Assembly: GCF_006489205.2 (NCBI RefSeq)
Contig: NZ_VFYR02000003.1
Coordinates: 241,462 to 305,461, forward strand
From: Brevibacterium sp. XM4083
Lineage (GTDB): Bacteria > Actinomycetota > Actinomycetes > Actinomycetales > Brevibacteriaceae
Length of the DNA: 64,000 bases
Reading direction: 5' to 3'
Positions 1 to 64,000 of this stretch are shown in pieces. Position 1 is the stretch's first letter. The number at the start of each line of letters is the position of its first letter. A model generated the notes under the pieces. The model was not told the DNA's origin, made no database searches, and saw only the letters and a list, made by a program, of their open reading frames with translations. The position numbers and the translations under genes were made by a program.

Positions 1-36
1 CGCACCACCCGCCGATTCGACGCCTCGGAGGCCGTT

Positions 37-1488
37 GTGACAAGCACACAGACGCAGGGAACCGATCTCGACCAGCCCGTCGACAGCCTCAGCATCGGCA
101 GAAGAATCCGATTTTTTCGCAAACAGGCGGGGATGACGCTGAGCGAGCTCGGGGAGAAGGTGGGGCGTGCGGCCTCGCAGATCTCGACGATCGAGAACGG
201 CAAGCGAGAAACTTCTGTCACGCTCCTCGCCGCGATCGCCGCGGCGCTCGGCACCGAGGTCGCCGAACTCATCGACCCCACTCCCGTCGACGGTCGGCAG
301 GCCCTCGAGCTCGAGGCCGAACGCAATCAGGCCTCGCCGATGTACTCCTCGCTCGGTCTGCCGCAGGTGCGCATCAAGTCGCTGCCGCAGGATGCGCTCG
401 AGGCGATCGTCGGACTCCAGCGGCAGCTCGCCGAGGTGCTCACCCGCAGAGCGGCGACCCCGGAGGAGGCCCGGCGGGCCAACCGGGAGCTGCGGGAGAT
501 GATGCGCGAGAAGAACAACTACTTCGCCGATCTCGAGAAGCAGGCCGCCGAGCTGCTCAGTCTCGCCGGATACGAATCGGGGACGGTGTCGCAGCGGGAG
601 ACGGCGACGATCGCCGAGAAGCTCGGCTTCAGCCTCCACTACGTCTCGGACCTGCCGAGTTCGACCCGGTCGATCTCCGACACGGCCAACCGCCGCATCT
701 ATCTGCCCAACGCCGATGCCGCGTTCGATCCGCGCACGCACCTGCTCACGAGCCTCGCCCCGCATGTGCTCGGCCATGATTCGCCGAAGGACTTCCATGA
801 GTTCCTCCAGCAGCGCGTCGAGGCGAACTACCTCGCCGCGGCGGTGCTGCTGCCGGAGAGTGCAGCCGTGCCCGTGCTCACCGAGGCCAAGCGCAAGCGG
901 CAGCTGTCCGTCGAATACCTCCGCGACATGTTCGGCGTCGGCTACGAGACCGCGGCGCACCGGTTCACGAACCTCGCGACCGAGCACCTCGACCTGCCCG
1001 TCCACTTCATGAAGGTCCACACCTCGGGGACGATCCACAAGGCGTACTCGAACGACGGGCTGCCGTTCCCGACCGATCCGCTCGGGGCGATCGAAGGGCA
1101 GTTCGCGTGCAAGCGCTTCACCTCGCGCACGGTGTTCCGCGTCGCCGACCGCTTCAGCCCGTACTACCAGTACACCGACACCCCGCAGGGCTCGTTCTGG
1201 TGCACCGCGCGGGTGCTGCCCGGCGGTGACTTCGCGATCAGCGTCGGCGTCCCCTTCGCCCACGTCAAGTGGTTCGAGGGCCGGGAGTCGCCGATCCGCT
1301 CGCAGTCACGCTGCCCGGACCCCTCATGCTGCCGGACGGCCCCGGACGACCTCGCCGCGAAGTGGGAGGACAACTCGCTGCCGTCGGCGAAGATGCACGC
1401 CTCGCTGCTCGCCGCCGTCCCGCCCGGCGCGGTCCCCGGCGTCGACGACACCGAGGTCTTCGAGTTCCTCGAACGCCACTCGGGCTGA
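37..1488 (+). CDS. RamB/ClgR-like XRE regulator with IrrE-like and DUF2083 domains
   Basis: A cytoplasmic DNA-binding regulator of 483 residues. Residues about 18-75 form a Cro/CI-type helix-turn-helix (SIGRRIRFFRKQAGMTLSEL onward, with the typical SQISTIENGKR turn). The centre resembles the IrrE/ImmA-like region of this family, but the metalloprotease HExxH motif is degenerate (HVLGHD, about residue 240). The C-terminal third contains a Cys cluster (CPDPSCC) as in short-chain fatty-acyl regulators (DUF2083). RamB of corynebacteria and mycobacteria, same architecture and length, controls acetate, propionate and glyoxylate genes; the target here is unknown. The GTG start has CGGAGG 5 nt upstream. 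The frame is open to the window edge, so a start further upstream cannot be excluded. Confidence 0.85.
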   Translation: MTSTQTQGTDLDQPVDSLSIGRRIRFFRKQAGMTLSELGEKVGRAASQISTIENGKRETSVTLLAAIAAALGTEVAELIDPTPVDGRQALELEAERNQASPMYSSLGLPQVRIKSLPQDALEAIVGLQRQLAEVLTRRAATPEEARRANRELREMMREKNNYFADLEKQAAELLSLAGYESGTVSQRETATIAEKLGFSLHYVSDLPSSTRSISDTANRRIYLPNADAAFDPRTHLLTSLAPHVLGHDSPKDFHEFLQQRVEANYLAAAVLLPESAAVPVLTEAKRKRQLSVEYLRDMFGVGYETAAHRFTNLATEHLDLPVHFMKVHTSGTIHKAYSNDGLPFPTDPLGAIEGQFACKRFTSRTVFRVADRFSPYYQYTDTPQGSFWCTARVLPGGDFAISVGVPFAHVKWFEGRESPIRSQSRCPDPSCCRTAPDDLAAKWEDNSLPSAKMHASLLAAVPPGAVPGVDDTEVFEFLERHSG

Positions 1489-1592
1489 GCCACTCAGCGC
1501 CCGGCAGTGGCCTGCGCGCGCTCTGCGAGATCCTTGATCAGCCTCTGACCTGCAACTACACTGGTTGGCCCGAGCATTGAGGAGGTTGAGCG

Positions 1593-1853
1593 GTGTCCTC
1601 GCCCGAGAAAGGCGCGCTGCGCCGGTTCTTCACCGCACGGCCCGAACGCCCCATCGACTTCGTCCTCACCTGGATCGGGATCTGCCTGGTCCCCGTCGTG
1701 GCGTGGCCGATCATCGGCATGCTGACGGGCAGCATGAGCGAAGGCTTTCAGCGGGTTCTTCCCACGCTGATCGGCGCGCCGATCGGTTCCGGGATCGCCC
1801 TCGCCGGAATCTGGGCCCTGCGGTCGGCGAAGAAGCGCGATTCCGAGGGCTGA
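1593..1853 (+). CDS. small two-helix membrane protein of unknown function
   Basis: An 86-residue protein with a basic N-terminus followed by two hydrophobic segments (about residues 23-44 and 56-75) and a Lys/Arg-rich end, so probably a two-helix inner-membrane protein with both ends in the cytoplasm. The GTG start is preceded by GAGGAGGT at good spacing. I do not recognise the family. It ends 7 nt before the convergent FAD-dependent oxidase and sits alone between two unrelated genes. Confidence 0.6.
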   Translation: MSSPEKGALRRFFTARPERPIDFVLTWIGICLVPVVAWPIIGMLTGSMSEGFQRVLPTLIGAPIGSGIALAGIWALRSAKKRDSEG

Positions 1854-1859
1854 GCCCCC

Positions 1860-3368
1860 TCAGCGCCCGGCGGCCTGCGCCCGCTCGACGATGTGCTCGG
1901 CGATCGCGAGCGCCATCGTCGCTCCCGATGCGGGAACGCTGCGGACCTGGGTGAGTCGGCCGCGGGTGGTCACGGTCAGCCCGGTGACGAGGTCGCCCTT
2001 GGCATCGATCGTCGCAGCGCGGATCCCGCGGGGTCCTGCCGTCATCTCCGTCGTGTCGAGGTCGGGAGCGAAGCGTTTGATCCGCTCGACGAACGCCGAG
2101 GTGCTCGTCGCCGACCGCACCCCCTCGGCCGCGGAGCGCACATTGCGCTTCGCGAACTTCCAGAACCCGGAGAACCCGAACGAGGCACCGAGGTCACCGA
2201 AGTCGATGTCACGGGCCGACCCGGCATTGCGACCGAGCGCGATGTGCGTAGTCGGACCCAACAGCAGCGCGCCGTCGACGGTGCGCACGAGCATCGTCTC
2301 CTCGAGCGGATCAACCGGGTCGGGCACGGAGCCGATGATCCCGTGGACCGCCTCGGCGGCGGGCGGCACCAGCTGCGAATAGCTGCTGGCGAACGGCACG
2401 ACCCGGGGTTCGGGGTCGAGCCCGGCCGCGGCGGCGAGCCGATCCGACTGCAGCCCGACGGCGACGAACACGAGGTCGAAGACACCGGCGTCGAACTCCG
2501 CGGGCGGGGTCGGCCGATTCCGGTCGACGGGCTTGGTGCCGGTCCATTCGTCGATCTTGTCCTCGGCGCTGCGGAACCAGTCCCGGTCGCCGAACCGGCG
2601 GTGCAGCTCCTCCCCGAGCCGGCCGCCGCGGCCGCCCCTGCCGGGCTCGACCTGCGGCTCCCCGTCGTCACCGCGATAGGTCCGCGGCCGGTCGACGACC
2701 TGATCATCGTCGGTGTGCGGCCGTTCGCCGGGCATGGTCTCGAGATCCGTCGAGTAGCCGGTCTCGCTCGACTCGGAGCCGTCCTCGTCGGTCGGGGCGT
2801 TGCGGGCGCGCACCCGCACCTCGTTGCTCATGACGTCGAGGCCGGTGACCTCCGTGCCGAAGCGGAAGCGGCCCCCGGCCTCGCGGACGTCGGCGGCGAG
2901 CGCCTCGGCGAGGGCGGAGTAGTCGGTGATCGCGGTATGGGGTGAGTAGAGGGCCTGCACGCCCCTGGCCTGCGGTTCGATCTCGCGCATCTCGGCCCGA
3001 TCGACCATCCGCACCCCGGGCACGCCGGTCTTCTCGGCGCGGGTGAGGAGATCCTCGAGGCGGTCGACCTCATCGGTGTCCTGAGCGACGACGAGCTGCC
3101 CGCATTCGCGCAGCGCGATCCCCTGCCCGGCGGCGTACGGGATGAGGAGTTCGAGCCCGCGGCGGGCGAGCTTCGCCTCGAGCGTGCCCGGCTCCTCCGT
3201 CAGTCCCGCATGGACGATGCCCGCGGTGTGCCCGCTCTGGGCGGCCGCGACACGGTCGGCACGATCGAGGACCGTCACCTCGGCGTCCGGGAACCGGCGG
3301 GTGATCTCACGGGCGAGAGCCACACCGATGAGGCCTGCGCCGACGACTGCCACTCGTGAAATACTCAT
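1860..3368 (-). CDS. lhgO: FAD-dependent L-2-hydroxyglutarate oxidase-like protein
   Basis: A DAO-superfamily flavoprotein. The N-terminus holds the Rossmann FAD motif (VVGAGLIGVALAREI), followed by the HTAGIVHAGL and DYSALAEAL blocks and a C-terminal LLLGPTTHIALGR block typical of LhgO/YgaF, which oxidises L-2-hydroxyglutarate to 2-oxoglutarate and passes electrons to quinone. At 502 residues it is about 100 longer than the usual LhgO: residues about 185-290 are a charged, Gly/Asp/Arg-rich insertion that splits the FAD-binding fold. The substrate assignment is by family only; other 2-hydroxyacids are possible. It is divergent from the DNA methyltransferase, with only 48 nt between the starts. 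Confidence 0.75.
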   Translation of the reverse strand: MSISRVAVVGAGLIGVALAREITRRFPDAEVTVLDRADRVAAAQSGHTAGIVHAGLTEEPGTLEAKLARRGLELLIPYAAGQGIALRECGQLVVAQDTDEVDRLEDLLTRAEKTGVPGVRMVDRAEMREIEPQARGVQALYSPHTAITDYSALAEALAADVREAGGRFRFGTEVTGLDVMSNEVRVRARNAPTDEDGSESSETGYSTDLETMPGERPHTDDDQVVDRPRTYRGDDGEPQVEPGRGGRGGRLGEELHRRFGDRDWFRSAEDKIDEWTGTKPVDRNRPTPPAEFDAGVFDLVFVAVGLQSDRLAAAAGLDPEPRVVPFASSYSQLVPPAAEAVHGIIGSVPDPVDPLEETMLVRTVDGALLLGPTTHIALGRNAGSARDIDFGDLGASFGFSGFWKFAKRNVRSAAEGVRSATSTSAFVERIKRFAPDLDTTEMTAGPRGIRAATIDAKGDLVTGLTVTTRGRLTQVRSVPASGATMALAIAEHIVERAQAAGR

Positions 3369-3416
3369 ACAGCCATCTTGGCACCGTCGAGACGATCAAG
3401 CGAGGTGAAGACGACA

Positions 3417-4808
3417 GTGACCGCCCTGACCTGGCCCGGCAAAGAGGAGTCGTTCGCACTCGGTCGCCACCTCAGCCGCACGCCGGGGGCAGGGTTCACG
3501 GTTCCCAGCGGCCGCCTCGGCGAGGGACTGCCGAGGACCCCGCGCGCCCACGTGCCCGATGCGCACGAGAACCTCCTCGTCGTCGGGGACAATCTGCCGG
3601 CCCTGCAGTCGCTGCTCGCCACGCATCGGGGACAGGTCAAGGTCGTCTACATCGATCCGCCGTACAACACGGGCAACGCGCACGCGTACAAGGACGACGG
3701 CTACGATCACGGCAGCTGGCTCGACTTCATGGCGCCGCGGCTCATCCTCGCCCGTGAGCTGATGCGCGATGACGGTGTGCTCTACCTCCACCTCGACGAC
3801 GGGGAGAGCGCGTGGGCGCAGCTGCTCGGGCACGAGGTCTTCGGGGAGGCGAACTCGCTCGGCACCCTCATCCACCAGCGCGCGAAGGGCGGCGGCAACT
3901 CCCCGTCGTTCGTCCGCGGGCACGACTACATCCACGTGTGGGGCAAGGACGCGCGCGCGGCGGGGGCGTTCCTTACGGAGAAGAAGGCCCCGGCGAAGGT
4001 CGAGGTCATCGACGGACGGAAGATGCTCGTCGAGACCGACGTGCTGCGGGCGAGCTTCGGCCGGTACGCGCGCGGGTCGGAGCGGCGGCTGATGTACGAG
4101 GACATCCGCGCGGTCAAGGGTGAGCGGAAGCTCGCCGAGGTGGACGCGAAGCTGGCCTCGGGCGAGTACATCCTCCGTCCCTGGGGTCCAGGCAAGCACG
4201 CGGTGGTCCGGGTGACGCCGTACGAGCTCGCGAGCTCGAAGCTCTACTCGATCATCAAGGCCCTCGGCGGGCAGAACGATCTCGAGGACCTCGGCCTGGG
4301 CGGGGTGTTCGGGTATCCGAAGCCCGTCGAACTCGTCAAGACGCTCATCACCGCGCAGACGTTCTTCGACCCCGAGGCGATCGTCCTCGACTTCTTCGCC
4401 GGTTCCGGGACGACGGCGCAGGCGGTCATGGAGGCCAACCGGCGCGACGAGGGACGACGGACATTCGTCCTCGTCCAGCTCCCGGAGAAGCTGCGCGGCA
4501 AATGCGGCGGCCGCGGCGTGCGCGCGGCGGGTGAGGTGGGTGCCGGTGCGGGAGATACCGAGGCGAAGGCTGCGAGCTCCGGGGCTGCGGGCGCCGGTGC
4601 CGGTGCTCCCGCGGGCGCCGGTGCCGGTGGTCCCGCGGGTGCTGGTGCCGGTGGCGGTGGGGCTGACGCCGGAGATGCAGTGGGGAAGGCTGCACGCGCG
4701 GGCAGATTCGCGACGATCAGCGACCTCACCGCTGAGCGCATCCGCCGCGCCGCCGACGAACTCGCCCCCGGCCTGACCTTCACCGAGGTCACCGTCGCCG
4801 ACTCCTGA
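3417..4808 (+). CDS. beta-class adenine-specific DNA methyltransferase (type III Mod-like), orphan
   Basis: A SAM-dependent N6-adenine DNA methyltransferase of about 463 residues. The catalytic DPPYNTGN motif (about residues 80-87) precedes the SAM-binding FAGSGTT motif (about 327-333), the order of the beta class, as in type III Mod subunits. An extended Ala/Gly low-complexity stretch (about residues 373-422, repeated AGAG and GAGAG units) is inserted between the LVQLPE strand and the ISDLTAERIRRAADEL helix, which are adjacent in normal family members. GTG 3417 is preferred because GAGGTG lies 9 nt upstream; TTG 3378 and GTG 3405 are in frame. No restriction subunit or helicase is nearby, so it may be an orphan epigenetic methylase; its recognition site is unknown. 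Confidence 0.85.
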   Translation: MTALTWPGKEESFALGRHLSRTPGAGFTVPSGRLGEGLPRTPRAHVPDAHENLLVVGDNLPALQSLLATHRGQVKVVYIDPPYNTGNAHAYKDDGYDHGSWLDFMAPRLILARELMRDDGVLYLHLDDGESAWAQLLGHEVFGEANSLGTLIHQRAKGGGNSPSFVRGHDYIHVWGKDARAAGAFLTEKKAPAKVEVIDGRKMLVETDVLRASFGRYARGSERRLMYEDIRAVKGERKLAEVDAKLASGEYILRPWGPGKHAVVRVTPYELASSKLYSIIKALGGQNDLEDLGLGGVFGYPKPVELVKTLITAQTFFDPEAIVLDFFAGSGTTAQAVMEANRRDEGRRTFVLVQLPEKLRGKCGGRGVRAAGEVGAGAGDTEAKAASSGAAGAGAGAPAGAGAGGPAGAGAGGGGADAGDAVGKAARAGRFATISDLTAERIRRAADELAPGLTFTEVTVADS

Positions 4809-4849
4809 CCTCCCGCCGCCTCTCGCACCGCTCCCGAGCCACGTTAGGA

Positions 4850-4977
4850 TCTGAGCCAGATTGAAGGATCTGCGCCAGTTTGAGGGTGACCCTGAACATT
4901 CTGCGCCAAGTTGAGGGTGAAATCTGCGCGAAAATCGCCATGAACGTGGCGCACACTCGCTGTGGAGGTGGCGCAGA
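4850..4977. repeat. intergenic repeat cluster with TCTGCGCCA units
   Basis: The 474-nt gap 4809-5282 holds no convincing gene. It contains three direct copies of a unit of about 20 bp, degenerate at 4850-4868 (TCTGAGCCAGATTGAAGGA) and better at 4869-4889 and 4900-4920 (TCTGCGCCA followed by a TTGAGGGTGA tail). Downstream are a half unit TCTGCGCG (4923-4930) and an inverted TGGCGCAGA (4969-4977). The segment near 4935-4953 (TCGCCATGAACGTGGCGCA) matches 17 of 19 positions of the palindrome arm at 49098-49116. The rest, about 4980-5230, is proline/arginine-coding-looking GC-rich sequence in which I see no gene. Probably a dispersed extragenic repeat family; function unknown. Confidence 0.6.
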
Positions 4978-5282
4978 TGCCTCCGCGCCCAGCCCCAGCC
5001 CCCGTCCCCGTCCCCGGACCCGGCACACGAGCGCCCGGGTCCTCCGCGCGAGAGTTCAGGTCGCGGAGTGTCGATTCGAGGCGCTGCCATCGACACTCTG
5101 CGTCCTCGACTTCAGCGAAACCGGTGAGCGTGTGTGCCGAGGCGGCCGCTCTCCCGCGCCGAGGCGGTCGCCCACTCGCGCTGCGAATGTCCCAACAGGG
5201 CTTCCCAGGCTCTCTCCCCGCTGTCAGAATGCTTGTACGGTCCGACAGCAGGCCCTCCACCAGCGAAGTCAGGGGTGATGCA

Positions 5283-5567
5283 GTGCCTACATACGTCTAC
5301 CGCTGCGATGCGTGCGGCGACACCGAGCAGACCTTCCCCATGCTCGAGAAGCCGTCGACGATCGCCTGCCCCCGGTGCGCTGGGAGGGCACGGTCGGTGG
5401 TGAGTTCGCCCCACCTCGGCGCGGGGAACACCCCAGCCCACCGCCTCCTCGATGCGACCGCGGCCACCGCGGACGCCCCTCCCGTCGTCACCCGTCTGCC
5501 CGGTTCACCACGCGCGCCGAGGCGGGTGAGCCGAGATCCACGGCACCAGAGGCTCCCGCGCGCCTGA
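5283..5567 (+). CDS. fmdB: FmdB-family zinc-ribbon protein
   Basis: A 94-residue protein that begins with the FmdB zinc ribbon MPTYVYRCDACG, with a second knuckle at CPRC (residues about 31-34), giving a CxxC...CxxC zinc site. Beyond residue about 50 it is a low-complexity Ala/Pro/Arg tail. FmdB proteins are often encoded beside the formamidase gene and are thought to be regulatory or accessory, but their role is not settled. The GTG start is preceded by AGGGGTGATGC; fmdA begins 111 nt downstream on the same strand, so the two probably form a cassette. Confidence 0.8.
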   Translation: MPTYVYRCDACGDTEQTFPMLEKPSTIACPRCAGRARSVVSSPHLGAGNTPAHRLLDATAATADAPPVVTRLPGSPRAPRRVSRDPRHQRLPRA

Positions 5568-5678
5568 CACCGCGCGCAACTCGCCGCTCTTCGCCTTACT
5601 GCTCCGCCGTCCTGCACCGCACAGCTGCTCCATCTGCACCGCCGCCAGTCACCGTCGACTCCACGCAAAGGACACGCC

Positions 5679-6929
5679 ATGCCAGACGTCATCTTTCCCC
5701 TCGATTCGACCAAGCCGTTCACCGACCAGAAGATCACCGGACACAACCGCTGGCATCCGGACATTCCCGCGGCCGTCCACGTCAAGCCCGGGGAATCGTT
5801 CCGGCTCGACTGCCGGGAATGGTTCGACGGGTTCATCAAGAACGACGACAGCGCCGACGACGTCCGCGATGCGCCGGTCGACATCGTCCATGCCCTCTCC
5901 GGACCGGTCGGCGTCGAAGGGGCGAAGCCCGGTGACCTGCTCATCGTCGACATCCTCGACGTCGGACCGATCCCGCAGGAGGAGGGTCCGCTCGCCGGGC
6001 AGGGCTGGGGGTACACGGGGATCTTCGCGAAGGAGAACGGCGGCTCGTTCCTCGTCGACCAGTTCCCCGATGCCTACAAGGCGTGCTGGGACTTCTCCGG
6101 CGGCACGGCGACATCGCGCCACGTCCCGCACGTGTCCTTCACCGGAATCGTCCACCCGGGCCTCATGGGCACGGCCCCGAGCGCCGACCTGCTGGGGACC
6201 TGGAACACCCGCGAGGCCGCGCTCATCGCCACCGACCCCGATCGGGAACCACCGCTGGCCCTGCCGCCAGAGCCCAACGGCGCGATCCTCGGGTCGCTGA
6301 CCGGGGAGGACTTCGACCGCGTCGCCGGCGAGGGCGCCCGCACGGCTCCGCCTCGGGAGAACGGCGGCAACCAGGACATCAAGAACCTCACGAAGGGCAC
6401 CCGGGTGTTCTATCCGGTCTTCGTCGACGGTGCGAACTTCTCCGTCGGCGACCTCCACTTCAGTCAGGGCGACGGTGAGATCACGTTCTGCGGCGCCATC
6501 GAGATGGGCGGGTTCATCGACCTGCGCGTCGACCTCATCAAGGGCGGCATGGACACCTATGGGGTGAGTGAGAACGCGATCTTCCAGCCCGGCAACTCCG
6601 ACCCGCAGTACTCGGAGTGGCTGGCGTTCTCCGGCACCTCGGTCACCCTCGACGGCGAGCAGCGCTACCTCGACTCGCAGCTGGCCTACCAGCGGGCCTG
6701 CCTCCACGCGATCGACTACCTCACGAAGTTCGGCTACAGCCCCGAGCAGGCGTATCTGCTGCTCGGCGCCGCCCCGATCGAGGGACGCTTCTCCGGCGTC
6801 GTCGACATCCCGAACTCGTGCGCCACGGTCTATCTGCCGACCACGATCTTCGACTTCGACGTCTCACCGAACTCCGTCGGCCCCGTGCAGATCGACCCGG
6901 GCATCGGAGCCGCGCGCACGACCCCGTGA
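5679..6929 (+). CDS. fmdA: formamidase
   Basis: A 416-residue cytoplasmic amidohydrolase of the acetamidase/formamidase family (EC 3.5.1.49), which hydrolyses formamide to formate and ammonia. The sequence covers the whole family length with the characteristic HNRWHPDIP opening, the GWGYTGIF block, the HPGLMGTAPS block (about residue 160) and the FSVGDLHFSQGDGE block (about 250-263). Its neighbour fmdB supports the assignment. It could supply ammonia or remove formamide. No formate dehydrogenase is in the window. Confidence 0.93.
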   Translation: MPDVIFPLDSTKPFTDQKITGHNRWHPDIPAAVHVKPGESFRLDCREWFDGFIKNDDSADDVRDAPVDIVHALSGPVGVEGAKPGDLLIVDILDVGPIPQEEGPLAGQGWGYTGIFAKENGGSFLVDQFPDAYKACWDFSGGTATSRHVPHVSFTGIVHPGLMGTAPSADLLGTWNTREAALIATDPDREPPLALPPEPNGAILGSLTGEDFDRVAGEGARTAPPRENGGNQDIKNLTKGTRVFYPVFVDGANFSVGDLHFSQGDGEITFCGAIEMGGFIDLRVDLIKGGMDTYGVSENAIFQPGNSDPQYSEWLAFSGTSVTLDGEQRYLDSQLAYQRACLHAIDYLTKFGYSPEQAYLLLGAAPIEGRFSGVVDIPNSCATVYLPTTIFDFDVSPNSVGPVQIDPGIGAARTTP

Positions 6930-6945
6930 AGTGTGGGTGTGCGGT

Positions 6946-6972
6946 GCGTCTCGCGGAGTCGCCGCGAGACGC
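6946..6972 (+). terminator. hairpin downstream of fmdA
   Basis: GCGTCTCGCGG (6946-6956) and CCGCGAGACGC (6962-6972) form a perfect 11-bp stem with a 5-nt loop, starting 17 nt after the fmdA stop codon. There is no T-run, as is usual for intrinsic terminators in high-GC actinobacteria. Confidence 0.65.
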
Positions 6973-7066
6973 GCCGCGACCGCATCCGGACAGCCCAGCG
7001 CCAGCCCAGGGTGCGGTCGTAGGGTCGGGAGGACAGCCACTCATCGTCGACCATCGAGGAGCAGAT

Positions 7067-7363
7067 ATGTCCGTCGTCGCCATCAACACCCTCACGGTTC
7101 CCGAGAACGCGGGACCTGAGCTCGAGAAGCGCTTCGCCGCCCGCAAGCACTCCGTCGACAGCGCGCCCGGCTTCGAGGGCTTCCAGCTGCTGCGTCCCAC
7201 ATCCGGCGGCGACCGCTACTTCGTCTACACGCAGTGGGCGACGAAGGAGGACTTCGAAAACTGGAAGGCCAACCGCTCCTCGGCCCACGAGTCGAACGGG
7301 CAGGCGCCCGTCTCGAGCGCAGCCGAGCTCCTCGAATTCGAGGTCGTCGACCTCGGCGACTGA
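7067..7363 (+). CDS. MhuD/IsdG-type haem-degrading monooxygenase (ABM domain)
   Basis: A 98-residue dimeric alpha-beta barrel protein. Asn7, Trp66 and His74 line up with the haem-pocket residues Asn7, Trp66 and His75 of mycobacterial MhuD, and the QWATKEDFENW block is typical of IsdG-type enzymes, which cleave haem to release iron. The ATG is preceded by GAGGAG. It stands alone between fmdA and a convergent TetR gene, with no haem transporter beside it. A generic antibiotic-biosynthesis monooxygenase is the alternative, but the three pocket residues favour haem. Confidence 0.82.
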   Translation: MSVVAINTLTVPENAGPELEKRFAARKHSVDSAPGFEGFQLLRPTSGGDRYFVYTQWATKEDFENWKANRSSAHESNGQAPVSSAAELLEFEVVDLGD

Positions 7364-7374
7364 GTTAATTCGGC

Positions 7375-8001
7375 TCAGTCCACCGCCGAGGCGGTGGCGA
7401 TGCCGGCGATCTCGCGGTCGAGGAGCTCGTAGGCCGCCTCCGGGGTCCGCACCTCGAGCATGACGTCCTGAGCCAGCCCTTTCGCGAGCGCCACGAGCCG
7501 CACCGCCGCCTCGGCGGCCGACTCTGCCGACTCAGCGCCCGAAGCGACCTCGCCGGCCCAGGTCCCCTGCGCGAGCACCCGCGCCACCCGCCGGGTCGCC
7601 GCCTCCGCCGTCCGCCGATCGTTGTCGACGACGATCTCGGCGATGAGCGGGTCGCCCACGGCCTTCGCGACATACGTGAACCACACCGACGCCCCCACCC
7701 GCATCGCCTCACCAGCGGGGATGAAGGCGCGCACGAACGTCCGCAGGGCCTCGACCGGACCGGTCCCCAAGCCGACCTCGGCCTCGTCCTCGAGCTCAGC
7801 CCCGGCGACGAGCTGCCGGCACCCCTCGAGGACGAGCGCCTCCCGCGACGGGAAGTAGTGCTGGACGCGACCGATCGAGATCCCCGCGGCATCGGCGACG
7901 GCCCTGAAGGTCACCGCATCGATCCCCCGGGTGTAGATGACGAGCCACAGCGCATGGACGATCTCGGTGCGGCGGGCGGCATGATCGACGATCTTCGGCA
8001 T
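7375..8001 (-). CDS. TetR-family transcriptional regulator
   Basis: A 208-residue regulator. Residues about 8-55 are a TetR helix-turn-helix (RRTEIVHALWLVIYTRGID, then TFRAVADAAGISIGRVQHYF). The C-terminal ligand domain is alanine-rich and unassigned. It is divergent from the ABC transporter pair at 8045-9778 with only 43 nt between the start codons, so it very probably represses both itself and the transporter. Confidence 0.9.
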   Translation of the reverse strand: MPKIVDHAARRTEIVHALWLVIYTRGIDAVTFRAVADAAGISIGRVQHYFPSREALVLEGCRQLVAGAELEDEAEVGLGTGPVEALRTFVRAFIPAGEAMRVGASVWFTYVAKAVGDPLIAEIVVDNDRRTAEAATRRVARVLAQGTWAGEVASGAESAESAAEAAVRLVALAKGLAQDVMLEVRTPEAAYELLDREIAGIATASAVD

Positions 8002-8044
8002 CCCGCCACTTTACAATACGATCAACTTGTATCACTATTGCGGT
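8002..8044. promoter_or_regulatory. divergent promoter/operator between tetR and the ABC exporter
   Basis: The 43-nt gap is much more AT-rich than its surroundings and contains TACAAT (8012-8017), ATAC/GTAT inverted half sites around GATCAACTT, and a further GTATTG at the start of the ABC gene. It must hold both promoters and the likely TetR operator; the exact boundaries are not resolved. Confidence 0.5.
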
Positions 8045-8977
8045 ATGAACGTATTGCAAAACGACGATGCGGGCGTCAGCGTCCGCGGTCTGACGAAGCG
8101 CTTCGGGACGGCGACCGCCGTCGACGATCTCAGCTTCGACGTCATGCCCGGCCACGTCACCGGCTTCCTCGGCCCCAACGGCGCCGGGAAGTCGACGACC
8201 CTGCAGATGATCCTCGGGCTGACGACTCCCGACGCGGGGACCGCGCTCGTCGCCGGTGCACCCTTGAGCGACCACCCCAACCTCGCCGCCGTCGTCGGCT
8301 CGCTGCTCGGCACCGAACGCCTCCTGCCCGGCCTCACCGTCCACGCGCACCTCGAGTGGGCGGCGCGGCTCTCGGGCCTCAACCCCGACGAGCGCACGAC
8401 GAGAATCGCCGCCGTCCTCGCCGAGGTGGACCTCGAGTCCGCAGCGACCCGTCGCATCTCCGCGCTCTCGCTCGGCATGCGCCAGCGCCTCGGCCTCGCC
8501 GCCGCGATCCTCACCGACCCGCAGGTGCTCCTCCTCGACGAGCCGCTCAACGGCCTCGACCCCGAGGGGATCACATGGATGCGGACGTTCCTCAAGCGCT
8601 TCGCCGCCTCGGGGCGCACCGTCCTCTTCTCCAGCCACCTGCTCACCGAGATGGCGCTCACGGCCGACCACGTCGTCATCATCCGCGCTGGTCGCCTCGT
8701 CGCCGACCTCCCGCTCGCCGACCTCGTCTCCCATGCGCAGGCCGGGGTGGTCGTCCGCGGTCCCGATCTCTCTGCCCTGCTGGCGAGCCAGGCGGCGGCG
8801 GGCCGGCCGAGCACGCCGACCCCGGACGGGACCGGCGCGGTCATCGCCGACGCCGAACCGCGCGAGATCTTCCGCGACAGCGTCCGCCTCGGCGTCGACC
8901 TCGATGAGCTCCGCCTCGACGAACCCGGCCTCGAAGAGGTCTTCCTCCGTCTCACCACCTCCCGGAAGGCACGCTGA
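8045..8977 (+). CDS. ABC transporter ATP-binding protein
   Basis: A 310-residue ATPase of a two-component exporter. Walker A GPNGAGKST is at residues 43-51, the signature LSLGMRQRLGLA lies near 140 and Walker B LLLDEPLNGLDPEG near 165, followed by the H-loop SSHLLTEM. The C-terminal region (about 215-310) is the accessory domain typical of drug or bacteriocin exporters (CcmA/DrrA type). ATG 8045 has no clear Shine-Dalgarno site; an in-frame TTG at 8027 is the alternative. The permease gene starts directly after its stop codon, and the divergent TetR gene suggests induction by an exported compound. Confidence 0.92.
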   Translation: MNVLQNDDAGVSVRGLTKRFGTATAVDDLSFDVMPGHVTGFLGPNGAGKSTTLQMILGLTTPDAGTALVAGAPLSDHPNLAAVVGSLLGTERLLPGLTVHAHLEWAARLSGLNPDERTTRIAAVLAEVDLESAATRRISALSLGMRQRLGLAAAILTDPQVLLLDEPLNGLDPEGITWMRTFLKRFAASGRTVLFSSHLLTEMALTADHVVIIRAGRLVADLPLADLVSHAQAGVVVRGPDLSALLASQAAAGRPSTPTPDGTGAVIADAEPREIFRDSVRLGVDLDELRLDEPGLEEVFLRLTTSRKAR

Positions 8978-9778
8978 ATGTCGACAACCCCTCACATCCG
9001 CGCCGCATCGGCAGAATGGGCCAAGCTGCGGTCCCTGCGCGCCCCGCGCATGCTCGGCGGCACGGCCGTCGTGCTCGCTGCGCTCTCCTCCGCCGTCTTC
9101 ATCCTCAGCTTCCCCGTCACGCAGAGGACCGCGCTCGACCGTGCCCCACTGACCGATGTCCTCACCGCAAGCGTCCTCGGTGTCGATGTCGCGGCGATCG
9201 TCCTCGTCGTCTTCGCCGCGTGGTTCGTCGGCATCGAGTTCCGCACCGGCGCGATCACCGAGGCGCTCCTGCGCCTGCCCCGTCGCTCCGCGGTCATCAC
9301 CGCCAAGGCCCTCGTCATCGCCGCAGTCACCGTGCTCACCGCGGTGGTCGCGGCGGTCGCCCTCACCGTCGTCGCCGTCGCCCTCGCGGCAGCGCTGACC
9401 GGGACGAGCTGGTCGGCGGCCCTGACTGCGGCCGTCTCACCCGAGCACCTCCGGCTGCTCTTCGGCAGTGCGCTCATGCCCGTGGTCTTCGCGTTGCTCG
9501 CCGCGTTCGCCGCGTTCGCCTTCGGGTCGATGGCGGCGGGCGTCCTCGGCGCGCTCGGCCTCATCGTCGCCTCGATGCTCGCCGGCTGGCTGCCCGCGGG
9601 TGCTGCCGCGGTCGTTGCGCCCGTGCTGCCATTGGCCGCCGTCCACACGATCAGCGGTGCCGCCGAGGCGGGGTCGACGGAGTTCCTCGGCATCGTCCCA
9701 GCGGTGATCGTCCTCGCGGCCTGGGTGGCGATCGGCTGGATCCTCGCCGCGTGGCGGCTGCGGCGACGGGACTTCTAA
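8978..9778 (+). CDS. ABC transporter permease
   Basis: A 266-residue integral membrane protein with six hydrophobic segments (about residues 22-45, 58-85, 100-135, 155-180, 185-215 and 235-258) and the EFRTGAITEALLRLPRR cytoplasmic loop seen in ABC-2 type permeases. It immediately follows the ATPase gene, so the two subunits are made together and form the exporter. Substrate not predictable from sequence. Confidence 0.88.
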   Translation: MSTTPHIRAASAEWAKLRSLRAPRMLGGTAVVLAALSSAVFILSFPVTQRTALDRAPLTDVLTASVLGVDVAAIVLVVFAAWFVGIEFRTGAITEALLRLPRRSAVITAKALVIAAVTVLTAVVAAVALTVVAVALAAALTGTSWSAALTAAVSPEHLRLLFGSALMPVVFALLAAFAAFAFGSMAAGVLGALGLIVASMLAGWLPAGAAAVVAPVLPLAAVHTISGAAEAGSTEFLGIVPAVIVLAAWVAIGWILAAWRLRRRDF

Positions 9779-9795
9779 CCACCGCACGCCAAATT

Positions 9796-10530
9796 TCAGC
9801 TGTCCGTGTCCTTGTCGAGTTCGCTGAACCGCTCGACCTCGCGGGGGTGGCCGGCGATGAGGATCTCGTCGTCGGCGTAGAGGGTCATGTCGCGGTCGGC
9901 GATGTCCCACTGCCTGCTGCCGGACCGTTTGACCGCGACGATCGTCACCCCGTACGTGGCCCGGACGCCGAGGCTCGCAAGCGGCACATCGGCGACGCGC
10001 ACCGGCGGAGTGGTGCGGGCGAGGACGAAGTCGTCGTCGATGGGCAGGAAGTCGGAGATGTGGCCGCGGATGAGGTGCGCGAGCCGGCGCCCCATGTCGT
10101 TCTCGGGGCGGATGACGTTCTTGATCCCGAGCTGGTGGAGGATCTCGCCATGGGTCTCGCTGATCGCCTTGGCCCAGATGTGCTGGCAGCCGATCTTGAG
10201 GATGCGGGAGGCGGCGAGGATGCTCGCCTCGAGGTCGCTGCCGATCGCGATGACGACCCGGCTGACCTCGTCGATGCCGAGCTGACGGAGGACCACCTCG
10301 TCGGTGGCATCGGCTCGCGTCGCGAACGCGAGCTTGTCCGCGTACTCGGCGACGACCGCCTCGTCGTTGTCGATGCCGATGACGTCGACTCCGTGCTTGG
10401 CGAGCTCGAGGGCGAGCGAGCCGCCGAAGCGACCGAGGCCGATGACGGCGACAGCCCCGGCCTCGGCCATCGGCTCGGCGTCGCCGGCGAAGAAGGCGGC
10501 GGAGCGGGCCAGCCAGGATTTCTCATTCAT
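9796..10530 (-). CDS. KtrA/TrkA-type K+ uptake regulatory subunit
   Basis: A 244-residue peripheral protein that gates a K+ channel subunit in response to nucleotides. The RCK-N Rossmann domain has GLGRFG (residues 31-36) and a nucleotide-binding acidic residue in GIDND, followed by the ADATDEVVLRQLGI block. The RCK-C domain occupies about residues 150-235. The partner membrane subunit lies just upstream on the same strand (10595-11928), so the two form one operon. If the frameshift in the partner is real, this subunit may have lost its channel. Confidence 0.9.
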   Translation of the reverse strand: MNEKSWLARSAAFFAGDAEPMAEAGAVAVIGLGRFGGSLALELAKHGVDVIGIDNDEAVVAEYADKLAFATRADATDEVVLRQLGIDEVSRVVIAIGSDLEASILAASRILKIGCQHIWAKAISETHGEILHQLGIKNVIRPENDMGRRLAHLIRGHISDFLPIDDDFVLARTTPPVRVADVPLASLGVRATYGVTIVAVKRSGSRQWDIADRDMTLYADDEILIAGHPREVERFSELDKDTDS

Positions 10531-10594
10531 TGCGGTGTCCTTTCCTTGCGATGCGGACGTGCCAGTGGCGGCGTCTCAGCGGAGACGAGCGCGC

Positions 10595-11928
10595 TCAGCC
10601 GATGAGCGGGCGCTCCTTCGGCAGTTCGTAGCGGATGGGGCGGTTGCGCAGGGCCAGCGCCGAGGCGACCGTGACGGGCCCGAGGCGACCGAAGATCATC
10701 GTGACGATGAGGACGGCCTGGCTGAACGGCGGCAGCTGTGCCGTGATCCCGGTCGACAGCCCCACGGTGCCGAACGCCGAGACGACCTCGAAGAGGATCC
10801 GGTCGAACCCGAGCTCCTGCGCATCGAGCATGACCGCCATCGTCGAGACGACGATGAGGCCGAGACCGAGGACGATGACGGTCGTGGCCTGGCGGTGGAC
10901 CGAGCGGGAGACCCGGCGGCCGAAGAGGTTGACGGCGCGCCCGCCGCTGATCTCCGTCCACGTCATCGCCGCGAGCACGACGAAGTCGTGATCTTCACAC
11001 CACCCGCGGTGCCGGCAGGACCGCCGCCGATGAACATGAGGATGTCCATCCCGAACCACGTCGCCGGGTGCATCTGCCCGATGTCGATGGTGTTGAAGCC
11101 TGCGGTGCGGGTGATCGTCGACTGGAAGGCCGCGGCCTGGATCTTGCCCCACCAGTCGAGGGGGCCGAGCGTGCCGGGGTTGTTCCACTCGATCGCGCCG
11201 ATGAAGATCGTGCCGGAGATGAGCAGGATGGGGGTGACGACGACGACCGCGCGCGTCGTCATGCTCCACGTCAGCGGGAAGCGGTACTTGCGGAAGAGTT
11301 CGATGAGCACGGGGTAGCCCAGGCCACCGAGGATGACGGACAGCGCGATGGGACCGGTGATGAAGGGATCGGCGACGTAGGCCATGAGGTTGTCGCGGTT
11401 GAGTCCGAAGCCGGCGTTGTTGAACGCGGAGACGGCGTGGAAGATCGCGTTCCACACCGCGTCGCCGTTCGCCTCGCCGTAGAAGAACCGCAGCCGGAGG
11501 TAGAGGAGGACGGCGACGACGAACTCGGTGCTCAGCGTCAGCCCGGTGATGCGCAGGACCATCGGCATGATGCCGCCGATGTCGGCGCTCTTCGTCTCCG
11601 AGGCCACCGACTGGCGCAGCTTGAGTCCCGCGCGCCCGGCGACGACGAGGGCGAGCAGCGTGGTGAGCAGGATGACGCCGAGCCCACCGGCCTGGATGAG
11701 GATGAGGATGACGAGCTGGCCGAAGAAGGTGAAGTCCTGTCCGGTGTCGAGGACGACGAGGCCGGTGACGCTGAGCGCCGAGGTGGCCGTGAAGAGTCCG
11801 GACAGCAGGGAGATCCCGCCCGGCGCCACGGTCGCGGCGGGAGTCATGAGGAGACCGGCCCCGACGATCAGCGCGGACAGGTACCCCGTGACCACTCGGA
11901 CGATCGCATTTCGATGTGTGCTGTGCAC
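10595..11928 (-). pseudogene. KtrB/TrkH-type K+ transporter membrane subunit, interrupted by a frameshift
   Basis: Two adjoining frames give one KtrB/TrkH protein of about 440 residues. The first frame runs from GTG 11928 through GGPAGTAGGVKITT and then stops after TSSCSRR at 10963. The other frame resumes with FVVLAAMTWTEISGG and continues to 10595 with the final selectivity-filter helix (FGRLGPVTVASALALRNRP). One extra base near 10985 would join them as KITTFVVL, the normal family sequence. K+ pore motifs (SVTGL, GFGLN, GGPAGTAGG, GTVGLSTG) are present. It may be a recent inactivating deletion or a sequencing error; no slippery heptamer suggests programmed frameshifting. Confidence 0.8.
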
Positions 11929-12084
11929 AGAGGAAATCTAGCACCCGCCTCGGCGGGCGTGGGAAATCCCTGTCATACCGCCGGGTAAACGCTCCCTGTC
12001 CTGTTACTGTGCAGATACCCACGGGATCGGCGCTGCTGCCGGCCACCTCGGTGGGACAGTGATCGACGATGAGGAAGGCCAGTC

Positions 12085-13539
12085 ATGAGCACTCAGCACA
12101 CAGAGACCGAGGACCGGGGGCACGGCTTCGTCAAGGCGCTGGGCACGGTGGATGCGCTGTTCATCGGGTTCGGGGCGATGATCGGGTTCGGCTGGGTCGT
12201 CCTCACCGGCGAATGGCTGACCGGCGCGGGCACCCTGGGGGCGATCCTCGCGTTCGCCGTCGGCGGCATCATCATGTGCTTCGTCGGCACCGTCTACTCC
12301 GAGCTCGTCGCCGCGATGCCCCATGCCGGCGGTGAGCACAACTACCTCATCCGGGCGATGGGTCCGAAGATCTCGCTGTTCGGGTCGTGGGCGATCACCG
12401 GCGGCTACATCAGCGTCGTCATGTTCGAGGCCGTCGCCGTCCCGCGGACCGCGCTCTATCTCTTCCCCGACCTCGAGCACATCAAGCTGTGGACGATCGC
12501 CGACACCGACGTCTACCTCACGTGGGCGCTCGTCGGCACGGTCACGGCGATCATCATCGCGTGGATCAACATCCGCGGCGTCCGCCTGGCCTCCCTCGTC
12601 CAGACGTTCGTCGTCTCGTTCCTCATCATCGTCGCCCTCCTTCTGCTCACCGGCGGCATCGTCGGCGGGGATCCGGCGAACACGGAACCGCTGTTCACCG
12701 GTGGGGCGGCCGGGTTCATCGGCGTCGTCGCCGTCGTCCCGTTCCTCTTCGTCGGCTTCGACGTCATCCCCCAGTCGGCCGAGGAGATCAAGCTGCCGGC
12801 GGCGAAGATCGGCAAGCTCGTCGTCATCTCCGTGCTCATGGCGATCGTCTTCTACATCGTCATCATCTGGATGACGTCGCTGGCGATCCCCGCCTCCGAG
12901 CTGACCGCCCACGACCTCGTCACCGCCGATGCGCTCTCGGCGATGTTCGGATCCCCGGTCTGGGGCAAGATCGTCATCGCCGGCGGCCTGGCCGGGATCA
13001 TCACCTCGTGGAACGCGTTCCTCATGGGCTCCTCGCGACTGATGTGGGCGATGGCCGTGGCGGGGATGATCCCCGCCTGGTTCGGTCGGCTCCACCCGAA
13101 GTACCGGACCCCGGTCAACGCGATCATCTTCATCGGCGTCCTCTCCGCCCTTGCCCCGTTCCTCGGGGCGGCGGCGCTCGGCTGGATCGTCGACGCCGGT
13201 TCCCCGGCGATCGTCATCGCCTATTTCCTCGTCAGCCTCGCCTTCATCGTGCTGCGGCGCAACGAACCAGAGATGGCCCGACCACTGCGCATCGGCGGGC
13301 GCGGCAGCGGCGGCATGGTCATCGGGGTGATCTCGGCGATCCTCACCCTCGTCCTCTTCGTCCTCTACCTCCCGATCACCCCGTTCTCCGCGCAGCTGGC
13401 CTGGCAGTCGTGGGTGATGTTCGCCGCGTGGCTCATCGTCGGCGTCTTCTACATGTTCCGTCTGCCCGGCGGGGTCAAGGCCGGGCCCAACGCCGAGGCG
13501 GAGCTGCTGTCGAAGGTCAAGGCGCGGATGCGGCGGTGA
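12085..13539 (+). CDS. APC-superfamily amino acid permease
   Basis: A 484-residue transporter with 12 predicted membrane helices. The first helix contains the GFGAMIGFGWVV substrate-binding break typical of the amino acid-polyamine-organocation family. The middle has the FLFVGFDVIPQSAEEIK block shared with amino acid permeases of this group, and the protein ends with a cytoplasmic basic tail. GAGGAAGG precedes the ATG. The next gene, a methyltransferase, overlaps its stop codon, so they are co-translated. Substrate unknown. Confidence 0.9.
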   Translation: MSTQHTETEDRGHGFVKALGTVDALFIGFGAMIGFGWVVLTGEWLTGAGTLGAILAFAVGGIIMCFVGTVYSELVAAMPHAGGEHNYLIRAMGPKISLFGSWAITGGYISVVMFEAVAVPRTALYLFPDLEHIKLWTIADTDVYLTWALVGTVTAIIIAWINIRGVRLASLVQTFVVSFLIIVALLLLTGGIVGGDPANTEPLFTGGAAGFIGVVAVVPFLFVGFDVIPQSAEEIKLPAAKIGKLVVISVLMAIVFYIVIIWMTSLAIPASELTAHDLVTADALSAMFGSPVWGKIVIAGGLAGIITSWNAFLMGSSRLMWAMAVAGMIPAWFGRLHPKYRTPVNAIIFIGVLSALAPFLGAAALGWIVDAGSPAIVIAYFLVSLAFIVLRRNEPEMARPLRIGGRGSGGMVIGVISAILTLVLFVLYLPITPFSAQLAWQSWVMFAAWLIVGVFYMFRLPGGVKAGPNAEAELLSKVKARMRR

Positions 13540-14237
13540 CTCCGTTCGCCCGGACGATGCGCCGGCTCAACGACCGGTTCCCGTGGAGCCACAACGACCA
13601 CTTCCACCCGTGGATCGTTGCCGGCCTGCCTGCTCGCAGACGCGGTGCGATCGAGGTCGGCTGCGGTCAGGGCGCACTCCTGGCCCGACTCGCCGGTGAG
13701 TTCCGGCACGTCCACGGCACCGACACCTCGGCGGCGATGCGCGCTGATTCGCGCAGGCGCTGCGCCGGCCTGGGCAACGTCACCATCGACGCCGCTCAGC
13801 TGCGCGACCTCGAGCCCGACACCGAACCGGAGCCGATCGATCTCATCACGATGGTCGCCGCGCTCCATCACCTCGACGTCGAGGAGACCTTCGCCGAGGC
13901 GGCCCGCCTCCTCTCCCCCGGCGGTCGGCTCCTCGTCGTCGGACTCGCGCTCTCGGCGACTCCGCGGGACTTCCTCTGGGAGGGGATCTCGGTCGTGACG
14001 AACCCGCTCATTGGGATGATGAAGAACGCCCCACCTCGGCGAGGGGGCGAGCGGGTCGGCGGACCGGACGTGGACCCTCCCCCGTCCGAGCGTCCACGCG
14101 ACCCGTTCCCGGTAACGGATCCGACGATGACGTTCGATGAGATCGCCGAGGCGGCCCGCCGTCACCTGCCCGGCGCGCGGCTCCGGCACAGAGTCGGGTT
14201 CAGGTACACGCTCGAGTGGACCAAGCCGGGCCGGTGA
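13536..14237 (+). CDS. class I SAM-dependent methyltransferase
   Basis: A 233-residue enzyme. Motif I is IEVGCGQGALLARL (about residues 35-48), an acidic residue follows in HGTDTSA, and LITMVAALHHLD (about 105) and LSPGGRLLVVGLAL (about 130) complete the fold of UbiE/SmtA-like small-molecule methyltransferases. The GTG start overlaps the permease stop as GTGA, so translation is coupled. The C-terminal part contains a Pro/Arg-rich stretch (about 170-195). Substrate unknown. Confidence 0.85.
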   Translation: MTPFARTMRRLNDRFPWSHNDHFHPWIVAGLPARRRGAIEVGCGQGALLARLAGEFRHVHGTDTSAAMRADSRRRCAGLGNVTIDAAQLRDLEPDTEPEPIDLITMVAALHHLDVEETFAEAARLLSPGGRLLVVGLALSATPRDFLWEGISVVTNPLIGMMKNAPPRRGGERVGGPDVDPPPSERPRDPFPVTDPTMTFDEIAEAARRHLPGARLRHRVGFRYTLEWTKPGR

Positions 14238-14364
14238 GCGCCTCCGCCGCGTCCCACAGGTGCGCCCCTGCCGTCCGGACGTGCGAACGCGGCCACCGGC
14301 TTCTCGCACAGTGACCGCGCCCGGATCGGTGGGACAGCCTTCCGGACTGTCCGGGTGCGCCGGC

Positions 14365-15669
14365 TCAGATCGCGGCGTCGAGTCCCCTGACCTTGAGGCG
14401 TTCGCGCTGGTTGGGGTTGACGCTCGGACGGAACGGCATCTCGACCACCTCGGCGCGCACCGGCACTCCGGGGGTGTCCGCATACGGTTCGGGCAGGTGC
14501 ACCCAGAATTCGGTGCCCAGCTCCGCCTTGCCGACGGGCACGTGGGCCATCGCGATGTTCGACTCGAGCTCCGGCGAGTACCACGGCGAGGTCACGTAGC
14601 CGACGGGATCGGACTCGGGGTCCTCGCTGACGAGCCAGAAGTCCGGGGCGTAGTCCGTGATCGGGTTGCCGCCGAGGACGAGTCCGACGAGCTGCGTCCG
14701 ATACGGCGGGTTGCCCGCCTCGATCTGCTCACGGACCTCTTCGAGGCGTGCCTTGCCGATGTAGTCGGCTTCCTTCTTCCGCGGCACCTGGTAGCCGAGG
14801 TTGACCTGGAACGGCAGCGTCTCGAAGTCCATGTCCTGGCCCCACGAGAGGATGCCCGCGGCGATCCGCCGGTGGTGGCTGGGGGCGACGACGCGGAGGT
14901 TGTAGGGGACACCCGCGGCGAGCACGGCATTCCACATGTCCTCGGCGTACTTCGTCGCGTCCTTGAGGTAGATCTCGTACCCCTTCTCCCCGGTGAACCC
15001 CGTCTGGGAGATGATGACGTCGTGGCCGCCGACCTGGGCCTCCATGAGGCCGTAGCTCGGCAGGTCGCGCCCCTCCTCGCCGACGAGATCGGCGATGACG
15101 TCGACGGACTTCGGACCTTGGACCTGCACGGGCGCGACGTCGATCTCCTGGATCGTGACGTCGAACTTCTTCCCGACGTTGACGCCCTGGAGCCAGAGCA
15201 TGAGGTCGGTGTCGGAGAGGCTGAACCAGAACTCGTCGATCGCCACGCGGAGGAGGATCGGGTCGTTGAGGATGCCGCCCTCCTCATTGCAGAGGATGAC
15301 GTAGCGGGCCCGCATCACCGGGATCTTCGTCGCGTCGCGGGTGATGACGTAGTTGACGAACGCCTCGGCGTCGGGACCCTTGACTTGGATCTGCCGTTCC
15401 ACGGCGACGTTCCACAGGGTGACGTCGTTGACGAGGGGCTGGTACTCGGCCATCATCCCGCCGTCCTCACGGGAGATGTAGCCGCGCGGGTGGTACATGC
15501 GGTTGTAGATCGATGCCCGCCAGCACCCCTGCTCCATCGACAGCTCCCAGTACGGGGACTTCCGCACGCGGGTGTCGATGAGCATCTCCACTGGGGTCGG
15601 GCCGGACTGCCTCAGGTTGATCGGGACGCCTCTGTCGCTCTGATCAACGGTCGGAACATTGTTGTCCAT
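14365..15669 (-). CDS. GcvT-family folate-dependent methyltransferase (demethylase)
   Basis: A 434-residue member of the aminomethyltransferase superfamily. Residues about 85-290 form the folate-binding GcvT domain (PLVNDVTLWNVAVERQIQVKG, GFTGEKGYEIYL), and about 325-420 the C-terminal barrel. It lacks any association with gcvH or gcvP and resembles the family that includes DmdA and LigM, which move a methyl group from a substrate to tetrahydrofolate, giving 5-methyl-THF. A reductase-like gene able to handle 5-methyl-THF is divergent from it (15852), supporting this role. The substrate (an aryl methyl ether, DMSP or a methylamine) cannot be read from sequence. The ATG has GGGGGAAA upstream. 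Confidence 0.8.
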   Translation of the reverse strand: MDNNVPTVDQSDRGVPINLRQSGPTPVEMLIDTRVRKSPYWELSMEQGCWRASIYNRMYHPRGYISREDGGMMAEYQPLVNDVTLWNVAVERQIQVKGPDAEAFVNYVITRDATKIPVMRARYVILCNEEGGILNDPILLRVAIDEFWFSLSDTDLMLWLQGVNVGKKFDVTIQEIDVAPVQVQGPKSVDVIADLVGEEGRDLPSYGLMEAQVGGHDVIISQTGFTGEKGYEIYLKDATKYAEDMWNAVLAAGVPYNLRVVAPSHHRRIAAGILSWGQDMDFETLPFQVNLGYQVPRKKEADYIGKARLEEVREQIEAGNPPYRTQLVGLVLGGNPITDYAPDFWLVSEDPESDPVGYVTSPWYSPELESNIAMAHVPVGKAELGTEFWVHLPEPYADTPGVPVRAEVVEMPFRPSVNPNQRERLKVRGLDAAI

Positions 15670-15695
15670 GGGTTTCCCCCTGCTTCCACAGTTTT

Positions 15696-15726
15696 ATATT
15701 ATGGAACTCAATTCCCATATTATGGG
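15696..15726. promoter_or_regulatory. AT-rich operator between demethylase and MTHFR-like genes
   Basis: ATATTATGG occurs twice in direct orientation, at 15696-15704 and 15717-15725, exactly 21 bp apart (two helical turns). The second copy is part of a perfect 13-bp palindrome, CCCATATTATGGG (15714-15726). The site lies 27 nt upstream of the demethylase ATG and about 125 nt upstream of the reductase. A regulator binding both halves on one DNA face is likely; no regulator gene is adjacent. Confidence 0.55.
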
Positions 15727-15851
15727 TGGTTTGAGTGTAGAATCGTCGGCACAGCAGAAGCAAGGACTTCCGACCGGTAATTTGGCCGGCGCGTGAGACG
15801 GCGTATCGGCTGCAGCCGCGATCGGGTCCCTGCCCCCGCCGGAAGGAGACA

Positions 15852-16715
15852 ATGGTGTCCGTGTCCGCTCTTCGCACACTTCTCAAGTCCGCCCGCTACG
15901 AGGTCCTCCCCACTGCCGGGATCGTCGATCGCATCAGCGACCACGTCGCCCCAGGTCGGACGATCACGGTGACCGCCTCGACGGGAATGGGCCTTGAGGC
16001 GACCCTGTCCACCGCCGAGGCGCTCCAGGCCCGCGGCTACACCGCCGTGCCGCACATCGCCGCCCGCATGGTCCAGGGCCGGACCGAACTCGAGGAGATC
16101 ATCGACCGCCTCGGGCGCGCCGGGATCGCCACGATCTTCGTTCCCGCCGGTGACGCCACGCCGCCGGCCGGGGGCTATGCGAGCGCACTCGACCTCCTCG
16201 TCGACCTCACGAGCCTCGCCCCGCCGATCACGCAGATCGGAGTGGCCGCCTACCCCGAGTCGCATCCGCTCATCCCCGACGACGTCACCGTCCAGGCGAT
16301 GTGGGACAAACGCGACTACGCCACGCACATCGTCTCGAACCTCTGCTTCGACCCCGGCATCGTCAGCACGTGGCTGGCCCGCGTCCGGGCGCGCGGGATC
16401 GAGATGCCCCTCATCCTCGGCATCGCCGGCAAGGTCGAGCTCGCGAAGCTCGCCAAGGTCGCGACGAAGATCGGCGTCGGCGAATCGACGCGGTTCCTGC
16501 GCAAGAACACGGCGACGTTCACGCGGATGGCCAAGCCCGGCGGCTACAACCCGCGGAGGTTCCTCGACCGCCTCTCCCCCGTCCTCGCCGACCCGTATAT
16601 GGGGGTCTCGGGACTGCACATCTACACGTTCAACCAGGTCAAGGACACCGAGGCGTGGCGACGCAGGCAGCTCGAGCTCCTCGGCGACCCCGATCCCGCC
16701 TCGGTGACGTCCTGA
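15852..16715 (+). CDS. methylenetetrahydrofolate reductase-like protein
   Basis: A 287-residue TIM-barrel protein of the MetF superfamily. The VTASTGMGLEATLSTAEALQARGY block, HIAARMVQGRTELEEII, and IGVAAYPESHPLIP match the family motifs for flavin and folate binding; SNLCFDPG and GLHIYTFNQVKDTEAW complete the barrel. It is short and divergent from classical MetF (usually about 290-310 residues), as in MetF-like proteins encoded beside folate-dependent demethylases. Working with 14365-15669, it would oxidise 5-methyl-THF to 5,10-methylene-THF. The ATG has GGAAGGAG upstream. Regular methionine biosynthesis is the alternative role. Confidence 0.8.
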   Translation: MVSVSALRTLLKSARYEVLPTAGIVDRISDHVAPGRTITVTASTGMGLEATLSTAEALQARGYTAVPHIAARMVQGRTELEEIIDRLGRAGIATIFVPAGDATPPAGGYASALDLLVDLTSLAPPITQIGVAAYPESHPLIPDDVTVQAMWDKRDYATHIVSNLCFDPGIVSTWLARVRARGIEMPLILGIAGKVELAKLAKVATKIGVGESTRFLRKNTATFTRMAKPGGYNPRRFLDRLSPVLADPYMGVSGLHIYTFNQVKDTEAWRRRQLELLGDPDPASVTS

Positions 16716-16736
16716 GTCGACTCGCTCACGCGCCGG

Positions 16737-16763
16737 TGTCACACTTCCCTCCGCCCATCCGAC
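16737..16763 (+). promoter_or_regulatory. candidate ECF41-type promoter
   Basis: TGTCACA (16737-16743), 16 nt, then CGAC (16760-16763). ECF41 sigma factors are known to recognise TGTCACA-N16-CGTC, usually in front of the gene encoding the linked carboxymuconolactone decarboxylase-like enzyme. Exactly that arrangement is seen here, with one mismatch in the -10 element. Confidence 0.65.
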
Positions 16764-16772
16764 ATCACTGTT

Positions 16773-16796
16773 GACGGGCGCTGCGGTGCGCCCGTC
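16773..16796 (+). terminator. strong hairpin between metF-like gene and AhpD-like gene
   Basis: GACGGGCGC (16773-16781) and GCGCCCGTC (16788-16796) form a perfect 9-bp stem with a 6-nt loop. It lies just downstream of the predicted ECF41 promoter, so it could either end transcripts from the MTHFR-like gene or form a structured 5' leader of the AhpD-like mRNA. Confidence 0.5.
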
Positions 16797-16840
16797 TCCA
16801 GACGGGGTTCGGGACACGAACCGGAGAGAGGGGAACACCC

Positions 16841-17341
16841 ATGACACGCATGAGCATCGGCGAGATCAACAGGACGGCCTACGCCAACGTCGCCCGCATG
16901 GACACGTACTGCCGGGAGGCGCTCGGCGCCGAACTCTACGACCTCATCAAGCTGCGCGCCTCGATCGTCAACGGCTGCGGATTCTGCGTCGACATGCACT
17001 CGACCGATCTCGCCGCCATGGGCATGCCGTGGCGGAAGATCATCGCCGTCTCGGCCTGGCAGCATGCGGGCGCGCTCTTCGACGACCGCGAACGCAGCGT
17101 CTTCGCCCTCACCGATGCGGTGACGCGGATCGGACCCGACAGCGTCACCGATGAGATCTGGGACGCCGTCGCCGCCCACTTCGACGCCGAGGCGATCGGG
17201 GACCTGCTCGTGGCGATCTCGACGATCAATGTGTGGAACCGGCTGGCGATCTCCACCGAGACCGTGCCGGTCGTCGACGGCTCCGGGGATGCGGGAGAGT
17301 CGGGGGATTCCGGGGGCGCCCCCGCGACACCCGCTCCGTGA
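16841..17341 (+). CDS. carboxymuconolactone decarboxylase/AhpD-family protein
   Basis: A 166-residue all-helical protein with the redox-active CxxC motif (NGCGFC, Cys46 and Cys49) and His53, as in AhpD-like peroxidases and the enzymes linked to ECF41 sigma factors. The last 20 residues are a Gly/Ser/Ala/Pro-rich tail. GAGAGAGGGG precedes the ATG. It lies 34 nt before the ECF41 sigma gene and behind a TGTCACA promoter, so it is probably the main target of that sigma factor. The physiological substrate of this enzyme group is unknown. Confidence 0.85.
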   Translation: MTRMSIGEINRTAYANVARMDTYCREALGAELYDLIKLRASIVNGCGFCVDMHSTDLAAMGMPWRKIIAVSAWQHAGALFDDRERSVFALTDAVTRIGPDSVTDEIWDAVAAHFDAEAIGDLLVAISTINVWNRLAISTETVPVVDGSGDAGESGDSGGAPATPAP

Positions 17342-17375
17342 TCTGGAGTGGGAACTGTGATCTAGATTGGGGACT

Positions 17376-18287
17376 GTGGATGTCACGCACTCCGAGTCAC
17401 CGGCGGCCCGCGCCTGGGACGAGAGCCGGGGCCGGCTCTTCGGCATCGCGTATCGGATGCTCGGGGACGTCGGGCACGCCGAGGATGTCGTCTCCGAGGT
17501 CGGCATCGCCGCGGTCGTCGCCGAACGGGAGGCGGCCTCCGAGATTCGGTCGTGGCCGGCGTGGCTGACGACGGTCGGCACCCGGAAGGCGATCGATCGC
17601 GCCCGGCACCTCGCGAGCATCAAGGAGGACTACCCGGGCCCGTGGCTGCCCGAGCCGATCGCCACCGAGGCGCTGCCCGAGGAGGCCCTGGCCAACCGTG
17701 AGCTCCTCTCACTCACCCTCCTCCACCTCGCCGATCAGCTCAGCCCCGAATCCCGCGCTGCGCTCGTCCTCTCCCGCGCCTTCGACCTGCCCGCCGAGGA
17801 GATCGGCGAGATCCTCGGCAAGTCAGCGGCCGCGGTGCGGCAGCTCGTCTCGCGTGCCGCTCGCCGGCTCGACCTCGACCGGGACGTCTCCCGGCCCGCT
17901 GACCCGGCCGCGTTGGGCCGCCTCGCCGAGGCGATCCACAGCGGCGACCTCGCAGCCGCCCTGCCGCTCCTGCTCGCCGAGGACGCCGTCTACTGGAGCG
18001 ACGGCGGCGGAAAGGTGAGAAGTGCCGTCAACCCGGTCTTCGGGTCAGCGCGGATCGCCCGCTTCTTCGCCGGCGTGCTCACCCCTGTCGACCTCGACGG
18101 CGCGCACATCGGGGCGATCCTCGAGATCAACGGGGGTCTGGCCATGGCGATCCGCCGCGACGGCGACACCCGAGTGCTCGAGATCGACCTCGGCGCCGAC
18201 GGACTCATCCACGGGCTGCGGCAGGTCAACAATCCGGACAAGCTCACCCGCCTCGGTGGGGGAGGACGCCGACCTACCGGTGGCTGA
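17376..18287 (+). CDS. ECF41-family RNA polymerase sigma factor
   Basis: A sigma factor of about 303 residues with a regulatory C-terminal domain instead of a separate anti-sigma factor. Region 2 (about residues 12-75) and region 4 (about 110-160) are joined by a linker holding WLPEP. The SnoaL-like extension (about 175-295) holds DGGGK (about 208) and NPDKL (about 286), the three signatures that define ECF41. GTG 17376 is chosen because TAGATT lies 7 nt upstream, the pattern of a leaderless mRNA; TTG 17367 is in frame. In this family the C-terminal domain both helps and restrains activity. Confidence 0.92.
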   Translation: MDVTHSESPAARAWDESRGRLFGIAYRMLGDVGHAEDVVSEVGIAAVVAEREAASEIRSWPAWLTTVGTRKAIDRARHLASIKEDYPGPWLPEPIATEALPEEALANRELLSLTLLHLADQLSPESRAALVLSRAFDLPAEEIGEILGKSAAAVRQLVSRAARRLDLDRDVSRPADPAALGRLAEAIHSGDLAAALPLLLAEDAVYWSDGGGKVRSAVNPVFGSARIARFFAGVLTPVDLDGAHIGAILEINGGLAMAIRRDGDTRVLEIDLGADGLIHGLRQVNNPDKLTRLGGGGRRPTGG

Positions 18288-19023
18288 CCTTGCGTTTGAG
18301 GCTGCGGGACAGCAGCCCCGCCTCGGCGATGAGGAGCTCACCGAACCGGTCATGGTGCTCAGCGATGCGCATCGTCGGGCCGGAGATGCCGACGGCGGCG
18401 ATGACCTGGTCATCGGTGCCGAGCACGGGGGCGGCGAGGGCGTCGAGGCCCGGCTCGAACTCCTCGTGAACGATCGCGAACCCGCGGTCGCGCACCTCGG
18501 CGAGGTCGGCCAGCAGCTCCTTCCGCGATCCGAGCGTGCGCGGGGTGAGGCGTTCGAGACGCCCGGTCGGCACGGGGATCGCGCGGAACGCGAACATCAC
18601 CTTCCCCAGCGCCGAGGCGTGGGAGGGCACCTTGACGTCGACCCAGTTCGTCGCCCCGAGGACGTACGTCGAGTCGACCTGCGCGATCTGGACGACGGCG
18701 TTCGAGCTGGGCACCGCGAGGTTGACGGTCTCGCCGGTCTCCTCGCTCAGGCGCTGGAGGATGGGGTCGGCGGCGGCGACGAGCGTCTCGACCCGGTCGA
18801 AGCGGGAGGCGTACGTCGCGAAGAGGGAGCCGCCGCGGAAGTGACCCTCGGCGTTGCGTTCGACGAGGCCGTTGCGCTCGAGCGCGGAGAGCAGGCGGGA
18901 GACTGTCGATCGGGCGAGATCCGTGGCCTCGACCACCTCGGTGAACGAGATCGGATCGTCGGCCTTGACGACCAGCGACAAGATCTCTGCGGCTCGATCG
19001 ATCGACTGGGTCCCATTGCTCAT
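18274..19023 (-). CDS. IclR-family transcriptional regulator
   Basis: A 249-residue regulator with an N-terminal winged helix (QSIDRAAEILSLV, then FTEVVEATDLARSTVSRLL) and a C-terminal effector domain (HASALGKVMFA, GFAIVHEEFEPGLDALAAPV). Its 3' end overlaps the sigma-factor gene by 14 nt in convergent orientation. It lies downstream of a CaiB-type gene on the same strand with a 118-nt gap, so that gene is a possible target; the effector is probably an organic acid. Confidence 0.9.
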   Translation of the reverse strand: MSNGTQSIDRAAEILSLVVKADDPISFTEVVEATDLARSTVSRLLSALERNGLVERNAEGHFRGGSLFATYASRFDRVETLVAAADPILQRLSEETGETVNLAVPSSNAVVQIAQVDSTYVLGATNWVDVKVPSHASALGKVMFAFRAIPVPTGRLERLTPRTLGSRKELLADLAEVRDRGFAIVHEEFEPGLDALAAPVLGTDDQVIAAVGISGPTMRIAEHHDRFGELLIAEAGLLSRSLKRKVSHR

Positions 19024-19141
19024 ACTGCTTCGCTCCGTCGGGGAAAGGGGCGCCGGGCGGTTCTCGACCCTCCGGCGCCATTCACACTACCGCACCCGAT
19101 TTGGACCGCAGGTCACGATTGGCACACGGTTGCGTTGCAGG

Positions 19142-20302
19142 TCACGTGCGGTCTGCGCTGAGTTCCGCAACGACCGCGGCGGTGTCGTCCCCGATCTGCG
19201 GAGCGCGCCGAGGCGGCTCCGGGGCACCCGTGCCACCGAACCTCGGCGCGGGGCTGGGCTGGTCGACACCGGCGGCATCGGCGGCGGCGTCGGTGGCGGT
19301 GGCGAAGAGGCCGCGGGCCCGGTTGTGCTCGTCGCGTTTCGCCTCGGCCATCGTCAGCACGGGTTCGACGCATGCGTCGACGCCGGCGAAGAGGCCGTCG
19401 AGCTCGGCGAGGGTGCGGGCGGCGATCGCTGGGGCGATGAGGGCGCGCAGGGCCGGCCAGTGCTGCGGGTTCCAATGGTCGAGGGTGCCCAGCGGCTCGG
19501 GGAGATCATCCTCGAGATCGAGGGCGCGGACGAACGCGGCGAAGAACGGCGGCTCGATGCAGGCGATGGCGAGGTGTCGGCCGTCGGCAGTCGGGTAGAC
19601 GTCGTAGAACGGCGCCCCGGAGTCGAGGAGGTTGCGGCCGCGGGCGTCGTGGCGCCACAGGCCCATCGCGGCGAACCCGTGCATCATCGCGTAGAGGAGG
19701 TTGGCGCCGTCGACCATCGCGGCGTCGACGACGGTGCCCTCGCCGGTGGCGCGGGCATGCGTGAGGCCGGCGAGTACGCCGACGACGAGGAGCATGCCCC
19801 CTCCCCCGAAGTCGCCGAGGAGGTTGGCCGGGAACTGCGGCGGTCCGTCGGCGCGGCCGAGTTGGCTAAGGAGTCCCGTCGAAGCAATGTAGCCGAGGTC
19901 GTGGCCGGCCTTCTGGGACTTCGGGCCGTCCTGTCCGTAGCCGGTGATCCGGCCGTAGACGAGGGCGGGATTGAGAGCGCGCAGGTCGTCGGGCCCGAGT
20001 CCGAGCCGCTCGGCAGCGCCGGGGCGGAAGCCTTCGACGACGATGTCGCTGCCGGCGGCGATCGCCTTGGCCAGGGCGATTCCTTCGGCGGTCTTGAAGT
20101 CCGCGGTCACCGAGCGCTTGCCCCGGTCGAGGACGGGATTCATCGGCTGACCGGTGCTCGTCGGCGGGTCGAGACGGATCACCTCGGCGCCGAGGTCGGC
20201 GAGCATCATCGTCGCGAACGGACCCGGCCCGATGCCGCCGAGGTCGAGGACGCGCACCCCGTCGAGCATGCCGGGGGCTGAGGCAGTGGGGGCAGACTCC
20301 AT
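19142..20302 (-). CDS. CaiB/BaiF CoA-transferase family protein (alpha-methylacyl-CoA racemase-like)
   Basis: A 386-residue class III CoA-transferase-fold protein. The start MLDGVRVLDLGGIGPGPFATMMLADLGAEVI, split here as GVRVLDLGGIGPGPFA and MMLADLGAEVIRLD, and the later RGKRSVTADFK, PALVYGRITGYGQDGP, HDLGYIASTG and YDVYPTADGRHLAIACIEP blocks match alpha-methylacyl-CoA racemase, which epimerises branched 2-methylacyl-CoA. ATG 20302 follows AAGGGAG; the open frame further upstream reads through the promoter and tandem repeat and is rejected. The divergent thioesterase suggests fatty or branched acyl-CoA metabolism. Confidence 0.85.
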   Translation of the reverse strand: MESAPTASAPGMLDGVRVLDLGGIGPGPFATMMLADLGAEVIRLDPPTSTGQPMNPVLDRGKRSVTADFKTAEGIALAKAIAAGSDIVVEGFRPGAAERLGLGPDDLRALNPALVYGRITGYGQDGPKSQKAGHDLGYIASTGLLSQLGRADGPPQFPANLLGDFGGGGMLLVVGVLAGLTHARATGEGTVVDAAMVDGANLLYAMMHGFAAMGLWRHDARGRNLLDSGAPFYDVYPTADGRHLAIACIEPPFFAAFVRALDLEDDLPEPLGTLDHWNPQHWPALRALIAPAIAARTLAELDGLFAGVDACVEPVLTMAEAKRDEHNRARGLFATATDAAADAAGVDQPSPAPRFGGTGAPEPPRRAPQIGDDTAAVVAELSADRT

Positions 20303-20348
20303 TGATCTCCCTTTCGTCGATTTCACCTTCGCCGACAGATCCTGATTT

Positions 20349-20377
20349 ACTGTAGAACGTTCGATCAGTTTCGACAA
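20349..20377 (-). promoter_or_regulatory. promoter and operator of the CaiB-type gene
   Basis: On the minus strand TTGTCG (20377-20372) and TACAGT (20354-20349) are separated by 17 nt. The spacer contains the palindrome GAACGTTC, a good site for an IclR or TetR regulator. The -10 box is 47 nt upstream of the ATG. Confidence 0.5.
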
Positions 20378-20400
20378 TGACGCCCAGCTGGCGGAATCGT

Positions 20401-20484
20401 CGTACCCGACAGACGAAGTTTCGTGCCCGACAGACGAAGTGTCGTGCCTGACAGGCGAAGTGTCGTGCCCGACAGACGGAGTCC
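20401..20484. repeat. four tandem 21-bp repeats
   Basis: Four units of exactly 21 bp (20401, 20422, 20443, 20464) with consensus CGTGCCCGACAGACGAAG plus GTGT or a near variant. Units 2 and 3 differ at two positions. They lie between the divergent CaiB-type and thioesterase genes, directly in front of the thioesterase, so they may be stacked regulator sites on one DNA face or a simple replication-slippage array. Confidence 0.8.
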
Positions 20485-20503
20485 GGGAATGGAAGGAGTG
20501 GCC

Positions 20504-20899
20504 GTGAAGACGTTCGAGTACTCTCCCGAGGTGCGCTGGTCCGATCAGGATCTGCTCGGCCACGTCAACAATGCCCGGATGATCACGCTCATCGAGGAGT
20601 GCCGGGTCCGCTGGATGCATCACGTCAGGGCGTCGCACATCACCTCGGGCGGACTGCTCGTCGCCCACCAGTCGATCGACTACCTCGTGCCCGTCATGTA
20701 CGGACCGGAGCTCAAACTCACCGCCGTGGTCACGAAGATCGGAAACTCGTCGTTCACGATCAACACGCGCGGCGACCAGAGCGGGCGGAAGGTCTTCGAC
20801 TCCGACGTCGTCCTCGTCCACATCGACCGCGAGACCGGCCGGCCCACCCCCCTCACCGACGAGGTCCGCGCCGTCTTCGAGCCCTACCTCGCGGAGTAG
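20504..20899 (+). CDS. hot-dog fold acyl-CoA thioesterase
   Basis: A 131-residue protein of the 4-hydroxybenzoyl-CoA thioesterase (YbgC/FadM) group. The RWSDQDLLGHVNNARMITLIEECR block (residues about 10-33; split RWSDQDLLGHVNN and ARMITLIEECR) carries the catalytic Asp-containing helix of this family, and SIDYLVPVMYG follows. GTG 20504 is chosen because GGAAGGAG is 5-8 nt upstream; upstream in-frame starts would translate the tandem repeats. It is divergent from the CaiB-type gene and probably acts on related acyl-CoA. Confidence 0.85.
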   Translation: MKTFEYSPEVRWSDQDLLGHVNNARMITLIEECRVRWMHHVRASHITSGGLLVAHQSIDYLVPVMYGPELKLTAVVTKIGNSSFTINTRGDQSGRKVFDSDVVLVHIDRETGRPTPLTDEVRAVFEPYLAE

Positions 20900-21403
20900 G
20901 GCAGCGCGGCACGGCACGGCAAGTGCGCGGAGCTGAACTACGCAGGCGCGGAGCGGTGAAGCGGCCGCGCGGAGCAGAGCTGCGGCTTTGTCGAGCGGCT
21001 CCGCGCCCGCGCGGAGCAGCAGACCAGAACTGCTGCCGCGAGGGACCGATAGGCTCGGCCGTCGACAAGCTGACGCGAAGCACCGCGTGCGGAGTGACCA
21101 CGAGCAGGGCGCCCGAATCGAGTGCGCACCTTCGGCCGGCGCATTGAGGGATCCCCTGCTCCAGGAGGAGTCCGCCGCCCTTGGTCACCCCCGCCCGCAT
21201 TCTCATCAGGCGCGACTGTGAGGCCTCGCAATTGCGGCACAGCCCCCGGACCGGCTCGCACGCCCCCACACCCTCACGTCGCCACACGCGACCGCTGAGC
21301 ACACCCTCGCAGCACCTCACCACGCCGATCCCTCATCCATCGATAATCACTGAGCACGACGAAACGAATGAATCTTCCGTTCGAACAAATTTCGAAATAT
21401 TCA
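20900..21403. other. 504-nt stretch without a recognised gene
   Basis: The first half (20915-21030) is built from short iterations of CGCGGAGC and its variants on both strands, which could fold extensively and may end the thioesterase transcript. From about 21300 the sequence becomes AT-rich towards the promoter of the DUF222/HNH gene. No open frame here has a credible start or known motif. Confidence 0.5.
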
Positions 21404-21432
21404 TTGACATCGAATGTGACGTGAACTACACT
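21404..21432 (+). promoter_or_regulatory. consensus-like sigma-A promoter of the DUF222/HNH gene
   Basis: TTGACA (21404-21409), 17-nt spacer, TACACT (21427-21432). The -10 box is 43 nt upstream of the GTG start. It is the best consensus promoter in the window and sits in an AT-rich patch. Confidence 0.75.
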
Positions 21433-21475
21433 GTTGTCATCAGCCACGCTGACGTGGGAAGACAGGTGAAACCCA

Positions 21476-24100
21476 GTGACCGACACAATCGCATCCGCTC
21501 CTTCCGGGGACACACCTGGCGCTCTTCCGGCCCGTGTCGACATCGACGCCTCCTCTCCCTACGCCGCGGCGTTCACCGTCTACGCCGCCTGCGACCAGGC
21601 TCAACTCGCCGCGCTCGAGACCACTGCCGGCCTCTTCCTCTCCGACACGATCACCCACCTCAATCTCCTCAATCCCCGCCCCGGCACCCCCTACCAACAC
21701 GCCACCTTCACCGAGACCGTCCGCCGCTTCGCCCGAGCCCAGGGCTGCACCGCCGACTGGGTCACCGACGGCGAGACCGACAGCGACACTGGCACCGGTA
21801 TCGGGGGAGCCGCTCTCGGTGGTGGGGTTGATGCTCCCGACGACGCCTCCGAGTCCTCCAGCGGCCTACCCGGCGCTGACGACCGGTTCGCAACCGACGC
21901 TCCCTCTGTCGCCGGCGCACCTTCTGACCCCGATGCGCCCGCGACGTCCAGCCCCGATGACGCGGCCGAGCTCGGCTTCGATTGCGCAGGTGAGGCCGGC
22001 ACCGGCAGCACGGGCCAGGCCGGCAGTGATTCAGAGTTCGGTTCGACAAACGACTCAGCCCCGGACCCGCAGGCCAAACAGCCCGCATCGCCGGCGCTGC
22101 CCGGGTTCCCCCGCTTCTCCCCCGACCGCACCTTCAACGCCTGGGTCCACACTTACTCCCACGCCGAAGACATCGCCGAACTCACCGCGATACGCGGCAC
22201 CACCATCGCGCACACCTACTCCCATGTCATCGACGCCATGACCCTCATCCACGGCCTCCCGAAATTCCACGCTCGATGCCAAGCCGGAGACTTCACCATC
22301 GAACACGCCCTGGCAGCCACCCGCCTCTGCAGTAACGTCGCGTTCCGCCACCTGCCTCTCATCGACGACTACCTGTGCCACCGCCGCCCCGATGTGACCA
22401 TCCAAACGTTCAAGAAGTCACTGGCCTTGAAGATCAACGTCATAGAACCGGCAGACGACCGCACCCACACCGCCCACGAACGCCGACGGGTATCACTGAC
22501 CACCCACGACGACGGCTCCGCATGCCTGATGCTCACCGGATCCGCCCTTGAACTCCACGCCTGCTACCTGCGCATCGAAGCCTTCGCCAAAGCTATCCGC
22601 GCTGGCAACACCGCGGCCTTCGCCGACCAACTCCCCGCAGATGCCGTCATCGAGGACGTCCGCAGCATCGATGCCCTCATGTTCGACATCCTCACCAGCA
22701 CCACCCCTCGCCTGACTCTGACCATCCGCGCCCATGACACCGACACCGGCGCCACCGCGGACCGCAGCATTCCCCTCGACCTCGACACTTCCGCCACGAT
22801 GGACGACATCGCCACCGCCATCACCACGGCCGCCGACACTGCAGGCCCTCCCCACCACGAGGCACGCCCCGCCGACGCCGGCCCGACGGACGACACCACC
22901 GCCGAGGCTGTCACCGCCGACGCGGTCGCCGCCGACGCTGAGACAGCGCCCACCGACGATGCAGAGACCGGATCGAGTCACTCGGACGAGTCCGCAGCCG
23001 CATCAGCACCAACAATCCCCGCGATAGCCGGCAACGACGACAGCGAATCCAAAGACGAGGAGTCGCCACTCCCACCGCCACGGTCACCGGGTGCCGCGCT
23101 GCGGGCGGTTCTGACCCGCATCGCCGACGCCGGACTCGACGACCAGGGCCGATCCCAGTACTCCCTTACCCTCGAAGCGCCGACCAGCCCCTACTGGATG
23201 GCCATGCAAGCACGGATGCTCATCACCGTGCCCTGTACCACCCTCACCGGCCACAGCAACCTGCCCGGCACCCTTCCCGACGGCACCCCTCTGCCCGCTG
23301 ACCAAGCCCGGCTCATCGCCGGGAGCTGCCGCACCTGGACCAGGATCCTCACCGATCCCGCCACCGGCACCCCCATCGATGCGAAAGCCAAGACTTACCA
23401 CATCCCCACACCAGTGAGAACCACACTGGCCGCGCAGTGGCAATGGTGCACTGTGCCCGGATGCCGCCGCCGGGCCGCGACCGCGGAAATCGACCACATC
23501 GACCCGTTCAATCACGACAACCCCGACTTCGGGGGCTTGACCGTCTTCGGCAATCTCCACCCCCTCTGCAAGCAGCACCACCAGCAGAAGACCGACCGCC
23601 TCCTCACCGTGAGAATGAGAACTCCGGGGATCGCCGAATACACTTTCGCCCACGGCACCCGCGTCACCACACACCCCGGGGACAACCCTGTCAACGTCGA
23701 GAACGCACGCCTCATCAACGCCCGCACCGTCAGCGGCACCGACGACGATTCCGACGAGAACAGCCCCGCCCCAGTCTCCGTCAGCAGCACCGATGATTCC
23801 GACCCGGGCAGCCGTGCCCCCGACGCGGACGAGCCATTCACAAGCAGTCCCCGCACGAGCAGTCCCAGCACAAGCAACCCGGATGACGATCTTGATGCTC
23901 CCGGCATTCCACCACTGGTCGCTGAACCACCCGATTCGACGCCGGCCCCTGGCCCAGTGCGCACCGGACCCGAATGTCCAGGACCGGCCTGCGGGGAGAC
24001 CGGAACCCCGGGGTGGATGCCACGGGCAGGCGGCATCCGATGGAAGAACCCCGCACAACAGGAATGGGTCTGGGACAACGGCGAGCCCCCACCCTTCTGA
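21476..24100 (+). CDS. DUF222 domain HNH endonuclease-like protein
   Basis: A protein of 874 residues. The N-terminal and central helical region (about 20-60 and 190-440) is DUF222 (13E12 repeat family), and the C-terminus carries an HNH nuclease motif: CTVPGCRRR (about 659), EIDHIDPFNH (about 672) and HPLCKQHHQQK (about 695). Two long acidic, Ser/Thr/Asp/Ala-rich disordered insertions (about 100-190 and 440-540) and a Pro/Ser-rich tail after 740 make it much longer than typical members (400-550). Such genes occur in many copies in actinobacterial genomes, sometimes with inteins or mobile introns; their role is unknown. Translation starts at GTG 21476 after AGGTGAA. Confidence 0.85.
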   Translation: MTDTIASAPSGDTPGALPARVDIDASSPYAAAFTVYAACDQAQLAALETTAGLFLSDTITHLNLLNPRPGTPYQHATFTETVRRFARAQGCTADWVTDGETDSDTGTGIGGAALGGGVDAPDDASESSSGLPGADDRFATDAPSVAGAPSDPDAPATSSPDDAAELGFDCAGEAGTGSTGQAGSDSEFGSTNDSAPDPQAKQPASPALPGFPRFSPDRTFNAWVHTYSHAEDIAELTAIRGTTIAHTYSHVIDAMTLIHGLPKFHARCQAGDFTIEHALAATRLCSNVAFRHLPLIDDYLCHRRPDVTIQTFKKSLALKINVIEPADDRTHTAHERRRVSLTTHDDGSACLMLTGSALELHACYLRIEAFAKAIRAGNTAAFADQLPADAVIEDVRSIDALMFDILTSTTPRLTLTIRAHDTDTGATADRSIPLDLDTSATMDDIATAITTAADTAGPPHHEARPADAGPTDDTTAEAVTADAVAADAETAPTDDAETGSSHSDESAAASAPTIPAIAGNDDSESKDEESPLPPPRSPGAALRAVLTRIADAGLDDQGRSQYSLTLEAPTSPYWMAMQARMLITVPCTTLTGHSNLPGTLPDGTPLPADQARLIAGSCRTWTRILTDPATGTPIDAKAKTYHIPTPVRTTLAAQWQWCTVPGCRRRAATAEIDHIDPFNHDNPDFGGLTVFGNLHPLCKQHHQQKTDRLLTVRMRTPGIAEYTFAHGTRVTTHPGDNPVNVENARLINARTVSGTDDDSDENSPAPVSVSSTDDSDPGSRAPDADEPFTSSPRTSSPSTSNPDDDLDAPGIPPLVAEPPDSTPAPGPVRTGPECPGPACGETGTPGWMPRAGGIRWKNPAQQEWVWDNGEPPPF

Positions 24101-24184
24101 ACCGCTGCCCTGAACCTGGTTCACCCCCGAACATGGCCGAATCATTCATGCCCGGCCAGACGCCTCGGCCCTAGCGTTGACGGT

Positions 24185-24601
24185 ATGAAAGTTGACGGTA
24201 TGAAACTCGACGCCATCTCCATCGTGACAGCAGACATGGCCAAGGCACTGGCCTTCTATCAGGCTCTCGGCCTCAACCTGGTCGACGGAAGTCCGGAAGC
24301 ACCGCACTCCGAGCTCTCGACTGGCGGCCTCCGAGTCCTCCTCGACACCGAAGAGGTCATGCTCGGAATCGACCCCCAGTGGACGTGGCCCACCGGCGGC
24401 CACAAGATGTCACTCGCCTTCGACTGCTCCACCGCCGAGGCCGTCGATGCGACATTCGCCCAGCTCACCGAGGGCAGCGACGACGACGACCCCGTGGCCG
24501 CAGTCGTCAAGGGACCCTGGGATGCCTTCTGGGGACAGCGCTACGCCGTGATCTCCGACCCCGACGGGAACACCATCGACCTCTTCGCAGCGCAGAACTG
24601 A
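24185..24601 (+). CDS. VOC (glyoxalase/bleomycin resistance) family protein
   Basis: A 138-residue protein with one long VOC beta-alpha-beta-beta-beta module repeated twice: ISIVTADMAKALAFYQALGL at the start and YAVISDPDGNTIDLFA at the end, the classical metal-site region of this superfamily. ATG 24185 has TAGCGT 6 nt upstream, a leaderless pattern; the DNA GTTGACGGTATGAAA is duplicated, giving a second in-frame ATG at 24200. The convergent AraC gene 30 nt away may be related. Function could be dioxygenase, lyase or drug binding. Confidence 0.85.
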   Translation: MKVDGMKLDAISIVTADMAKALAFYQALGLNLVDGSPEAPHSELSTGGLRVLLDTEEVMLGIDPQWTWPTGGHKMSLAFDCSTAEAVDATFAQLTEGSDDDDPVAAVVKGPWDAFWGQRYAVISDPDGNTIDLFAAQN

Positions 24602-24630
24602 ATCCCACGCACTGACCTGAACTCAGGCTC

Positions 24631-25512
24631 TCACCGACCCAGCAGCGAGCGCTCATCCCGCCAGAAGTGGGAGGCATCGGCATAACCGGCACGGGCCGCC
24701 GCGCTCGTGCGAGTGTGGCCCGCATCCAGGAGTTTGCGGGCAGTCCTCCACCGCAGGATCTTCGCGAGATGCTTCGGCCCATACCCGAACCACGCTCCTG
24801 AGAGCCGCCGCAGCTGCCGCGGGGAATAGGCGAAGTCGGCGGCCACCTCGGCGATCGTCGATGCCGGCGACTCCGGAGCGAAGGCGAGGGCACTCGCCAA
24901 CTCGAGTGGGCGCCGATCGATCTCCGTGCCGCGGACGAGTGCTTCGCCTATTCGGACGAGCCTCTCCACGCTCTCTCCGAACACCGCAGCCTGCGTGCCC
25001 CCGTCGCCACCCGGCAACCCGCGGTCATCCCAGAGACCTGACGCACCGTCGACCCACGTTCGAACCACCTCGGCGAGAGTGCTCGACGTGGGCGCGGCGG
25101 ACATCATCGGACCGGCACCGTGCGATCCCGATATCAACGGCCGCAGACGGACGACGTCTCCGAGCGGGGTGACGCGGTCGGCGAGTTCCGCGGCCGACGT
25201 CGTCAGCAGCTGCGGCAGAATGCCGGAATCGAAGCGCAGACCAACCGCGGGGTTCAGCGCAGGAGCGATTCGGCGAGCGGTGGAATCAGCACCTGCGATG
25301 ACGACTCCGGAGTCGAGGACGATGAGATCCATGCACCCATCGGGGACGATGACATCAGCAGTGGCGCCGTCCTCGCCGTGGTCCGACGCCGTTGTCCCGG
25401 CAGCCACCACCGATCGGTGAATCCCACCGGACGTCGAAAGTCGCCTTCCCACGTCAGGGACGGACACCCACAGCGCAGCACGGAGTCGCGGGATCCTCAC
25501 CTCGCGATACAT
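24631..25512 (-). CDS. AraC-family transcriptional regulator
   Basis: A 293-residue regulator. The C-terminal 100 residues hold the two helix-turn-helix units (STIAEVAADFAYSPRQLRRL and TRTSAAARAGYADASHFWRDE). The N-terminal region, with VIVPDGCMDLIVLD and GLRFDSGILPQLL, matches the DUF6597-type sensor of actinobacterial AraC proteins. It is convergent with the VOC gene; these two families are often regulator and target, but here that is only inference. Confidence 0.88.
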   Translation of the reverse strand: MYREVRIPRLRAALWVSVPDVGRRLSTSGGIHRSVVAAGTTASDHGEDGATADVIVPDGCMDLIVLDSGVVIAGADSTARRIAPALNPAVGLRFDSGILPQLLTTSAAELADRVTPLGDVVRLRPLISGSHGAGPMMSAAPTSSTLAEVVRTWVDGASGLWDDRGLPGGDGGTQAAVFGESVERLVRIGEALVRGTEIDRRPLELASALAFAPESPASTIAEVAADFAYSPRQLRRLSGAWFGYGPKHLAKILRWRTARKLLDAGHTRTSAAARAGYADASHFWRDERSLLGR

Positions 25513-25633
25513 GCCAACGCCTCTCGGTGCATGACGCCCCGACTTCCTCAGTCCTCAGCTTCGAACGGTATTCTGAAACACATCACAGACCTGCCGCCAG
25601 GCTACCGGGTCGCCCTCGACACAGGAAGGAACG

Positions 25634-26323
25634 ATGGCAGCTGCATCATCGTCGCCGGTCTCGGCGCGTCGGCAGGCCCGCCACGTCACCGTTTTCCTCG
25701 ATGTCGACGGAGTACTCAACTCCTACCCCGTTCCGGCGCTGCGTCTCATGACCGAAGGGCGCAAGAAGCTCCAAGCGTGGCACTACGAACTCCACTACCG
25801 ACCGTCGGTCATCGCCTTCTTCGATCGCCTCGTCGAGACCCACGAGGTCGACATCGTCTGGCTCTCGACGTGGTCACAGCGGTGCAAGACCGAGCTCGAA
25901 CCGAAGTTCGGAATGCGCAACTCCTTCGACGTCATCGAGATGCCCGACGACACCCACAACCGCTATGCCAACGACCCGCAGCTGTGGTGGAAGGCGCGGG
26001 CGATGGAGGACTGGCTCGACACCCACGAACCGCAGAAGGCCGTGTGGGTCGACGACGATCTCGCCGCCCCGACGACGCGGCAGTACTTCGTCGACCGCTA
26101 CTCCTCCGACCGCCTGAAGATCATCGCTCCCGAGTTCGCCCACGGGCTCACCCGCGCCCACCTCAAGGAGATCAAGGACTTCGCGCACCCCCGCTCGCAG
26201 CCGATCGTCCGCGAGGACTCGGACGTCCGCGACGATCAGTGCGAGGACGACAACGCCGCCGAGGCGAACGCTCCCTTCCGCAGCGATGTCCCCACTGGTC
26301 CCGCCGCGAACGAGGAATCATGA
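25634..26323 (+). CDS. HAD-like phosphatase domain protein
   Basis: A 229-residue protein with the HAD nucleophile motif FLDVDGVLNS (about residues 21-30), a motif II Ser/Thr in VWLSTWSQ and an acidic WVDDDL motif (about 137). This matches the HAD domain found in secretory and RNA-repair (Swiss Army Knife) proteins rather than sugar phosphatases. The last 35 residues are acidic and disordered. Its stop overlaps the ATG of the racemase gene as ATGA, so the two are translationally coupled. Confidence 0.8.
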   Translation: MAAASSSPVSARRQARHVTVFLDVDGVLNSYPVPALRLMTEGRKKLQAWHYELHYRPSVIAFFDRLVETHEVDIVWLSTWSQRCKTELEPKFGMRNSFDVIEMPDDTHNRYANDPQLWWKARAMEDWLDTHEPQKAVWVDDDLAAPTTRQYFVDRYSSDRLKIIAPEFAHGLTRAHLKEIKDFAHPRSQPIVREDSDVRDDQCEDDNAAEANAPFRSDVPTGPAANEES

Positions 26324-27141
26324 CGCGCATCGGACTGCTCGACTCAGGTCTCGGACTCCTCGGAACCGCTGACGCCCTCTTCAGCCTCGCCCCGCAGGCC
26401 GACCTCGTCCTCGCCATGGACCCCGATTTCACCCCCTACGGCAGCCTCAGCCGGCAGGACCTCGAGGAGCGGGCCCTCGCCTCGGCGGCGGTGCTCGCCG
26501 ACTGGGAACCCGACGCGATCGTCATCGCCTGCAACACCGCCTCGGTGCAGGCCCTCGACGCGGTCCGGGCCCGCTACGAACCGACGATTCCCGTCATCGG
26601 AACCGTGCCCGCCGTGAAGATGGCGGCCGGCACCGGCGAGGACTTCGCCATCTGGGCGACCCCGGCCACGACCGGCAGCGCCTATCAGCAGGACCTCATC
26701 GACTCGTTCGCCGGCGACCTCACGGTGGCGAAGATCGCCTGCCCCGGACTCGCCGAGGCGATCAACGACGCGGACATGCCGACGATCGACGCCGCCATCG
26801 ACGCGGCTCTGGCCCAGATGGACCCCGGCACCGAGGCGGTCGTCCTCGGGTGCACGCACTACGGACTCGTCGCCGACCGGATCATGGCCGCCCGCGCCGG
26901 CATCACCCTCTTCGACTCCCCCGTGCCCGTGGCCAAGCAGACGCTGCGCCGCCTCGGCGTCGAGACCGCCACGGCACAGATCCCCATCGTCACCGCCGAC
27001 GGTCAGGTGGGCGCGGAAGCCGAGGACCACCTCGGCGAGATCATCGCCACCTACGCCTCGGGACGGCGCATCCGCCTCCCCGACACCCTGGCCGCCTACC
27101 CCGCAGGGCGTCGTCTCCTCGCCCGCGAAGCCGATGACTGA
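26320..27141 (+). CDS. aspartate/glutamate racemase family protein (MurI-like)
   Basis: A 273-residue protein of the MurI superfamily. The two catalytic cysteines are present in ACNTAS (about residue 73) and GCTHYG (about 181). The opening LLDSGLGLLG replaces the usual DSGVGGLT, and DPDFTPYG replaces D.ARFPYG, so it is a divergent member. It may be a second glutamate racemase feeding D-Glu to peptidoglycan, or a racemase of another amino acid. The ATGA overlap with the HAD gene points to a joint role. The main cell-wall murI is not in the window. Confidence 0.8.
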   Translation: MTRIGLLDSGLGLLGTADALFSLAPQADLVLAMDPDFTPYGSLSRQDLEERALASAAVLADWEPDAIVIACNTASVQALDAVRARYEPTIPVIGTVPAVKMAAGTGEDFAIWATPATTGSAYQQDLIDSFAGDLTVAKIACPGLAEAINDADMPTIDAAIDAALAQMDPGTEAVVLGCTHYGLVADRIMAARAGITLFDSPVPVAKQTLRRLGVETATAQIPIVTADGQVGAEAEDHLGEIIATYASGRRIRLPDTLAAYPAGRRLLAREADD

Positions 27142-27299
27142 CACCATCCCCGCACGCTGACACCTTCCCCGCTGCGCGTCACCGCCGAATCTTCGCACCT
27201 GTCGACAATCCGCCGGGCATTATAGATGAGATGGGTTCATCTGACCAGAGCGGTGCTACCGTTGAAAGGACCAGCAAGCGTCGCAAGGGGGCGATGACG

Positions 27300-28481
27300 A
27301 TGTTGTTCCTCTACATCCTTCTCGGACTGGTCGCCGTCGGAGCCATCACGCTCGGCAACAGCCTCAAGATCGTCAAACAGTACGAACGCGGCGTGGTCTT
27401 CCGCTTCGGCCGCGTCACCAGCGATGCGCGGGATCCCGGGCTCACCGCGATCATCCCGTTCGTCGATCATCTGCAGAAGGTCAGCCTGCAGATCATCACG
27501 ATGCCGATCCCCGCGCAGGACGGCATCACCCGCGACAACGTCACCGTCCGCGTCGACGCCGTCATCTACTTCAAAGTGGTCGACCCGCGCCGCGCGATCG
27601 TCGACGTCGAGGACTACCGGCTCGCCGTCGGTCAGGTCGCCCAGACCTCGCTGCGGTCGATCATCGGCCAGAGCGAACTCGACGACCTGCTGACGAACCG
27701 CGAACGCCTCAACCAGGGTCTGGCGATCATGATCGACAGCCCCGCCGTCGATTGGGGCATCCACATCGATCGCGTCGAGATCAAGGACGTCGCTCTGCCC
27801 GAGGCGATGAAGCGCTCGATGTCCCGGCAGGCCGAAGCCGAACGCGAACGCCGCTCGCGCATCATCGTCGCCGACGGCGAACTCCAGGCGTCGAACAAGC
27901 TCGCCCAGGCCGCGAGCGCGATGTCGGAGACGCCCTCAGCCCTCCAGCTGCGGCTCCTGCAGACGATCGTCGAAGTCGCCTCGGAGCGGAACTCGACACT
28001 CGTCCTGCCATTCCCCGTCGAACTGCTCCGCTTCCTCGAGTCGAACTCGCCGAAGTCAGGCGGCGACGACCGCCGCAGCCGTGCCGACGACAGCGCGGAC
28101 GGCTCGGACCACTCGGACGACGCGGACGCACCGGTCGTTGAGCGCGTCCGCGAGGCGATCGACACCGCAGCGGGCGGCCACGACCAGCTCACCGGCACCC
28201 GCGACATCACCATCGCCGAGTTCATGAAGACGACCGGCTACTCGCTCGAGGAGCTCGACAGCATGGTCCGCGCACTGTCGCAGTCGGTGCGCTCCGACGA
28301 CGGCGACGTGGACAGGCAGGATCGCGCAGCACAGAGCGCGGACAAGGCCGTCACCTCGGCGGACACACCCGCACCTCCCGCCCAGTCACCGTGCTTCGGT
28401 CCGGCCTTCGGCTCCGAACCCACACCGCCGCCCGTCGTCGGCTGGGACTCGGTGACGAGGGATCACCGCCAGCCGACGTGA
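27300..28481 (+). CDS. SPFH/band 7 (slipin-like) membrane protein
   Basis: About 393 residues. An N-terminal membrane helix (MLFLYILLGLVAVGAITLG) is followed by the SPFH domain (KIVKQYERGVVFRFGR through MSRQAEAERERRSRIIVADGE, about residues 25-190) and coiled coil, typical of slipins, which scaffold membrane microdomains. After about 260 the protein is acidic and disordered. ATG 27300 has AAGGGGG at ideal spacing; ATG 27294 and 27231 are in frame, the latter adding a basic 23-residue extension. No NfeD partner gene is adjacent, which slipin genes often have. Confidence 0.85.
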   Translation: MLFLYILLGLVAVGAITLGNSLKIVKQYERGVVFRFGRVTSDARDPGLTAIIPFVDHLQKVSLQIITMPIPAQDGITRDNVTVRVDAVIYFKVVDPRRAIVDVEDYRLAVGQVAQTSLRSIIGQSELDDLLTNRERLNQGLAIMIDSPAVDWGIHIDRVEIKDVALPEAMKRSMSRQAEAERERRSRIIVADGELQASNKLAQAASAMSETPSALQLRLLQTIVEVASERNSTLVLPFPVELLRFLESNSPKSGGDDRRSRADDSADGSDHSDDADAPVVERVREAIDTAAGGHDQLTGTRDITIAEFMKTTGYSLEELDSMVRALSQSVRSDDGDVDRQDRAAQSADKAVTSADTPAPPAQSPCFGPAFGSEPTPPPVVGWDSVTRDHRQPT

Positions 28482-28547
28482 CCCCGTCCGGGCCAGGCTT
28501 CGCGGCGCGTTCAGGCTCCTTCCATCCCCGCTGACTACGCTTGGTCC

Positions 28548-29144
28548 ATGGACCTCAAACGCACCGGAACCGCCGTCATCGTCAATGGCGTCATCGCCCT
28601 CGCCGTCGGAGTCCTCATGATGGTCTGGCCCGGCGCGACCGCCGAGGTGGTCGCCCGGATCTTCGCCTGCTGGGTCGCGCTCATCGCCATCACCTCGCTC
28701 GTCCTCGCCCCGCGCGGCACCCGCGGCGGCGGCCGCATCCTGCGAACGATACTCATGCTCGCCTTCGCCGTCATCGTCTTCCTCGCCCCGATGCTCTTCG
28801 CCGCCGTCGTCACCGTGCTCGCGGGCCTGACGATCATCGCCGTGAGCACCTTCGGCATCGGCATCTCCGTCTTCGTGCGCCAGCTCGGCGTGCGCGCATG
28901 GTGGCTGCTGACGATCATCAGCGTCGTCGGCATCGTCATCGGCGGCTTCTTCCTCTTCGCCCCCGAGGCCGGCATCGCCGCCCTCGTCGTCACCCTCTCG
29001 ATCTTCATCGCTCTCGTCGGCATCGCCCTCGTCTGGCTCGGCTGGCGCCTGCGGAAACTCGAAGCCCGCATCGCCGCCGACCCGCGCATCAACCGCCGAG
29101 GCGACGGCGGCGGTGAGATCATCAGCGGCGAAGTCATCGAATGA
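28548..29144 (+). CDS. HdeD/DUF308-like membrane protein
   Basis: A 198-residue protein with six hydrophobic helices arranged as three pairs (about 10-32, 36-52, 66-85, 90-110, 118-140, 147-168), the pattern of HdeD-like DUF308 proteins linked to acid or envelope stress. The C-terminus is charged and cytoplasmic. TACGCT lies 6 nt before the ATG, suggesting a leaderless transcript separate from the SPFH gene. Confidence 0.75.
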   Translation: MDLKRTGTAVIVNGVIALAVGVLMMVWPGATAEVVARIFACWVALIAITSLVLAPRGTRGGGRILRTILMLAFAVIVFLAPMLFAAVVTVLAGLTIIAVSTFGIGISVFVRQLGVRAWWLLTIISVVGIVIGGFFLFAPEAGIAALVVTLSIFIALVGIALVWLGWRLRKLEARIAADPRINRRGDGGGEIISGEVIE

Positions 29145-29199
29145 CTGCCTCGGCGATGACCCTGGCTCCCGTGCGCGGACCTGTGCTAGCTTGATGACC

Positions 29200-29268
29200 A
29201 TGGGTACATTGATTCGCTGCGCAGTGACTGCGTCCAGCATCGCCTACATCCGTGACCGTCGCGCCTGA
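29200..29268 (+). CDS. erm leader peptide (22 residues)
   Basis: A short frame of 22 codons ending IAYIRDRRA, 229 nt upstream of the Erm gene. TAGCTT ends 7 nt before its ATG, so the transcript probably starts at the leader itself. Macrolide-inducible erm genes are controlled by ribosomes that stall in a leader peptide, and an Arg-x-Arg motif (here Arg-Asp-Arg) is a known macrolide arrest sequence. The stop codon lies in the first strand of a long stem (29267-29276). Not experimentally known; too short for gene finders. Confidence 0.65.
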   Translation: MGTLIRCAVTASSIAYIRDRRA

Positions 29269-29488
29269 CAGCGCGCACGTTCCTCACCTCCTCCGGTCGC
29301 TGATCCGAGTCCGCCGCTGAGCCCCGCTCAGGGCCTGACAGGAACTCCCGCTCGACCGGATCGTCACTGATAACGCAGCTGCGCGCTGTCCTCCCGGAAG
29401 ACCATCGGCATCCGGGCCTCCGCTGAACCGCTGTCACCAGCGACGACGCAGTGCGCAGCCTTGGGTGCTCTCCATTCCACTTCTGGAG
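29267..29488 (+). promoter_or_regulatory. attenuator-like leader RNA of erm
   Basis: Stem A: GACAGCGCGC (29267-29276) pairs perfectly with GCGCGCTGTC (29381-29390). Stem B: GCTGCGC (29378-29384) pairs with GCGCAGC (29453-29459) and excludes stem A. Inner stems: CCGGTCG/CGACCGG (29293-29299/29353-29359), CTGAG/CTCAG (29317-29321/29327-29331), CGCTG/CAGCG (29429-29433/29438-29442). Last, CTCCA (29470-29474) pairs with TGGAG (29484-29488), hiding the erm ribosome-binding site. A stalled ribosome at the leader would melt stem A and shift the fold. Confidence 0.6.
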
Positions 29489-29497
29489 CGCCACATC

Positions 29498-30595
29498 ATG
29501 CGACCCCATTCCCAGGCAGGCGGCCGACACGAACTCGGCCAGAACTTCCTGCACTCACGCCAGACCATCGCCACGATCGCGGGCCTCGCCCGAGCCACCA
29601 GCGGTTCGATCCTCGAGATCGGACCCGGGGCCGGAGCGGTCACCGCGGAACTCGACCGGCTCGGCCGACCGCTCACGCTCGTGGAGATCGACGAAACGAG
29701 GATCGAAACCCTTGCCCACCGTTTCCCCCGCGCCCGCATCAGGCACGCCGATGCTCTGAGCACCGACCTCGACGCCGAGGTGGTCGTCGGCAACCTGCCC
29801 TTCCACCTCACGACGCCCATCCTCCGGCGCCTGCTCCGTGCTCGCACGTGGCAGTCGGCCATCCTGCTCACGCAGTGGGAGGTCGCGCGCAAGCGCGCCG
29901 GGGTCGGCGGATCGACGATGATGACCGCGCAGTGGAGTCCGTGGTTCGACTTCCGCCTCATCACCCGCGTGCCCGCCCACGCGTTCACCCCCAAACCGAG
30001 CGTCGACGGCGGCCTGCTCACCGTCGAACGCCTCTCAACCGGACTGGTCCCGCACCGGGATCGGGCCTCGTACCAGCAGTTCGTCCGAGCGGCCTTCACC
30101 GGTCGCGGACGCGGAATGAAAGGGATCCTCACGCACATGAAGCTCACCGATCAGCCCCACCTGCAATCGACCATGGACCGCAACGACATCGGAGGAGACG
30201 CCTTGCCACGCGAACTCACCCCCGCACAGTGGGCCGGACTCTATACGGCACTGGCCGCCGACCAGACCACCACGCCGACGACGGCACGAGGAAAGGAAGA
30301 GACAATGCAGAAGAAGAACGGCAGCGGAGCGAAGAAGCCCGCAGACCAGAAATCCCTCGCCGAGGCGGTCGCAGAGTCCGCCCCGATCACCGGATCCCAG
30401 CCGGTGATCACCGGGGAGATGCCCATCGTCGGTGCCGAGGCGCCGGCTCGACTCGAGGCTCCGATCCCCGGTGCCGACACCTCGGCGAAGAGCCATGACA
30501 AGGCTCATCTCCAGGCCGAGCGCGGCTACATGCCCCAGCACGGCAAGAGGTCCCAGCCGCAGCCGCGCTGGAATCTGCCGCGCCGCCAGGGGTGA
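29498..30595 (+). CDS. erm: Erm-type 23S rRNA (adenine-N6)-dimethyltransferase
   Basis: A 365-residue rRNA methyltransferase that dimethylates A2058 of 23S rRNA and so gives macrolide-lincosamide-streptogramin B resistance. HELGQNFLHS (residues 11-20), SAM motif I EIGPGAG (40-46) and the catalytic NLPF (99-102) are diagnostic of Erm rather than of KsgA. The catalytic core ends near 265; the remaining 100 residues are a Lys/Ala/Pro/Gln-rich tail, as in some other actinobacterial Erm proteins. ATG 29498 follows TGGAG at 9 nt. No transposase is near and composition matches the neighbours, so it looks intrinsic. Confidence 0.9.
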   Translation: MRPHSQAGGRHELGQNFLHSRQTIATIAGLARATSGSILEIGPGAGAVTAELDRLGRPLTLVEIDETRIETLAHRFPRARIRHADALSTDLDAEVVVGNLPFHLTTPILRRLLRARTWQSAILLTQWEVARKRAGVGGSTMMTAQWSPWFDFRLITRVPAHAFTPKPSVDGGLLTVERLSTGLVPHRDRASYQQFVRAAFTGRGRGMKGILTHMKLTDQPHLQSTMDRNDIGGDALPRELTPAQWAGLYTALAADQTTTPTTARGKEETMQKKNGSGAKKPADQKSLAEAVAESAPITGSQPVITGEMPIVGAEAPARLEAPIPGADTSAKSHDKAHLQAERGYMPQHGKRSQPQPRWNLPRRQG

Positions 30596-30600
30596 GCCGA

Positions 30601-30637
30601 CCCTGCGGGTCCACTCAGATCGGGTGGACCCGCAGGG
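30601..30637. terminator. bidirectional hairpin between erm and poxB
   Basis: CCCTGCGGGTCCAC (30601-30614) and GTGGACCCGCAGGG (30624-30637) form a perfect 14-bp stem with a 9-nt loop between two convergent stop codons (30595 and 30650). Confidence 0.85.
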
Positions 30638-30649
30638 CTGCTCCACCCC

Positions 30650-32386
30650 TCACAGCAGCTTGATGTTGTCCTTCGCCTCGTCCCACAGTTCGGGGATCTC
30701 TCCGTGGAGGGCCCGCTTGAAGACGCTGAGCGTGAACTTGCCGATGAGGTCGGCGTCGACGGTCGAGGGCAGCGCGAGCGCGCGCTTGTTGACGACGACA
30801 TCGACGACGACCGGCCCGTCCTTGTAGGCGAGCGCCTCGGCGATCTGGTCACGCAGGCGCGCAGGGTCCTCGCAGCGGATGCCCTTGACGCCGAATCCCT
30901 CGGCGATCGCCGCATAGTTCGCGGCCGGGAACTCGGTGCCCCAGGGACGGAACCCGGCCTCCTGCTGTTCGATGTTGACGAAGTCGAGCTCCTCGTTGTT
31001 GAGGATGACGTGGACGATCGGCGACTTGTGCTGGCGTTCGGTGAGCAGGTCGCCGAGACCGAGCATCGAGAACCCGCCGTCCCCGCAGAGGGCGACGACC
31101 TGCCGTCCGGGCAGCGCCTTGGTCGCCCCGAACGCATACGGCGAGGCGTCGGCCATCGACGCCCACGAGTACGACCCGAACTGGAACCGATCACCGCCGA
31201 AGCTCATCTGGTGAGCGACCCAGATCACCGAGGTGCCGGTGTCGGCGGTGACGATCGCGTCGTCGTCGAGGAGGTCGTCGAGCACGGACGCGAGGTATTC
31301 GGGTCGGATCGGCGAGCGCTTCTCACCCCCGTCGACGTAGTGGCGCAGGCGCTTCCGCCAGCTCTCGGTGACGTGCTGTGCGGTGCGGAGGAACTCGTCG
31401 TTCCTCTTCGGCTCGATGAGCGGGAGGAGCTTCTCGAGGAAGACGCCGACGTCGGCGGGGATCGCGAGCTCGAGAGCCACCCGACGTCCCAGGTGGGAGG
31501 GGGTGTTGTCGACCTGGACGATCGTCGCGTGGCCGCGGTCGAGGAAGTCGGGGAACGGGAAGTCGGCCCCGAGCATGAGCATGACATCGGCATGCTTGAT
31601 ACAGTCGGCCGCCGCCCCGTATCCGAGCAGACCGGTCATGCCGACGGCATTGGGATTGTCGGCCTCCAGCCAGTTCTTGCCCTTGAGCGTGTAGCCGACG
31701 GGTGCCTTAGCTCTGTCGGAGAGCTGCTTGACGAGGTCGACGGCGTCGACGGTGCCGTTGCCGCCGAAGAGGAAGACCCGGTCGTGGCCGTTGATGAGAT
31801 CGGCGACGGCCTGGACGTCCTCGTAGTGCGGGGTCAGGACGGAACCGCGGGAGGAGGCGTAGACCGCGCGCTCCTCGAGCGGCGACTTCGCATGGGCGAC
31901 GTCACCGGGCAGGGCGATGACCGTGGGGCCGTGCTCCTCGGTGGCGACGGTGATCGCCTGCTGGAAGACCGCGCGCGCCTGGGTCGGGTTGACGACGCGA
32001 CCGGTGTAGAGCGAGGCGGTGCGGAACAGGTCGTACGGGCTGACCTCTTCGATCGCCTCGGTGTCGATGATGTTCGTCTCGACGTCGCCGGCGATCGCGA
32101 TGACCGGTGCCATCTCATGGAAGGCGTCGAGCAGGCCGTTGAGAAGGTGGGTGACGCCGGGACCGGCCGTGCCGCAGACGACGACGGGACCATCACTGAG
32201 CTGGGCGTCGGCCGAGGCGGCGAACGTGCCCCACTCCTCGTGTCGGACGTGGATGAACTCGATCTCCGGGTGTCGGGCGAGCGCGTCGATCGTCGGATTG
32301 AGTGCATCCCCGACGATTCCGTAGCATCGCTTCACGCCCGCCTGGATGAGCATGTCCCATAGGTCGTCGGCCACTGTTCGCGCCAT
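30650..32386 (-). CDS. poxB: pyruvate dehydrogenase (quinone) / pyruvate oxidase
   Basis: A 578-residue thiamine diphosphate enzyme that oxidises pyruvate to acetate and CO2, reducing membrane quinone (EC 1.2.5.1). The N-terminal pyrimidine-binding domain has the RHEEWGTFAASADAQL block with the catalytic Glu (about 50), the centre is the FAD/transhydrogenase-like domain, and GDGGFSMLGLGDLLTERQ (about 433-450) is the Mg-TPP motif. The typical lipid-binding C-terminus is short. Acetolactate synthase is less likely because no small subunit is near and the SYSWASMADASPYAFGA block is PoxB-like. Confidence 0.9.
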   Translation of the reverse strand: MARTVADDLWDMLIQAGVKRCYGIVGDALNPTIDALARHPEIEFIHVRHEEWGTFAASADAQLSDGPVVVCGTAGPGVTHLLNGLLDAFHEMAPVIAIAGDVETNIIDTEAIEEVSPYDLFRTASLYTGRVVNPTQARAVFQQAITVATEEHGPTVIALPGDVAHAKSPLEERAVYASSRGSVLTPHYEDVQAVADLINGHDRVFLFGGNGTVDAVDLVKQLSDRAKAPVGYTLKGKNWLEADNPNAVGMTGLLGYGAAADCIKHADVMLMLGADFPFPDFLDRGHATIVQVDNTPSHLGRRVALELAIPADVGVFLEKLLPLIEPKRNDEFLRTAQHVTESWRKRLRHYVDGGEKRSPIRPEYLASVLDDLLDDDAIVTADTGTSVIWVAHQMSFGGDRFQFGSYSWASMADASPYAFGATKALPGRQVVALCGDGGFSMLGLGDLLTERQHKSPIVHVILNNEELDFVNIEQQEAGFRPWGTEFPAANYAAIAEGFGVKGIRCEDPARLRDQIAEALAYKDGPVVVDVVVNKRALALPSTVDADLIGKFTLSVFKRALHGEIPELWDEAKDNIKLL

Positions 32387-32482
32387 GATGTGTCCCTCAC
32401 TTTCGACGTTGTCTTCGACCCTAGTCCTGATTTTCGAACTTCTGAAGAGGGTTGGCTGTGAGTGACCCGACCGTGACCGCGC

Positions 32483-33148
32483 TCAGCCCAGATACACCGC
32501 CGAGGCGGCCGCTTCGTCGATGACGGACGTGCCGGCGGCGCCGATGACGGCGATCTCGACCGTCCCTCCCGAGGCCGCGCGTCTGACGACGACGGTCGAC
32601 CCGGGCCGCACGCGCGCCTCGGCGAGGGTCGCGAGCACCTCGGGGTCGGCGTCGGAGACCCGCAGCACCTCGTACGACCCGGGGGCCGCCTCGGCGAGGA
32701 GAAGCGAGGAGTCATGGGACTGCACAGCTCCGTCGGATCCTGGGATCGGATCGCCGTGGGGGTCGGCGGCGGGATGGCCGAGGAACCCGTCGATCCGGTC
32801 GATGAGCAGATCGGACGCGGCATGCTCGAGCGCCTCGGCCTCATCGTGGACCTCGTCCCAGCTGTAGCCGAGCGACTCGACGAGGAACGTCTCGATGAGT
32901 CGGTGCCGCCGCACCATCGCCAGCGCGATGCTCTCTCCCGCCGCCGTCAGCTCCGGCGGACGGTAGGGCACCCGGTTGACGAGGCCGAGGTCGTCGAGGC
33001 GTTTGAGCACCTCGGTGACGTTGGCCTTCGTCGTCCCGAACCGCTGCGCGAGCGCAGTCGCCGTCATCGGATCCCCGCCCCACTCGCGCGCCGACCAGAT
33101 CGCCTTGAGATAGTCCTGACTGACCTCCGACACTTCCCCTGCACGCAT
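32483..33148 (-). CDS. DtxR/MntR-family metal-dependent repressor
   Basis: A 221-residue regulator. The winged helix (QDYLKAIWSAREWGGDPMTATALAQRFGTTKANVTEVLKRL region, residues about 10-50) and dimerisation domain with metal ligands (RHRLIETFLVESLGYSWDEVHDEAEALEHAAS, about 84-115) are complete, and an FeoA/SH3-like domain (about 150-215) follows, as in DtxR, IdeR and MntR. It would sense Fe2+ or Mn2+. It starts 4 nt after the Suc_Fer-like gene, making it the last gene of the operon that begins at 35651. A possible target is the mntH operator at 42253. Confidence 0.9.
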   Translation of the reverse strand: MRAGEVSEVSQDYLKAIWSAREWGGDPMTATALAQRFGTTKANVTEVLKRLDDLGLVNRVPYRPPELTAAGESIALAMVRRHRLIETFLVESLGYSWDEVHDEAEALEHAASDLLIDRIDGFLGHPAADPHGDPIPGSDGAVQSHDSSLLLAEAAPGSYEVLRVSDADPEVLATLAEARVRPGSTVVVRRAASGGTVEIAVIGAAGTSVIDEAAASAVYLG

Positions 33149-33152
33149 GTCG

Positions 33153-34106
33153 TCAGCGTAGTCGATCGTCAGCCGGGAGGACGGGAGCCGCGGTCACCGC
33201 GGTGACGGTGAAGACGTTGGCGACAGCGCGCTCGACTCCGCGGCACGTGAGGAAGTGCGGGTCCGACCGGGACACCGTGATGTCGACGTCGAAGGCCGCC
33301 GAGGCGGTCCGCCGATCGATGACCCGCACCGTCCACACCCCGTCGGCCGAATCGACGCCGCCGATCTCGTAGGCGAAGCGCCCGGCTGGTCCCCGCTCCT
33401 TGAGCACCGCGGCGACGGCGACCTGTTCGAGCGAGTTGAGGTCCGTGTAGCCGCGCAGATGGAAGCCGTCGATCTCATCGGCGAGGTGCCCGGCGATGAC
33501 GTCGACCGCGGTGTCCTCATCGAGATCCCCGTAGTAGACGCCGTCGGGCACGACGAGGATGTTCGCCGCGAATCGATCACCGCCGACGTGCGTGCACTCC
33601 CACACGAGATCCGGCCACCGCTCTGCGAGCGCCGCGGCCACGGGACGCCCGCGCACCGCACAGCAGACATCGTGCTGCCCGTGGGCGCAGACGAGGACGA
33701 CGGGCGGCAGAAGTCCCGTCTCGGACTGTGAGGTCTCGGACTGCGCGGCACACGCTTTGAGCGCCTCGACGATGGCGAGGAGATCGGAGTCGTCCTCCCA
33801 CTCTCCCCACATCTGGTGGAGGCGGCCGGGACCTTCGAGGTGCATGACACCCCAGACACCGGGCCCGCCGCGCGTGCGCCGGCCGGGTCGGCGGATGAGA
33901 AGAATCCTCGCCCGCAGCGTCTGCGCGGCGTAGAAGACCTCGGACCGCACACGCCAGTCGATGTCGAGGCCCTCGAAGCCGTTGATCGGCCACCCGCCTC
34001 GGTGTTCGATGAGCACCCAGTACGTCCCGCGCGGGGCGGTGCCGACGATGCTGTCGCCGCGGTCACGGGCGGCGTTCGAACAGCGGAAGCCCCGGACCTC
34101 GCTCAT
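33153..34106 (-). CDS. sucrase/ferredoxin-like (Suc_Fer) thioredoxin-fold 2Fe-2S protein
   Basis: A 317-residue protein with the family signature CAHGQHDVCCAVRGRPVA (Cys140, Cys148, Cys149) and a fourth Cys near the start (FRCSNAARDRGD, Cys9), which probably bind a 2Fe-2S cluster in a thioredoxin-like fold. GGDRFAANILVVPDGVYYG follows in the usual place. The C-terminal 90 residues are a beta-rich extension. The ATG has GAGGTG close upstream, 19 nt after the oxygenase stop codon. In this operon it could pass electrons to the iron oxygenase; the family has no settled function. Confidence 0.85.
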   Translation of the reverse strand: MSEVRGFRCSNAARDRGDSIVGTAPRGTYWVLIEHRGGWPINGFEGLDIDWRVRSEVFYAAQTLRARILLIRRPGRRTRGGPGVWGVMHLEGPGRLHQMWGEWEDDSDLLAIVEALKACAAQSETSQSETGLLPPVVLVCAHGQHDVCCAVRGRPVAAALAERWPDLVWECTHVGGDRFAANILVVPDGVYYGDLDEDTAVDVIAGHLADEIDGFHLRGYTDLNSLEQVAVAAVLKERGPAGRFAYEIGGVDSADGVWTVRVIDRRTASAAFDVDITVSRSDPHFLTCRGVERAVANVFTVTAVTAAPVLPADDRLR

Positions 34107-34125
34107 CGTCACCTCACCGCCTGCC

Positions 34126-35334
34126 TCAGCCGAGGGCGGGCACGAGCGCACCGGCGGCGAGCAGCCGTTCGGCAAGCGGCCGACCGATGTCGGCCACCGA
34201 CACCGGATCGCCGTCGAGGAGGGTGCGGACGTCGGGCAGCTCGGCGTCGGTGAAGTCGAACCAGCCGATCCGGGTGCGCAGGCGGTTCCCCTCAAGCGTC
34301 GCGTCGAGACCGGCGCGCAGTGTCAGCGGTGACGCGTCGTCGAGGTGCTTCATCGCCGCGTGCTGAGCGAGAGGACCCAACGGCGCCGGGCGCGCCTGCG
34401 ACCGGCTGATGCGGTCGATGCTCGGATTCGGGTCGGCGGCGGTGAGGGCCGAGACCATGGCCTCCCTGATCGCCTCAAGCGTCTCGGCGTCCGGACGGCT
34501 CTGACCCAGCGGCAGGCTCGCGCGCATCTGCGGATCGTCCTGGAGCCGAGCGAGTGCCGCCTGCGCGAGCTGCTCGGCGACTCCGTACCGCGTCCAATTG
34601 TGGATGCCGAGGGTGAGGTGGATCGAGACATCACCCTGGGCGGTCGCGGCGTGGAGCCAGCCGCGCGGCAGATAGAGGGCGTCGCCGGGTTCGAGCACGG
34701 CGTCGATGACGGGCTCGGTCGTCGCCGCCCGGCCCACGGCCTCGCGTCGGTCGGTCCACGGCTGGTCACGCAGGGGAGCATCGAAGACGGGTTCGTGGAT
34801 GACCCACCGCTTCGCGCCTTCGATCTGGAGGACGAAGACGTCGTGGACGTCGTAGTGGTCGTCGAAGCCCTGGTTCTGCGGCGGGGTGATGTAGGCGTTC
34901 GCCTGGACCGGGTTGCCGAGTTCGCGGCTGAGCGCGCTGGAGAACGCACCGATGGGCTCCCAGGTGCGCTGGAGCGCCTGGAGGACGAGGGTCGCTCCGG
35001 CATGGAACTGCTTCCACAGCTTCGTGTCATCGAGCTGGTCGCCGATCGTCGCGCCGACCCCGGCCGGGGAGGTGAACGACGCCGTCGGCAGGGTCGCGCC
35101 GTCCTTGGCGACCCGCAGGAACGGGGAGCGCAGACCGCGCGCGGAGATGAGCTCGTCGACGGCGCGGGAGGAGAAGAGGTCGGAGAAGTCGGAGACTCCG
35201 CGACTGAGCAGCGCTCGCCTGCCCCAATAGTCCTGGGCGAAGGTTCCGCGCGAGCAGTCGATGAGCCGGGATTCCAGCACCCCGGCGCCTGCAGCGGCGC
35301 CGGGGTGCTGGATCTCAGTGGTGGGGGTGCTCAA
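34126..35334 (-). CDS. JmjC/cupin-like Fe(II)/2-oxoglutarate oxygenase (RoxA-type)
   Basis: A 402-residue oxygenase. The metal triad HxD...H is visible as His160 and Asp162 (FDDHYDVHDVFVLQ) and His228 (LPRGWLHAA), with a likely 2-oxoglutarate-binding region between them; the C-terminal half is a helical/winged domain as in RoxA (YcfD), NO66 and MINA53, which hydroxylate Arg or His of ribosomal proteins. The TTG start overlaps the stop codon of the repeat-peptide gene (TTGA), with GGAG 10 nt upstream inside that gene. Coupling to a His-containing repeat protein makes that peptide a candidate substrate, as an alternative to a ribosomal protein. Confidence 0.82.
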   Translation of the reverse strand: MSTPTTEIQHPGAAAGAGVLESRLIDCSRGTFAQDYWGRRALLSRGVSDFSDLFSSRAVDELISARGLRSPFLRVAKDGATLPTASFTSPAGVGATIGDQLDDTKLWKQFHAGATLVLQALQRTWEPIGAFSSALSRELGNPVQANAYITPPQNQGFDDHYDVHDVFVLQIEGAKRWVIHEPVFDAPLRDQPWTDRREAVGRAATTEPVIDAVLEPGDALYLPRGWLHAATAQGDVSIHLTLGIHNWTRYGVAEQLAQAALARLQDDPQMRASLPLGQSRPDAETLEAIREAMVSALTAADPNPSIDRISRSQARPAPLGPLAQHAAMKHLDDASPLTLRAGLDATLEGNRLRTRIGWFDFTDAELPDVRTLLDGDPVSVADIGRPLAERLLAAGALVPALG

Positions 35335-35651
35335 GGTCGGTCGGCTCCACCGTCGGCACCGCCGTCGTGAACACCGGGTTCACCCGATGCGCCGCCATCG
35401 GCAGGGCCTTCTGCTCCGCCGTCGGCACCGCCGTCCTGGACACCCGGGGTGCCCGCGGCACCGCCGTCGGCCGGACCCTCGGCGCCACCGTCAGCACCGC
35501 CGTCGTGGACACCGGGGGTGCCCGATGCGCCGCCGTCCGCGGGACCTTCGGCGCCGCCGTCGGCGCCACCGTCATGAACGCCAGGCGTGCCCGCGGCACC
35601 GCCGTCGGCCGGGCCCTCGGTTTCGTTAGGATCGAAGTTGGATTCCGTCAT
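35331..35651 (-). CDS. perfectly repeated Asp/Gly/Ala-rich peptide
   Basis: A 106-residue protein: 11 leader residues (MTESNFDPNET), four 23-residue repeats and a 3-residue end. Each repeat is EGPADGGA, then A or S, then GTPGVHDGG (Gln for His in repeat 3, Glu for Thr in repeat 4), then ADGGA. There is no signal peptide, Cys or aromatic residue other than the Phe of the leader. AAGGAGG 8 nt before the ATG is the best Shine-Dalgarno site of the window, so it should be well made. Its stop overlaps the oxygenase start. It could be a multi-core precursor peptide, a metal-binding or a structural protein; no function is known to me. Confidence 0.75.
   Translation of the reverse strand: MTESNFDPNETEGPADGGAAGTPGVHDGGADGGAEGPADGGASGTPGVHDGGADGGAEGPADGGAAGTPGVQDGGADGGAEGPADGGASGEPGVHDGGADGGADRP
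35343..35618 (-). repeat. four 69-bp tandem coding repeats
   Basis: In-frame units at 35618-35550, 35549-35481, 35480-35412 and 35411-35343. Units 1 and 3 (Ala) and 2 and 4 (Ser) alternate, so the array looks like a duplication of a 138-bp dimer. Confidence 0.9.
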
Positions 35652-35832
35652 GATTCCTCCTTGATATCGCGTGGCAGCGGCGGCACCCGGTCAGCCGTCG
35701 ATCCTGGCCGCGCTCGGGCCTGCGTCGTCCCCGGTTGGGACGAGCCGCCTTGCTGACAGGCTACGTGTCAAACCGTCCGTTGTGAACAGGGCTGACGAGG
35801 ATTTTCGTCGAGTTCACCCGGCCCGGTCCGAT

Positions 35833-35868
35833 GCCGTCCGCGCAGCGGTGAGACGAAGTCCGCGCAGC
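35833..35868. repeat. 36-bp direct repeat, copy 1
   Basis: GCCGTCCGCGCAGCGG followed by TGAGACGAAGTCCGCGCAGC; copy 2 at 36485-36520 matches at 32 of 36 positions. The two copies flank the DUF2127 gene. Within each, GTCCGCGCAGC is itself repeated. The rest of the 304-nt gap 35652-35955 holds no gene that I can support. Confidence 0.7.
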
Positions 35869-35955
35869 GCCGAGGCGGGCCGAGCGGACATAGAGTGGAT
35901 TGAGCGCTGGCCGGTGCCGACGCCAGGCCACCGAGCGGAGAGGAGAGACACGACG

Positions 35956-36477
35956 ATGCGCGAGAAGCTCCTCGACCTCGTCTTCCTCATCGGCGTGTTC
36001 GGCAAGGGGATCGACGGACTCGCCGAGGTGGTCGGCGGGGTCGTGCTCCTCCTCACCACACCCGCACAGCTGACTGGCGCCGCCCGGGCCCTCACCGCCG
36101 AGGAGCTCACCGAAGATCCCCACGACCTGCTGGCCACCCTCCTCCTGCACGGCACCGCCCACCTCGACGGACGGACGACGACCTTCGCGGCGCTCTATCT
36201 TCTCGTCCACGGCGTGGTCAAACTCGCCATCATTGCCGCGCTGCTCTTCGGCACCACACGCCTCTACCCGTGGGCCATCCTCGCCCTCACCGGGTTCCTC
36301 GTCTTCCAGATCTATCAGCTCGTCGTCTCGCCGGGGATCGGCCTCGTCGTCCTCAGCGTGCTCGACGCCCTCATCATCTGGCTGACATGGCGAGAATGGC
36401 GCCGCGGACGCACCGTCCGCGACGCCATCGCCGAAGTCCGCGCGTGGCGTCGCCCCCGACGCGGGACCGCCGACTGA
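35956..36477 (+). CDS. DUF2127 membrane protein
   Basis: A 173-residue inner-membrane protein with an N-terminal helix (LLDLVFLIGVFGKGIDGLAE), a soluble loop with TAEELTEDPHDLLATLLLHG, and three C-terminal helices (about 75-97, 103-125, 128-148), the pattern of DUF2127 proteins. The HGVVKLAIIAALLF block is characteristic. ATG 35956 follows GGAGAGGAGAG. Function unknown. The gene is flanked by 36-bp direct repeats. Confidence 0.8.
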   Translation: MREKLLDLVFLIGVFGKGIDGLAEVVGGVVLLLTTPAQLTGAARALTAEELTEDPHDLLATLLLHGTAHLDGRTTTFAALYLLVHGVVKLAIIAALLFGTTRLYPWAILALTGFLVFQIYQLVVSPGIGLVVLSVLDALIIWLTWREWRRGRTVRDAIAEVRAWRRPRRGTAD

Positions 36478-36484
36478 ACCGCAG

Positions 36485-36520
36485 GCCGTCCGCGCAGCGC
36501 CGAGGCGAAGTCCGCACAGC
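36485..36520. repeat. 36-bp direct repeat, copy 2
   Basis: GCCGTCCGCGCAGCGC then CGAGGCGAAGTCCGCACAGC, lying directly between the DUF2127 stop (36477) and the stop codon of the convergent gene (36521). Confidence 0.7.
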
Positions 36521-37183
36521 TCACCGTCCGGCGAGTTCCTGCGCCTTCTTCTCGATCTCCGGTTCGCCGGCGGCACTGAGGTCGATGACGCCTGCGGCGA
36601 TGATGTGCTCGTGCAGCGGCTCGTGGCGGTGGGCGAGGAACTTCTCGAAGTCCTCGGCGGCGTTCGAGGTTCCCGTGCCGTGGCCGAGGAGGACGAAGTC
36701 GCGTCCCGCCGCGGCCTTGTCGATCTCCGTGACGAGGTCGTCGAAGAACCGGTCGAGGTCCTTCTTGTCGTCACGGCCGGTCTTCTTCTCCACCGTGCGC
36801 ATGTGGTGGCCGCGCGAGTCCGGGTTCTTCTCGTGCTCGTGCTGGTCGACTTCGACATCGTGGGCGCTCAAGTCGAAGTCGTAGAAGCGCGCGTCCTCGT
36901 CGGTGAGCGTGACGACGAACAGGTGCCCCTCGCCCTCGGTCGACTCGTGCGCGGCGAAGAGGTGACGGGCGCGTTCGACGTCCTCGATGCTCACGAGCCC
37001 GTCGTGCTGACGGCGGAAGACGACACGGTGGCCGTTCATGTTCACCGCGAGGCGATCGCCCGACTCCTGTTCGACCCGGTCGGCGTAGTTCTCCCACATC
37101 GTGATGAAGTGCTTCCACTCGATGTCGCGCGGAGCGGGATGGCCGAGGATGGACTCCTTGGTCTTCTGGGGATGATCGCTCAT
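36521..37183 (-). CDS. baeRF/host-attachment-type protein
   Basis: A 220-residue soluble protein. The centre (FVVTLTDEDARFYDFDL, about 90) and the FFDDLVTEIDKAAAGRDFVLLGHGTGTSNAAEDF region (about 145-180) resemble the bacterial archaeo-eukaryotic release factor-like (host attachment) proteins, in which a domain 2/3 core of eRF1 type is kept. It contains a His/Lys/Glu-rich stretch (HEHEKNPDSRGHH). ATG 37183 follows AGGAGG at 4-9 nt; the long open frame upstream is antisense to the next gene and was rejected. Function unknown, perhaps stress or ribosome related. Confidence 0.6.
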   Translation of the reverse strand: MSDHPQKTKESILGHPAPRDIEWKHFITMWENYADRVEQESGDRLAVNMNGHRVVFRRQHDGLVSIEDVERARHLFAAHESTEGEGHLFVVTLTDEDARFYDFDLSAHDVEVDQHEHEKNPDSRGHHMRTVEKKTGRDDKKDLDRFFDDLVTEIDKAAAGRDFVLLGHGTGTSNAAEDFEKFLAHRHEPLHEHIIAAGVIDLSAAGEPEIEKKAQELAGR

Positions 37184-37315
37184 GATGCCTCCTGGGGTGA
37201 GATGAGCGCGGGGATCGCGCCTCAGCCCCGACAATAGCCGCTTTTCGCTGTTGCCCCCATCCCCTATTCGCGCGATAGTCGAGTGCAAGGGCACCTGCGA
37301 GGCGAGGAGGACCGC

Positions 37316-38848
37316 GTGGACGTCACCGCTCTGCTTCCCCTGCTCGACGCGGGCGACTACACGATCGCCCGCGAGATCCTCCAACGCGGCTTCGCGGTCC
37401 TCTTCCTCATCGCCTTCGTCAACGCGTGGAACCAGTTTCCGCCCCTCCTCGGCGAGCACGGCCTCCTCCCCGCGCCGCGCTTCATCGCCCTGACGACGGC
37501 ACGGCAGGCCCCGAGCCTCTTCCGCTGGAGACGCACCCCCTACTCCGATCGCAACCTCCGCATCGTCTGCGCCGTCGGCATCCTCCTCGCCCTCACCGTC
37601 ATCGTCGGCCTCCCCCAGGCGGGACCCGCGTGGGCGCCGATTCCCGTGTTCCTCCTCATGTGGTGGCTCTACTTCTCGATCTCGGCGATCGGGCAGCGCT
37701 TCTACGGCTTCGGCTGGGAGAGCCTGCTCCTCGAGGCAGGATTCCTCGTCGGATTCCTCGGCTCCCACGCGGTCGCCCCGCCGCTGCTCATGATCCTCCT
37801 GCTGCGGTGGTTCACCGTCCGCGTCGAGTTCGGCGCCGGGATGATCAAGATGCGCGGGGACAGCTCGTGGCGTGATCTCACGGCGATGAACTACCACCAC
37901 CAGACGCAGCCGATGCCCGGCCCGCTCAGCCGCACCGCCCACCTCAAACCGGCATGGTGGCACAAGGGCGAGACGCTCGGCAGTCACATCGTCCAGCTCA
38001 TCGCCCCGTGGCTGCTCTTCCTCCCCCAGCCCATCGCCTCATTCGCCGCGGCCGCGATCATCATCACCCAGCTCGCACTCGTCATCACCGGCAACTACGC
38101 GTGGCTCAATTGGGCGACGATCCTGCTCGCGTGTGCGGGCATCAGCGACTCCTTCCTCCGCTGGATCATCGGCGGTCCGTGGCCGGAGTGGGGCATCGAC
38201 GCCGTTGTCCGCACTGTCCAGGATCCCCTCGCCGAGGCGGCCGGCAGTTCCGCTGCCTATCCGCCGTCCCCGCTGTGGTGGGTGCTCCTCATCACCGCGT
38301 TCGTCATCTGGCAGGCCATCCTCAACATCCCGGCGCTGCGCAACCTCTTCTCTCCGCGGCAGCTGATGAACGCCCACTTCAACCGCTGGGGCCTCGGCAA
38401 CGCCTATGGGGCGTTCGGGTCGATGTCGGAGACCCGTCACGAGATCGCCATCGAGGGCACGCTCGACCCCTCGGGCACGGCCGGGTGGAAGGAGTACGTC
38501 TTCAAGGGCAAGCCCGGTGACGTCACCCGGCGCGGACCCGTCGTCGCGCCCTACCATCTGCGGCTCGACTGGCTCATGTGGTTCGCCGCGCTCGGCGACT
38601 ACCGGGACTCCTGGTTCCTCGCGCTCCTCGAACGCCTCGCGACCGGGGATCGGCTCATCCGTCGGCTGCTCGGCCCCGACCCGTTCGACGGGGAGGCTCC
38701 CGCCCTCATCCGCGCCCGGATGTTCACCTACCGGTATGCGACACGGGAGGAGCGTCGCGCGGCGCGGGCCGCGGGCGAGCCCGTGCCGTGGTGGGTCCGC
38801 TCCGACCCTGTGACGATCGTCCGTCCCGTCTCCCTGCGCGGCCGCTGA
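37316..38848 (+). CDS. lipase maturation factor family membrane protein
   Basis: A 510-residue protein with seven or more membrane helices in the first 330 residues and a soluble C-terminal domain. NQFPPLLGEHGLLPAPRFI, GQRFYGFGWESLLLEAGF, and later NAYGAFGSMSETRHEIAIEG and the APYHLRLDWLMWFAALGDY block are diagnostic of the LMF1/LMF2 family. In animals LMF1 helps lipases fold in the ER; the bacterial role is unknown. GTG 37316 has GAGGAGG 5 nt upstream. Its 3' end overlaps the convergent MFS gene by 125 nt. Confidence 0.88.
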   Translation: MDVTALLPLLDAGDYTIAREILQRGFAVLFLIAFVNAWNQFPPLLGEHGLLPAPRFIALTTARQAPSLFRWRRTPYSDRNLRIVCAVGILLALTVIVGLPQAGPAWAPIPVFLLMWWLYFSISAIGQRFYGFGWESLLLEAGFLVGFLGSHAVAPPLLMILLLRWFTVRVEFGAGMIKMRGDSSWRDLTAMNYHHQTQPMPGPLSRTAHLKPAWWHKGETLGSHIVQLIAPWLLFLPQPIASFAAAAIIITQLALVITGNYAWLNWATILLACAGISDSFLRWIIGGPWPEWGIDAVVRTVQDPLAEAAGSSAAYPPSPLWWVLLITAFVIWQAILNIPALRNLFSPRQLMNAHFNRWGLGNAYGAFGSMSETRHEIAIEGTLDPSGTAGWKEYVFKGKPGDVTRRGPVVAPYHLRLDWLMWFAALGDYRDSWFLALLERLATGDRLIRRLLGPDPFDGEAPALIRARMFTYRYATREERRAARAAGEPVPWWVRSDPVTIVRPVSLRGR

Positions 38849-40049
38849 GTCCCGCGCAGGCCGCCCCGAGCAGGGCGAAGGCGACGGCGACCACGACGAA
38901 CCCGACCGACCCGATGGCGAAGGCTCCGAGCACGGCGGTGCCGACGGCGACCCCGGCGTTGAGACCGGCGTTGTTCCAGCTCACCGCCGAGGCCCGATGC
39001 TCGGCGAACTCGACGCTCACGGTCGCCTGCGCGGTGCTGAAACACGCCCCACCGGCCGCGCACCAGACGAGCAGTGCCGCGATCGCCACCCCCACCTCGG
39101 CGACGGTGAAGACGACGACGATCATCCCGGCGAGGACGATCGCCCACCCCGCGAGCAGGCCCATGAGCGGCCATCCTCGCTGTCGCCACCGATCGACGAG
39201 GAGTCCGGAGGCATACGACCCGGCCATCGACCCCACTCCCACGGCACCGCCGAGGAGGCCCAGGTCGATGACGCTGAAGTCGAACCGGGAGGCGAAGACG
39301 ACGCCGATGTACCCGTACGTCCCGATCCGCGCCGCCTGCGTGAGCGCGGTCGCGACGATGACCCCGGCGAAGCCGCGCCGGACCCACAACCCGAGCGAAC
39401 TCCGCCACGCCTGCCGCGGCGTCCGGCGCACGCGGGTGCTCGCCTCCGGCTCGCGCAGTCGACCGGCGATGAGGAGACCCGCGACGAGCATCCCTGCGGC
39501 GACGGCAGCGAAGGCGAACCGCCAGCCCCACGTGGCGGCGAGCAGGCTCCCGATCGGCACCCCGACGATCTGCCCGGCCCCGTAGACCGCCGCACCCAGT
39601 GAGATCGCCCGGCCGCGTTCGTGATCAGCGGCGGTCTCTCCGAAGACGGCCCACATCGCCGGGGCCGCGAGGCCGCCGCCGATGCCGACGATCCCGTGGC
39701 AGAGAGCGAGCATCGGCTCGCTCACCGCGAGAGCGCACCCGATGTCACCGGCGACGAAGATCGCCAGGCCGGCGAGGATCGCCGTGCGCCGGTCCCACCG
39801 GTCGGTCAGCGCCGCGAGAACCGGACTGGAGACGGCGTACCCGAGGACGTACCCGGTCATCGTCCACGCGGCCGCAGCGTGTGAGACCCCGAGGTCGGTC
39901 GCGATCGCATCGAGCAGCGGCGGAACGAGGAAGAGCTGGGCACCCATGAGGAGGAAGACCGCGTGGAGGAGCCGGTGCTGGCTCCACGGTGTTGCGGTGG
40001 GCGCTGCGGTGGGAGCTGGGGATTCAGCGTCGTGACGTCGAGGGGTCAT
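38724..40049 (-). CDS. MFS drug-efflux-type transporter
   Basis: A 441-residue 12-helix transporter of the DHA1 family. Motif A is present as LAALTDRWDRRTAI (about 75) and motif C as GAAVYGAGQIVGVPIGSLL (about 150). The last 40 residues are a basic cytoplasmic tail translated from DNA that overlaps the lipase maturation factor gene by 125 nt. ATG 40049 is preferred to the long upstream frame, which runs through the divergent LysR gene. The LysR gene at 40131 is divergent, 81 nt away, and probably controls it. Confidence 0.85.
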   Translation of the reverse strand: MTPRRHDAESPAPTAAPTATPWSQHRLLHAVFLLMGAQLFLVPPLLDAIATDLGVSHAAAAWTMTGYVLGYAVSSPVLAALTDRWDRRTAILAGLAIFVAGDIGCALAVSEPMLALCHGIVGIGGGLAAPAMWAVFGETAADHERGRAISLGAAVYGAGQIVGVPIGSLLAATWGWRFAFAAVAAGMLVAGLLIAGRLREPEASTRVRRTPRQAWRSSLGLWVRRGFAGVIVATALTQAARIGTYGYIGVVFASRFDFSVIDLGLLGGAVGVGSMAGSYASGLLVDRWRQRGWPLMGLLAGWAIVLAGMIVVVFTVAEVGVAIAALLVWCAAGGACFSTAQATVSVEFAEHRASAVSWNNAGLNAGVAVGTAVLGAFAIGSVGFVVVAVAFALLGAACAGLSGRAGRRDGRSSQGRSGPTTARARPRPAPRDAPPVSHTGR

Positions 40050-40105
40050 GACTCCACCCTGCGCCGGTGCAGGCGTCGGCATCCAAGACCGTTTCCCTCT
40101 CGGAC

Positions 40106-40122
40106 GATAAGCAGGGGTTATC
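40106..40122. promoter_or_regulatory. LysR-type operator
   Basis: GATAA (40106-40110) and TTATC (40118-40122) form an interrupted palindrome with a 7-nt centre, the T-N11-A layout of LysR boxes. TATCCT (40119-40124) is the likely -10 box of the LysR gene, so the site overlaps its promoter and lies between it and the MFS gene. Confidence 0.55.
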
Positions 40123-40130
40123 CTCGACTC

Positions 40131-41336
40131 GTGCAGCTCGAGCGCCTCGACTACTTCGTCGCCGTCGCCGAAGAACTCCACTTCGGTCGCGCCGCCGCAC
40201 GTCTGCATCTCAGCCAGCCGGCCCTGTCCCAGCAGATCAAACGCCTCGAGTCCGACCTCGGCGTGACCCTGTGCGTGCGCTCCGCCCACGGCGTCGAGCT
40301 CACCCCGGCCGGTGCGGTCCTCGCCGACTCCGCCCGGGATCTCCTCACCCGCTACGCCCTGCTGCGCTCCGACGTCCGTGCCGTCGCCGACGGATCCGGC
40401 GGCACGCTCCGGCTCGCCCTCACGCGCTCCGACGGCGAGGGTATGGCCCGCAGCCTCCTCACGGCGCTGACCGACCGGTACCCGGAGATGACGGTCGAGG
40501 CCGAGTCGGGATGGACCGCGTGGAATCTTGCGTCCCTCGATGCCGGGGACATCGACGCCGCGATCGTGCGCACGCCCCTGGGACGCGCCGACCTCGAGCA
40601 GGCGACGCTCGGCACCTCGGAGATCGTCGCCGTCCTGCCGTCGTCGCATCCGCTCGCCCGACACCGCCGACTCCAGCGAGGCGACCTCCTCGCCTCACCC
40701 GTGATCTTCTGGCCGAGGCGCCAGGCGCCGGCCGCATACGATTCGGTCATCAGCGACCTCTTCGGTGCCGCGGCCGACTCCGTCCGGATCGCCCACGAGC
40801 CCGACGGTGAGAGCATCCTCGCCGCAGTCGCCGCCGGTCGCGGCATCGGCCTGCTCGACCGGGGACGCACCACGCGGCGCCGGGGTCTCGTCACCCGCCG
40901 GTTCACCGGCACTCCGCCGCACCTCGGCGTCGCGCTGGCCTGGAAATCCGGGCGGCGCAGCCCCGCGCTCAGGCGGCTCGTCGAGCTAGTCGATGCCGGC
41001 GACGAGGAGGGCGATGAGGACGACGTTGAGGACGATGATGAGGCTCGCGGCGGCGAGCGCGGCGACCGTGATCGCCCGCCCGTTGGCGAACTCGCCCATG
41101 ACCGTCCGCATCCTCGTCAGCCGCACGAGCGGAACCATCGCAAAGGGGATCCCGAGGCTGAGGACGACCTGGCTGAGCACGAGCGCCCACGTCGGGTCGA
41201 TGCCGATCGCGAGAACCGCGAGGGCCGGGAGCATCGTCACCGCCCGCTGCCACACGATCGGCACATCGACGCGCAGGAGGCCCTGCATGATCGAGGCCCC
41301 CGCATAGGATCCGACCGCCGAGGAGGCGAGCCCTGA
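40131..41336 (+). CDS. LysR-family regulator with an abnormal C-terminal extension
   Basis: A complete LysR protein is seen in residues 1 to about 290: helix-turn-helix LDYFVAVAEELHFGRAAARLHLSQPALSQQ (1-60) and the substrate domain (90-290). The frame then continues for about 110 residues of Asp/Glu/Arg/His-rich sequence, antisense to mntH for 351 nt. Family members stop near RRLVELV (about 285), so the tail is probably the result of a lost stop codon and adds nothing known. GTG 40131 lies 6 nt after TATCCT, a leaderless pattern. It probably regulates the divergent MFS gene. Confidence 0.8.
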   Translation: MQLERLDYFVAVAEELHFGRAAARLHLSQPALSQQIKRLESDLGVTLCVRSAHGVELTPAGAVLADSARDLLTRYALLRSDVRAVADGSGGTLRLALTRSDGEGMARSLLTALTDRYPEMTVEAESGWTAWNLASLDAGDIDAAIVRTPLGRADLEQATLGTSEIVAVLPSSHPLARHRRLQRGDLLASPVIFWPRRQAPAAYDSVISDLFGAAADSVRIAHEPDGESILAAVAAGRGIGLLDRGRTTRRRGLVTRRFTGTPPHLGVALAWKSGRRSPALRRLVELVDAGDEEGDEDDVEDDDEARGGERGDRDRPPVGELAHDRPHPRQPHERNHRKGDPEAEDDLAEHERPRRVDADRENREGREHRHRPLPHDRHIDAQEALHDRGPRIGSDRRGGEP

Positions 41337-42251
41337 GGCGAGCAGGCCGATGCCGAAGAGGAGGCCGACGACCTCGCCGAGGTTGGCCGTGACGACCGCG
41401 TGGGCGCCTTCGATCGTGTCCGTGCCCGACTCCCCGCGCAGCGCAGCCGCGGCGAGCAGGAGCATCGCGATGTTGACGGAGCCGGCGACGACGAGGGAGA
41501 GCGCGACATCCCACCGGCTCGCCCGCAGCAGGCGCGGAATCTCAGCCCGCGGCACCGTCCCGTGCCGGTCGACGGCGAGGGCCGAGTGGAGGTAGATCGC
41601 ATGCGGCATCACCGTGGCCCCGAGCATCGAGGCGGCGAGCACGAGCGAGTTCGTGCCCTCGAGCTGCGGGACGAGGCCCCCGGCGGCCTGCCCCCAGTCG
41701 ACGTCGCCGACGACGAGTCCGGCGAGGAAGCCGATCGCGATGATCGCGAGGAAGCCGATGATGACGAACTCGAAGGGCCGCTGCCCGCGCGTCGACTGGA
41801 TGGAGAGGAGGACGAGGGAGACGACGCCGACGATGACCCCGCCGAGGAGGAGCGGCACGTCGAAGAGGATCTTCAGGGCGATGGCACCGCCGACCACCTC
41901 GGCGAGATCGGTGGCGACCGCGACGATCTCCGCCTGGCCCCAGTACGCGAGCCGTGACCTCCGGCCGAGGCGATCGCCGAGGAGGGCCGGCAGCGACTGT
42001 CCGGAGACGAGTCCGAGCTTCGCCGACAGGTACTGGACGAGGACGGCGATGAGGTTCGCGGCGACGAGCACCCAGACGAGGAGGTAGCCGTACTGCGCGC
42101 CGGCTGTGAGGTTAGCCGCGACGTTGCCGGGGTCGACATAGGCGACGGCCGCGACGAAGGCAGGACCGAGGAGGAGCACGAGCGAGGCGCGGGGCCGTGC
42201 CCGTGGGGTCGTGGGGCTCGCAGTGTGAGCCGTCGGGGAGTTCCTGCGCAT
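40986..42251 (-). CDS. mntH: Nramp-family Mn2+/Fe2+ transporter
   Basis: A 421-residue H+-coupled divalent metal importer with eleven predicted helices. Helix 1 carries the metal-binding DPGN motif (AYVDPGNVAANL, about 38-49) and helix 6 the MPH motif (GATVMPHAIYLHSA, about 215-228). The ATG at 42251 has no ribosome-binding site; a palindromic operator lies 1 nt upstream, so the mRNA is probably leaderless and blocked by the repressor. ATG 42266 (MYLNF) is the alternative start. Confidence 0.92.
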   Translation of the reverse strand: MRRNSPTAHTASPTTPRARPRASLVLLLGPAFVAAVAYVDPGNVAANLTAGAQYGYLLVWVLVAANLIAVLVQYLSAKLGLVSGQSLPALLGDRLGRRSRLAYWGQAEIVAVATDLAEVVGGAIALKILFDVPLLLGGVIVGVVSLVLLSIQSTRGQRPFEFVIIGFLAIIAIGFLAGLVVGDVDWGQAAGGLVPQLEGTNSLVLAASMLGATVMPHAIYLHSALAVDRHGTVPRAEIPRLLRASRWDVALSLVVAGSVNIAMLLLAAAALRGESGTDTIEGAHAVVTANLGEVVGLLFGIGLLASGLASSAVGSYAGASIMQGLLRVDVPIVWQRAVTMLPALAVLAIGIDPTWALVLSQVVLSLGIPFAMVPLVRLTRMRTVMGEFANGRAITVAALAAASLIIVLNVVLIALLVAGID

Positions 42252-42252
42252 G

Positions 42253-42272
42253 AAGTTAAGGTACATTAACTT
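42253..42272 (-). promoter_or_regulatory. candidate DtxR/MntR operator of mntH
   Basis: AAGTTAA (42253-42259) and TTAACTT (42266-42272) form a perfect inverted repeat with a 6-nt centre, GGTACA, directly in front of the mntH ATG. Size and AT-rich arms fit a DtxR/MntR-family site. A DtxR-family protein is encoded at 32483-33148. Confidence 0.6.
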
Positions 42273-42368
42273 TAATCGCCCGGCAACACGGGCGGCAGCA
42301 CAGACATCGTCACCGAGCATTCACCTCGGCGCCTTGGCACCCGCACCGAGGCGGCGTATCGTTAAGCC

Positions 42369-43007
42369 ATGCCCAGTGAACGTGTTCACTCAAATCCACC
42401 GCACCCCCAGGAATCCGCGCGCTCGCTCCAGCGCCGACGGACCGAGGATCGGATCATCACGGCCGCCGCCGACCTCTTCCTCGCCGCGGGATACCGGGCG
42501 ACGACCATCCGCCGGGTCGCCGAGGCGGCGGGGGTGTCTGTGGGCCGGGTGATGGCGGTCGGGGACAAGGATGCTCTCCTCGTCGCGTGCTACGACCGGT
42601 GGATCGGGCAGCTCCAGGACGGCACCGCGGAGGTCCCGGCGACGATCGCGCGGACGGGCACCACCTCGGCGGTGCAGGACCATCTGCTCGGGATCTTCCT
42701 GCCGTTCCTCGAGTTCTTCGCCGCTCATGAGGACCTCTCCCGGGACTACGCGGCCGCGCTCATCCGCATCCACGGTCGGCCGCAGGTCTTCGACGGCCTC
42801 GCCCGGGATCTCCAGGCAGCCCTGCGGGACAACCTCGTGTCGATCGGGATCAGTGAGGACAATGCGCGGGCGAGCGCCGCGGCCCTCTACGACTCCTACA
42901 TGGGCGTGATCTTCCGCTGGGCGGCCAGCGACATGAGTGCCGCCGACGCGGTCACAGCGCTTGCCGACATCATCGCCTTCCACACCCGCTTCCGCAGGAC
43001 GCCATGA
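42369..43007 (+). CDS. TetR-family transcriptional regulator
   Basis: A 212-residue regulator with helix-turn-helix RIITAAADLFLAAGYRATTIRRVAEAAGVSVGRVMA (about 28-65; split RIITAAADLFLAAGY and TTIRRVAEAAGVSVG) and a helical ligand domain. TATCGT lies 6 nt before the ATG, so the mRNA is probably leaderless. A TetR-type operator lies inside codons 3-7. A 24-codon membrane peptide gene overlaps its stop codon. It is divergent from mntH, 117 nt apart, but the operators differ. Confidence 0.88.
   Translation: MPSERVHSNPPHPQESARSLQRRRTEDRIITAAADLFLAAGYRATTIRRVAEAAGVSVGRVMAVGDKDALLVACYDRWIGQLQDGTAEVPATIARTGTTSAVQDHLLGIFLPFLEFFAAHEDLSRDYAAALIRIHGRPQVFDGLARDLQAALRDNLVSIGISEDNARASAAALYDSYMGVIFRWAASDMSAADAVTALADIIAFHTRFRRTP
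42375..42390 (+). promoter_or_regulatory. intragenic TetR-type operator
   Basis: AGTGAAC (42375-42381), GT, GTTCACT (42384-42390): a perfect 7-bp inverted repeat typical of TetR operators. It begins 6 nt inside the tetR coding region, so with a leaderless start at 42369 it covers +7 to +22 of the transcript and would allow repression at early elongation. Confidence 0.6.
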
Positions 43008-43078
43008 CACTGCTGCCCGATCCGTGGTGGGTGCTCGCCCTCACCGTCCTCGTCCTCATCGGGTGCTTCCTCGTGTGA
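43004..43078 (+). CDS. 24-residue single-helix membrane peptide
   Basis: A 24-codon frame overlapping the TetR stop codon (ATGA). The peptide starts MTLLPDPWWV and then is almost entirely hydrophobic (ALTVLVLIGCFLV), a single membrane helix with a Trp-Trp interface. Short coupled membrane peptides are known as partners of transporters or as toxins. No search can be run, so its reality depends on conservation in relatives. Confidence 0.45.
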   Translation: MTLLPDPWWVLALTVLVLIGCFLV

Positions 43079-43194
43079 GCTCGTCGCCGGCGGGACGGTC
43101 GTGAACCGATTGCAACATTGCGGTGCTTCGGATCGCACGAGGACTCGGCTAGGCTCGAAGTGACGGCCGCCACGCCAGACGAAGGAGTGTGGAA

Positions 43195-44010
43195 ATGCCC
43201 GAATTCGCCGACAGCAGCCGCGCTCGCGCCGAATCCCCGGCCGAACGCCATTCCCGGTGGACCTGGATCCACGAGACCGCCGCCATGACCGGGTGGAACT
43301 TCACCGCCCTCGAGGGCCGCCTCGTCGCCGACGACCCCCCGTGGGACTTCGACACGATGTGCCTCGAGGCCTGGGACGACGCGAGCACCGTCCTCGACAT
43401 GGGCACGGGAGGCGGCGAGCGCCTCATCGCCCTCGTCAAGCGCTTCCGCGGCCGCCACCCCGGGACCGCGCCCGACCTCTCGATCGTCGCCACCGAAGGC
43501 TGGGCGCCGAACGTGCCGGTGGCCGCCGCCGCGCTCGAACCCTTCGGGATCGAGGTCAGCGACTACGACAGCGGCGACGGCGAGCCGCTGCCGTGGTCCG
43601 ATGCGTCCTTCGACGTCGTGATGAACCGGCATGAGAGCTATGACATCGCCGAGGTGGCCCGTGTCCTCTCCCCCGGCGGACTCTTCCTCACCCAGCAGGT
43701 CGACGGCACCGAGGCGATCGAGTTCCGCAACTGGTTCGGCGGGGAACCCGAGCATCCGGAGATCCAGCTCGAACCGTGCGTCGACGCCGTCGAGGAGCAG
43801 GGACTGCGCGTCGAAGCGGCCCGCCGCTGGCAGGGGACGATGCGCTTCACCGACGTCGAGGCCGTCATCGAGTACCTCGCCTACGTGCCGTGGGACGTGC
43901 CCGACTTCGTCGTCGGCGACCACCTCGGCGGTCTGGAGCGCCTCGCCGCCGAGCGCCGCCCGATCGAGGTGACGCAGAAGCGCTTCCTCATCGCCGCGAT
44001 CAAGGAGTGA
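43195..44010 (+). CDS. SAM-dependent methyltransferase
   Basis: A 271-residue class I methyltransferase with motif I VLDMGTGGGERLIAL (about 62-76), ATEGWAPN (about 98) as the acidic loop, FDVVMNRHESYDI (about 140) and VLSPGGLFLTQQVDG (about 158). The order and spacing match actinobacterial UbiE/rRNA-like small methyltransferases of unknown substrate. The ATG is 7 nt after GAAGGAG; GTG 43189 is in frame. It stands alone. Confidence 0.82.
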   Translation: MPEFADSSRARAESPAERHSRWTWIHETAAMTGWNFTALEGRLVADDPPWDFDTMCLEAWDDASTVLDMGTGGGERLIALVKRFRGRHPGTAPDLSIVATEGWAPNVPVAAAALEPFGIEVSDYDSGDGEPLPWSDASFDVVMNRHESYDIAEVARVLSPGGLFLTQQVDGTEAIEFRNWFGGEPEHPEIQLEPCVDAVEEQGLRVEAARRWQGTMRFTDVEAVIEYLAYVPWDVPDFVVGDHLGGLERLAAERRPIEVTQKRFLIAAIKE

Positions 44011-44079
44011 GGTTATCCCGACCCCACCCATCGGGAAGCCGTCTGTGCCCCGGGAACGCGGTTCCGTAGCGTCGGGGAC

Positions 44080-44589
44080 ATGACCTCGCCGAACTTCTCG
44101 TATCCGCAGCCCACCGATGACGAACTGGCCGCGCAGATGCCGGCCGGCCCCTCCGCTCTCCGCACGCCCGCACCCCCAGTGCCCGGGCCTGTCGACCCCG
44201 TGACCGGGCTTGTCGACCCAGTGCCCGGATCCGCTGTGGCGGGTGCGCCGTCGCCGCGGCTCGGGAAGTGGGCGCTCGGGCTCACCCTCGGTGCTGCGGC
44301 ACTGTCCCTCATCGCCTCGATGATCCTCGGGGCCACCGCGGGACCCGCCGAAGCCGCGAACGGACGCTACTTCTCCGACGCACCGGCGTGGCTGACGGTG
44401 CTCGGCACGACGCTCTTCGCTCTCCAGGGCCTGTGCACGCTGGCCGGGCTCAGCGGCCTCGTCATGGGCATCATCGCGACCGCCACCGACCGCGGCCGCA
44501 CGCAGGGGATCATCGCCACGGCCGTCGCGATCTTCACCCCCGTCATCTCCTTCGCCCTCTTCCTCGTCCTCAGCTTCGCCCTGGTCTGA
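44080..44589 (+). CDS. proline-rich tetraspan-like membrane protein
   Basis: A 169-residue protein. The first 60 residues are Pro/Ala/Gly-rich with a repeat-like PVDPVTG/VDPVPG, then follow three hydrophobic helices (about 63-85, 103-125, 138-168). DUF4190-like proteins share this layout. TAGCGT lies 7 nt before the ATG, a leaderless pattern. Function unknown. Confidence 0.65.
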   Translation: MTSPNFSYPQPTDDELAAQMPAGPSALRTPAPPVPGPVDPVTGLVDPVPGSAVAGAPSPRLGKWALGLTLGAAALSLIASMILGATAGPAEAANGRYFSDAPAWLTVLGTTLFALQGLCTLAGLSGLVMGIIATATDRGRTQGIIATAVAIFTPVISFALFLVLSFALV

Positions 44590-44642
44590 GACGGGTCGAC
44601 CGGTCGCTCTGCGTGGTCTGCGACAGTGCGATAATCCCTGTC

Positions 44643-46094
44643 ATGGCCTCCCACCCCCTCACCCTCGTCTGGTTCCGCGACGATCTGCGCGTCGCCGACC
44701 ACGAGGCGCTCACCGCCGCCCGTGAAGCCGGCGATGTCGTGGCGATCTGGATCCGTGAGACCCGGGATGCCGAGGGCCGCGGACCGCGCCCGCTCGGGGC
44801 GGCAGCGCGCTGGTGGGCCCACGAATCCCTCGAGGTCCTCGAGGGGGAACTCGAGTCGCTCGGCATCCCGCTGCTCCTCGCTGCGGGGACTGCCGCCGAC
44901 ATCATCCCCGACGTCGCCGAGGGTCTTGGGGCGACGACGGTGCGCTGGTCGCGCCGCTATGCCCCGGCCTCCCACGCCCTCGACGAGGTCGTCGCCGGCA
45001 CGCTGAGCGCACGCGGCATCGCGGCGGAGGGCTCGCGGGGCGCGCTTCTCGTCGAACCATGGGAGGTCACACCGTCCTCGGCGAGTGAGCACTACAAGGT
45101 CTTCACCCCGTTCTGGAACGCCGCCCGGGAGGTCCCCGTCGACCTGCCGCTGCCGGTCATCGAGGCGCAGTCACTGAGTGCGGCGACCGCCGTGCGCCTC
45201 GCCCGCGTCCGGCAGGACAGTCCCCACCTCCTCACCGCCATCACCGACCTTGGTCTGCTCGACGTCGTGGCCGGTGATCCGGCCTCCAACACCGGGTCGG
45301 GCGGGTTTCTGTGGTGGACGGACACGGTGGCCGCCCACTGGACACCGGGAGTCGTCGCTGCCGCGGAGGCGCTCGACCGCCTCGGCGAGCGCATCGACGG
45401 CTACGCCGAAGACCGGGACGTGCCCGGGGATCCTCAGGGGACATCGGCACTGTCGCCGCGCCTGCGGTTCGGTGAGGTCTCGCCGCGGCAGCTCCTCACC
45501 GCCGTCGCGGACCTCGCCGAGGTGGGGGCGGCGGATCGGCAGGCGTGGGTGCGGCAGCTGTACTGGCGGGAGTTCGCATGGCACCTCACCCACCATGTGC
45601 CCGACCTCGACTGGCAGCCGATGCGGCCGGAGTTCGCGCACTTCCCCTACGAGGACGATGACGAGGCGCTGCACGCGTGGCAGGCGGGACGGACGGGGAT
45701 CGCACTCGTCGACGCAGGGATGCGGCAGCTGTGGGAGACCGGGTGGATGCACAACCGGGTCCGGATGGTCGTGGCGAGCCTGCTGACGAAGAACCTGCTG
45801 CTGGCCTGGCAGTCCGGGGAGCAGTGGTTCTGGGACACCCTCGTCGACGCCGATGAGGCGAACAATCCCGTGTCCTGGCAGTGGGTCGCCGGGTGCGGTG
45901 CCGACGCCTCCCCCTTCTTCCGGGTCTTCAATCCCGAGCGGCAGCGGGTCCGCTTCGACCCCGACGGGGTGTACGTGAGGCGGTGGCTCGGTGAGTCGGG
46001 GGACGCGGGCGAGCCGCTCGTCGACCTCGGCGAGTCCCGTCATGCCGCGCTCGCCGCCTACGATGCGATGAAGAGTGCGACCGCGGAGGGCTGA
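44643..46094 (+). CDS. phr: deoxyribodipyrimidine photolyase
   Basis: A 483-residue FAD enzyme that uses light to reverse cyclobutane pyrimidine dimers. The N-terminal antenna domain (LTLVWFRDDLRVADHEAL) and the C-terminal FAD domain (LSPRLRFGEVSPRQL, WVRQLYWREFAWHL, MRQLWETGWMHNRVRMVVASLLTKNL split across this region, and WQWVAGCGADASPFFRVFNP) are complete. The GCGADASPFFR block identifies a class I CPD photolyase. GATAAT lies 7 nt before the ATG, suggesting leaderless expression. A cryptochrome-like role is less likely. Confidence 0.93.
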   Translation: MASHPLTLVWFRDDLRVADHEALTAAREAGDVVAIWIRETRDAEGRGPRPLGAAARWWAHESLEVLEGELESLGIPLLLAAGTAADIIPDVAEGLGATTVRWSRRYAPASHALDEVVAGTLSARGIAAEGSRGALLVEPWEVTPSSASEHYKVFTPFWNAAREVPVDLPLPVIEAQSLSAATAVRLARVRQDSPHLLTAITDLGLLDVVAGDPASNTGSGGFLWWTDTVAAHWTPGVVAAAEALDRLGERIDGYAEDRDVPGDPQGTSALSPRLRFGEVSPRQLLTAVADLAEVGAADRQAWVRQLYWREFAWHLTHHVPDLDWQPMRPEFAHFPYEDDDEALHAWQAGRTGIALVDAGMRQLWETGWMHNRVRMVVASLLTKNLLLAWQSGEQWFWDTLVDADEANNPVSWQWVAGCGADASPFFRVFNPERQRVRFDPDGVYVRRWLGESGDAGEPLVDLGESRHAALAAYDAMKSATAEG

Positions 46095-46142
46095 GCCCAC
46101 TCCCGCCGGGGGCCGGCGACGCTGCCGCGTAAAATGGCAGGC

Positions 46143-47375
46143 ATGACCACGCTGCCGCTCACTCCTGCCACGACCGTGGACGGACGCCTGGTCTGCCACT
46201 ACTTCGAGGCCGACCGGTGCCGGTCGTGCGCCCTGCTCGGCACCCCGCACGACGAGCAGATCACGGATAAGGAGGCCTGGTGCCGCGAGGTCCTCGCCGC
46301 CCAAGCCCCCGCTGAGTGGCTGCCGGCCGCCTCGGGTCCCGACCATGACTTCCGCAACCGGGCGAAACTCGCCGTCGGCGGGGCTGCGGGTGCGGTGACG
46401 CTCGGCATCCTCGATGGGGACTTCCACGGCGTCGACCTGCGCGACTGCGGGATCCAGGTGCCGACGATCCGTGCTGTCATCCCCGTGCTCGCCGACTTCC
46501 TCGACGCGACCGGCCTCGACCCCTACGATGTCTCCGCCCGCCGAGGTGAGCTGAAGTTCGTCCACGTCACCGCGGCGCCCTCGGGGGAGCTCATGGTCCG
46601 CTTCGTCGTCCGCTCGCAGTTCGGACTCGAGGTCATCGCCTCCAGGACCGCGGCGCTGCGCGCGGCGATCCCGCAGGCGACCGTCGTCTCCGTCAACCTC
46701 CTCCCCGAGCACAAGGCGGCTCTTGAGGGCAGTCGGGAGGTCATGCTCGTCGGCGAATCGCTGCGGATGAACCTCGAGCGCGTCGACCTCCACCTGCGGC
46801 CGCAGAGCTTCTTCCAGACGAACACCGGGGTCGCGACCGCGCTCTGCGATCAGGTCGCGGACTGGGTCGACGAGATCGCCCCGGCCGCGCTGTGGGACCT
46901 CTACTGCGGGGTCGGCGGCTTCGCCCTGTGGAGCGCGTCCGGCAGCGGCGATGGCAGGCCGGCGCCGAGGCGCATCACCGGCATCGAGATCAGCGACCAG
47001 GCGATCGAGTCGGCGAAGCTCAGTGCCGCCGAACTCGGCGTCGCCGACGTCACGGAGTTCGTCGCGGGGGATGCCACCGAGGTTGCTGAGACCCGCCTCG
47101 GTGCCGGGGAGCGCCCGGACGCGATCATCGTCAATCCGCCTCGGCGCGGGATCGGATCGCGGCTGTCGACCGTGCTCGAGGACTCCGGGGTCGAGCACAT
47201 CGTCTATTCGAGCTGCAATCCGCTCACCCTGGCCGCGGACCTCGACCGGATGCCGAGCTACGAGGTCACCCGAGCCCGCGTCTTCGACATGTTCCCGCAC
47301 ACGAAGCACCTCGAGGTCGCCGTCCTCCTGCGCCGCCGGGCGCGGGAGGCCACGACCGCTCACCTGCGCCCGTAA
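46143..47375 (+). CDS. rlmC: RlmC-type 23S rRNA (uracil-C5)-methyltransferase
   Basis: About 410 residues. The N-terminal CHYFEADRCRSCALL cysteines bind an Fe-S cluster, and there is no TRAM domain, which is the RlmC layout. The C-terminal domain has DLYCGVGGFALW (SAM motif), ISDQAIESAK, NPPRRG and the catalytic SSCNP. It would methylate U747 of 23S rRNA (RlmCD-type enzymes also U1939). TAAAAT ends 7 nt before ATG 46143, so this start gives a leaderless mRNA; ATG 46134 lies inside the -10 box and is rejected. It overlaps trpS by 16 nt, convergent. Confidence 0.9.
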   Translation: MTTLPLTPATTVDGRLVCHYFEADRCRSCALLGTPHDEQITDKEAWCREVLAAQAPAEWLPAASGPDHDFRNRAKLAVGGAAGAVTLGILDGDFHGVDLRDCGIQVPTIRAVIPVLADFLDATGLDPYDVSARRGELKFVHVTAAPSGELMVRFVVRSQFGLEVIASRTAALRAAIPQATVVSVNLLPEHKAALEGSREVMLVGESLRMNLERVDLHLRPQSFFQTNTGVATALCDQVADWVDEIAPAALWDLYCGVGGFALWSASGSGDGRPAPRRITGIEISDQAIESAKLSAAELGVADVTEFVAGDATEVAETRLGAGERPDAIIVNPPRRGIGSRLSTVLEDSGVEHIVYSSCNPLTLAADLDRMPSYEVTRARVFDMFPHTKHLEVAVLLRRRAREATTAHLRP

Positions 47376-48409
47376 TCCATCCCCATCGCGGTGCGCACTT
47401 CGTCGAGGGTCGCCTCGGCGATGACCTGAGCCCGCTCGTTGCCGGCGGCGAGGATCGCCTCGACCGCACCCCGATCCGCGGCCAGCTCGGCACGGCGCTG
47501 ACGATGGTCGGTGAGGAACTCGTTGACCGCCTCGGCGGTGAGCGCTTTGAGGGCACCCGCACCGGCCTCACCGATCTCCGCGGCGATGGCCTGGGGCGTC
47601 CGACCCGAGCACACGGCCGCGGTCGTCAGCAGCGCCCCGATCCCCGGACGGTTCTCCGGATCGAACGTGATCGTCCGCTCGGCATCGGTCGGGGCCTTCC
47701 GGATCGCCTGCGCCGTCTCATCGGCGCTCATCCCCAGCGAGATGGCGTTGCCGTAGCTCTTCGACATCTTCCGCCCGTCGAGGCCGGGCAGCTCCGGGGT
47801 CGTCGTGAGCATCGCCTCGGGTTCGGGGAACACCCGGTCGTAGCGGTCGTTGAATCGCCGGGCGATCGTGCGGGTGATCTCCACGTGCGGCAGGTTGTCC
47901 TTGCCGACGGGAACGAGGCTGCCCTTGCAGAAGAGGATGTCGGCGGCCTGGTGAACGGGATAGGTGAGCAGCAGTCCGCTCAGGGGCCGATCCGAAGCGG
48001 CGAGTTCAGCTTTGACGGTGGGGTTGCGTCGCAGCTCGCTGTCGGTGACGAGGCTGAGGAACGGCAGAATCAGCTGGTTGAGTGCGGGGATCGCCGAGTG
48101 GGTGAAGATCGTCGTCCGTGCCGGGTCGATGCCCGCTGCGACGTAGTCGATGATCGCCTCCCGGACGTGGTCGGCGACGTTCGCCGAGGTCGCCCGATCG
48201 GTGATGACCTGATAGTCCGCGAGGACGATGAACGTCTCGATTCCCCGGTCCTGCAGGGCGACACGTTCGAGGATCGACCCGAAGAGGTGTCCGAGGTGCA
48301 GCCGGCCGGTGGGTCGTTCGCCGGTGAGCATCCGGAATCTCTGCGGGTGGTCGTCGATGTCGGCGCGCAGCTGCGGCATGCGATCAAGGGTCGCGGAATA
48401 GGAATCCAT
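47360..48409 (-). CDS. trpS: tryptophanyl-tRNA synthetase
   Basis: A 349-residue class I synthetase that charges tRNA-Trp. The HIGH motif is HLGH (GERPTGRLHLGHLFGSI, about 32-48), the KMSKS loop is GRKMSKSYGN (about 215-224), and DLYNLPHVEITR is replaced by GKDNLPHVEITR. Length and order are normal for bacterial TrpS. ATG 48409 follows GAGGAG at good spacing. Upstream on the same strand lies a 17-codon leader with three consecutive Trp codons and attenuator stems, so its synthesis is likely controlled by tRNA-Trp charging. Confidence 0.95.
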   Translation of the reverse strand: MDSYSATLDRMPQLRADIDDHPQRFRMLTGERPTGRLHLGHLFGSILERVALQDRGIETFIVLADYQVITDRATSANVADHVREAIIDYVAAGIDPARTTIFTHSAIPALNQLILPFLSLVTDSELRRNPTVKAELAASDRPLSGLLLTYPVHQAADILFCKGSLVPVGKDNLPHVEITRTIARRFNDRYDRVFPEPEAMLTTTPELPGLDGRKMSKSYGNAISLGMSADETAQAIRKAPTDAERTITFDPENRPGIGALLTTAAVCSGRTPQAIAAEIGEAGAGALKALTAEAVNEFLTDHRQRRAELAADRGAVEAILAAGNERAQVIAEATLDEVRTAMGMDYGRR

Positions 48410-48479
48410 GGGTGTTCTCCTCAGGGTGTGCGAGTGCGGTGTCGGCGGCACGGGTCGCACGGAGAGTCCCACGTCGGAT

Positions 48480-48535
48480 GCGGGCTGCCATGCAGCCCGC
48501 GGGTATGCGTCAGTCGGCTGCGTCGGAAGGCAGCC
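48480..48535 (-). promoter_or_regulatory. trpS attenuator
   Basis: On the minus strand four segments occur in order: 1, GGCTGC (48535-48530, straight after the Trp codons); 2, GCAGCC (48521-48516); 3, GCGGGCTGC (48500-48492); 4, GCAGCCCGC (48488-48480). 1:2 and 3:4 (perfect 9 bp, 3-nt loop) can form together; 2:3 pairs through GCAGCC/GGCTGC and excludes 3:4. This is the classical pause, antiterminator and terminator layout. No U-run follows segment 4. Confidence 0.7.
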
Positions 48536-48563
48536 ACCACCAGGTGAGTCCGGCGTTGCGCAT
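48510..48563 (-). CDS. trpL: trpS leader peptide with Trp-Trp-Trp
   Basis: A 17-residue peptide, MRNAGLTWWWLPSDAAD, with TGG three times in a row at 48542-48534. TAGACT (48575-48570) ends 6 nt before its ATG, so the mRNA probably starts at the leader codon. Shortage of charged tRNA-Trp would stall the ribosome at the three Trp codons, over segment 1 of the attenuator, leaving 2:3 free to form. Trp-run leaders are established for actinobacterial trp genes. Confidence 0.75.
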   Translation of the reverse strand: MRNAGLTWWWLPSDAAD

Positions 48564-48642
48564 GCTCGCAGTCTACGCCGCCGGATGCCGTGGCGGCGTC
48601 CACAGGGTGGTCAGTGCCCGATGGGAGCGTTAGAGTACCCGC

Positions 48643-48993
48643 ATGTCGATCGCAGTGAACACCCAGGGCGTCGAACAGGCGCGCACCCTCATCCGAGACG
48701 GCAAGGTCGATCGCAACGATCGCGGAGACTGGTCGAAGGATCGCCCCAGCGCCGAGGACGAGGACGTCTTCATCTCCAACAACGGGTGGGACGCCTACGC
48801 GAAGTGGCACCTCGGCATCGACGAGTCGGCTGACCCGCGCACGAAGAAGGCCTACTCGTTCCCCTACGGCGACTTCGTCGTCGTCCACCGGGCCGGAGTC
48901 ATCGCCGCAGAATCGCGTGCCGGGGAGTACAAGCACGCCGAGATCGAGAAAGCGGCGAAGGAGCTGCTCACCCTCATCGACGACGGCCAGTGA
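48643..48993 (+). CDS. conserved-looking small actinobacterial protein
   Basis: A 116-residue soluble protein without signal or membrane segment. It is rich in Asp, Lys and Ala (DGKVDRNDRGDWSKDRPS, WHLGIDESADPRTKKAYSFPYGDF, HAEIEKAAKELLTLID). I recognise no catalytic motif. TAGAGT ends 6 nt before the ATG, a leaderless pattern. The well-ordered composition and frame use support a real gene of unknown function. Confidence 0.7.
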   Translation: MSIAVNTQGVEQARTLIRDGKVDRNDRGDWSKDRPSAEDEDVFISNNGWDAYAKWHLGIDESADPRTKKAYSFPYGDFVVVHRAGVIAAESRAGEYKHAEIEKAAKELLTLIDDGQ

Positions 48994-49060
48994 CGGCCTG
49001 AAGTCCCAGAGCTGAGTCAGCCTGGAGCGGCGCCGGGCAGTCTGCGCCGCGTCCGCGGTG

Positions 49061-49120
49061 ATTGTGTGCCAGGTCCATGGCGATCTGGGCTCTGTTTTCG
49101 CCATGGACCTGGCGCAGAAT
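49061..49120. repeat. extragenic palindrome related to the 4850-4977 repeat
   Basis: Left arm 49061-49083 and right arm 49098-49120 pair over 23 bp with two imperfect positions (core TGTGCCAGGTCCATGGCG against CGCCATGGACCTGGCGCA), loop 49084-49097. It lies between two convergent genes (stops 48993 and 49159), so it may end both transcripts. TCTGCGCCG also occurs at 49041. Sequence similarity to 4935-4953 shows it is one member of a dispersed family. Confidence 0.75.
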
Positions 49121-49158
49121 CAGTGTGGCAGCCGCTGGCGGCCTCATCGCACGCGCCC

Positions 49159-50859
49159 TCACCGCACGCGGCGGGCCAGCTTCATGAGCTCCTCGGTGAC
49201 GGTGATGTGGCTGTTGCGCCGGACCGTGAGGTTCCGCCACGTCACCACGGAGACCCCGGCCGCGGCGAGACCGGCGATCGAGACGCCCTTGACCGTCGGT
49301 CCCGTCCGGTTCGCCAGCAGCTGCGAGGCGGCGAGCAGCGACGATGACGCCATGAGGCCGTCGATGAGCTTGTCGGTGAGCTCTTCGGGGTCGCGCAGGT
49401 TGATCTCCAACCGGGTCTCGCCCTTGCGCAGCTGCTGAACGAGGATCTCGATGTCGCGGGGCAGCTCACGGGCCATCCGAGTCCAGCTCGTCGTCGACCG
49501 CACGAGCCGCTCGAGCATCTTCTTCGGACTGTTCTCCCTGATCATGTGCTCACGCAGGTACGGCCCGAGGTACTCCTCCATTGTCACGGTGCTGCCGAGC
49601 TGGATGCCGAAGCCCTCGAGCCGCCCCATGACGCGCACGAGCATCGCCAGGTCGCTCGGGAAGCTCAGCTCCTTGTCGTGGAGCAGCTGCATGCACGCGG
49701 TCATCGCGGCATTGAGGTCGATGTCCGTCGACGCCGTGTCCTCGGGCAGGTACTGCGCCATCCACTTGTCGACGGCCATCTCGAGGTCTTTGACATCCGT
49801 CGAGGCGGGGGCGTTGCAGACGATGAGGAGGATGTCGGTGAGGTCGGAGACGTCACGTCCGACGACGGCGGTGAGGAGGCGGATGACGTCGTTGCGCCGC
49901 GGGCCGGCGAGGTAGCCGACATCCCCGTAGTCGAGAAGGACGACATGCTCGGCATCGGGGATGAGGAAGTTCCCCGGATGCGGGTCGGCGTGATAGAGGC
50001 CGTTGTCGAAGATCATCGTCATCCACGCGTTCGTCACGTGCTTCGTGAGATCGTCGACACTCCACCCGGCGCCCGTGACATCGGCGCTGGTCTTCGTCTG
50101 GACGCCCGGCATCTGCTCCATCGTCAGCACCCCGGTCGCGCTGAGCTCCGGGTAGGGCGTGGGCACGAGCAGCCAGTCGAGTTCGGCGAGCTCTCGGGCG
50201 AAGCGCTGCATCGCCCGCAGCTCGTTGGTCAGGTCCATTGCCTGGCTCATCATCTCGGCGAATTCGTCGACCATCTGCGCCGGGTTGAAGCGCGCGAGCT
50301 CCGGGTCCGCGGATTCGACGAACCGCGCGACCTTCTTCATGAGGTCGAGGTCGCCGCGGACCTTCTCCTCGGCCCCGGAGTGGAGGACCTTGACGACGGC
50401 CGGGGTGCCGTCCTTGAGCACCGCGTGATGCGCCTGCGCCACCGACCCCGAGGCGAAGGGCTCGACATCGAAGGAGGTGAAGAGTTCGCTCACCGGGGCA
50501 CCGAGGTCGGCCTCGACCCGCTCCTTCGCCCTGCCCGGCGGATCGGCCGGCACTTCGGCTTGGAGCCCGGACAGCGCCTCGGCGATATCGGCGCCCACGA
50601 GGTCGGCGCGCATGCTCAACGACTGGCCGAGTTTGATCCAGGTCGTCCCGAGTTCGGTGAACGCCGCGGTGAGCCGCGCGCCGGGCTCGAGTGTGACGAG
50701 GTCGGGATCGGCGAACTTCGTCGCGAGGTTCGTGCTGCCGTCCGCGGCGGCGAGCGTGCGCGCGGATCGTTCGGCGATGCCGTAGCGGGCGAGCACCTCG
50801 AGGATCTCGCGAGCGCGTCCGGCGTCGCTGCCGAACATTGTCAGATGTGGGGATTCCAT
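49159..50859 (-). CDS. ABC1/UbiB-family atypical kinase
   Basis: A 566-residue protein of the ABC1/UbiB (ADCK) family. SGLQAEVPADPPGRAKE and the KxGQ motif (WIKLGQSLSMR, about 55-65) identify the UbiB clade; the ATP-binding Ala-rich loop (FASGSVAQAHHAVLKDGTPAVVKVLH, about 145-170), HADPHPGNFLI (catalytic Asp/Asn) and LDYGDVGYL (DYG in place of DFG) follow. The C-terminal tail has two hydrophobic stretches that could anchor it. These proteins support ubiquinone or lipid metabolism; actinobacteria make menaquinone, so the exact role here is unknown. ATG 50859 follows AGGAG. Confidence 0.88.
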   Translation of the reverse strand: MESPHLTMFGSDAGRAREILEVLARYGIAERSARTLAAADGSTNLATKFADPDLVTLEPGARLTAAFTELGTTWIKLGQSLSMRADLVGADIAEALSGLQAEVPADPPGRAKERVEADLGAPVSELFTSFDVEPFASGSVAQAHHAVLKDGTPAVVKVLHSGAEEKVRGDLDLMKKVARFVESADPELARFNPAQMVDEFAEMMSQAMDLTNELRAMQRFARELAELDWLLVPTPYPELSATGVLTMEQMPGVQTKTSADVTGAGWSVDDLTKHVTNAWMTMIFDNGLYHADPHPGNFLIPDAEHVVLLDYGDVGYLAGPRRNDVIRLLTAVVGRDVSDLTDILLIVCNAPASTDVKDLEMAVDKWMAQYLPEDTASTDIDLNAAMTACMQLLHDKELSFPSDLAMLVRVMGRLEGFGIQLGSTVTMEEYLGPYLREHMIRENSPKKMLERLVRSTTSWTRMARELPRDIEILVQQLRKGETRLEINLRDPEELTDKLIDGLMASSSLLAASQLLANRTGPTVKGVSIAGLAAAGVSVVTWRNLTVRRNSHITVTEELMKLARRVR

Positions 50860-51007
50860 GCCTGCTCCTGGGTCTCGCGCGAACCCTCGGTCGGCTCCGC
50901 TGCGGTCTGGGGTGGGCACAGTGTAACCGCCGTTCATCGGTGGCGGATGTCAGCGCGGACGATCGCCGAGGCGGTGCCCGGCGAACGCGGTGACCTCAGC
51001 TTCGCGG

Positions 51008-51802
51008 TCAGCGCAGCTTCGCGGTGACCTCGGCGGCAGCGGCGAGCACCCGATCGACGAGGTCGTCGGGCATCTCGGGCGTCGCGGTGGCGTCCCCGGC
51101 CCCGGAGGCTTCACCGGTTCCGGCGGACGGCGCTTCGGGCGCGGGCACGGAGAGCCCGATCGCGGCGATCGGGCGGGAGAGCACATCGTAGACGGGGGCG
51201 GCGAGCGTCGCGATGCCCGGCGTCACCTCCCCGTGTTCGATCGCCCACCCGGCGCGCCTGGTCTGCGCGAGCAGGGCGCTCAGCTGCCGCACCGACGTCG
51301 GGCCCTGTCCTGTGCGGGTGACGAAGGCGGACTCGGACTGGAACATCGCGAGCACCTCGGACTTCGGCAGCTGGGCGAGGATCGCCCGCCCGGTGGCCGT
51401 GAGGTAGCTCGGCATCCGCACCCCGGTCGCGGTGACGACGGCGACGGACTTCAGCGACTGCTCCTTGAGCACGTACACCGTCTCCCACCCGCGGATGACG
51501 GCGAGCTGCGCCGTCGCCGCCGTGTCTTCGGCGAGCTGGCGCACGACCGGCTGGGCGAGCCGCTGGAGCGGATTCATCCGCAGGTACGAGCTGCCGAGTT
51601 CGTGGACGCCGGGCCCGAGGACGAACCCCGGTTCGGTGCGGACGACCAGGCCGAGCTCCTCGAGGACCGCGAGCAGCTCGTAGACGCTCGAGCGCGGCAG
51701 GTCGAGGGCGCGCACGAGGGCACCCGCGGAGATCGCCCGGTTCGACGCCGCCAGATGGCGCAGGATCGCCACCGAGCGGCGCAGTGCGGGAACCTCAGCC
51801 AC
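51008..51802 (-). CDS. IclR-family regulator of the hut operon
   Basis: A 264-residue regulator with winged helix (VAILRHLAASNRAISAGALVRALDLPRSSVYELL) and effector domain (YLTATGRAILAQLPKSE, GWAIEHGEVTPGIATLAAPVYDV). A Gly/Ala/Thr-rich loop lies near residue 235. It begins 3 nt after hutF and is the last gene of the hut operon, so it is very probably its regulator, with histidine or urocanate as the likely effector. Candidate sites are GTCCGN repeats upstream of hutU (60675-60732). Confidence 0.88.
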   Translation of the reverse strand: MAEVPALRRSVAILRHLAASNRAISAGALVRALDLPRSSVYELLAVLEELGLVVRTEPGFVLGPGVHELGSSYLRMNPLQRLAQPVVRQLAEDTAATAQLAVIRGWETVYVLKEQSLKSVAVVTATGVRMPSYLTATGRAILAQLPKSEVLAMFQSESAFVTRTGQGPTSVRQLSALLAQTRRAGWAIEHGEVTPGIATLAAPVYDVLSRPIAAIGLSVPAPEAPSAGTGEASGAGDATATPEMPDDLVDRVLAAAAEVTAKLR

Positions 51803-51805
51803 GAC

Positions 51806-53209
51806 TCAGCCAGCCGTCCCGGACACATGGGCCTGGGGCGCAGCCGTCGCCATTCCCAGGGCGTCGAACGCCGCGGCGTAGAGATCGGCGATCGGCCCGA
51901 GCTCGGTGTGGACGCCGTCGCGGATGCGGACGATGCCGCCGCTCACCGTCATGCGAATGTCTTCGGCGGTGGCGGTGAGGACGATCTGCTCGCCCAGCGA
52001 CCCCATCGTCCGCATGCTGTCGGTGGTCACGGCGATGAAGTCGCACGCCGCACCGGGGACGAGTTCGCCGACGGGCAGAGCGAGGCTGCGGGCACCCCCG
52101 GTCGTCAGGGCGGCGATGAGCTCGGCCGGAGAGAACCGACCGCGCTGGCCGCTGCGCAGCCGCTCCCCGGCCTCGAGTCCCTGCGTCTCCCTCAGAGCAT
52201 CGAGGACGACGTGCTGGTCGGAGCCGAGCGCGATCGTCGCCCCCGCCTCGGCGAGCTCCCGGGCCGGGCCGATCCCGTCGGCGAGGTCGGCCTCCGTGCA
52301 CGGGCACATGACGATCGTCGTCGCACCCTGCCCGAGCGTCGCGATGTCGGCCTCGGACAGATGCGTCGCATGGACAGGTGAGAGCGACTCGCTCACGACC
52401 CCGGCCCGGGCGAGGACCTGTGTCGGCGTCGTCCCGTAGGCCGCGACCGACGCCTCGTTCTCCGCGGGCTGCTCGGAGAGGTGGACGTGCAGCGGTCCGG
52501 ACAGTTCGGTGAAGCGCGGCAGGTCCGCGGCGGCGACCGCACGCACCGAATGGATCGCGGCACCGAGGTGGACGAAGCTCTCCCCGGGTGCGCCGACGGG
52601 GAACTCGGCGGCGAGATCCTCACCGAGGCGCGCGTGCCGCTCGAGGTAACCGGCGATCGTCCCATCGCCGAAGCGCGCCTGCTCACGGCTCAGTTCGGCA
52701 CCGATGCCGCCGGTGAGGTAGGCGGTGTCGAGGAGGCGGATCCGGATGCCCGCCGAGGCGGCCGCCCGGGCCAGCGCCCGCTCCATCGCGTGCGGGGCAG
52801 AGCCGGACTCCGTGCCGTAGGGGGTGCCGTCGGGCGCGTGGTGGACGTAGTGGAACTCGCCGACCGCGGTGTACCCGCCGGCGAGCATCTCCGCGAAGAC
52901 GGCCCGGGCCACGGTTTCGTAGTTCTCCGGGGTCAGTCGGCCGGCGATCGAGTACATGACCTCCCGCCATGTCCAGAACGTGCCGCCGTCACCGTGGGTG
53001 CGACCGCGCAGCATCCGGTGGAACGCATGGGAGTGGGCGTTGACTCCGCCGGGGAGGACGAGACCGGGGACCACCTCGGCGCCCTCCGGCGGGACGGCGA
53101 TGCCGGTGTCGACCGCGGTGAGCGTGCCCGTGTCATCGACGGTGAGGAGGACGCCGGTGGCGACCGCGCCGTCGACCCAGGCCGACGCGCACCAGAATGC
53201 GGTGCTCAT
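51806..53209 (-). CDS. hutF: formimidoylglutamate deiminase
   Basis: A 467-residue amidohydrolase (EC 3.5.3.13) that converts N-formimidoyl-glutamate to N-formyl-glutamate and ammonia. The metal motif NAHSHAFHR (about 57-65), YHHH-type HLSEQPAE, THLSEADI and the catalytic Asp in ALGSDQHV are in family order. It overlaps the M20 gene by 4 nt (ATGA), so the two enzymes are co-translated, which agrees with their consecutive steps. Its presence shows that the five-step (HutF) branch of histidine use is encoded. Confidence 0.92.
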   Translation of the reverse strand: MSTAFWCASAWVDGAVATGVLLTVDDTGTLTAVDTGIAVPPEGAEVVPGLVLPGGVNAHSHAFHRMLRGRTHGDGGTFWTWREVMYSIAGRLTPENYETVARAVFAEMLAGGYTAVGEFHYVHHAPDGTPYGTESGSAPHAMERALARAAASAGIRIRLLDTAYLTGGIGAELSREQARFGDGTIAGYLERHARLGEDLAAEFPVGAPGESFVHLGAAIHSVRAVAAADLPRFTELSGPLHVHLSEQPAENEASVAAYGTTPTQVLARAGVVSESLSPVHATHLSEADIATLGQGATTIVMCPCTEADLADGIGPARELAEAGATIALGSDQHVVLDALRETQGLEAGERLRSGQRGRFSPAELIAALTTGGARSLALPVGELVPGAACDFIAVTTDSMRTMGSLGEQIVLTATAEDIRMTVSGGIVRIRDGVHTELGPIADLYAAAFDALGMATAAPQAHVSGTAG

Positions 53210-54432
53210 CGGTCACCGCCGACGCCGAGTTCGCCCTCGAGGACGGCGACGAGCGCGTCGACGCCCGCCCGCGCATCATCGTCCTCGCAGGCCTCTTCCG
53301 GCGCGTGCGAGACGCCGGTCGGATTGCGGACGTAGAGCATCGCCGAGGGCACGTGCGGGGCGAGGATGCCCGCGTCGTGGCCGGCCCCCGAGGGCAGCAT
53401 CGGCGCGGTGGGGAGCACCGCGCGCAGCCGGTCGTTGAGCTCGGCGGTGAAGCGCGTCGTCGGGGAGTACGACTCCTGCGAGACCTCGACCCTGACACCC
53501 GTGTCCGCGGCGTGGTCCCGGGCGCGGGCGGTGATCGCCTCGAGCACCTGCTCGACGACGCCATCGTCCTCGTGGCGGATGTCGAGCCAGAAGCTCATGC
53601 CCGAGGCGATGACGTTCGTCCCGCCCGGATGGATGAGGGTGCGCCCGACGGTGGCGACGGCAGTCGCGTCAGTGGCGGCCGCTAGGGTCGGAATGTCGCC
53701 GATCACGCGGGAGGCCGCGACCACGGGGTCGGCGCGGTGGCTCATCGGGGTCGTCCCCGCGTGGTTGCCCTGACCGGCGAACGCGAAGTGCCACCGACCG
53801 TGTCCGATGATGGAGGTGCCGATGGCCACAGCCTGATCAGTGCCGGCCAGCCCGATGCCCTGTTCGACGTGGAGTTCGATGAACGAGCCGATGCCCTGCA
53901 GCCGCTGTGGGTCCGCGCCCATGCGTTCGGGGTCGAGGCCGTAGCCGCGGGCGACATCGGCGAAGGTGTCACCGTTCGCGTCCCTTAAGTCCAGAGCCCG
54001 CGCGGAGTCGATCGCACCGGTGATGAGCCGCGAGCCGAGGCAGGCGACCCCGAACCGCGACCCCTCCTCCTCAGGGAAGACGGCGAGCGCGAGCGGACGG
54101 CCGGCGGAGTCGAGTGCCCCGGAGGCCTTGAGGTCGTCGAAGGCAGCGAGCGCCGAGGCGACCCCGAGCGGCCCGTCGAACGCCCCGCCGCCGGGGACGG
54201 AGTCGAGGTGGGAGCCGGTGACGACGGCGTCGTCGCCCGGTGCGGTCGCCCACGCCCACGTGATGCCGTTCGCGTCGATCTCGGTGTCGAGGCCGCGGCG
54301 GTCCGCCTCGGCGAGGAACCACGTGCGCAGCTCCCGTTCCGTGGCGGAGAACCCGGGCCGCTGGTACCCGGGTCCGCGCGGATCCCGACCGGTGTCGGCG
54401 ATCTGGGCGAGGAGGGAGACGACGTCGCTCAT
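53206..54432 (-). CDS. M20 amidohydrolase, likely N-formylglutamate deformylase substitute
   Basis: A 408-residue zinc-dependent amidohydrolase of the allantoate/N-carbamoyl amino acid hydrolase group. TGSHLDSVPGGGAFDGPLG (about 70-88), FPEEEGSRFG (about 120), the dimerisation domain (HFAFAGQGNHAGTTPMSHR) and the C-terminal SGAGHDAGILAP are complete. It lies between hutH and hutF, in the place where HutG (N-formylglutamate deformylase) would be expected, and no HutG homologue is in the cluster. So it probably splits N-formylglutamate to formate and glutamate, or possibly a carbamoyl analogue. Confidence 0.85.
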   Translation of the reverse strand: MSDVVSLLAQIADTGRDPRGPGYQRPGFSATERELRTWFLAEADRRGLDTEIDANGITWAWATAPGDDAVVTGSHLDSVPGGGAFDGPLGVASALAAFDDLKASGALDSAGRPLALAVFPEEEGSRFGVACLGSRLITGAIDSARALDLRDANGDTFADVARGYGLDPERMGADPQRLQGIGSFIELHVEQGIGLAGTDQAVAIGTSIIGHGRWHFAFAGQGNHAGTTPMSHRADPVVAASRVIGDIPTLAAATDATAVATVGRTLIHPGGTNVIASGMSFWLDIRHEDDGVVEQVLEAITARARDHAADTGVRVEVSQESYSPTTRFTAELNDRLRAVLPTAPMLPSGAGHDAGILAPHVPSAMLYVRNPTGVSHAPEEACEDDDARAGVDALVAVLEGELGVGGDR

Positions 54433-54433
54433 C

Positions 54434-56119
54434 TCACTTGTCCTCGTGGTATTCGGTCGTCGCCGCGGCCGTGCCCGAGGCCTCGGCGGCGGCCTCGAGG
54501 TTGCCGAGCGCGGTGAAGTCGGGATCGTTGACGGCCGGGCCGCCGCCCACGGGCTGCCAGGTGCCGGCGGCCGCGGTGACGGTGTGGGCGAGCGGGGTGA
54601 CCGCCTCGGCGGCGGCGACGAGGGATCCGTCTTTGACCTTCGCGATGGTCTCGGCGAGTTCCGGGGAGAGGAACCGGTCGGGGCCGGGACCGGGCACGGT
54701 CTCCCGGATTGCGGCGATGACGGCGCCGGTGACCGGGGCCGGATCAGCCTCGCGCATGTCGCAGGCCCGGGATGCCGCATAGAGCTCGATGCCGATGACG
54801 CTCGCGAGGTTGTCGACGACCTGGCGCAGCTTGCGTGCCGCCGACCAGCCCATCGACACGTGGTCCTCCTGCATCGCCGAGGACGGGATCGAGTCGACCG
54901 AGGCGGGGGCGGCATTGCGCTTGGCCTCGGAGACCATGGCCGCCTGCGTGTAGTGGGCGATCATCAGACCGGAGTCGACTCCGGCGTCGTCGGCGAGGAA
55001 CGGGGTGAGCCCCTGGTTGCGGGCGACGTCCATGAGGCGGTCGGTGCGGCGTTCGGCCATCGAGGCGACATCGGCGGCGACGATCGCGAGGAAGTCCAGC
55101 GCGTGGGCCAAGGGCGCGCCGTGGAAGTTGCCGTTCGAGGAGACCATGCCGTTGGTGAGGACGACGGGGTTGTCGATCGCGGCCCGCAGTTCGCGTTCGG
55201 CGACCTGAGTGGCGAAGGCGACGGCGTCGCGGGCGGCGCCGTTGACCTGCGGGGCGCAGCGCATCGAGTACGCGTCCTGGACGAGGTGGGTCGAATCCCG
55301 GTGGCTCGCGGTGATGCCCGACCCGTGGAGGGCGGCGAGCATGTTGGACGCCGAGGCGGCCTGACCGTCGTGGGGGCGCAGCGGGTAGTGGAGTTCGGGG
55401 GCGAAGACAGCGTCGGTGCCGAAGAGCCCTTCGATGCTCATCGCCGCGGACACGTCGACGGCGGTGAGCAGGCTCTCGAGGTCGGTGAGGGCCATGATGA
55501 GCATGCCGAGCATGCCGTCGGTGCCGTTGACGAGTGCGAGCCCCTCCTTCTCGGCGAGCGTGACTGGGGTGATCCCGGCCTGCGCGAGGATCTCATCGGC
55601 GGGCCCGGCGACGCCGTCGGGGCCTTCGGCGACGCCCTCGCCCATGACGACGAGCGCACACGCCGACAGCGGCGCGAGGTCACCGGAGCACCCGAGGGAC
55701 CCGTATTCGTGGACGACGGGGGTGATTCCGGCATTGAGCAGGTCGACGTAGGTCTGGAGCACCTCGGCGCGGACACCGGTGCGTCCGGTCGCCAGTGTCC
55801 GGGCGCGCAGGAGCATGAGCGCCCGCACGACCTCGCGCTCGACGGGGGCGCCGACACCGGCGGCATGGGAGCGGATGAGCGACTTCTGCAGCTGGGTGCG
55901 CAGCTCGGCGGGGATGTGCCGCTGGGCGAGCGCCCCGAAACCGGTCGAGACGCCGTAGACGGGCTTCGGCGCGGCAGCGAGCGCATCGATCGCCTCCCGA
56001 TACGTGCCGACGCGAGCCAGGGTCGTCTCGCTCAGGGCCACCTTCGCATCGTGGCGGGCGACGTCGACGACGTCGGCGAAGGTGAGGGTATCGGGGTCGA
56101 GATCGATGACAGCGGACAT
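54434..56119 (-). CDS. hutH: histidine ammonia-lyase
   Basis: A 561-residue enzyme (EC 4.3.1.3) that converts histidine to urocanate and ammonia. VYGVSTGFG (54-62) and the MIO-forming tripeptide, here Cys144-Ser145-Gly146 in GSLGCSGDLAPLS, are present. The Cys in place of the usual Ala is a known actinobacterial variant and does not imply loss of activity. QDAYSMRC, GNFHGAP and QEDHVSMG blocks follow. The stop codon abuts the M20 gene (1 nt gap). Confidence 0.95.
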   Translation of the reverse strand: MSAVIDLDPDTLTFADVVDVARHDAKVALSETTLARVGTYREAIDALAAAPKPVYGVSTGFGALAQRHIPAELRTQLQKSLIRSHAAGVGAPVEREVVRALMLLRARTLATGRTGVRAEVLQTYVDLLNAGITPVVHEYGSLGCSGDLAPLSACALVVMGEGVAEGPDGVAGPADEILAQAGITPVTLAEKEGLALVNGTDGMLGMLIMALTDLESLLTAVDVSAAMSIEGLFGTDAVFAPELHYPLRPHDGQAASASNMLAALHGSGITASHRDSTHLVQDAYSMRCAPQVNGAARDAVAFATQVAERELRAAIDNPVVLTNGMVSSNGNFHGAPLAHALDFLAIVAADVASMAERRTDRLMDVARNQGLTPFLADDAGVDSGLMIAHYTQAAMVSEAKRNAAPASVDSIPSSAMQEDHVSMGWSAARKLRQVVDNLASVIGIELYAASRACDMREADPAPVTGAVIAAIRETVPGPGPDRFLSPELAETIAKVKDGSLVAAAEAVTPLAHTVTAAAGTWQPVGGGPAVNDPDFTALGNLEAAAEASGTAAATTEYHEDK

Positions 56120-56197
56120 CGCTGGGCCTTTCGTCGGGGTGGGAAACAGGTGGCGGATGGATGGTCGGTGGGACGGGCGTTCACAGCGTAGTCGCTG

Positions 56198-57514
56198 TCA
56201 GAGCAGCAGGTGGGCGAGCGGGGCGGCGATGAGGATGGTGAGGACGACGCGTTCGAACCAGATGATGACGAGCGCGCCGACGGAGATCGGGATCTCCGTG
56301 GCGAGGATCGAGGGCACCATCGCGGAGAAGAAGATGATCGCGGCGACTGAGACGACGGCGATCGTGAAGCGCAGCACGAGGTCGTCGGAGCCGGCGACCT
56401 GGGTGGCCGGCAGGAACATCTCGACGAGTCCGAGCGCCGAGGCCTTGCCGGCGAGCACGGGATCGGAGAGCTGCGTGACCCACGTGAAGGGCACGAAGAT
56501 CCACCCGAGCCAGTCGAAGATCGGCGTGTACTTCGCCAGGAGCAGGCCGATGAGTCCGACGGAGAGGATCGAGGGCAGGATCGAGGCGGCCATGAGCAGA
56601 CCGTCGCGGAAGTTGAGCCAGAGGTTGCGGCCGAGGCTCGGCGTCTCGGCGAGCGTCGCCTTCGCCTCCCGCCACGCAATGCGGAAGCGGTGCTTCGTCA
56701 CCGTCTCCTCCGGCTGCGGGGTCGCCCCCGGGAAGTACGTGTCGGGGATCGATCGCAGCGGCGGCAGGTGGACGGTGACGGCCGTGACGACGAACGTGAC
56801 GACGAGGGTGAAGAAGAAGTAGAGGAGCCAGTGGTCCATGAGGTCGAGCGTCTTGGCGACGACGATCATGAACGTCGCCGACACGGTCGAGAACCCGGTC
56901 GCGATGATCGCGGCCTCCCGCGCCGTGTACTTGCCCTCCTTGTAGACCCGGTTGGTGATGAGCAGACCGAGGGAGTAGCTGCCGACGAACGAGGCGACGG
57001 CGTCGATGGCCGACCGGCCCGGCGTCCTGAACACCGGGCGCATGATCGGCTGGACGAGGACGCCGATGAACTCCATGAGCCCGTACCCGACGAGGAGGGC
57101 GAGGAAGATCGCGCCGACGGGGACGATGAGGCCGACGGGGATGACGAGTTTGTCCCAGAGGAACGGGCCGATGTCCTCGGCGGCGAGCCAGGCGGGCGGG
57201 GCGGTGAGGATGAGGACGGCGACGACGAGGCCGGCGACGCCGAGGACCGCGAAGATCCCCTTCGTCACCGACGACTTCCACGTGCCGGTGACGAAGGGGC
57301 GAACGGCCCCGAGGAGGATGAGGGCGACGACGATGAACGGCACGACCGGGCCCGCGAACGTGCGGATGGCCGTGACGATGTGGTCGAGCGGGATCGTCGA
57401 GACCCCGGCGATCGTGACGGGAACGAAGAACATGACGATCCCGATGGCGCTGTAGGCGAAGAACCGCCAGGTGCCGGCGGGTCTCGTCTGCGCAGGGGTG
57501 GTCGGGGTGGTCAT
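56198..57514 (-). CDS. YjiH-family nucleoside-recognition membrane protein, likely histidine permease
   Basis: A 438-residue membrane protein with 10-11 helices. It contains two Gate-type nucleoside recognition halves (FVGSYSLGLLITNRVYKEG, ATGFSTVSATFMIVVAKTL, and TWVTQLSDPVLAGKASALGLVEMFLPA). YjiH proteins occur in hut clusters and are thought to carry histidine or urocanate. It lies 17 nt after hutI and 78 nt before hutH, inside the hut operon, which supports that role. No substrate has been shown here. Confidence 0.8.
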   Translation of the reverse strand: MTTPTTPAQTRPAGTWRFFAYSAIGIVMFFVPVTIAGVSTIPLDHIVTAIRTFAGPVVPFIVVALILLGAVRPFVTGTWKSSVTKGIFAVLGVAGLVVAVLILTAPPAWLAAEDIGPFLWDKLVIPVGLIVPVGAIFLALLVGYGLMEFIGVLVQPIMRPVFRTPGRSAIDAVASFVGSYSLGLLITNRVYKEGKYTAREAAIIATGFSTVSATFMIVVAKTLDLMDHWLLYFFFTLVVTFVVTAVTVHLPPLRSIPDTYFPGATPQPEETVTKHRFRIAWREAKATLAETPSLGRNLWLNFRDGLLMAASILPSILSVGLIGLLLAKYTPIFDWLGWIFVPFTWVTQLSDPVLAGKASALGLVEMFLPATQVAGSDDLVLRFTIAVVSVAAIIFFSAMVPSILATEIPISVGALVIIWFERVVLTILIAAPLAHLLL

Positions 57515-57531
57515 GATTCTCCTTCGAATCC

Positions 57532-58782
57532 TCAGTCCGCCGAGGTGGTCGGACGGTTGTCGGCGACGAGCTCACCGTCGCGGTAGACGCGGTCGACGAG
57601 CTGGACTCCGGGCCGGTAGGCCAGGTGCCGGTGGCTGGGGGCGTCGAGGACCGTGAGGTCGGCCCGGGCCCCGGCGCCGAGGTGGCCGATGTCGGTGCGA
57701 TCGAGCGCGTGGGCGCCGCCGGCGGTCGCCGCCCACACGGCCTGGTCGACGGTGAAGTGCATATCGCGCACGGCCACGGCGATGCAGAAGGGCATGCTGT
57801 TGGTGAAGCACGATCCGGGGTTGCAGTCGGTGGCGATCGCGATGTTCACCCCGGCCGCGAGGTAGCGGCGGACGTCGGGGTAGGGCTGTCGGGTCGAGAA
57901 CTCGACGCCGGGCAGCAGGGTGACGACGGTGCCTGCGGCGGCGAGGACGGCGAGGTCCTCATCGGAGGCGAAGGTCGCATGGTCGACGGAGACGCAGCCG
58001 AGTTCGGCCCCGAGCTGGAGCGCCCCGCCGGCGGTGAGCTGGTTCGCGTGGAGGCGCGGCCGCAGTCCCGCGGCGACGCCGGCCTCGACGATCCGCCGGG
58101 TGTGGTCCTCGTCGAACGCACCCTCTTCGCAGAACACGTCGATCCACTTCGCCAGGCCGGACGCGGCGGGGATGATCTCGTCGATGATGAGGCTGACGTA
58201 GGCCTCCGGGTCGTCCTTGTGCTCCGGCGGCACGACATGGGCGGCCATGAGCGTGGACTCCGGGGTGTGGCGGCCGATGATCTCGAGCGCCCGGATCTCG
58301 TCGGCGAGGTCGAGTCCGTAGCCGGACTTGATCTCGAACGTCGTCGTGCCGGACCGGGTGGCCTGGTCGAGGAGGTGGACGAGGTTGGCCTCGAGCTCCT
58401 CGTCGCTGGCCGCACGGGTCGCCGCGACCGTCGTCGCGATGCCCCCGGCGGAGTACTTCTCCCCCGCCATCCGGGCGGCGAACTCCGCCGAGCGGTCACC
58501 GGCGAAGATGAGGTGGTTGTGGCTGTCGACGAAGCCGGGAAGAACGGCCCGACCGCCGAGGTCGATCGTCTCGACCTCGGCGTCGGGGGCGGTGAGCAGG
58601 AGCGCTGCCAGGGCGGCGTCCGCCTCGGCGGCGGGACCGGACCAGGCGATGGTCTCACCGTCGATGATCACCGCGGCGTCGGTGAGGGCGAAGAGGTCTC
58701 CCGCGCCGAGGCTGGGGCGGGCCATGAGCTCGGTGGGGTCCGAGTTCGTGACGAGTTCGCTGATGCCGGTGAGGAGCTTCAT
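57532..58782 (-). CDS. hutI: imidazolonepropionase
   Basis: A 416-residue metal-dependent amidohydrolase (EC 3.5.2.7) that opens the imidazolone ring to N-formimidoyl-glutamate. The metal-binding [18 protein letters not shown] (about 72-89), the KSGYGLDL block, the [17 protein letters not shown] and [15 protein letters not shown] blocks are complete. ATG 58782 overlaps the hutU stop by 1 nt (TGATG). The upstream frame continues antisense to nothing but reads through hutU in another frame and was rejected. Confidence 0.93.
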
Positions 58783-60539
58783 CACTGGGCTGCCGATTCC
58801 TCGTCGCGGACGTCGAGTTCGGGGATCATCGGGATGCGCATGCCGCGCTGCCCGGCGACCTCGACGGCGCGGTCGTAGCCGGCGTCGACGTGGCGGATGA
58901 CGCCCATGCCGGGGTCGTTGGTGAGCAGGCGGGCGAGCTTCTTCGCCGCGAGCTCCGTGCCGTCGGCCACGGACACCTGTCCGGCGTGGATGGACCGTCC
59001 GATGCCGACGCCGCCGCCGTGGTGGATCGAGACCCACGTAGCGCCCGAGGAGGTGTTGACGAGGGCGTTGAGCAGCGGCCAGTCGGCGACTGCGTCAGTG
59101 CCATCGAGCATCGACTCGGTCTCCCGGTAGGGGCTGGCGACGGACCCGGAGTCGAGGTGGTCGCGGCCGATGACGATCGGGGCCGAGACCTTGCCCTCGG
59201 CGACGAGCTGGTTGAAGAGCAGACCGGCCTGGTGGCGCTCCTTGTAGCCGAGCCAGCAGATGCGGGCCGGCAGTCCCTCGAACTCGACGTATTCGGCGGC
59301 GGCGTCGAGCCAGCGGTGGAGGGACTCGTTCTCCGGGAAGAGCTCCTTGAGGGCGGCGTCGGTGACCTCGATGTCCTTCGGGTCGCCGGAGAGCGCGACC
59401 CAGCGGAACGGTCCGAGGCCTTCGCAGAAGAGGGGACGGATGTAGGCGGGGACGAAGCCGGGGAACGCGAAGGCGCGGTCGTAGCCGGCCTTGCGTGCTT
59501 CGTCGCGGATCGAGTTGCCGTAGTCGAACACCTCGGCGCCGCGGTCCTGGAACTCGACCATGGCCTTGACGTGGGCGGCCATCGCCTCTTCGGCGCGCAG
59601 CGTGAACTTCTCCGCGTCCTGCTCGGCCTCGGTCTGCCAGTCGTCGAGGCTGACGCCGAGCGGCAGGTAGGACAGCGGGTCGTGGGCCGAGGTCTGGTCG
59701 GTGACGATGTCGACCTCGGCGGCCTCGGGACGGTCGAGGATGAGCGGGAGGATCTCCGCGGCGTTGCCGACGAGTCCGACGGAGAGTGCCTGCTTGTTCC
59801 GCTTCGCCTCGATGACCTTGGCGAGCGCGGTGTCGAGGTCGGTCTCGACCTCGTCGAGGTAGCGCTTGGCCTGGCGGCGGTCGAGGCGGGTCCGGTCGAC
59901 GTCGATGATGAGGCAGGCGCCGCCGTTGAGGGTGACGGCCAGCGGCTGGGCGCCGCCCATGCCGCCGCAGCCGGCGGTGACGGTGAGGGTGCCGGCCAGC
60001 GTCCCGTCGAAGCGCTTGCGGGCGATCGCCCCGAAGGTCTCGTAGGTGCCCTGGAGGATGCCCTGGGTGGCGATGTAGATCCAGGAGCCCGCGGTCATCT
60101 GGCCGTACATCATCAGGCCTTCGGCTTCGAGGGCGCGGAAGTGCTCCCAGTTCGCCCAGTCGCCGACGAGGTTGGAGTTCGCGATGAGCACGCGGGGCGC
60201 CCATTCGTTGGTCCGGAGCACGCCGACGGGCTTGCCGGACTGGACGAGCAGCGTCTCATCGTCCTCGAGGTCGTTCAGCGTTCGCACGATCGCGTCGTAG
60301 GCCTCCCACGAGCGGGCGGCACGGCCGGTGCCGCCGTAGACGACGAGGTCCTCGGGGCGTTCGGCGACCTCGGGGTCGAGGTTGTTCATGAGCATCCGCT
60401 TCGCGGCTTCGGTCTGCCAGCTCTTCGCAGTGATCTCAGGTCCGCGGTCGGCGCGGATGACCCGGGTCGGGTCGTGCTGGGTGAACGACGGTGCGGTCGC
60501 CGAGGTGGTCGCGGCGCCGGTTTCGGACGTGGCGGTCAT
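58782..60539 (-). CDS. hutU: urocanate hydratase
   Basis: A 585-residue NAD+-dependent enzyme (EC 4.2.1.49), first gene of the hut operon. [35 protein letters not shown], the NAD-binding [17 protein letters not shown] and the C-terminal [19 protein letters not shown] block are diagnostic. ATG 60539 follows AAAGGGA at 7 nt. Operator-like inverted repeats lie about 140-190 nt upstream. Confidence 0.95.
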
Positions 60540-60674
60540 GGGATTCCCTTTCGTGGGGTCCCGCACGGGGACCTGAGCTCAGTTCGACCGGTGTCCGACG
60601 GAGTGGATTCCCGATCGTGGCCTGACGGTGAGAGGCCGTCGGGGCCGAATCGTCTCTGACTACCCTTCCATTGT

Positions 60675-60732
60675 GTCCGCTGGGAGCGCGGACGGAAGTG
60701 GTCTGGCCCAAGTTCCGTCCGATATTTCGGAC
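60675..60732 (-). promoter_or_regulatory. GTCCGN inverted repeats, candidate hut operators
   Basis: GTCCGC (60675-60680) and GCGGAC (60688-60693) are inverted with a 7-nt centre; GTCCGA (60717-60722) and TCGGAC (60727-60732) with a 4-nt centre. A further GTCCGA half site lies near 60593. They are 136-193 nt upstream of the hutU ATG, a good position for the IclR protein encoded at the end of the operon. Confidence 0.5.
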
Positions 60733-60733
60733 A

Positions 60734-61231
60734 CTATCCGCCGGCGACCGTGACGGTGCGGCGGCGCCGCTGGCCGGTCGCAAGGCCGAGGCAGAGCACG
60801 AAGACGGCGAGCGGCCGGTCGAGACCGTCGAACTCGGCGCCGATGACGCGGCTCGACCAGCCGGTGCGGCCGATCCGGCCGCAGAGCGCACCGTCGCCGT
60901 CGCGCAGCTCGAGGTCACGCGAGTCCGGGGCCGGTGCGAGGCGGTAGTCGCGGTCTCCCGCCGCGATGGTCCACCCGGTGGTTCCGGTGCGCTCGGCGGT
61001 CGCCACCGGCTGCGCCGACCCGTCGGGTGCGTTAGCGTGCGCCGCTGGGCGCAGAGTGTATGCGGTCCCGAAGGACCCGCTGGTCAGTGCGAAGCGAGCG
61101 CCGTCGATGTCGATCTCACCGCCTCGGCGCAGGGTGCGTGAGCCGATCCGCGTCGCCGGGAACCCGGCACCCGTGATCTCATAGCGGGCCGGGATGCCGG
61201 TGCGGCGGGAGTGCAGTGTCAGCGTGGTCAT
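60734..61231 (-). CDS. beta-rich hypothetical protein
   Basis: A 165-residue protein with alternating short hydrophobic and polar stretches, suggesting a beta-barrel or beta-sandwich, and one C-terminal hydrophobic segment (LAVFVLCLGLATG) before a basic RRRR tail. It has some resemblance to LURP-one/scramblase-like small beta-barrels (repeated GARFALTSG and RDLELRDGDGALCGRIGR blocks), but I would not assign it. AGGAGG 5 nt before the ATG supports translation. It is upstream of the hut operators on the same strand and separate from the operon. Confidence 0.6.
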   Translation of the reverse strand: MTTLTLHSRRTGIPARYEITGAGFPATRIGSRTLRRGGEIDIDGARFALTSGSFGTAYTLRPAAHANAPDGSAQPVATAERTGTTGWTIAAGDRDYRLAPAPDSRDLELRDGDGALCGRIGRTGWSSRVIGAEFDGLDRPLAVFVLCLGLATGQRRRRTVTVAGG

Positions 61232-61291
61232 GGTTCCTCCTGGTCAGGTGGGCGGATGGGGTGGCGACAGGGTGTTTGGGGTGGGTGGCGG

Positions 61292-62029
61292 TCAGCCGCC
61301 GAGGGCGGGTGCGACGAGGAATGCGAGCCCGGTGCTGAAGAGATTGAAGATGATGTGCGCGATGATGCCCGGCCATACCGAGCCGCTGCGTCGCCGGAGT
61401 TCGCCGGTGATGAGGCCGACGATGAAGGCCGAGAGCATCGTCTGCGGAACGCCGTGGAGGATCGTGAAGAGCAGTGCGCTGCCGACGACCCCGACGATCG
61501 CACCGTACCGCAGCAGCACGGTGGTGACGACGCCGCGGAAGAACAGCTCCTCCCCGATCGGGGTGAGCACCCCGAGGAGCACGAGTCCGAGCAGCAGGGG
61601 AACGAGTCCGGTCGCCGCGGTCTGCGACCAGTCGCTCTGCGCATTGCCCGAGTCCCCGGTCACCGCGACGTAGACCCAGGTGGCCGGGAACTTCAGTGCG
61701 AAGGCGATGAGACCGCCGAGGACTCCGAGGAGCAGCCACCGGCCGGCGGTGGGGCGCAGCCCGAAGGCGGAGGCGGAGCGGAGGCGCACGGCCACCGCGG
61801 CGGCGAATCCCCCGGTGCCGGCGATGAACGACAGACCCATGAGGACGATGCTGAATGCCTCGGGGCTGATGGCGGGTTTGAGGAGGAACGTCAGCCCGAG
61901 GGTGAGGGCGACGAAGACGGCGAAGCCGACGCCGAGCTCGATCCACCCTGGCCGGCGCCCCTGGGGAGTCGGCGATGAGGTCGGGGTGTCGACGGAATTC
62001 GGGCGCGACGGGGTAGGGACAGTGGACAT
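61292..62029 (-). CDS. CPBP-family intramembrane metalloprotease (CAAX protease-like)
   Basis: A 245-residue membrane protein with seven or eight helices. The two catalytic motifs of the Abi/CPBP family are present: GEELFFRG (about residues 157-164) and FTILHGVPQ (about 190-198, His as metal ligand), with a further N in FNLFSTG. A Pro/Thr-rich cytoplasmic N-terminus precedes the first helix. Such proteins mature peptides or confer bacteriocin self-immunity. No bacteriocin gene is seen nearby. Confidence 0.85.
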   Translation of the reverse strand: MSTVPTPSRPNSVDTPTSSPTPQGRRPGWIELGVGFAVFVALTLGLTFLLKPAISPEAFSIVLMGLSFIAGTGGFAAAVAVRLRSASAFGLRPTAGRWLLLGVLGGLIAFALKFPATWVYVAVTGDSGNAQSDWSQTAATGLVPLLLGLVLLGVLTPIGEELFFRGVVTTVLLRYGAIVGVVGSALLFTILHGVPQTMLSAFIVGLITGELRRRSGSVWPGIIAHIIFNLFSTGLAFLVAPALGG

Positions 62030-62093
62030 GGTGGTCTCCTCACCGGCCTCGATGCCCGCGCAGGGCGGCCGATTCAGTCAGTGGTGGATGGGG

Positions 62094-62414
62094 TCAATCT
62101 GTGGTGGTGGGGGCGGCGAGTGGATTCGCGGCGATGGCGCTGAGCGTCTCCCAGTGCGCGGCGAAGGCCGCCTGGCCCTCGGGTGTCAGGGACAGCCAGG
62201 TGCGGGCGCGCTTGCCGACGAATCCCTTGCGGATGTCGACGTATCCGGCTTCCTCGAGGACCCGCATGTGCTGGGAGAGCAGTGATTCGCTGACCTCGAG
62301 GGTCTCGCGCAGAGCCTTGAAGTCGGCTTCTCCCGTCGCGGCGAGCGCCGCCATGAGGGAGAACCGCACCGGGGCGTGGATGCGCGGATCGAGGGAGTGG
62401 CGCGGATGGCTCAT
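62094..62414 (-). CDS. winged-helix transcriptional regulator (MarR/PadR-like, DUF-type)
   Basis: A 106-residue regulator made almost only of a winged helix: RFSLMAALAATGEADFKALRETLEVSESLLSQHMRVLEEAGYV, then the KGFVGKRARTWLSLTPEG wing. This matches the winged-helix family often paired with small membrane proteins. Its ATG overlaps the upstream membrane-protein stop as ATGA, so the pair is one operon and probably autoregulated via the palindrome at 62891-62911. Confidence 0.85.
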   Translation of the reverse strand: MSHPRHSLDPRIHAPVRFSLMAALAATGEADFKALRETLEVSESLLSQHMRVLEEAGYVDIRKGFVGKRARTWLSLTPEGQAAFAAHWETLSAIAANPLAAPTTTD

Positions 62415-62836
62415 CGGCGATTCCTCCTTCCCGCCCGGGCCGCCTCGGCGAAGGCCGGCAGCGCGACGACGGTCCCCATGAGCAGCCACAGATCCATCCG
62501 GTCTCCGAGGACGACGGGCCCGACCCAGGCGACGGCGACCGCGTAGAGGATCGCCCAGGCCGCGACCCATCTCCAGGTGTGGGCCCTGCTCGCCGGGCGG
62601 ATCTCCTGGCGGGACTTCCAGCGGTAGAGGAGTCCGGCCCCGACGACCACGGCGAGGGTGAAGAGGAGCCCGTCCCAGGTGCCGCGCACCGCGGGCAGGG
62701 CGCCGATGATGATGATCGTCACGAGGCCGAAGCCGACCATCATCGGCGGATACCACGCGCCTCTGCGCCGGACGTCGTCGCCGGCCCGCTCGGCCCGGGC
62801 GAGCATCTCGCGCGGGTCGTCGTCCTCGATCATCAC
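62411..62836 (-). CDS. small four-helix membrane protein
   Basis: A 141-residue protein with an acidic N-terminal 28 residues, then four hydrophobic helices (about 31-50, 57-73, 88-105, 112-130) and a basic end. It is co-translated with the winged-helix gene by ATGA overlap, the usual arrangement for a membrane protein whose dose is set by its own repressor. Function unknown. Confidence 0.75.
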   Translation of the reverse strand: MMIEDDDPREMLARAERAGDDVRRRGAWYPPMMVGFGLVTIIIIGALPAVRGTWDGLLFTLAVVVGAGLLYRWKSRQEIRPASRAHTWRWVAAWAILYAVAVAWVGPVVLGDRMDLWLLMGTVVALPAFAEAARAGRRNRR

Positions 62837-62890
62837 GGTCGCACCTCCTCATCGCAGCCTCGGCGGAGCACGATCAGCTCCGCACTCACT

Positions 62891-62911
62891 CACTTTAATA
62901 CCACTAAAGTG
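62891..62911. promoter_or_regulatory. palindromic operator upstream of the winged-helix operon
   Basis: CACTTTA (62891-62897) and TAAAGTG (62905-62911) are perfect inverted arms with a 7-nt centre, in a locally AT-rich patch 54 nt upstream of the 62836 start. It is a good binding site for the dimeric winged-helix protein. The rest of 62837-63071 holds no gene. Confidence 0.6.
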
Positions 62912-63071
62912 CATGCACAACGGTGAATTCCATGAGCGCCTGCGCAGGCGACCGGACGACTGCGATTCATGCACTGAACGTCTCAATCAAGACGAAATCT
63001 GTTCTTTAAAAGTCCTGCCCCCGCGCATAGTCTGACGACACACCCTCGAGATCACTGGAAGAGGAACGACG

Positions 63072-63134
63072 ATGTTCATCCCACCCGCACCCGCCGCGCC
63101 GACCGGCGGCCCGCTCACCCCCGCGCGGGCATGA
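63072..63134 (+). CDS. 20-residue proline-rich upstream peptide
   Basis: A short frame with GGAAGAGGAA 5-14 nt upstream, coding for a peptide that starts MFIPPAPAAP. Its stop overlaps the LysR start (ATGATG), which has no ribosome-binding site of its own. So LysR translation may depend on reinitiation after this peptide. The Pro-rich content could slow ribosomes. Confidence 0.45.
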   Translation: MFIPPAPAAPTGGPLTPARA

Positions 63135-64000
63135 TGCTCGAGACCCGCCAGCTGCAGTACTTCGCGATGGTCGCCAGGGAACGCCATTTCGGGCGGGCCG
63201 CCGAGCGCCTCAGCCTCGCCCAGCCCTACCTCTCGCAGCAGATCCGCAAACTCGAACGGCAGCTCGGCACAACCCTGCTCCACCGCACAACGCGCTCGGT
63301 CACCGTCACCCCGGCCGGCGCTCACCTGCTCGAGGAGGCCGAACGGGTGCTCGCCGAACTCGACACCCTCGGCACCGAGGTCGGTCTCATCGGCTCCGGG
63401 CTCCAGGGCCCGCTGCGCCTCGGCTTCACCGGGTCGACGACGTACGGGGTGATGCCGCAGGTGGTGCGCCGCACCGCGGCGCTGGCCCCGCGCCTGCAAC
63501 TGAGCGTGAGCGGCGAGATGATCACCCCGCAGCTTGTCACCCAGCTGCTCGACCGCACCATCGACATCGCCCTGCTGCGCGGCACCACCCCGGCAACGGG
63601 ACTGCTGTGCCAGATCATCGGCTCCGAACCCTGCATCGCCGCACTCCCCTCGGATTCGGACCTCGTCGACGCCGAGGCGATCACGGCCGCCGACATCAGC
63701 GGCCGCGTCCTCGTCGGCTACCCGGAGACCTCGGTGATGTCGACGACGACGGCGAACTTCCTCGGCGCTCACCGTCGGACCCCGGACTACGCGATCCGCG
63801 CGTCCCAGACCTCGACGCTCATGTCCCTCATCGCCGCGGGACTGGGCATGGCGGTCGTCCCGGGCACCGCCTCGGCGCTGGCGCTGCCCGGCGTCGAATT
63901 CCGCCCGATCGTCGACGCCCCGTGCACCGAGCTCTCCCTGGCCCGGCGGGTCGATGACGACTCCCGGGCGACGGAGCGGATGACGGCGATCATCACCGAG
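63131..64000 (+). CDS. LysR-family transcriptional regulator (cut by window end)
   Basis: The first 290 codons of a LysR regulator. The helix-turn-helix is at residues about 4-62 (QLQYFAMVARERHFGRAAER, LAQPYLSQQIRKLERQL), and the effector domain (PLRLGFTGSTTYGVMPQVVRR onward) continues to the window edge. ATG 63131 and 63134 are both possible and overlap the stop of a 20-codon upstream frame. Target genes lie beyond the window or include the divergent pair at 62836. Confidence 0.88.
   Translation, partial: MMLETRQLQYFAMVARERHFGRAAERLSLAQPYLSQQIRKLERQLGTTLLHRTTRSVTVTPAGAHLLEEAERVLAELDTLGTEVGLIGSGLQGPLRLGFTGSTTYGVMPQVVRRTAALAPRLQLSVSGEMITPQLVTQLLDRTIDIALLRGTTPATGLLCQIIGSEPCIAALPSDSDLVDAEAITAADISGRVLVGYPETSVMSTTTANFLGAHRRTPDYAIRASQTSTLMSLIAAGLGMAVVPGTASALALPGVEFRPIVDAPCTELSLARRVDDDSRATERMTAIITE

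Follow-up and report, generated by a model that had tools for sequence, protein, structure and literature searches.

A conserved peptide-oxygenase gene pair in Actinobacteria, probably a minimal RiPP-like system

Four minus-strand genes at positions 32483-35651 of the window (a 64,000-nt stretch of Brevibacterium sp. XM4083) encode, in this order, a repeat peptide, a JmjC_2 oxygenase, a Suc_Fer ferredoxin and a DtxR protein. The features are as follows.

35652..35662, minus strand: strong Shine-Dalgarno region of the peptide gene, AAGGAGGAATC; similar sites lie upstream of most relatives
35331..35651, minus strand: gene 1, precursor peptide, 106 aa; homologous peptides occur upstream of the JmjC gene phylum-wide
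34126..35334, minus strand: gene 2, ROX-type JmjC (PF08007) Fe(II)/2OG oxygenase, 402 aa; triad at residues 160/162/228
34129..34347, minus strand: C-terminal winged-helix domain of the oxygenase, residues 330-402 (AF2 model, pLDDT 93; VIA-align)
33153..34106, minus strand: gene 3, Suc_Fer-like thioredoxin-fold [2Fe-2S] ferredoxin, 317 aa; CAHGQHDVCC
32483..33148, minus strand: gene 4, DtxR/MntR-family regulator, 221 aa; Fe_dep_repress, Fe_dep_repr_C and FeoA domains

The coordinates agreed with the gaps of -4, 19 and 4 nt given in an earlier note on this DNA, the 19 nt separating gene 2 from gene 3 and the 4 nt gene 3 from gene 4. The oxygenase starts with a TTG inside the stop codon of the peptide gene, producing the 4-nt overlap, and the peptide gene itself is preceded by AAGGAGGAATC-ATG; strong GGAGGA-type sites recurred in relatives. 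The signature CxHGxxDxCC noted earlier in gene 3 was present as CAHGQHDVCC together with a match to Suc_Fer PF06999 (E=1e-15; 58.8 bits vs 34.9), and the DtxR-type assignment of gene 4 was upheld by its three domains.

The precursor consists of an 11-aa leader and four 23-aa repeats, EGPADGGAxGxPGxHDGGADGGA, followed by DRP; it contains neither Cys nor Lys. The repeat number, the leader length and the presence of His in three repeats (1, 2 and 4, with Gln in repeat 3) were as described before, but the repeats were near-identical rather than perfect, differing by 1-3 aa. Pairs of repeats differed at 8-15 synonymous vs only 1-3 nonsynonymous codons, showing that purifying selection acts on the protein repeat and that the array is more than a recent DNA duplication. 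Across three Brevibacterium genomes, copy number took the values 3, 4 and 5. Neither Pfam nor NCBIfam matched gene 1, and neither gave a meaningful match to the core types tested. Many clades carried a D-D/E-I-x-T leader motif, which could not be seen in the Brevibacterium/Streptomyces branch.

At approximately 95% of 186 homologous oxygenase loci, drawn from several classes of the phylum Actinobacteria, a short Asp-rich peptide ORF stood immediately upstream of the oxygenase gene (median gap -4 nt). A crude peptide detector was positive at 160/186 oxygenase loci vs 3/783 control positions upstream of other genes. When genomes carried a DGGA array (at least three DGGADG[GS]A matches on the same strand), the oxygenase was present in 32/32, vs 72/297 genomes overall (P=3e-23). 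Among 594 pattern matches listed, at least 582 proved to be true relatives. The conservation of this arrangement across the phylum excludes chance, supporting the repeat peptide and the oxygenase as a dedicated, co-conserved pair. The earlier note had held that relatives with the two genes routinely apart would refute the peptide as substrate; the genes were instead together, and the note's central idea, that the oxygenase acts on the peptide, receives strong support. The acidic peptide upstream was degenerate in Arsenicicoccus species, and no peptide was found at the Piscicoccus locus or at a remote Brevibacterium homologue (L006/L173). Spread by phages or plasmids was rejected, as no relative was found among the viral contigs or plasmids searched. 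A Streptomyces albidoflavus strain was among the carriers of the cassette.

The Suc_Fer gene lay directly downstream on the same strand in 120/150 loci and in 29 of 36 sampled genera or families, confirming its proposed linkage to peptide and oxygenase; it was missing in about 20% of loci. Elsewhere the neighborhood consisted of peptide, oxygenase and usually Suc_Fer; DtxR adjoined the cassette only in Brevibacterium. A DtxR orthologue occurred in approximately 36 of 57 Brevibacterium genomes, mostly without the cassette, so this regulator was rejected as a component and regarded as a separate Brevibacterium gene. IdeR/DtxR, Zur, Fur and MntR boxes were not found upstream of the peptide gene in a crude consensus scan of 73 loci, the best matches not exceeding those in shuffled sequence. 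No exporter, peptidase or further enzyme recurred near the cassette in the 36 genera or families. Of the features by which RiPP clusters are recognized, a short precursor gene adjoining and co-conserved with the modifying enzyme was present, and an associated peptidase or exporter, common but not universal in such clusters, was absent. The absence of a conserved transporter or protease, together with the peptide composition (34% G, 19% A, 16% D), would also fit a hydrophilin-like disordered stress protein or an acidic buffer, modified only incidentally. A generic hydrophilin would not be expected to pair so strictly with a single oxygenase family, and we regard this explanation as very unlikely.

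The oxygenase matched JmjC_2 PF08007 with E=1.2e-28 (99.7 bits vs the Pfam curated cut-off of 22). Its HxD...H triad, noted earlier as His160, Asp162 and His228, was complete and invariant in 154/154 homologues. The model (pLDDT 85) combined a cupin, a helical region and a winged helix, the overall fold of ROX enzymes; the closest relatives in the fold search, among the matches listed, were NO66 (Z 25.6 over 364-368 residues), MINA53 (23.6) and YcfD (17.7). As these closest solved relatives are ribosomal oxygenases, the peptide might be a chaperone, inhibitor, regulatory partner or translational-coupling element, with a ribosomal or other protein as the actual target, as for NO66, MINA53 and ROXA. 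The multi-repeat design, in which purifying selection acts on every repeat, the variation of copy number among Brevibacterium genomes and the switching of core types with enzyme clade all fit a multi-site substrate better, making a non-substrate peptide unlikely. We infer that the peptide is the substrate of the oxygenase. The C-terminal domain aligned by VIA-align with MINA53/NO66 at Z 8-9.5 and with the RRE-type folds of NisB, ThcOx, TbiB1, PbtF, McbB, TruD and PqqD at Z 5-6. It is proposed as a candidate leader-binding domain; ROX-family C-terminal domains are generally winged helices, so likeness to RREs does not point specifically to leader binding.

Oxygenase clades were associated with different cores, namely DGGA, DGTD/DAD, GDSD-VDP, SSSDFI and GRSDGND. 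The GDSD, SSSDFI and GRSDGND types were each monophyletic on the enzyme tree (support approximately 0.99 or above), showing that core type follows oxygenase clade and that the two co-diversified clade by clade. The only feature common to all core types was an Asp flanked by small residues. Among 156 distinct peptides, Asp was present in all, Cys in none and Pro in 150, while His was missing from 43. Gly and Ala were as universal as Asp; conservation by itself therefore cannot name the modified site, and Asp was selected because no other universal residue has a functional side chain.

The hydroxylation carried out by ROX enzymes is at C3 of His or Arg side chains. A reading built on the earlier note has the oxygenase hydroxylating the His of GVHDGG and the product taking part in metal uptake controlled by DtxR, a view in keeping with the His hydroxylation by NO66 and MINA53, with the 152 occurrences of His ahead of DGGADG among 69 peptides and with the neighboring DtxR gene in Brevibacterium. 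However, many relatives carried Gln, Ser or Thr in place of the His (Gln in Nocardioides and Brachybacterium) or lacked it, as did whole clades, and outside Brevibacterium the cassette had no DtxR. His was therefore rejected as the target on conservation, Asp being universal; the dedicated pairing assumed in that proposal stood, and the proposal as a whole retains only a slight chance of being right. Modification by a different reaction or of a different residue deserves more weight, although we think it rather unlikely; it might be hydroxylation at Pro or Ala, cross-linking by oxidation, or an oxidation that ends in dehydro-Asp or aspartimide where Asp precedes Gly. Pro is nearly universal, Asp-Gly sequences are prone to aspartimide formation, and 2OG oxygenases are versatile, a 2OG macrocyclase of RiPPs having reportedly been described. 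By contrast, six peptides lacked Pro, as did the DGGA-only, DAD and TDGDA repeats themselves, and C3 hydroxylation is the chemistry for which ROX enzymes are known.

The reading that we favor, and consider reasonably probable, is that of a minimal RiPP-like system whose oxygenase repeatedly beta-hydroxylates Asp of the repeat precursor. It would comprise three genes, encoding a disordered Asp/Gly/Ala-rich multi-repeat precursor, a ROX-type JmjC oxygenase and usually a Suc_Fer ferredoxin. The precursor would probably be made in quantity, its translation coupled to that of the oxygenase. Its N-terminal leader, probably D-D/E-I-x-T ancestrally, may dock on the RRE-like C-terminal domain while the catalytic domain hydroxylates the beta-carbon of many repeat Asp residues one after another; the ferredoxin would most likely hold the iron in the ferrous state when turnovers are uncoupled. 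The predicted product, a peptide bearing many beta-hydroxyaspartates, would be a strong ligand for hard metals, and metal chelation by it is plausible. Since no exporter or protease is conserved, it probably acts inside the cell. Tentatively, the cassettes could represent an undescribed phylum-wide class of RiPP-like polymer, in which a ROX-type JmjC oxygenase, guided by its RRE-like domain and served by a dedicated ferredoxin, makes a poly-beta-hydroxyaspartate peptide; the latter would be an intracellular, multi-site binder of Fe3+, Mn2+ or Ca2+ and a ribosomal counterpart of hydroxyaspartate siderophores. This broader suggestion is possible rather than probable. Across hundreds of Actinobacteria, an orphan branch of JmjC ribosomal-oxygenase-like enzymes is tied by genetic linkage to a specific substrate candidate, and the oxygenase hints at how the folds of ribosomal oxygenases and RiPP recognition domains are related. 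Should Asp beta-hydroxylation prove true, the peptide would amount to a poly-hydroxyaspartate material that is tunable and genetically encoded, and might also form a new system for handling metals.

No description of a conserved peptide-oxygenase-ferredoxin system was found in the literature searched, in line with the earlier remark that no described system of this composition was known; the string DGGADGG and the term "BatC protein" were likewise not found there. The ROX family (NO66, MINA53, YcfD/ROXA) shares the JmjC_2 domain, the HxD...H triad, the helical region and the C-terminal winged helix with the Brevibacterium enzyme, but acts on uL2, uL15 and uL16, whereas genome context suggests that the Brevibacterium enzyme adjoins and co-evolves with an Asp-rich repeat peptide. 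BipG, which hydroxylates a RiPP precursor in biphenomycin biosynthesis (PMC12707348), and BpmG (PMC12257519) are likewise JmjC enzymes working on a precursor peptide. Theirs is a single ornithine gamma-hydroxylation within a large cluster with an MNIO, a B12-rSAM enzyme and a protease; the Brevibacterium system has one oxygenase and a repetitive Asp peptide without these partners. Other iron enzymes form 3-hydroxyaspartate, possibly the same product residue, in RiPPs: CanE in canucin (PMC9266682) and PesHI in nitrilobacillin (PMC13060819). CanE, however, belongs to a lasso-peptide cluster as a putative non-heme Fe/2OG enzyme (PMC9266682) and PesHI belongs to an MNIO system (PMC13060819), each acting at a single site inside a full RiPP cluster. 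The RRE-Finder study, in the portion consulted, notes RRE-like folds in PF08007 proteins, with bacterial homologues in settings that resemble RiPP clusters (PMC12710340); it names eukaryotic examples, and a repeat-peptide/ferredoxin system was not found described in that portion. Bufferins, as far as the consulted part of PMC12452194 goes, also combine a short ribosomal peptide with an iron oxidase and metal binding, the last only proposed in the Brevibacterium system; they differ in using an MNIO enzyme and chelating copper, whereas the peptides of the present system all lack Cys and are paired with a 2OG oxygenase.

On re-reading the window, the four minus-strand ORFs (gaps of -4, 19 and 4 nt) with their 23-residue repeats, the HxD...H triad of the oxygenase, the ferredoxin motif and the DtxR-type domains were all confirmed. 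The peptide, described in the earlier note as perfectly repeated, does consist of repeats, but these are near-identical rather than identical. The genes that flank this locus were as follows.

30650-32386, minus strand: PoxB-like TPP enzyme (pyruvate oxidase/dehydrogenase), following the DtxR gene after about 100 nt in the same orientation
35671-36477, plus strand: DUF2127 membrane protein, divergent, its ORF beginning just upstream of the peptide gene; start uncertain
37283-38848, plus strand: lipase maturation factor homologue with LMF1 and LMF1_C domains

The lipase maturation factor family is better known from animals. At the DNA level, pairs of repeats in the peptide gene differed by 8-15 synonymous and only 1-3 nonsynonymous codons, indicating that the amino-acid sequence of each repeat is held by selection. 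A close oxygenase homologue was found in 3 of 57 Brevibacterium genomes and the peptide in exactly those three, with 3, 4 and 5 repeats.

Oxygenase homologues were gathered from the order, class and phylum, together with 80 loci of named genomes (Streptomyces, Arthrobacter, Brachybacterium, Leucobacter, Nocardioides, Cellulomonas, Microbacterium, Dietzia, Rhodococcus and others). Nearly every homologous locus had a short Asp-rich ORF whose end met or narrowly preceded the start of the oxygenase, with a median gap of -4 nt (quartiles -13 to 3, oxygenase start estimated). A crude peptide detector (the count of Asp minus Arg and Lys) was positive at 160 of 186 oxygenase loci, which are only partly independent (some genomes are counted twice, and the 80 named loci lean towards Streptomyces and Arthrobacter), versus 3 of 783 positions upstream of further long ORFs at those loci. 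The peptide and oxygenase are kept together throughout the phylum. Most of the detector-negative loci had an Asp-rich ORF when read directly. At least three same-strand DGGADG[GS]A matches were present in 32 of 297 genomes; all 32 carried the oxygenase, which occurred in 72 of the 297 overall (P=3e-23, genomes treated as independent).

Of the 150 loci with sufficient sequence, 120 had the Suc_Fer ferredoxin, suggested as a partner, immediately downstream in the same orientation; this count includes 15 of 21 loci with more distant oxygenases. By taxon, the arrangement occurred in 29 of the 36 genera or families sampled. No exporter or peptidase recurred near the cassette of peptide, oxygenase and Suc_Fer across the 36 genera or families. 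The DtxR regulator could not be upheld as part of the system; it adjoined the cassette only in Brevibacterium, and most of the Brevibacterium genomes with its orthologue (roughly 73-83% identity; about 36 of 57 genomes) lacked the cassette. No metal-regulator box stood out upstream of the peptide gene in a crude consensus scan of 73 loci.

The repeat cores differed by enzyme clade. DGGA arrays accompanied 115 of the 154 enzymes in the oxygenase tree; further types were DGTD/DAD repeats, GDSD...VDPAGSD repeats, a 35-residue peptide with the C-terminal end GGDSDGTDSSSDFI and a peptide ending GGRSDGND. The GDSD, SSSDFI and GRSDGND types were each monophyletic in the oxygenase tree (support about 0.99 or higher), indicating joint diversification of enzyme and peptide. 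In one family (L149, L161-L168), a nearly invariant 35-residue peptide, MDPIEVEVEDLAEVTSRDITAGGDSDGTDSSSDFI, preceded a 31-34% identical JmjC enzyme; this pair is a compact, non-repetitive form of the system. JmjC homologues at L150, L151 and L156 followed a different kind of peptide, ending GRSDGND or GRSDMNDS and, at L151 and L156, GLLIxxRRIxAARxRAE-like. Outside the Brevibacterium/Streptomyces branch, many clades had a leader motif of the form D-D/E-I-x-T.

All 156 distinct peptides contained Asp, Gly and Ala and lacked Cys; 6 lacked Pro. His, earlier thought to be the modified residue, was missing from 43, and the residue before DGGADG in the DGGA class was His at 152 sites, Gln at 26 and Ala at 166. 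Since Asp is universal and His variable, we infer that the modified residue is more likely Asp.

Several loci departed from the pattern. No upstream peptide was found in Piscicoccus, nor an Asp-rich one upstream of a remote Brevibacterium JmjC homologue (L006/L173, genome G028; 25-29% identity), which may be an ordinary ribosomal oxygenase and would make a useful control. In Arsenicicoccus cauae, A. bolidensis and one genome of the same genus group (L024, L032, L121, L134), the oxygenase was intact and the upstream ORF was degenerate, acidic and non-repetitive, ending ...GPTxEPGA; A. piscis (L125) had HDRDHGADHGAD-type repeats instead. The Arsenicicoccus loci form a natural series for probing the residue needs of the oxygenase.

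The AlphaFold2 model of the oxygenase (pLDDT 85) showed the architecture of the ribosomal-oxygenase family, matching NO66 (Z 25.6), MINA53 (23.6) and YcfD (17.7), and the triad was invariant in 154 of 154 oxygenases. The C-terminal domain modelled alone (pLDDT 93) matched the winged helices of MINA53 and NO66 best (Z 8-9.5), and most of the next matches were RiPP recognition elements (RREs) or leader-binding domains (NisB, ThcOx, TbiB1, MibB, PbtF, McbB, TruD and PqqD; Z 5-6). Because the latter values are middling, leader docking on this domain is put forward as a proposal. Independently, a 2025 survey draws attention to RRE-like folds in PF08007 proteins and to bacterial homologues that occur in RiPP-like contexts (PMC12710340).

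In the proposed mechanism, the peptide would probably be produced abundantly from its strong ribosome-binding site and be translationally coupled to the oxygenase. The oxygenase would bind the leader and, consuming 2-oxoglutarate and O2, hydroxylate C3 of one Asp residue after another; the ferredoxin would keep the enzyme ferrous. DGGA-class peptides have about 6-25 D-x-G-A sites each, which in the product are potentially beta-hydroxyaspartate, known to bind iron in the cupriachelins and other siderophores (PMC10484230). Composition and the ferredoxin neighbour are what would point to metal binding by the product.

No description of the three-gene system was found in the literature searched, which covered few subscription journals; it is probably a new RiPP class, though not a categorically new one. 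Xia et al. reportedly described 2OG macrocyclases in RiPPs in 2025. BipG, which performs ornithine gamma-hydroxylation (PMC12707348), is a JmjC enzyme working on a RiPP precursor. Other enzymes, CanE (PMC9266682) and PesHI (PMC13060819), make 3-hydroxyaspartate in RiPPs.
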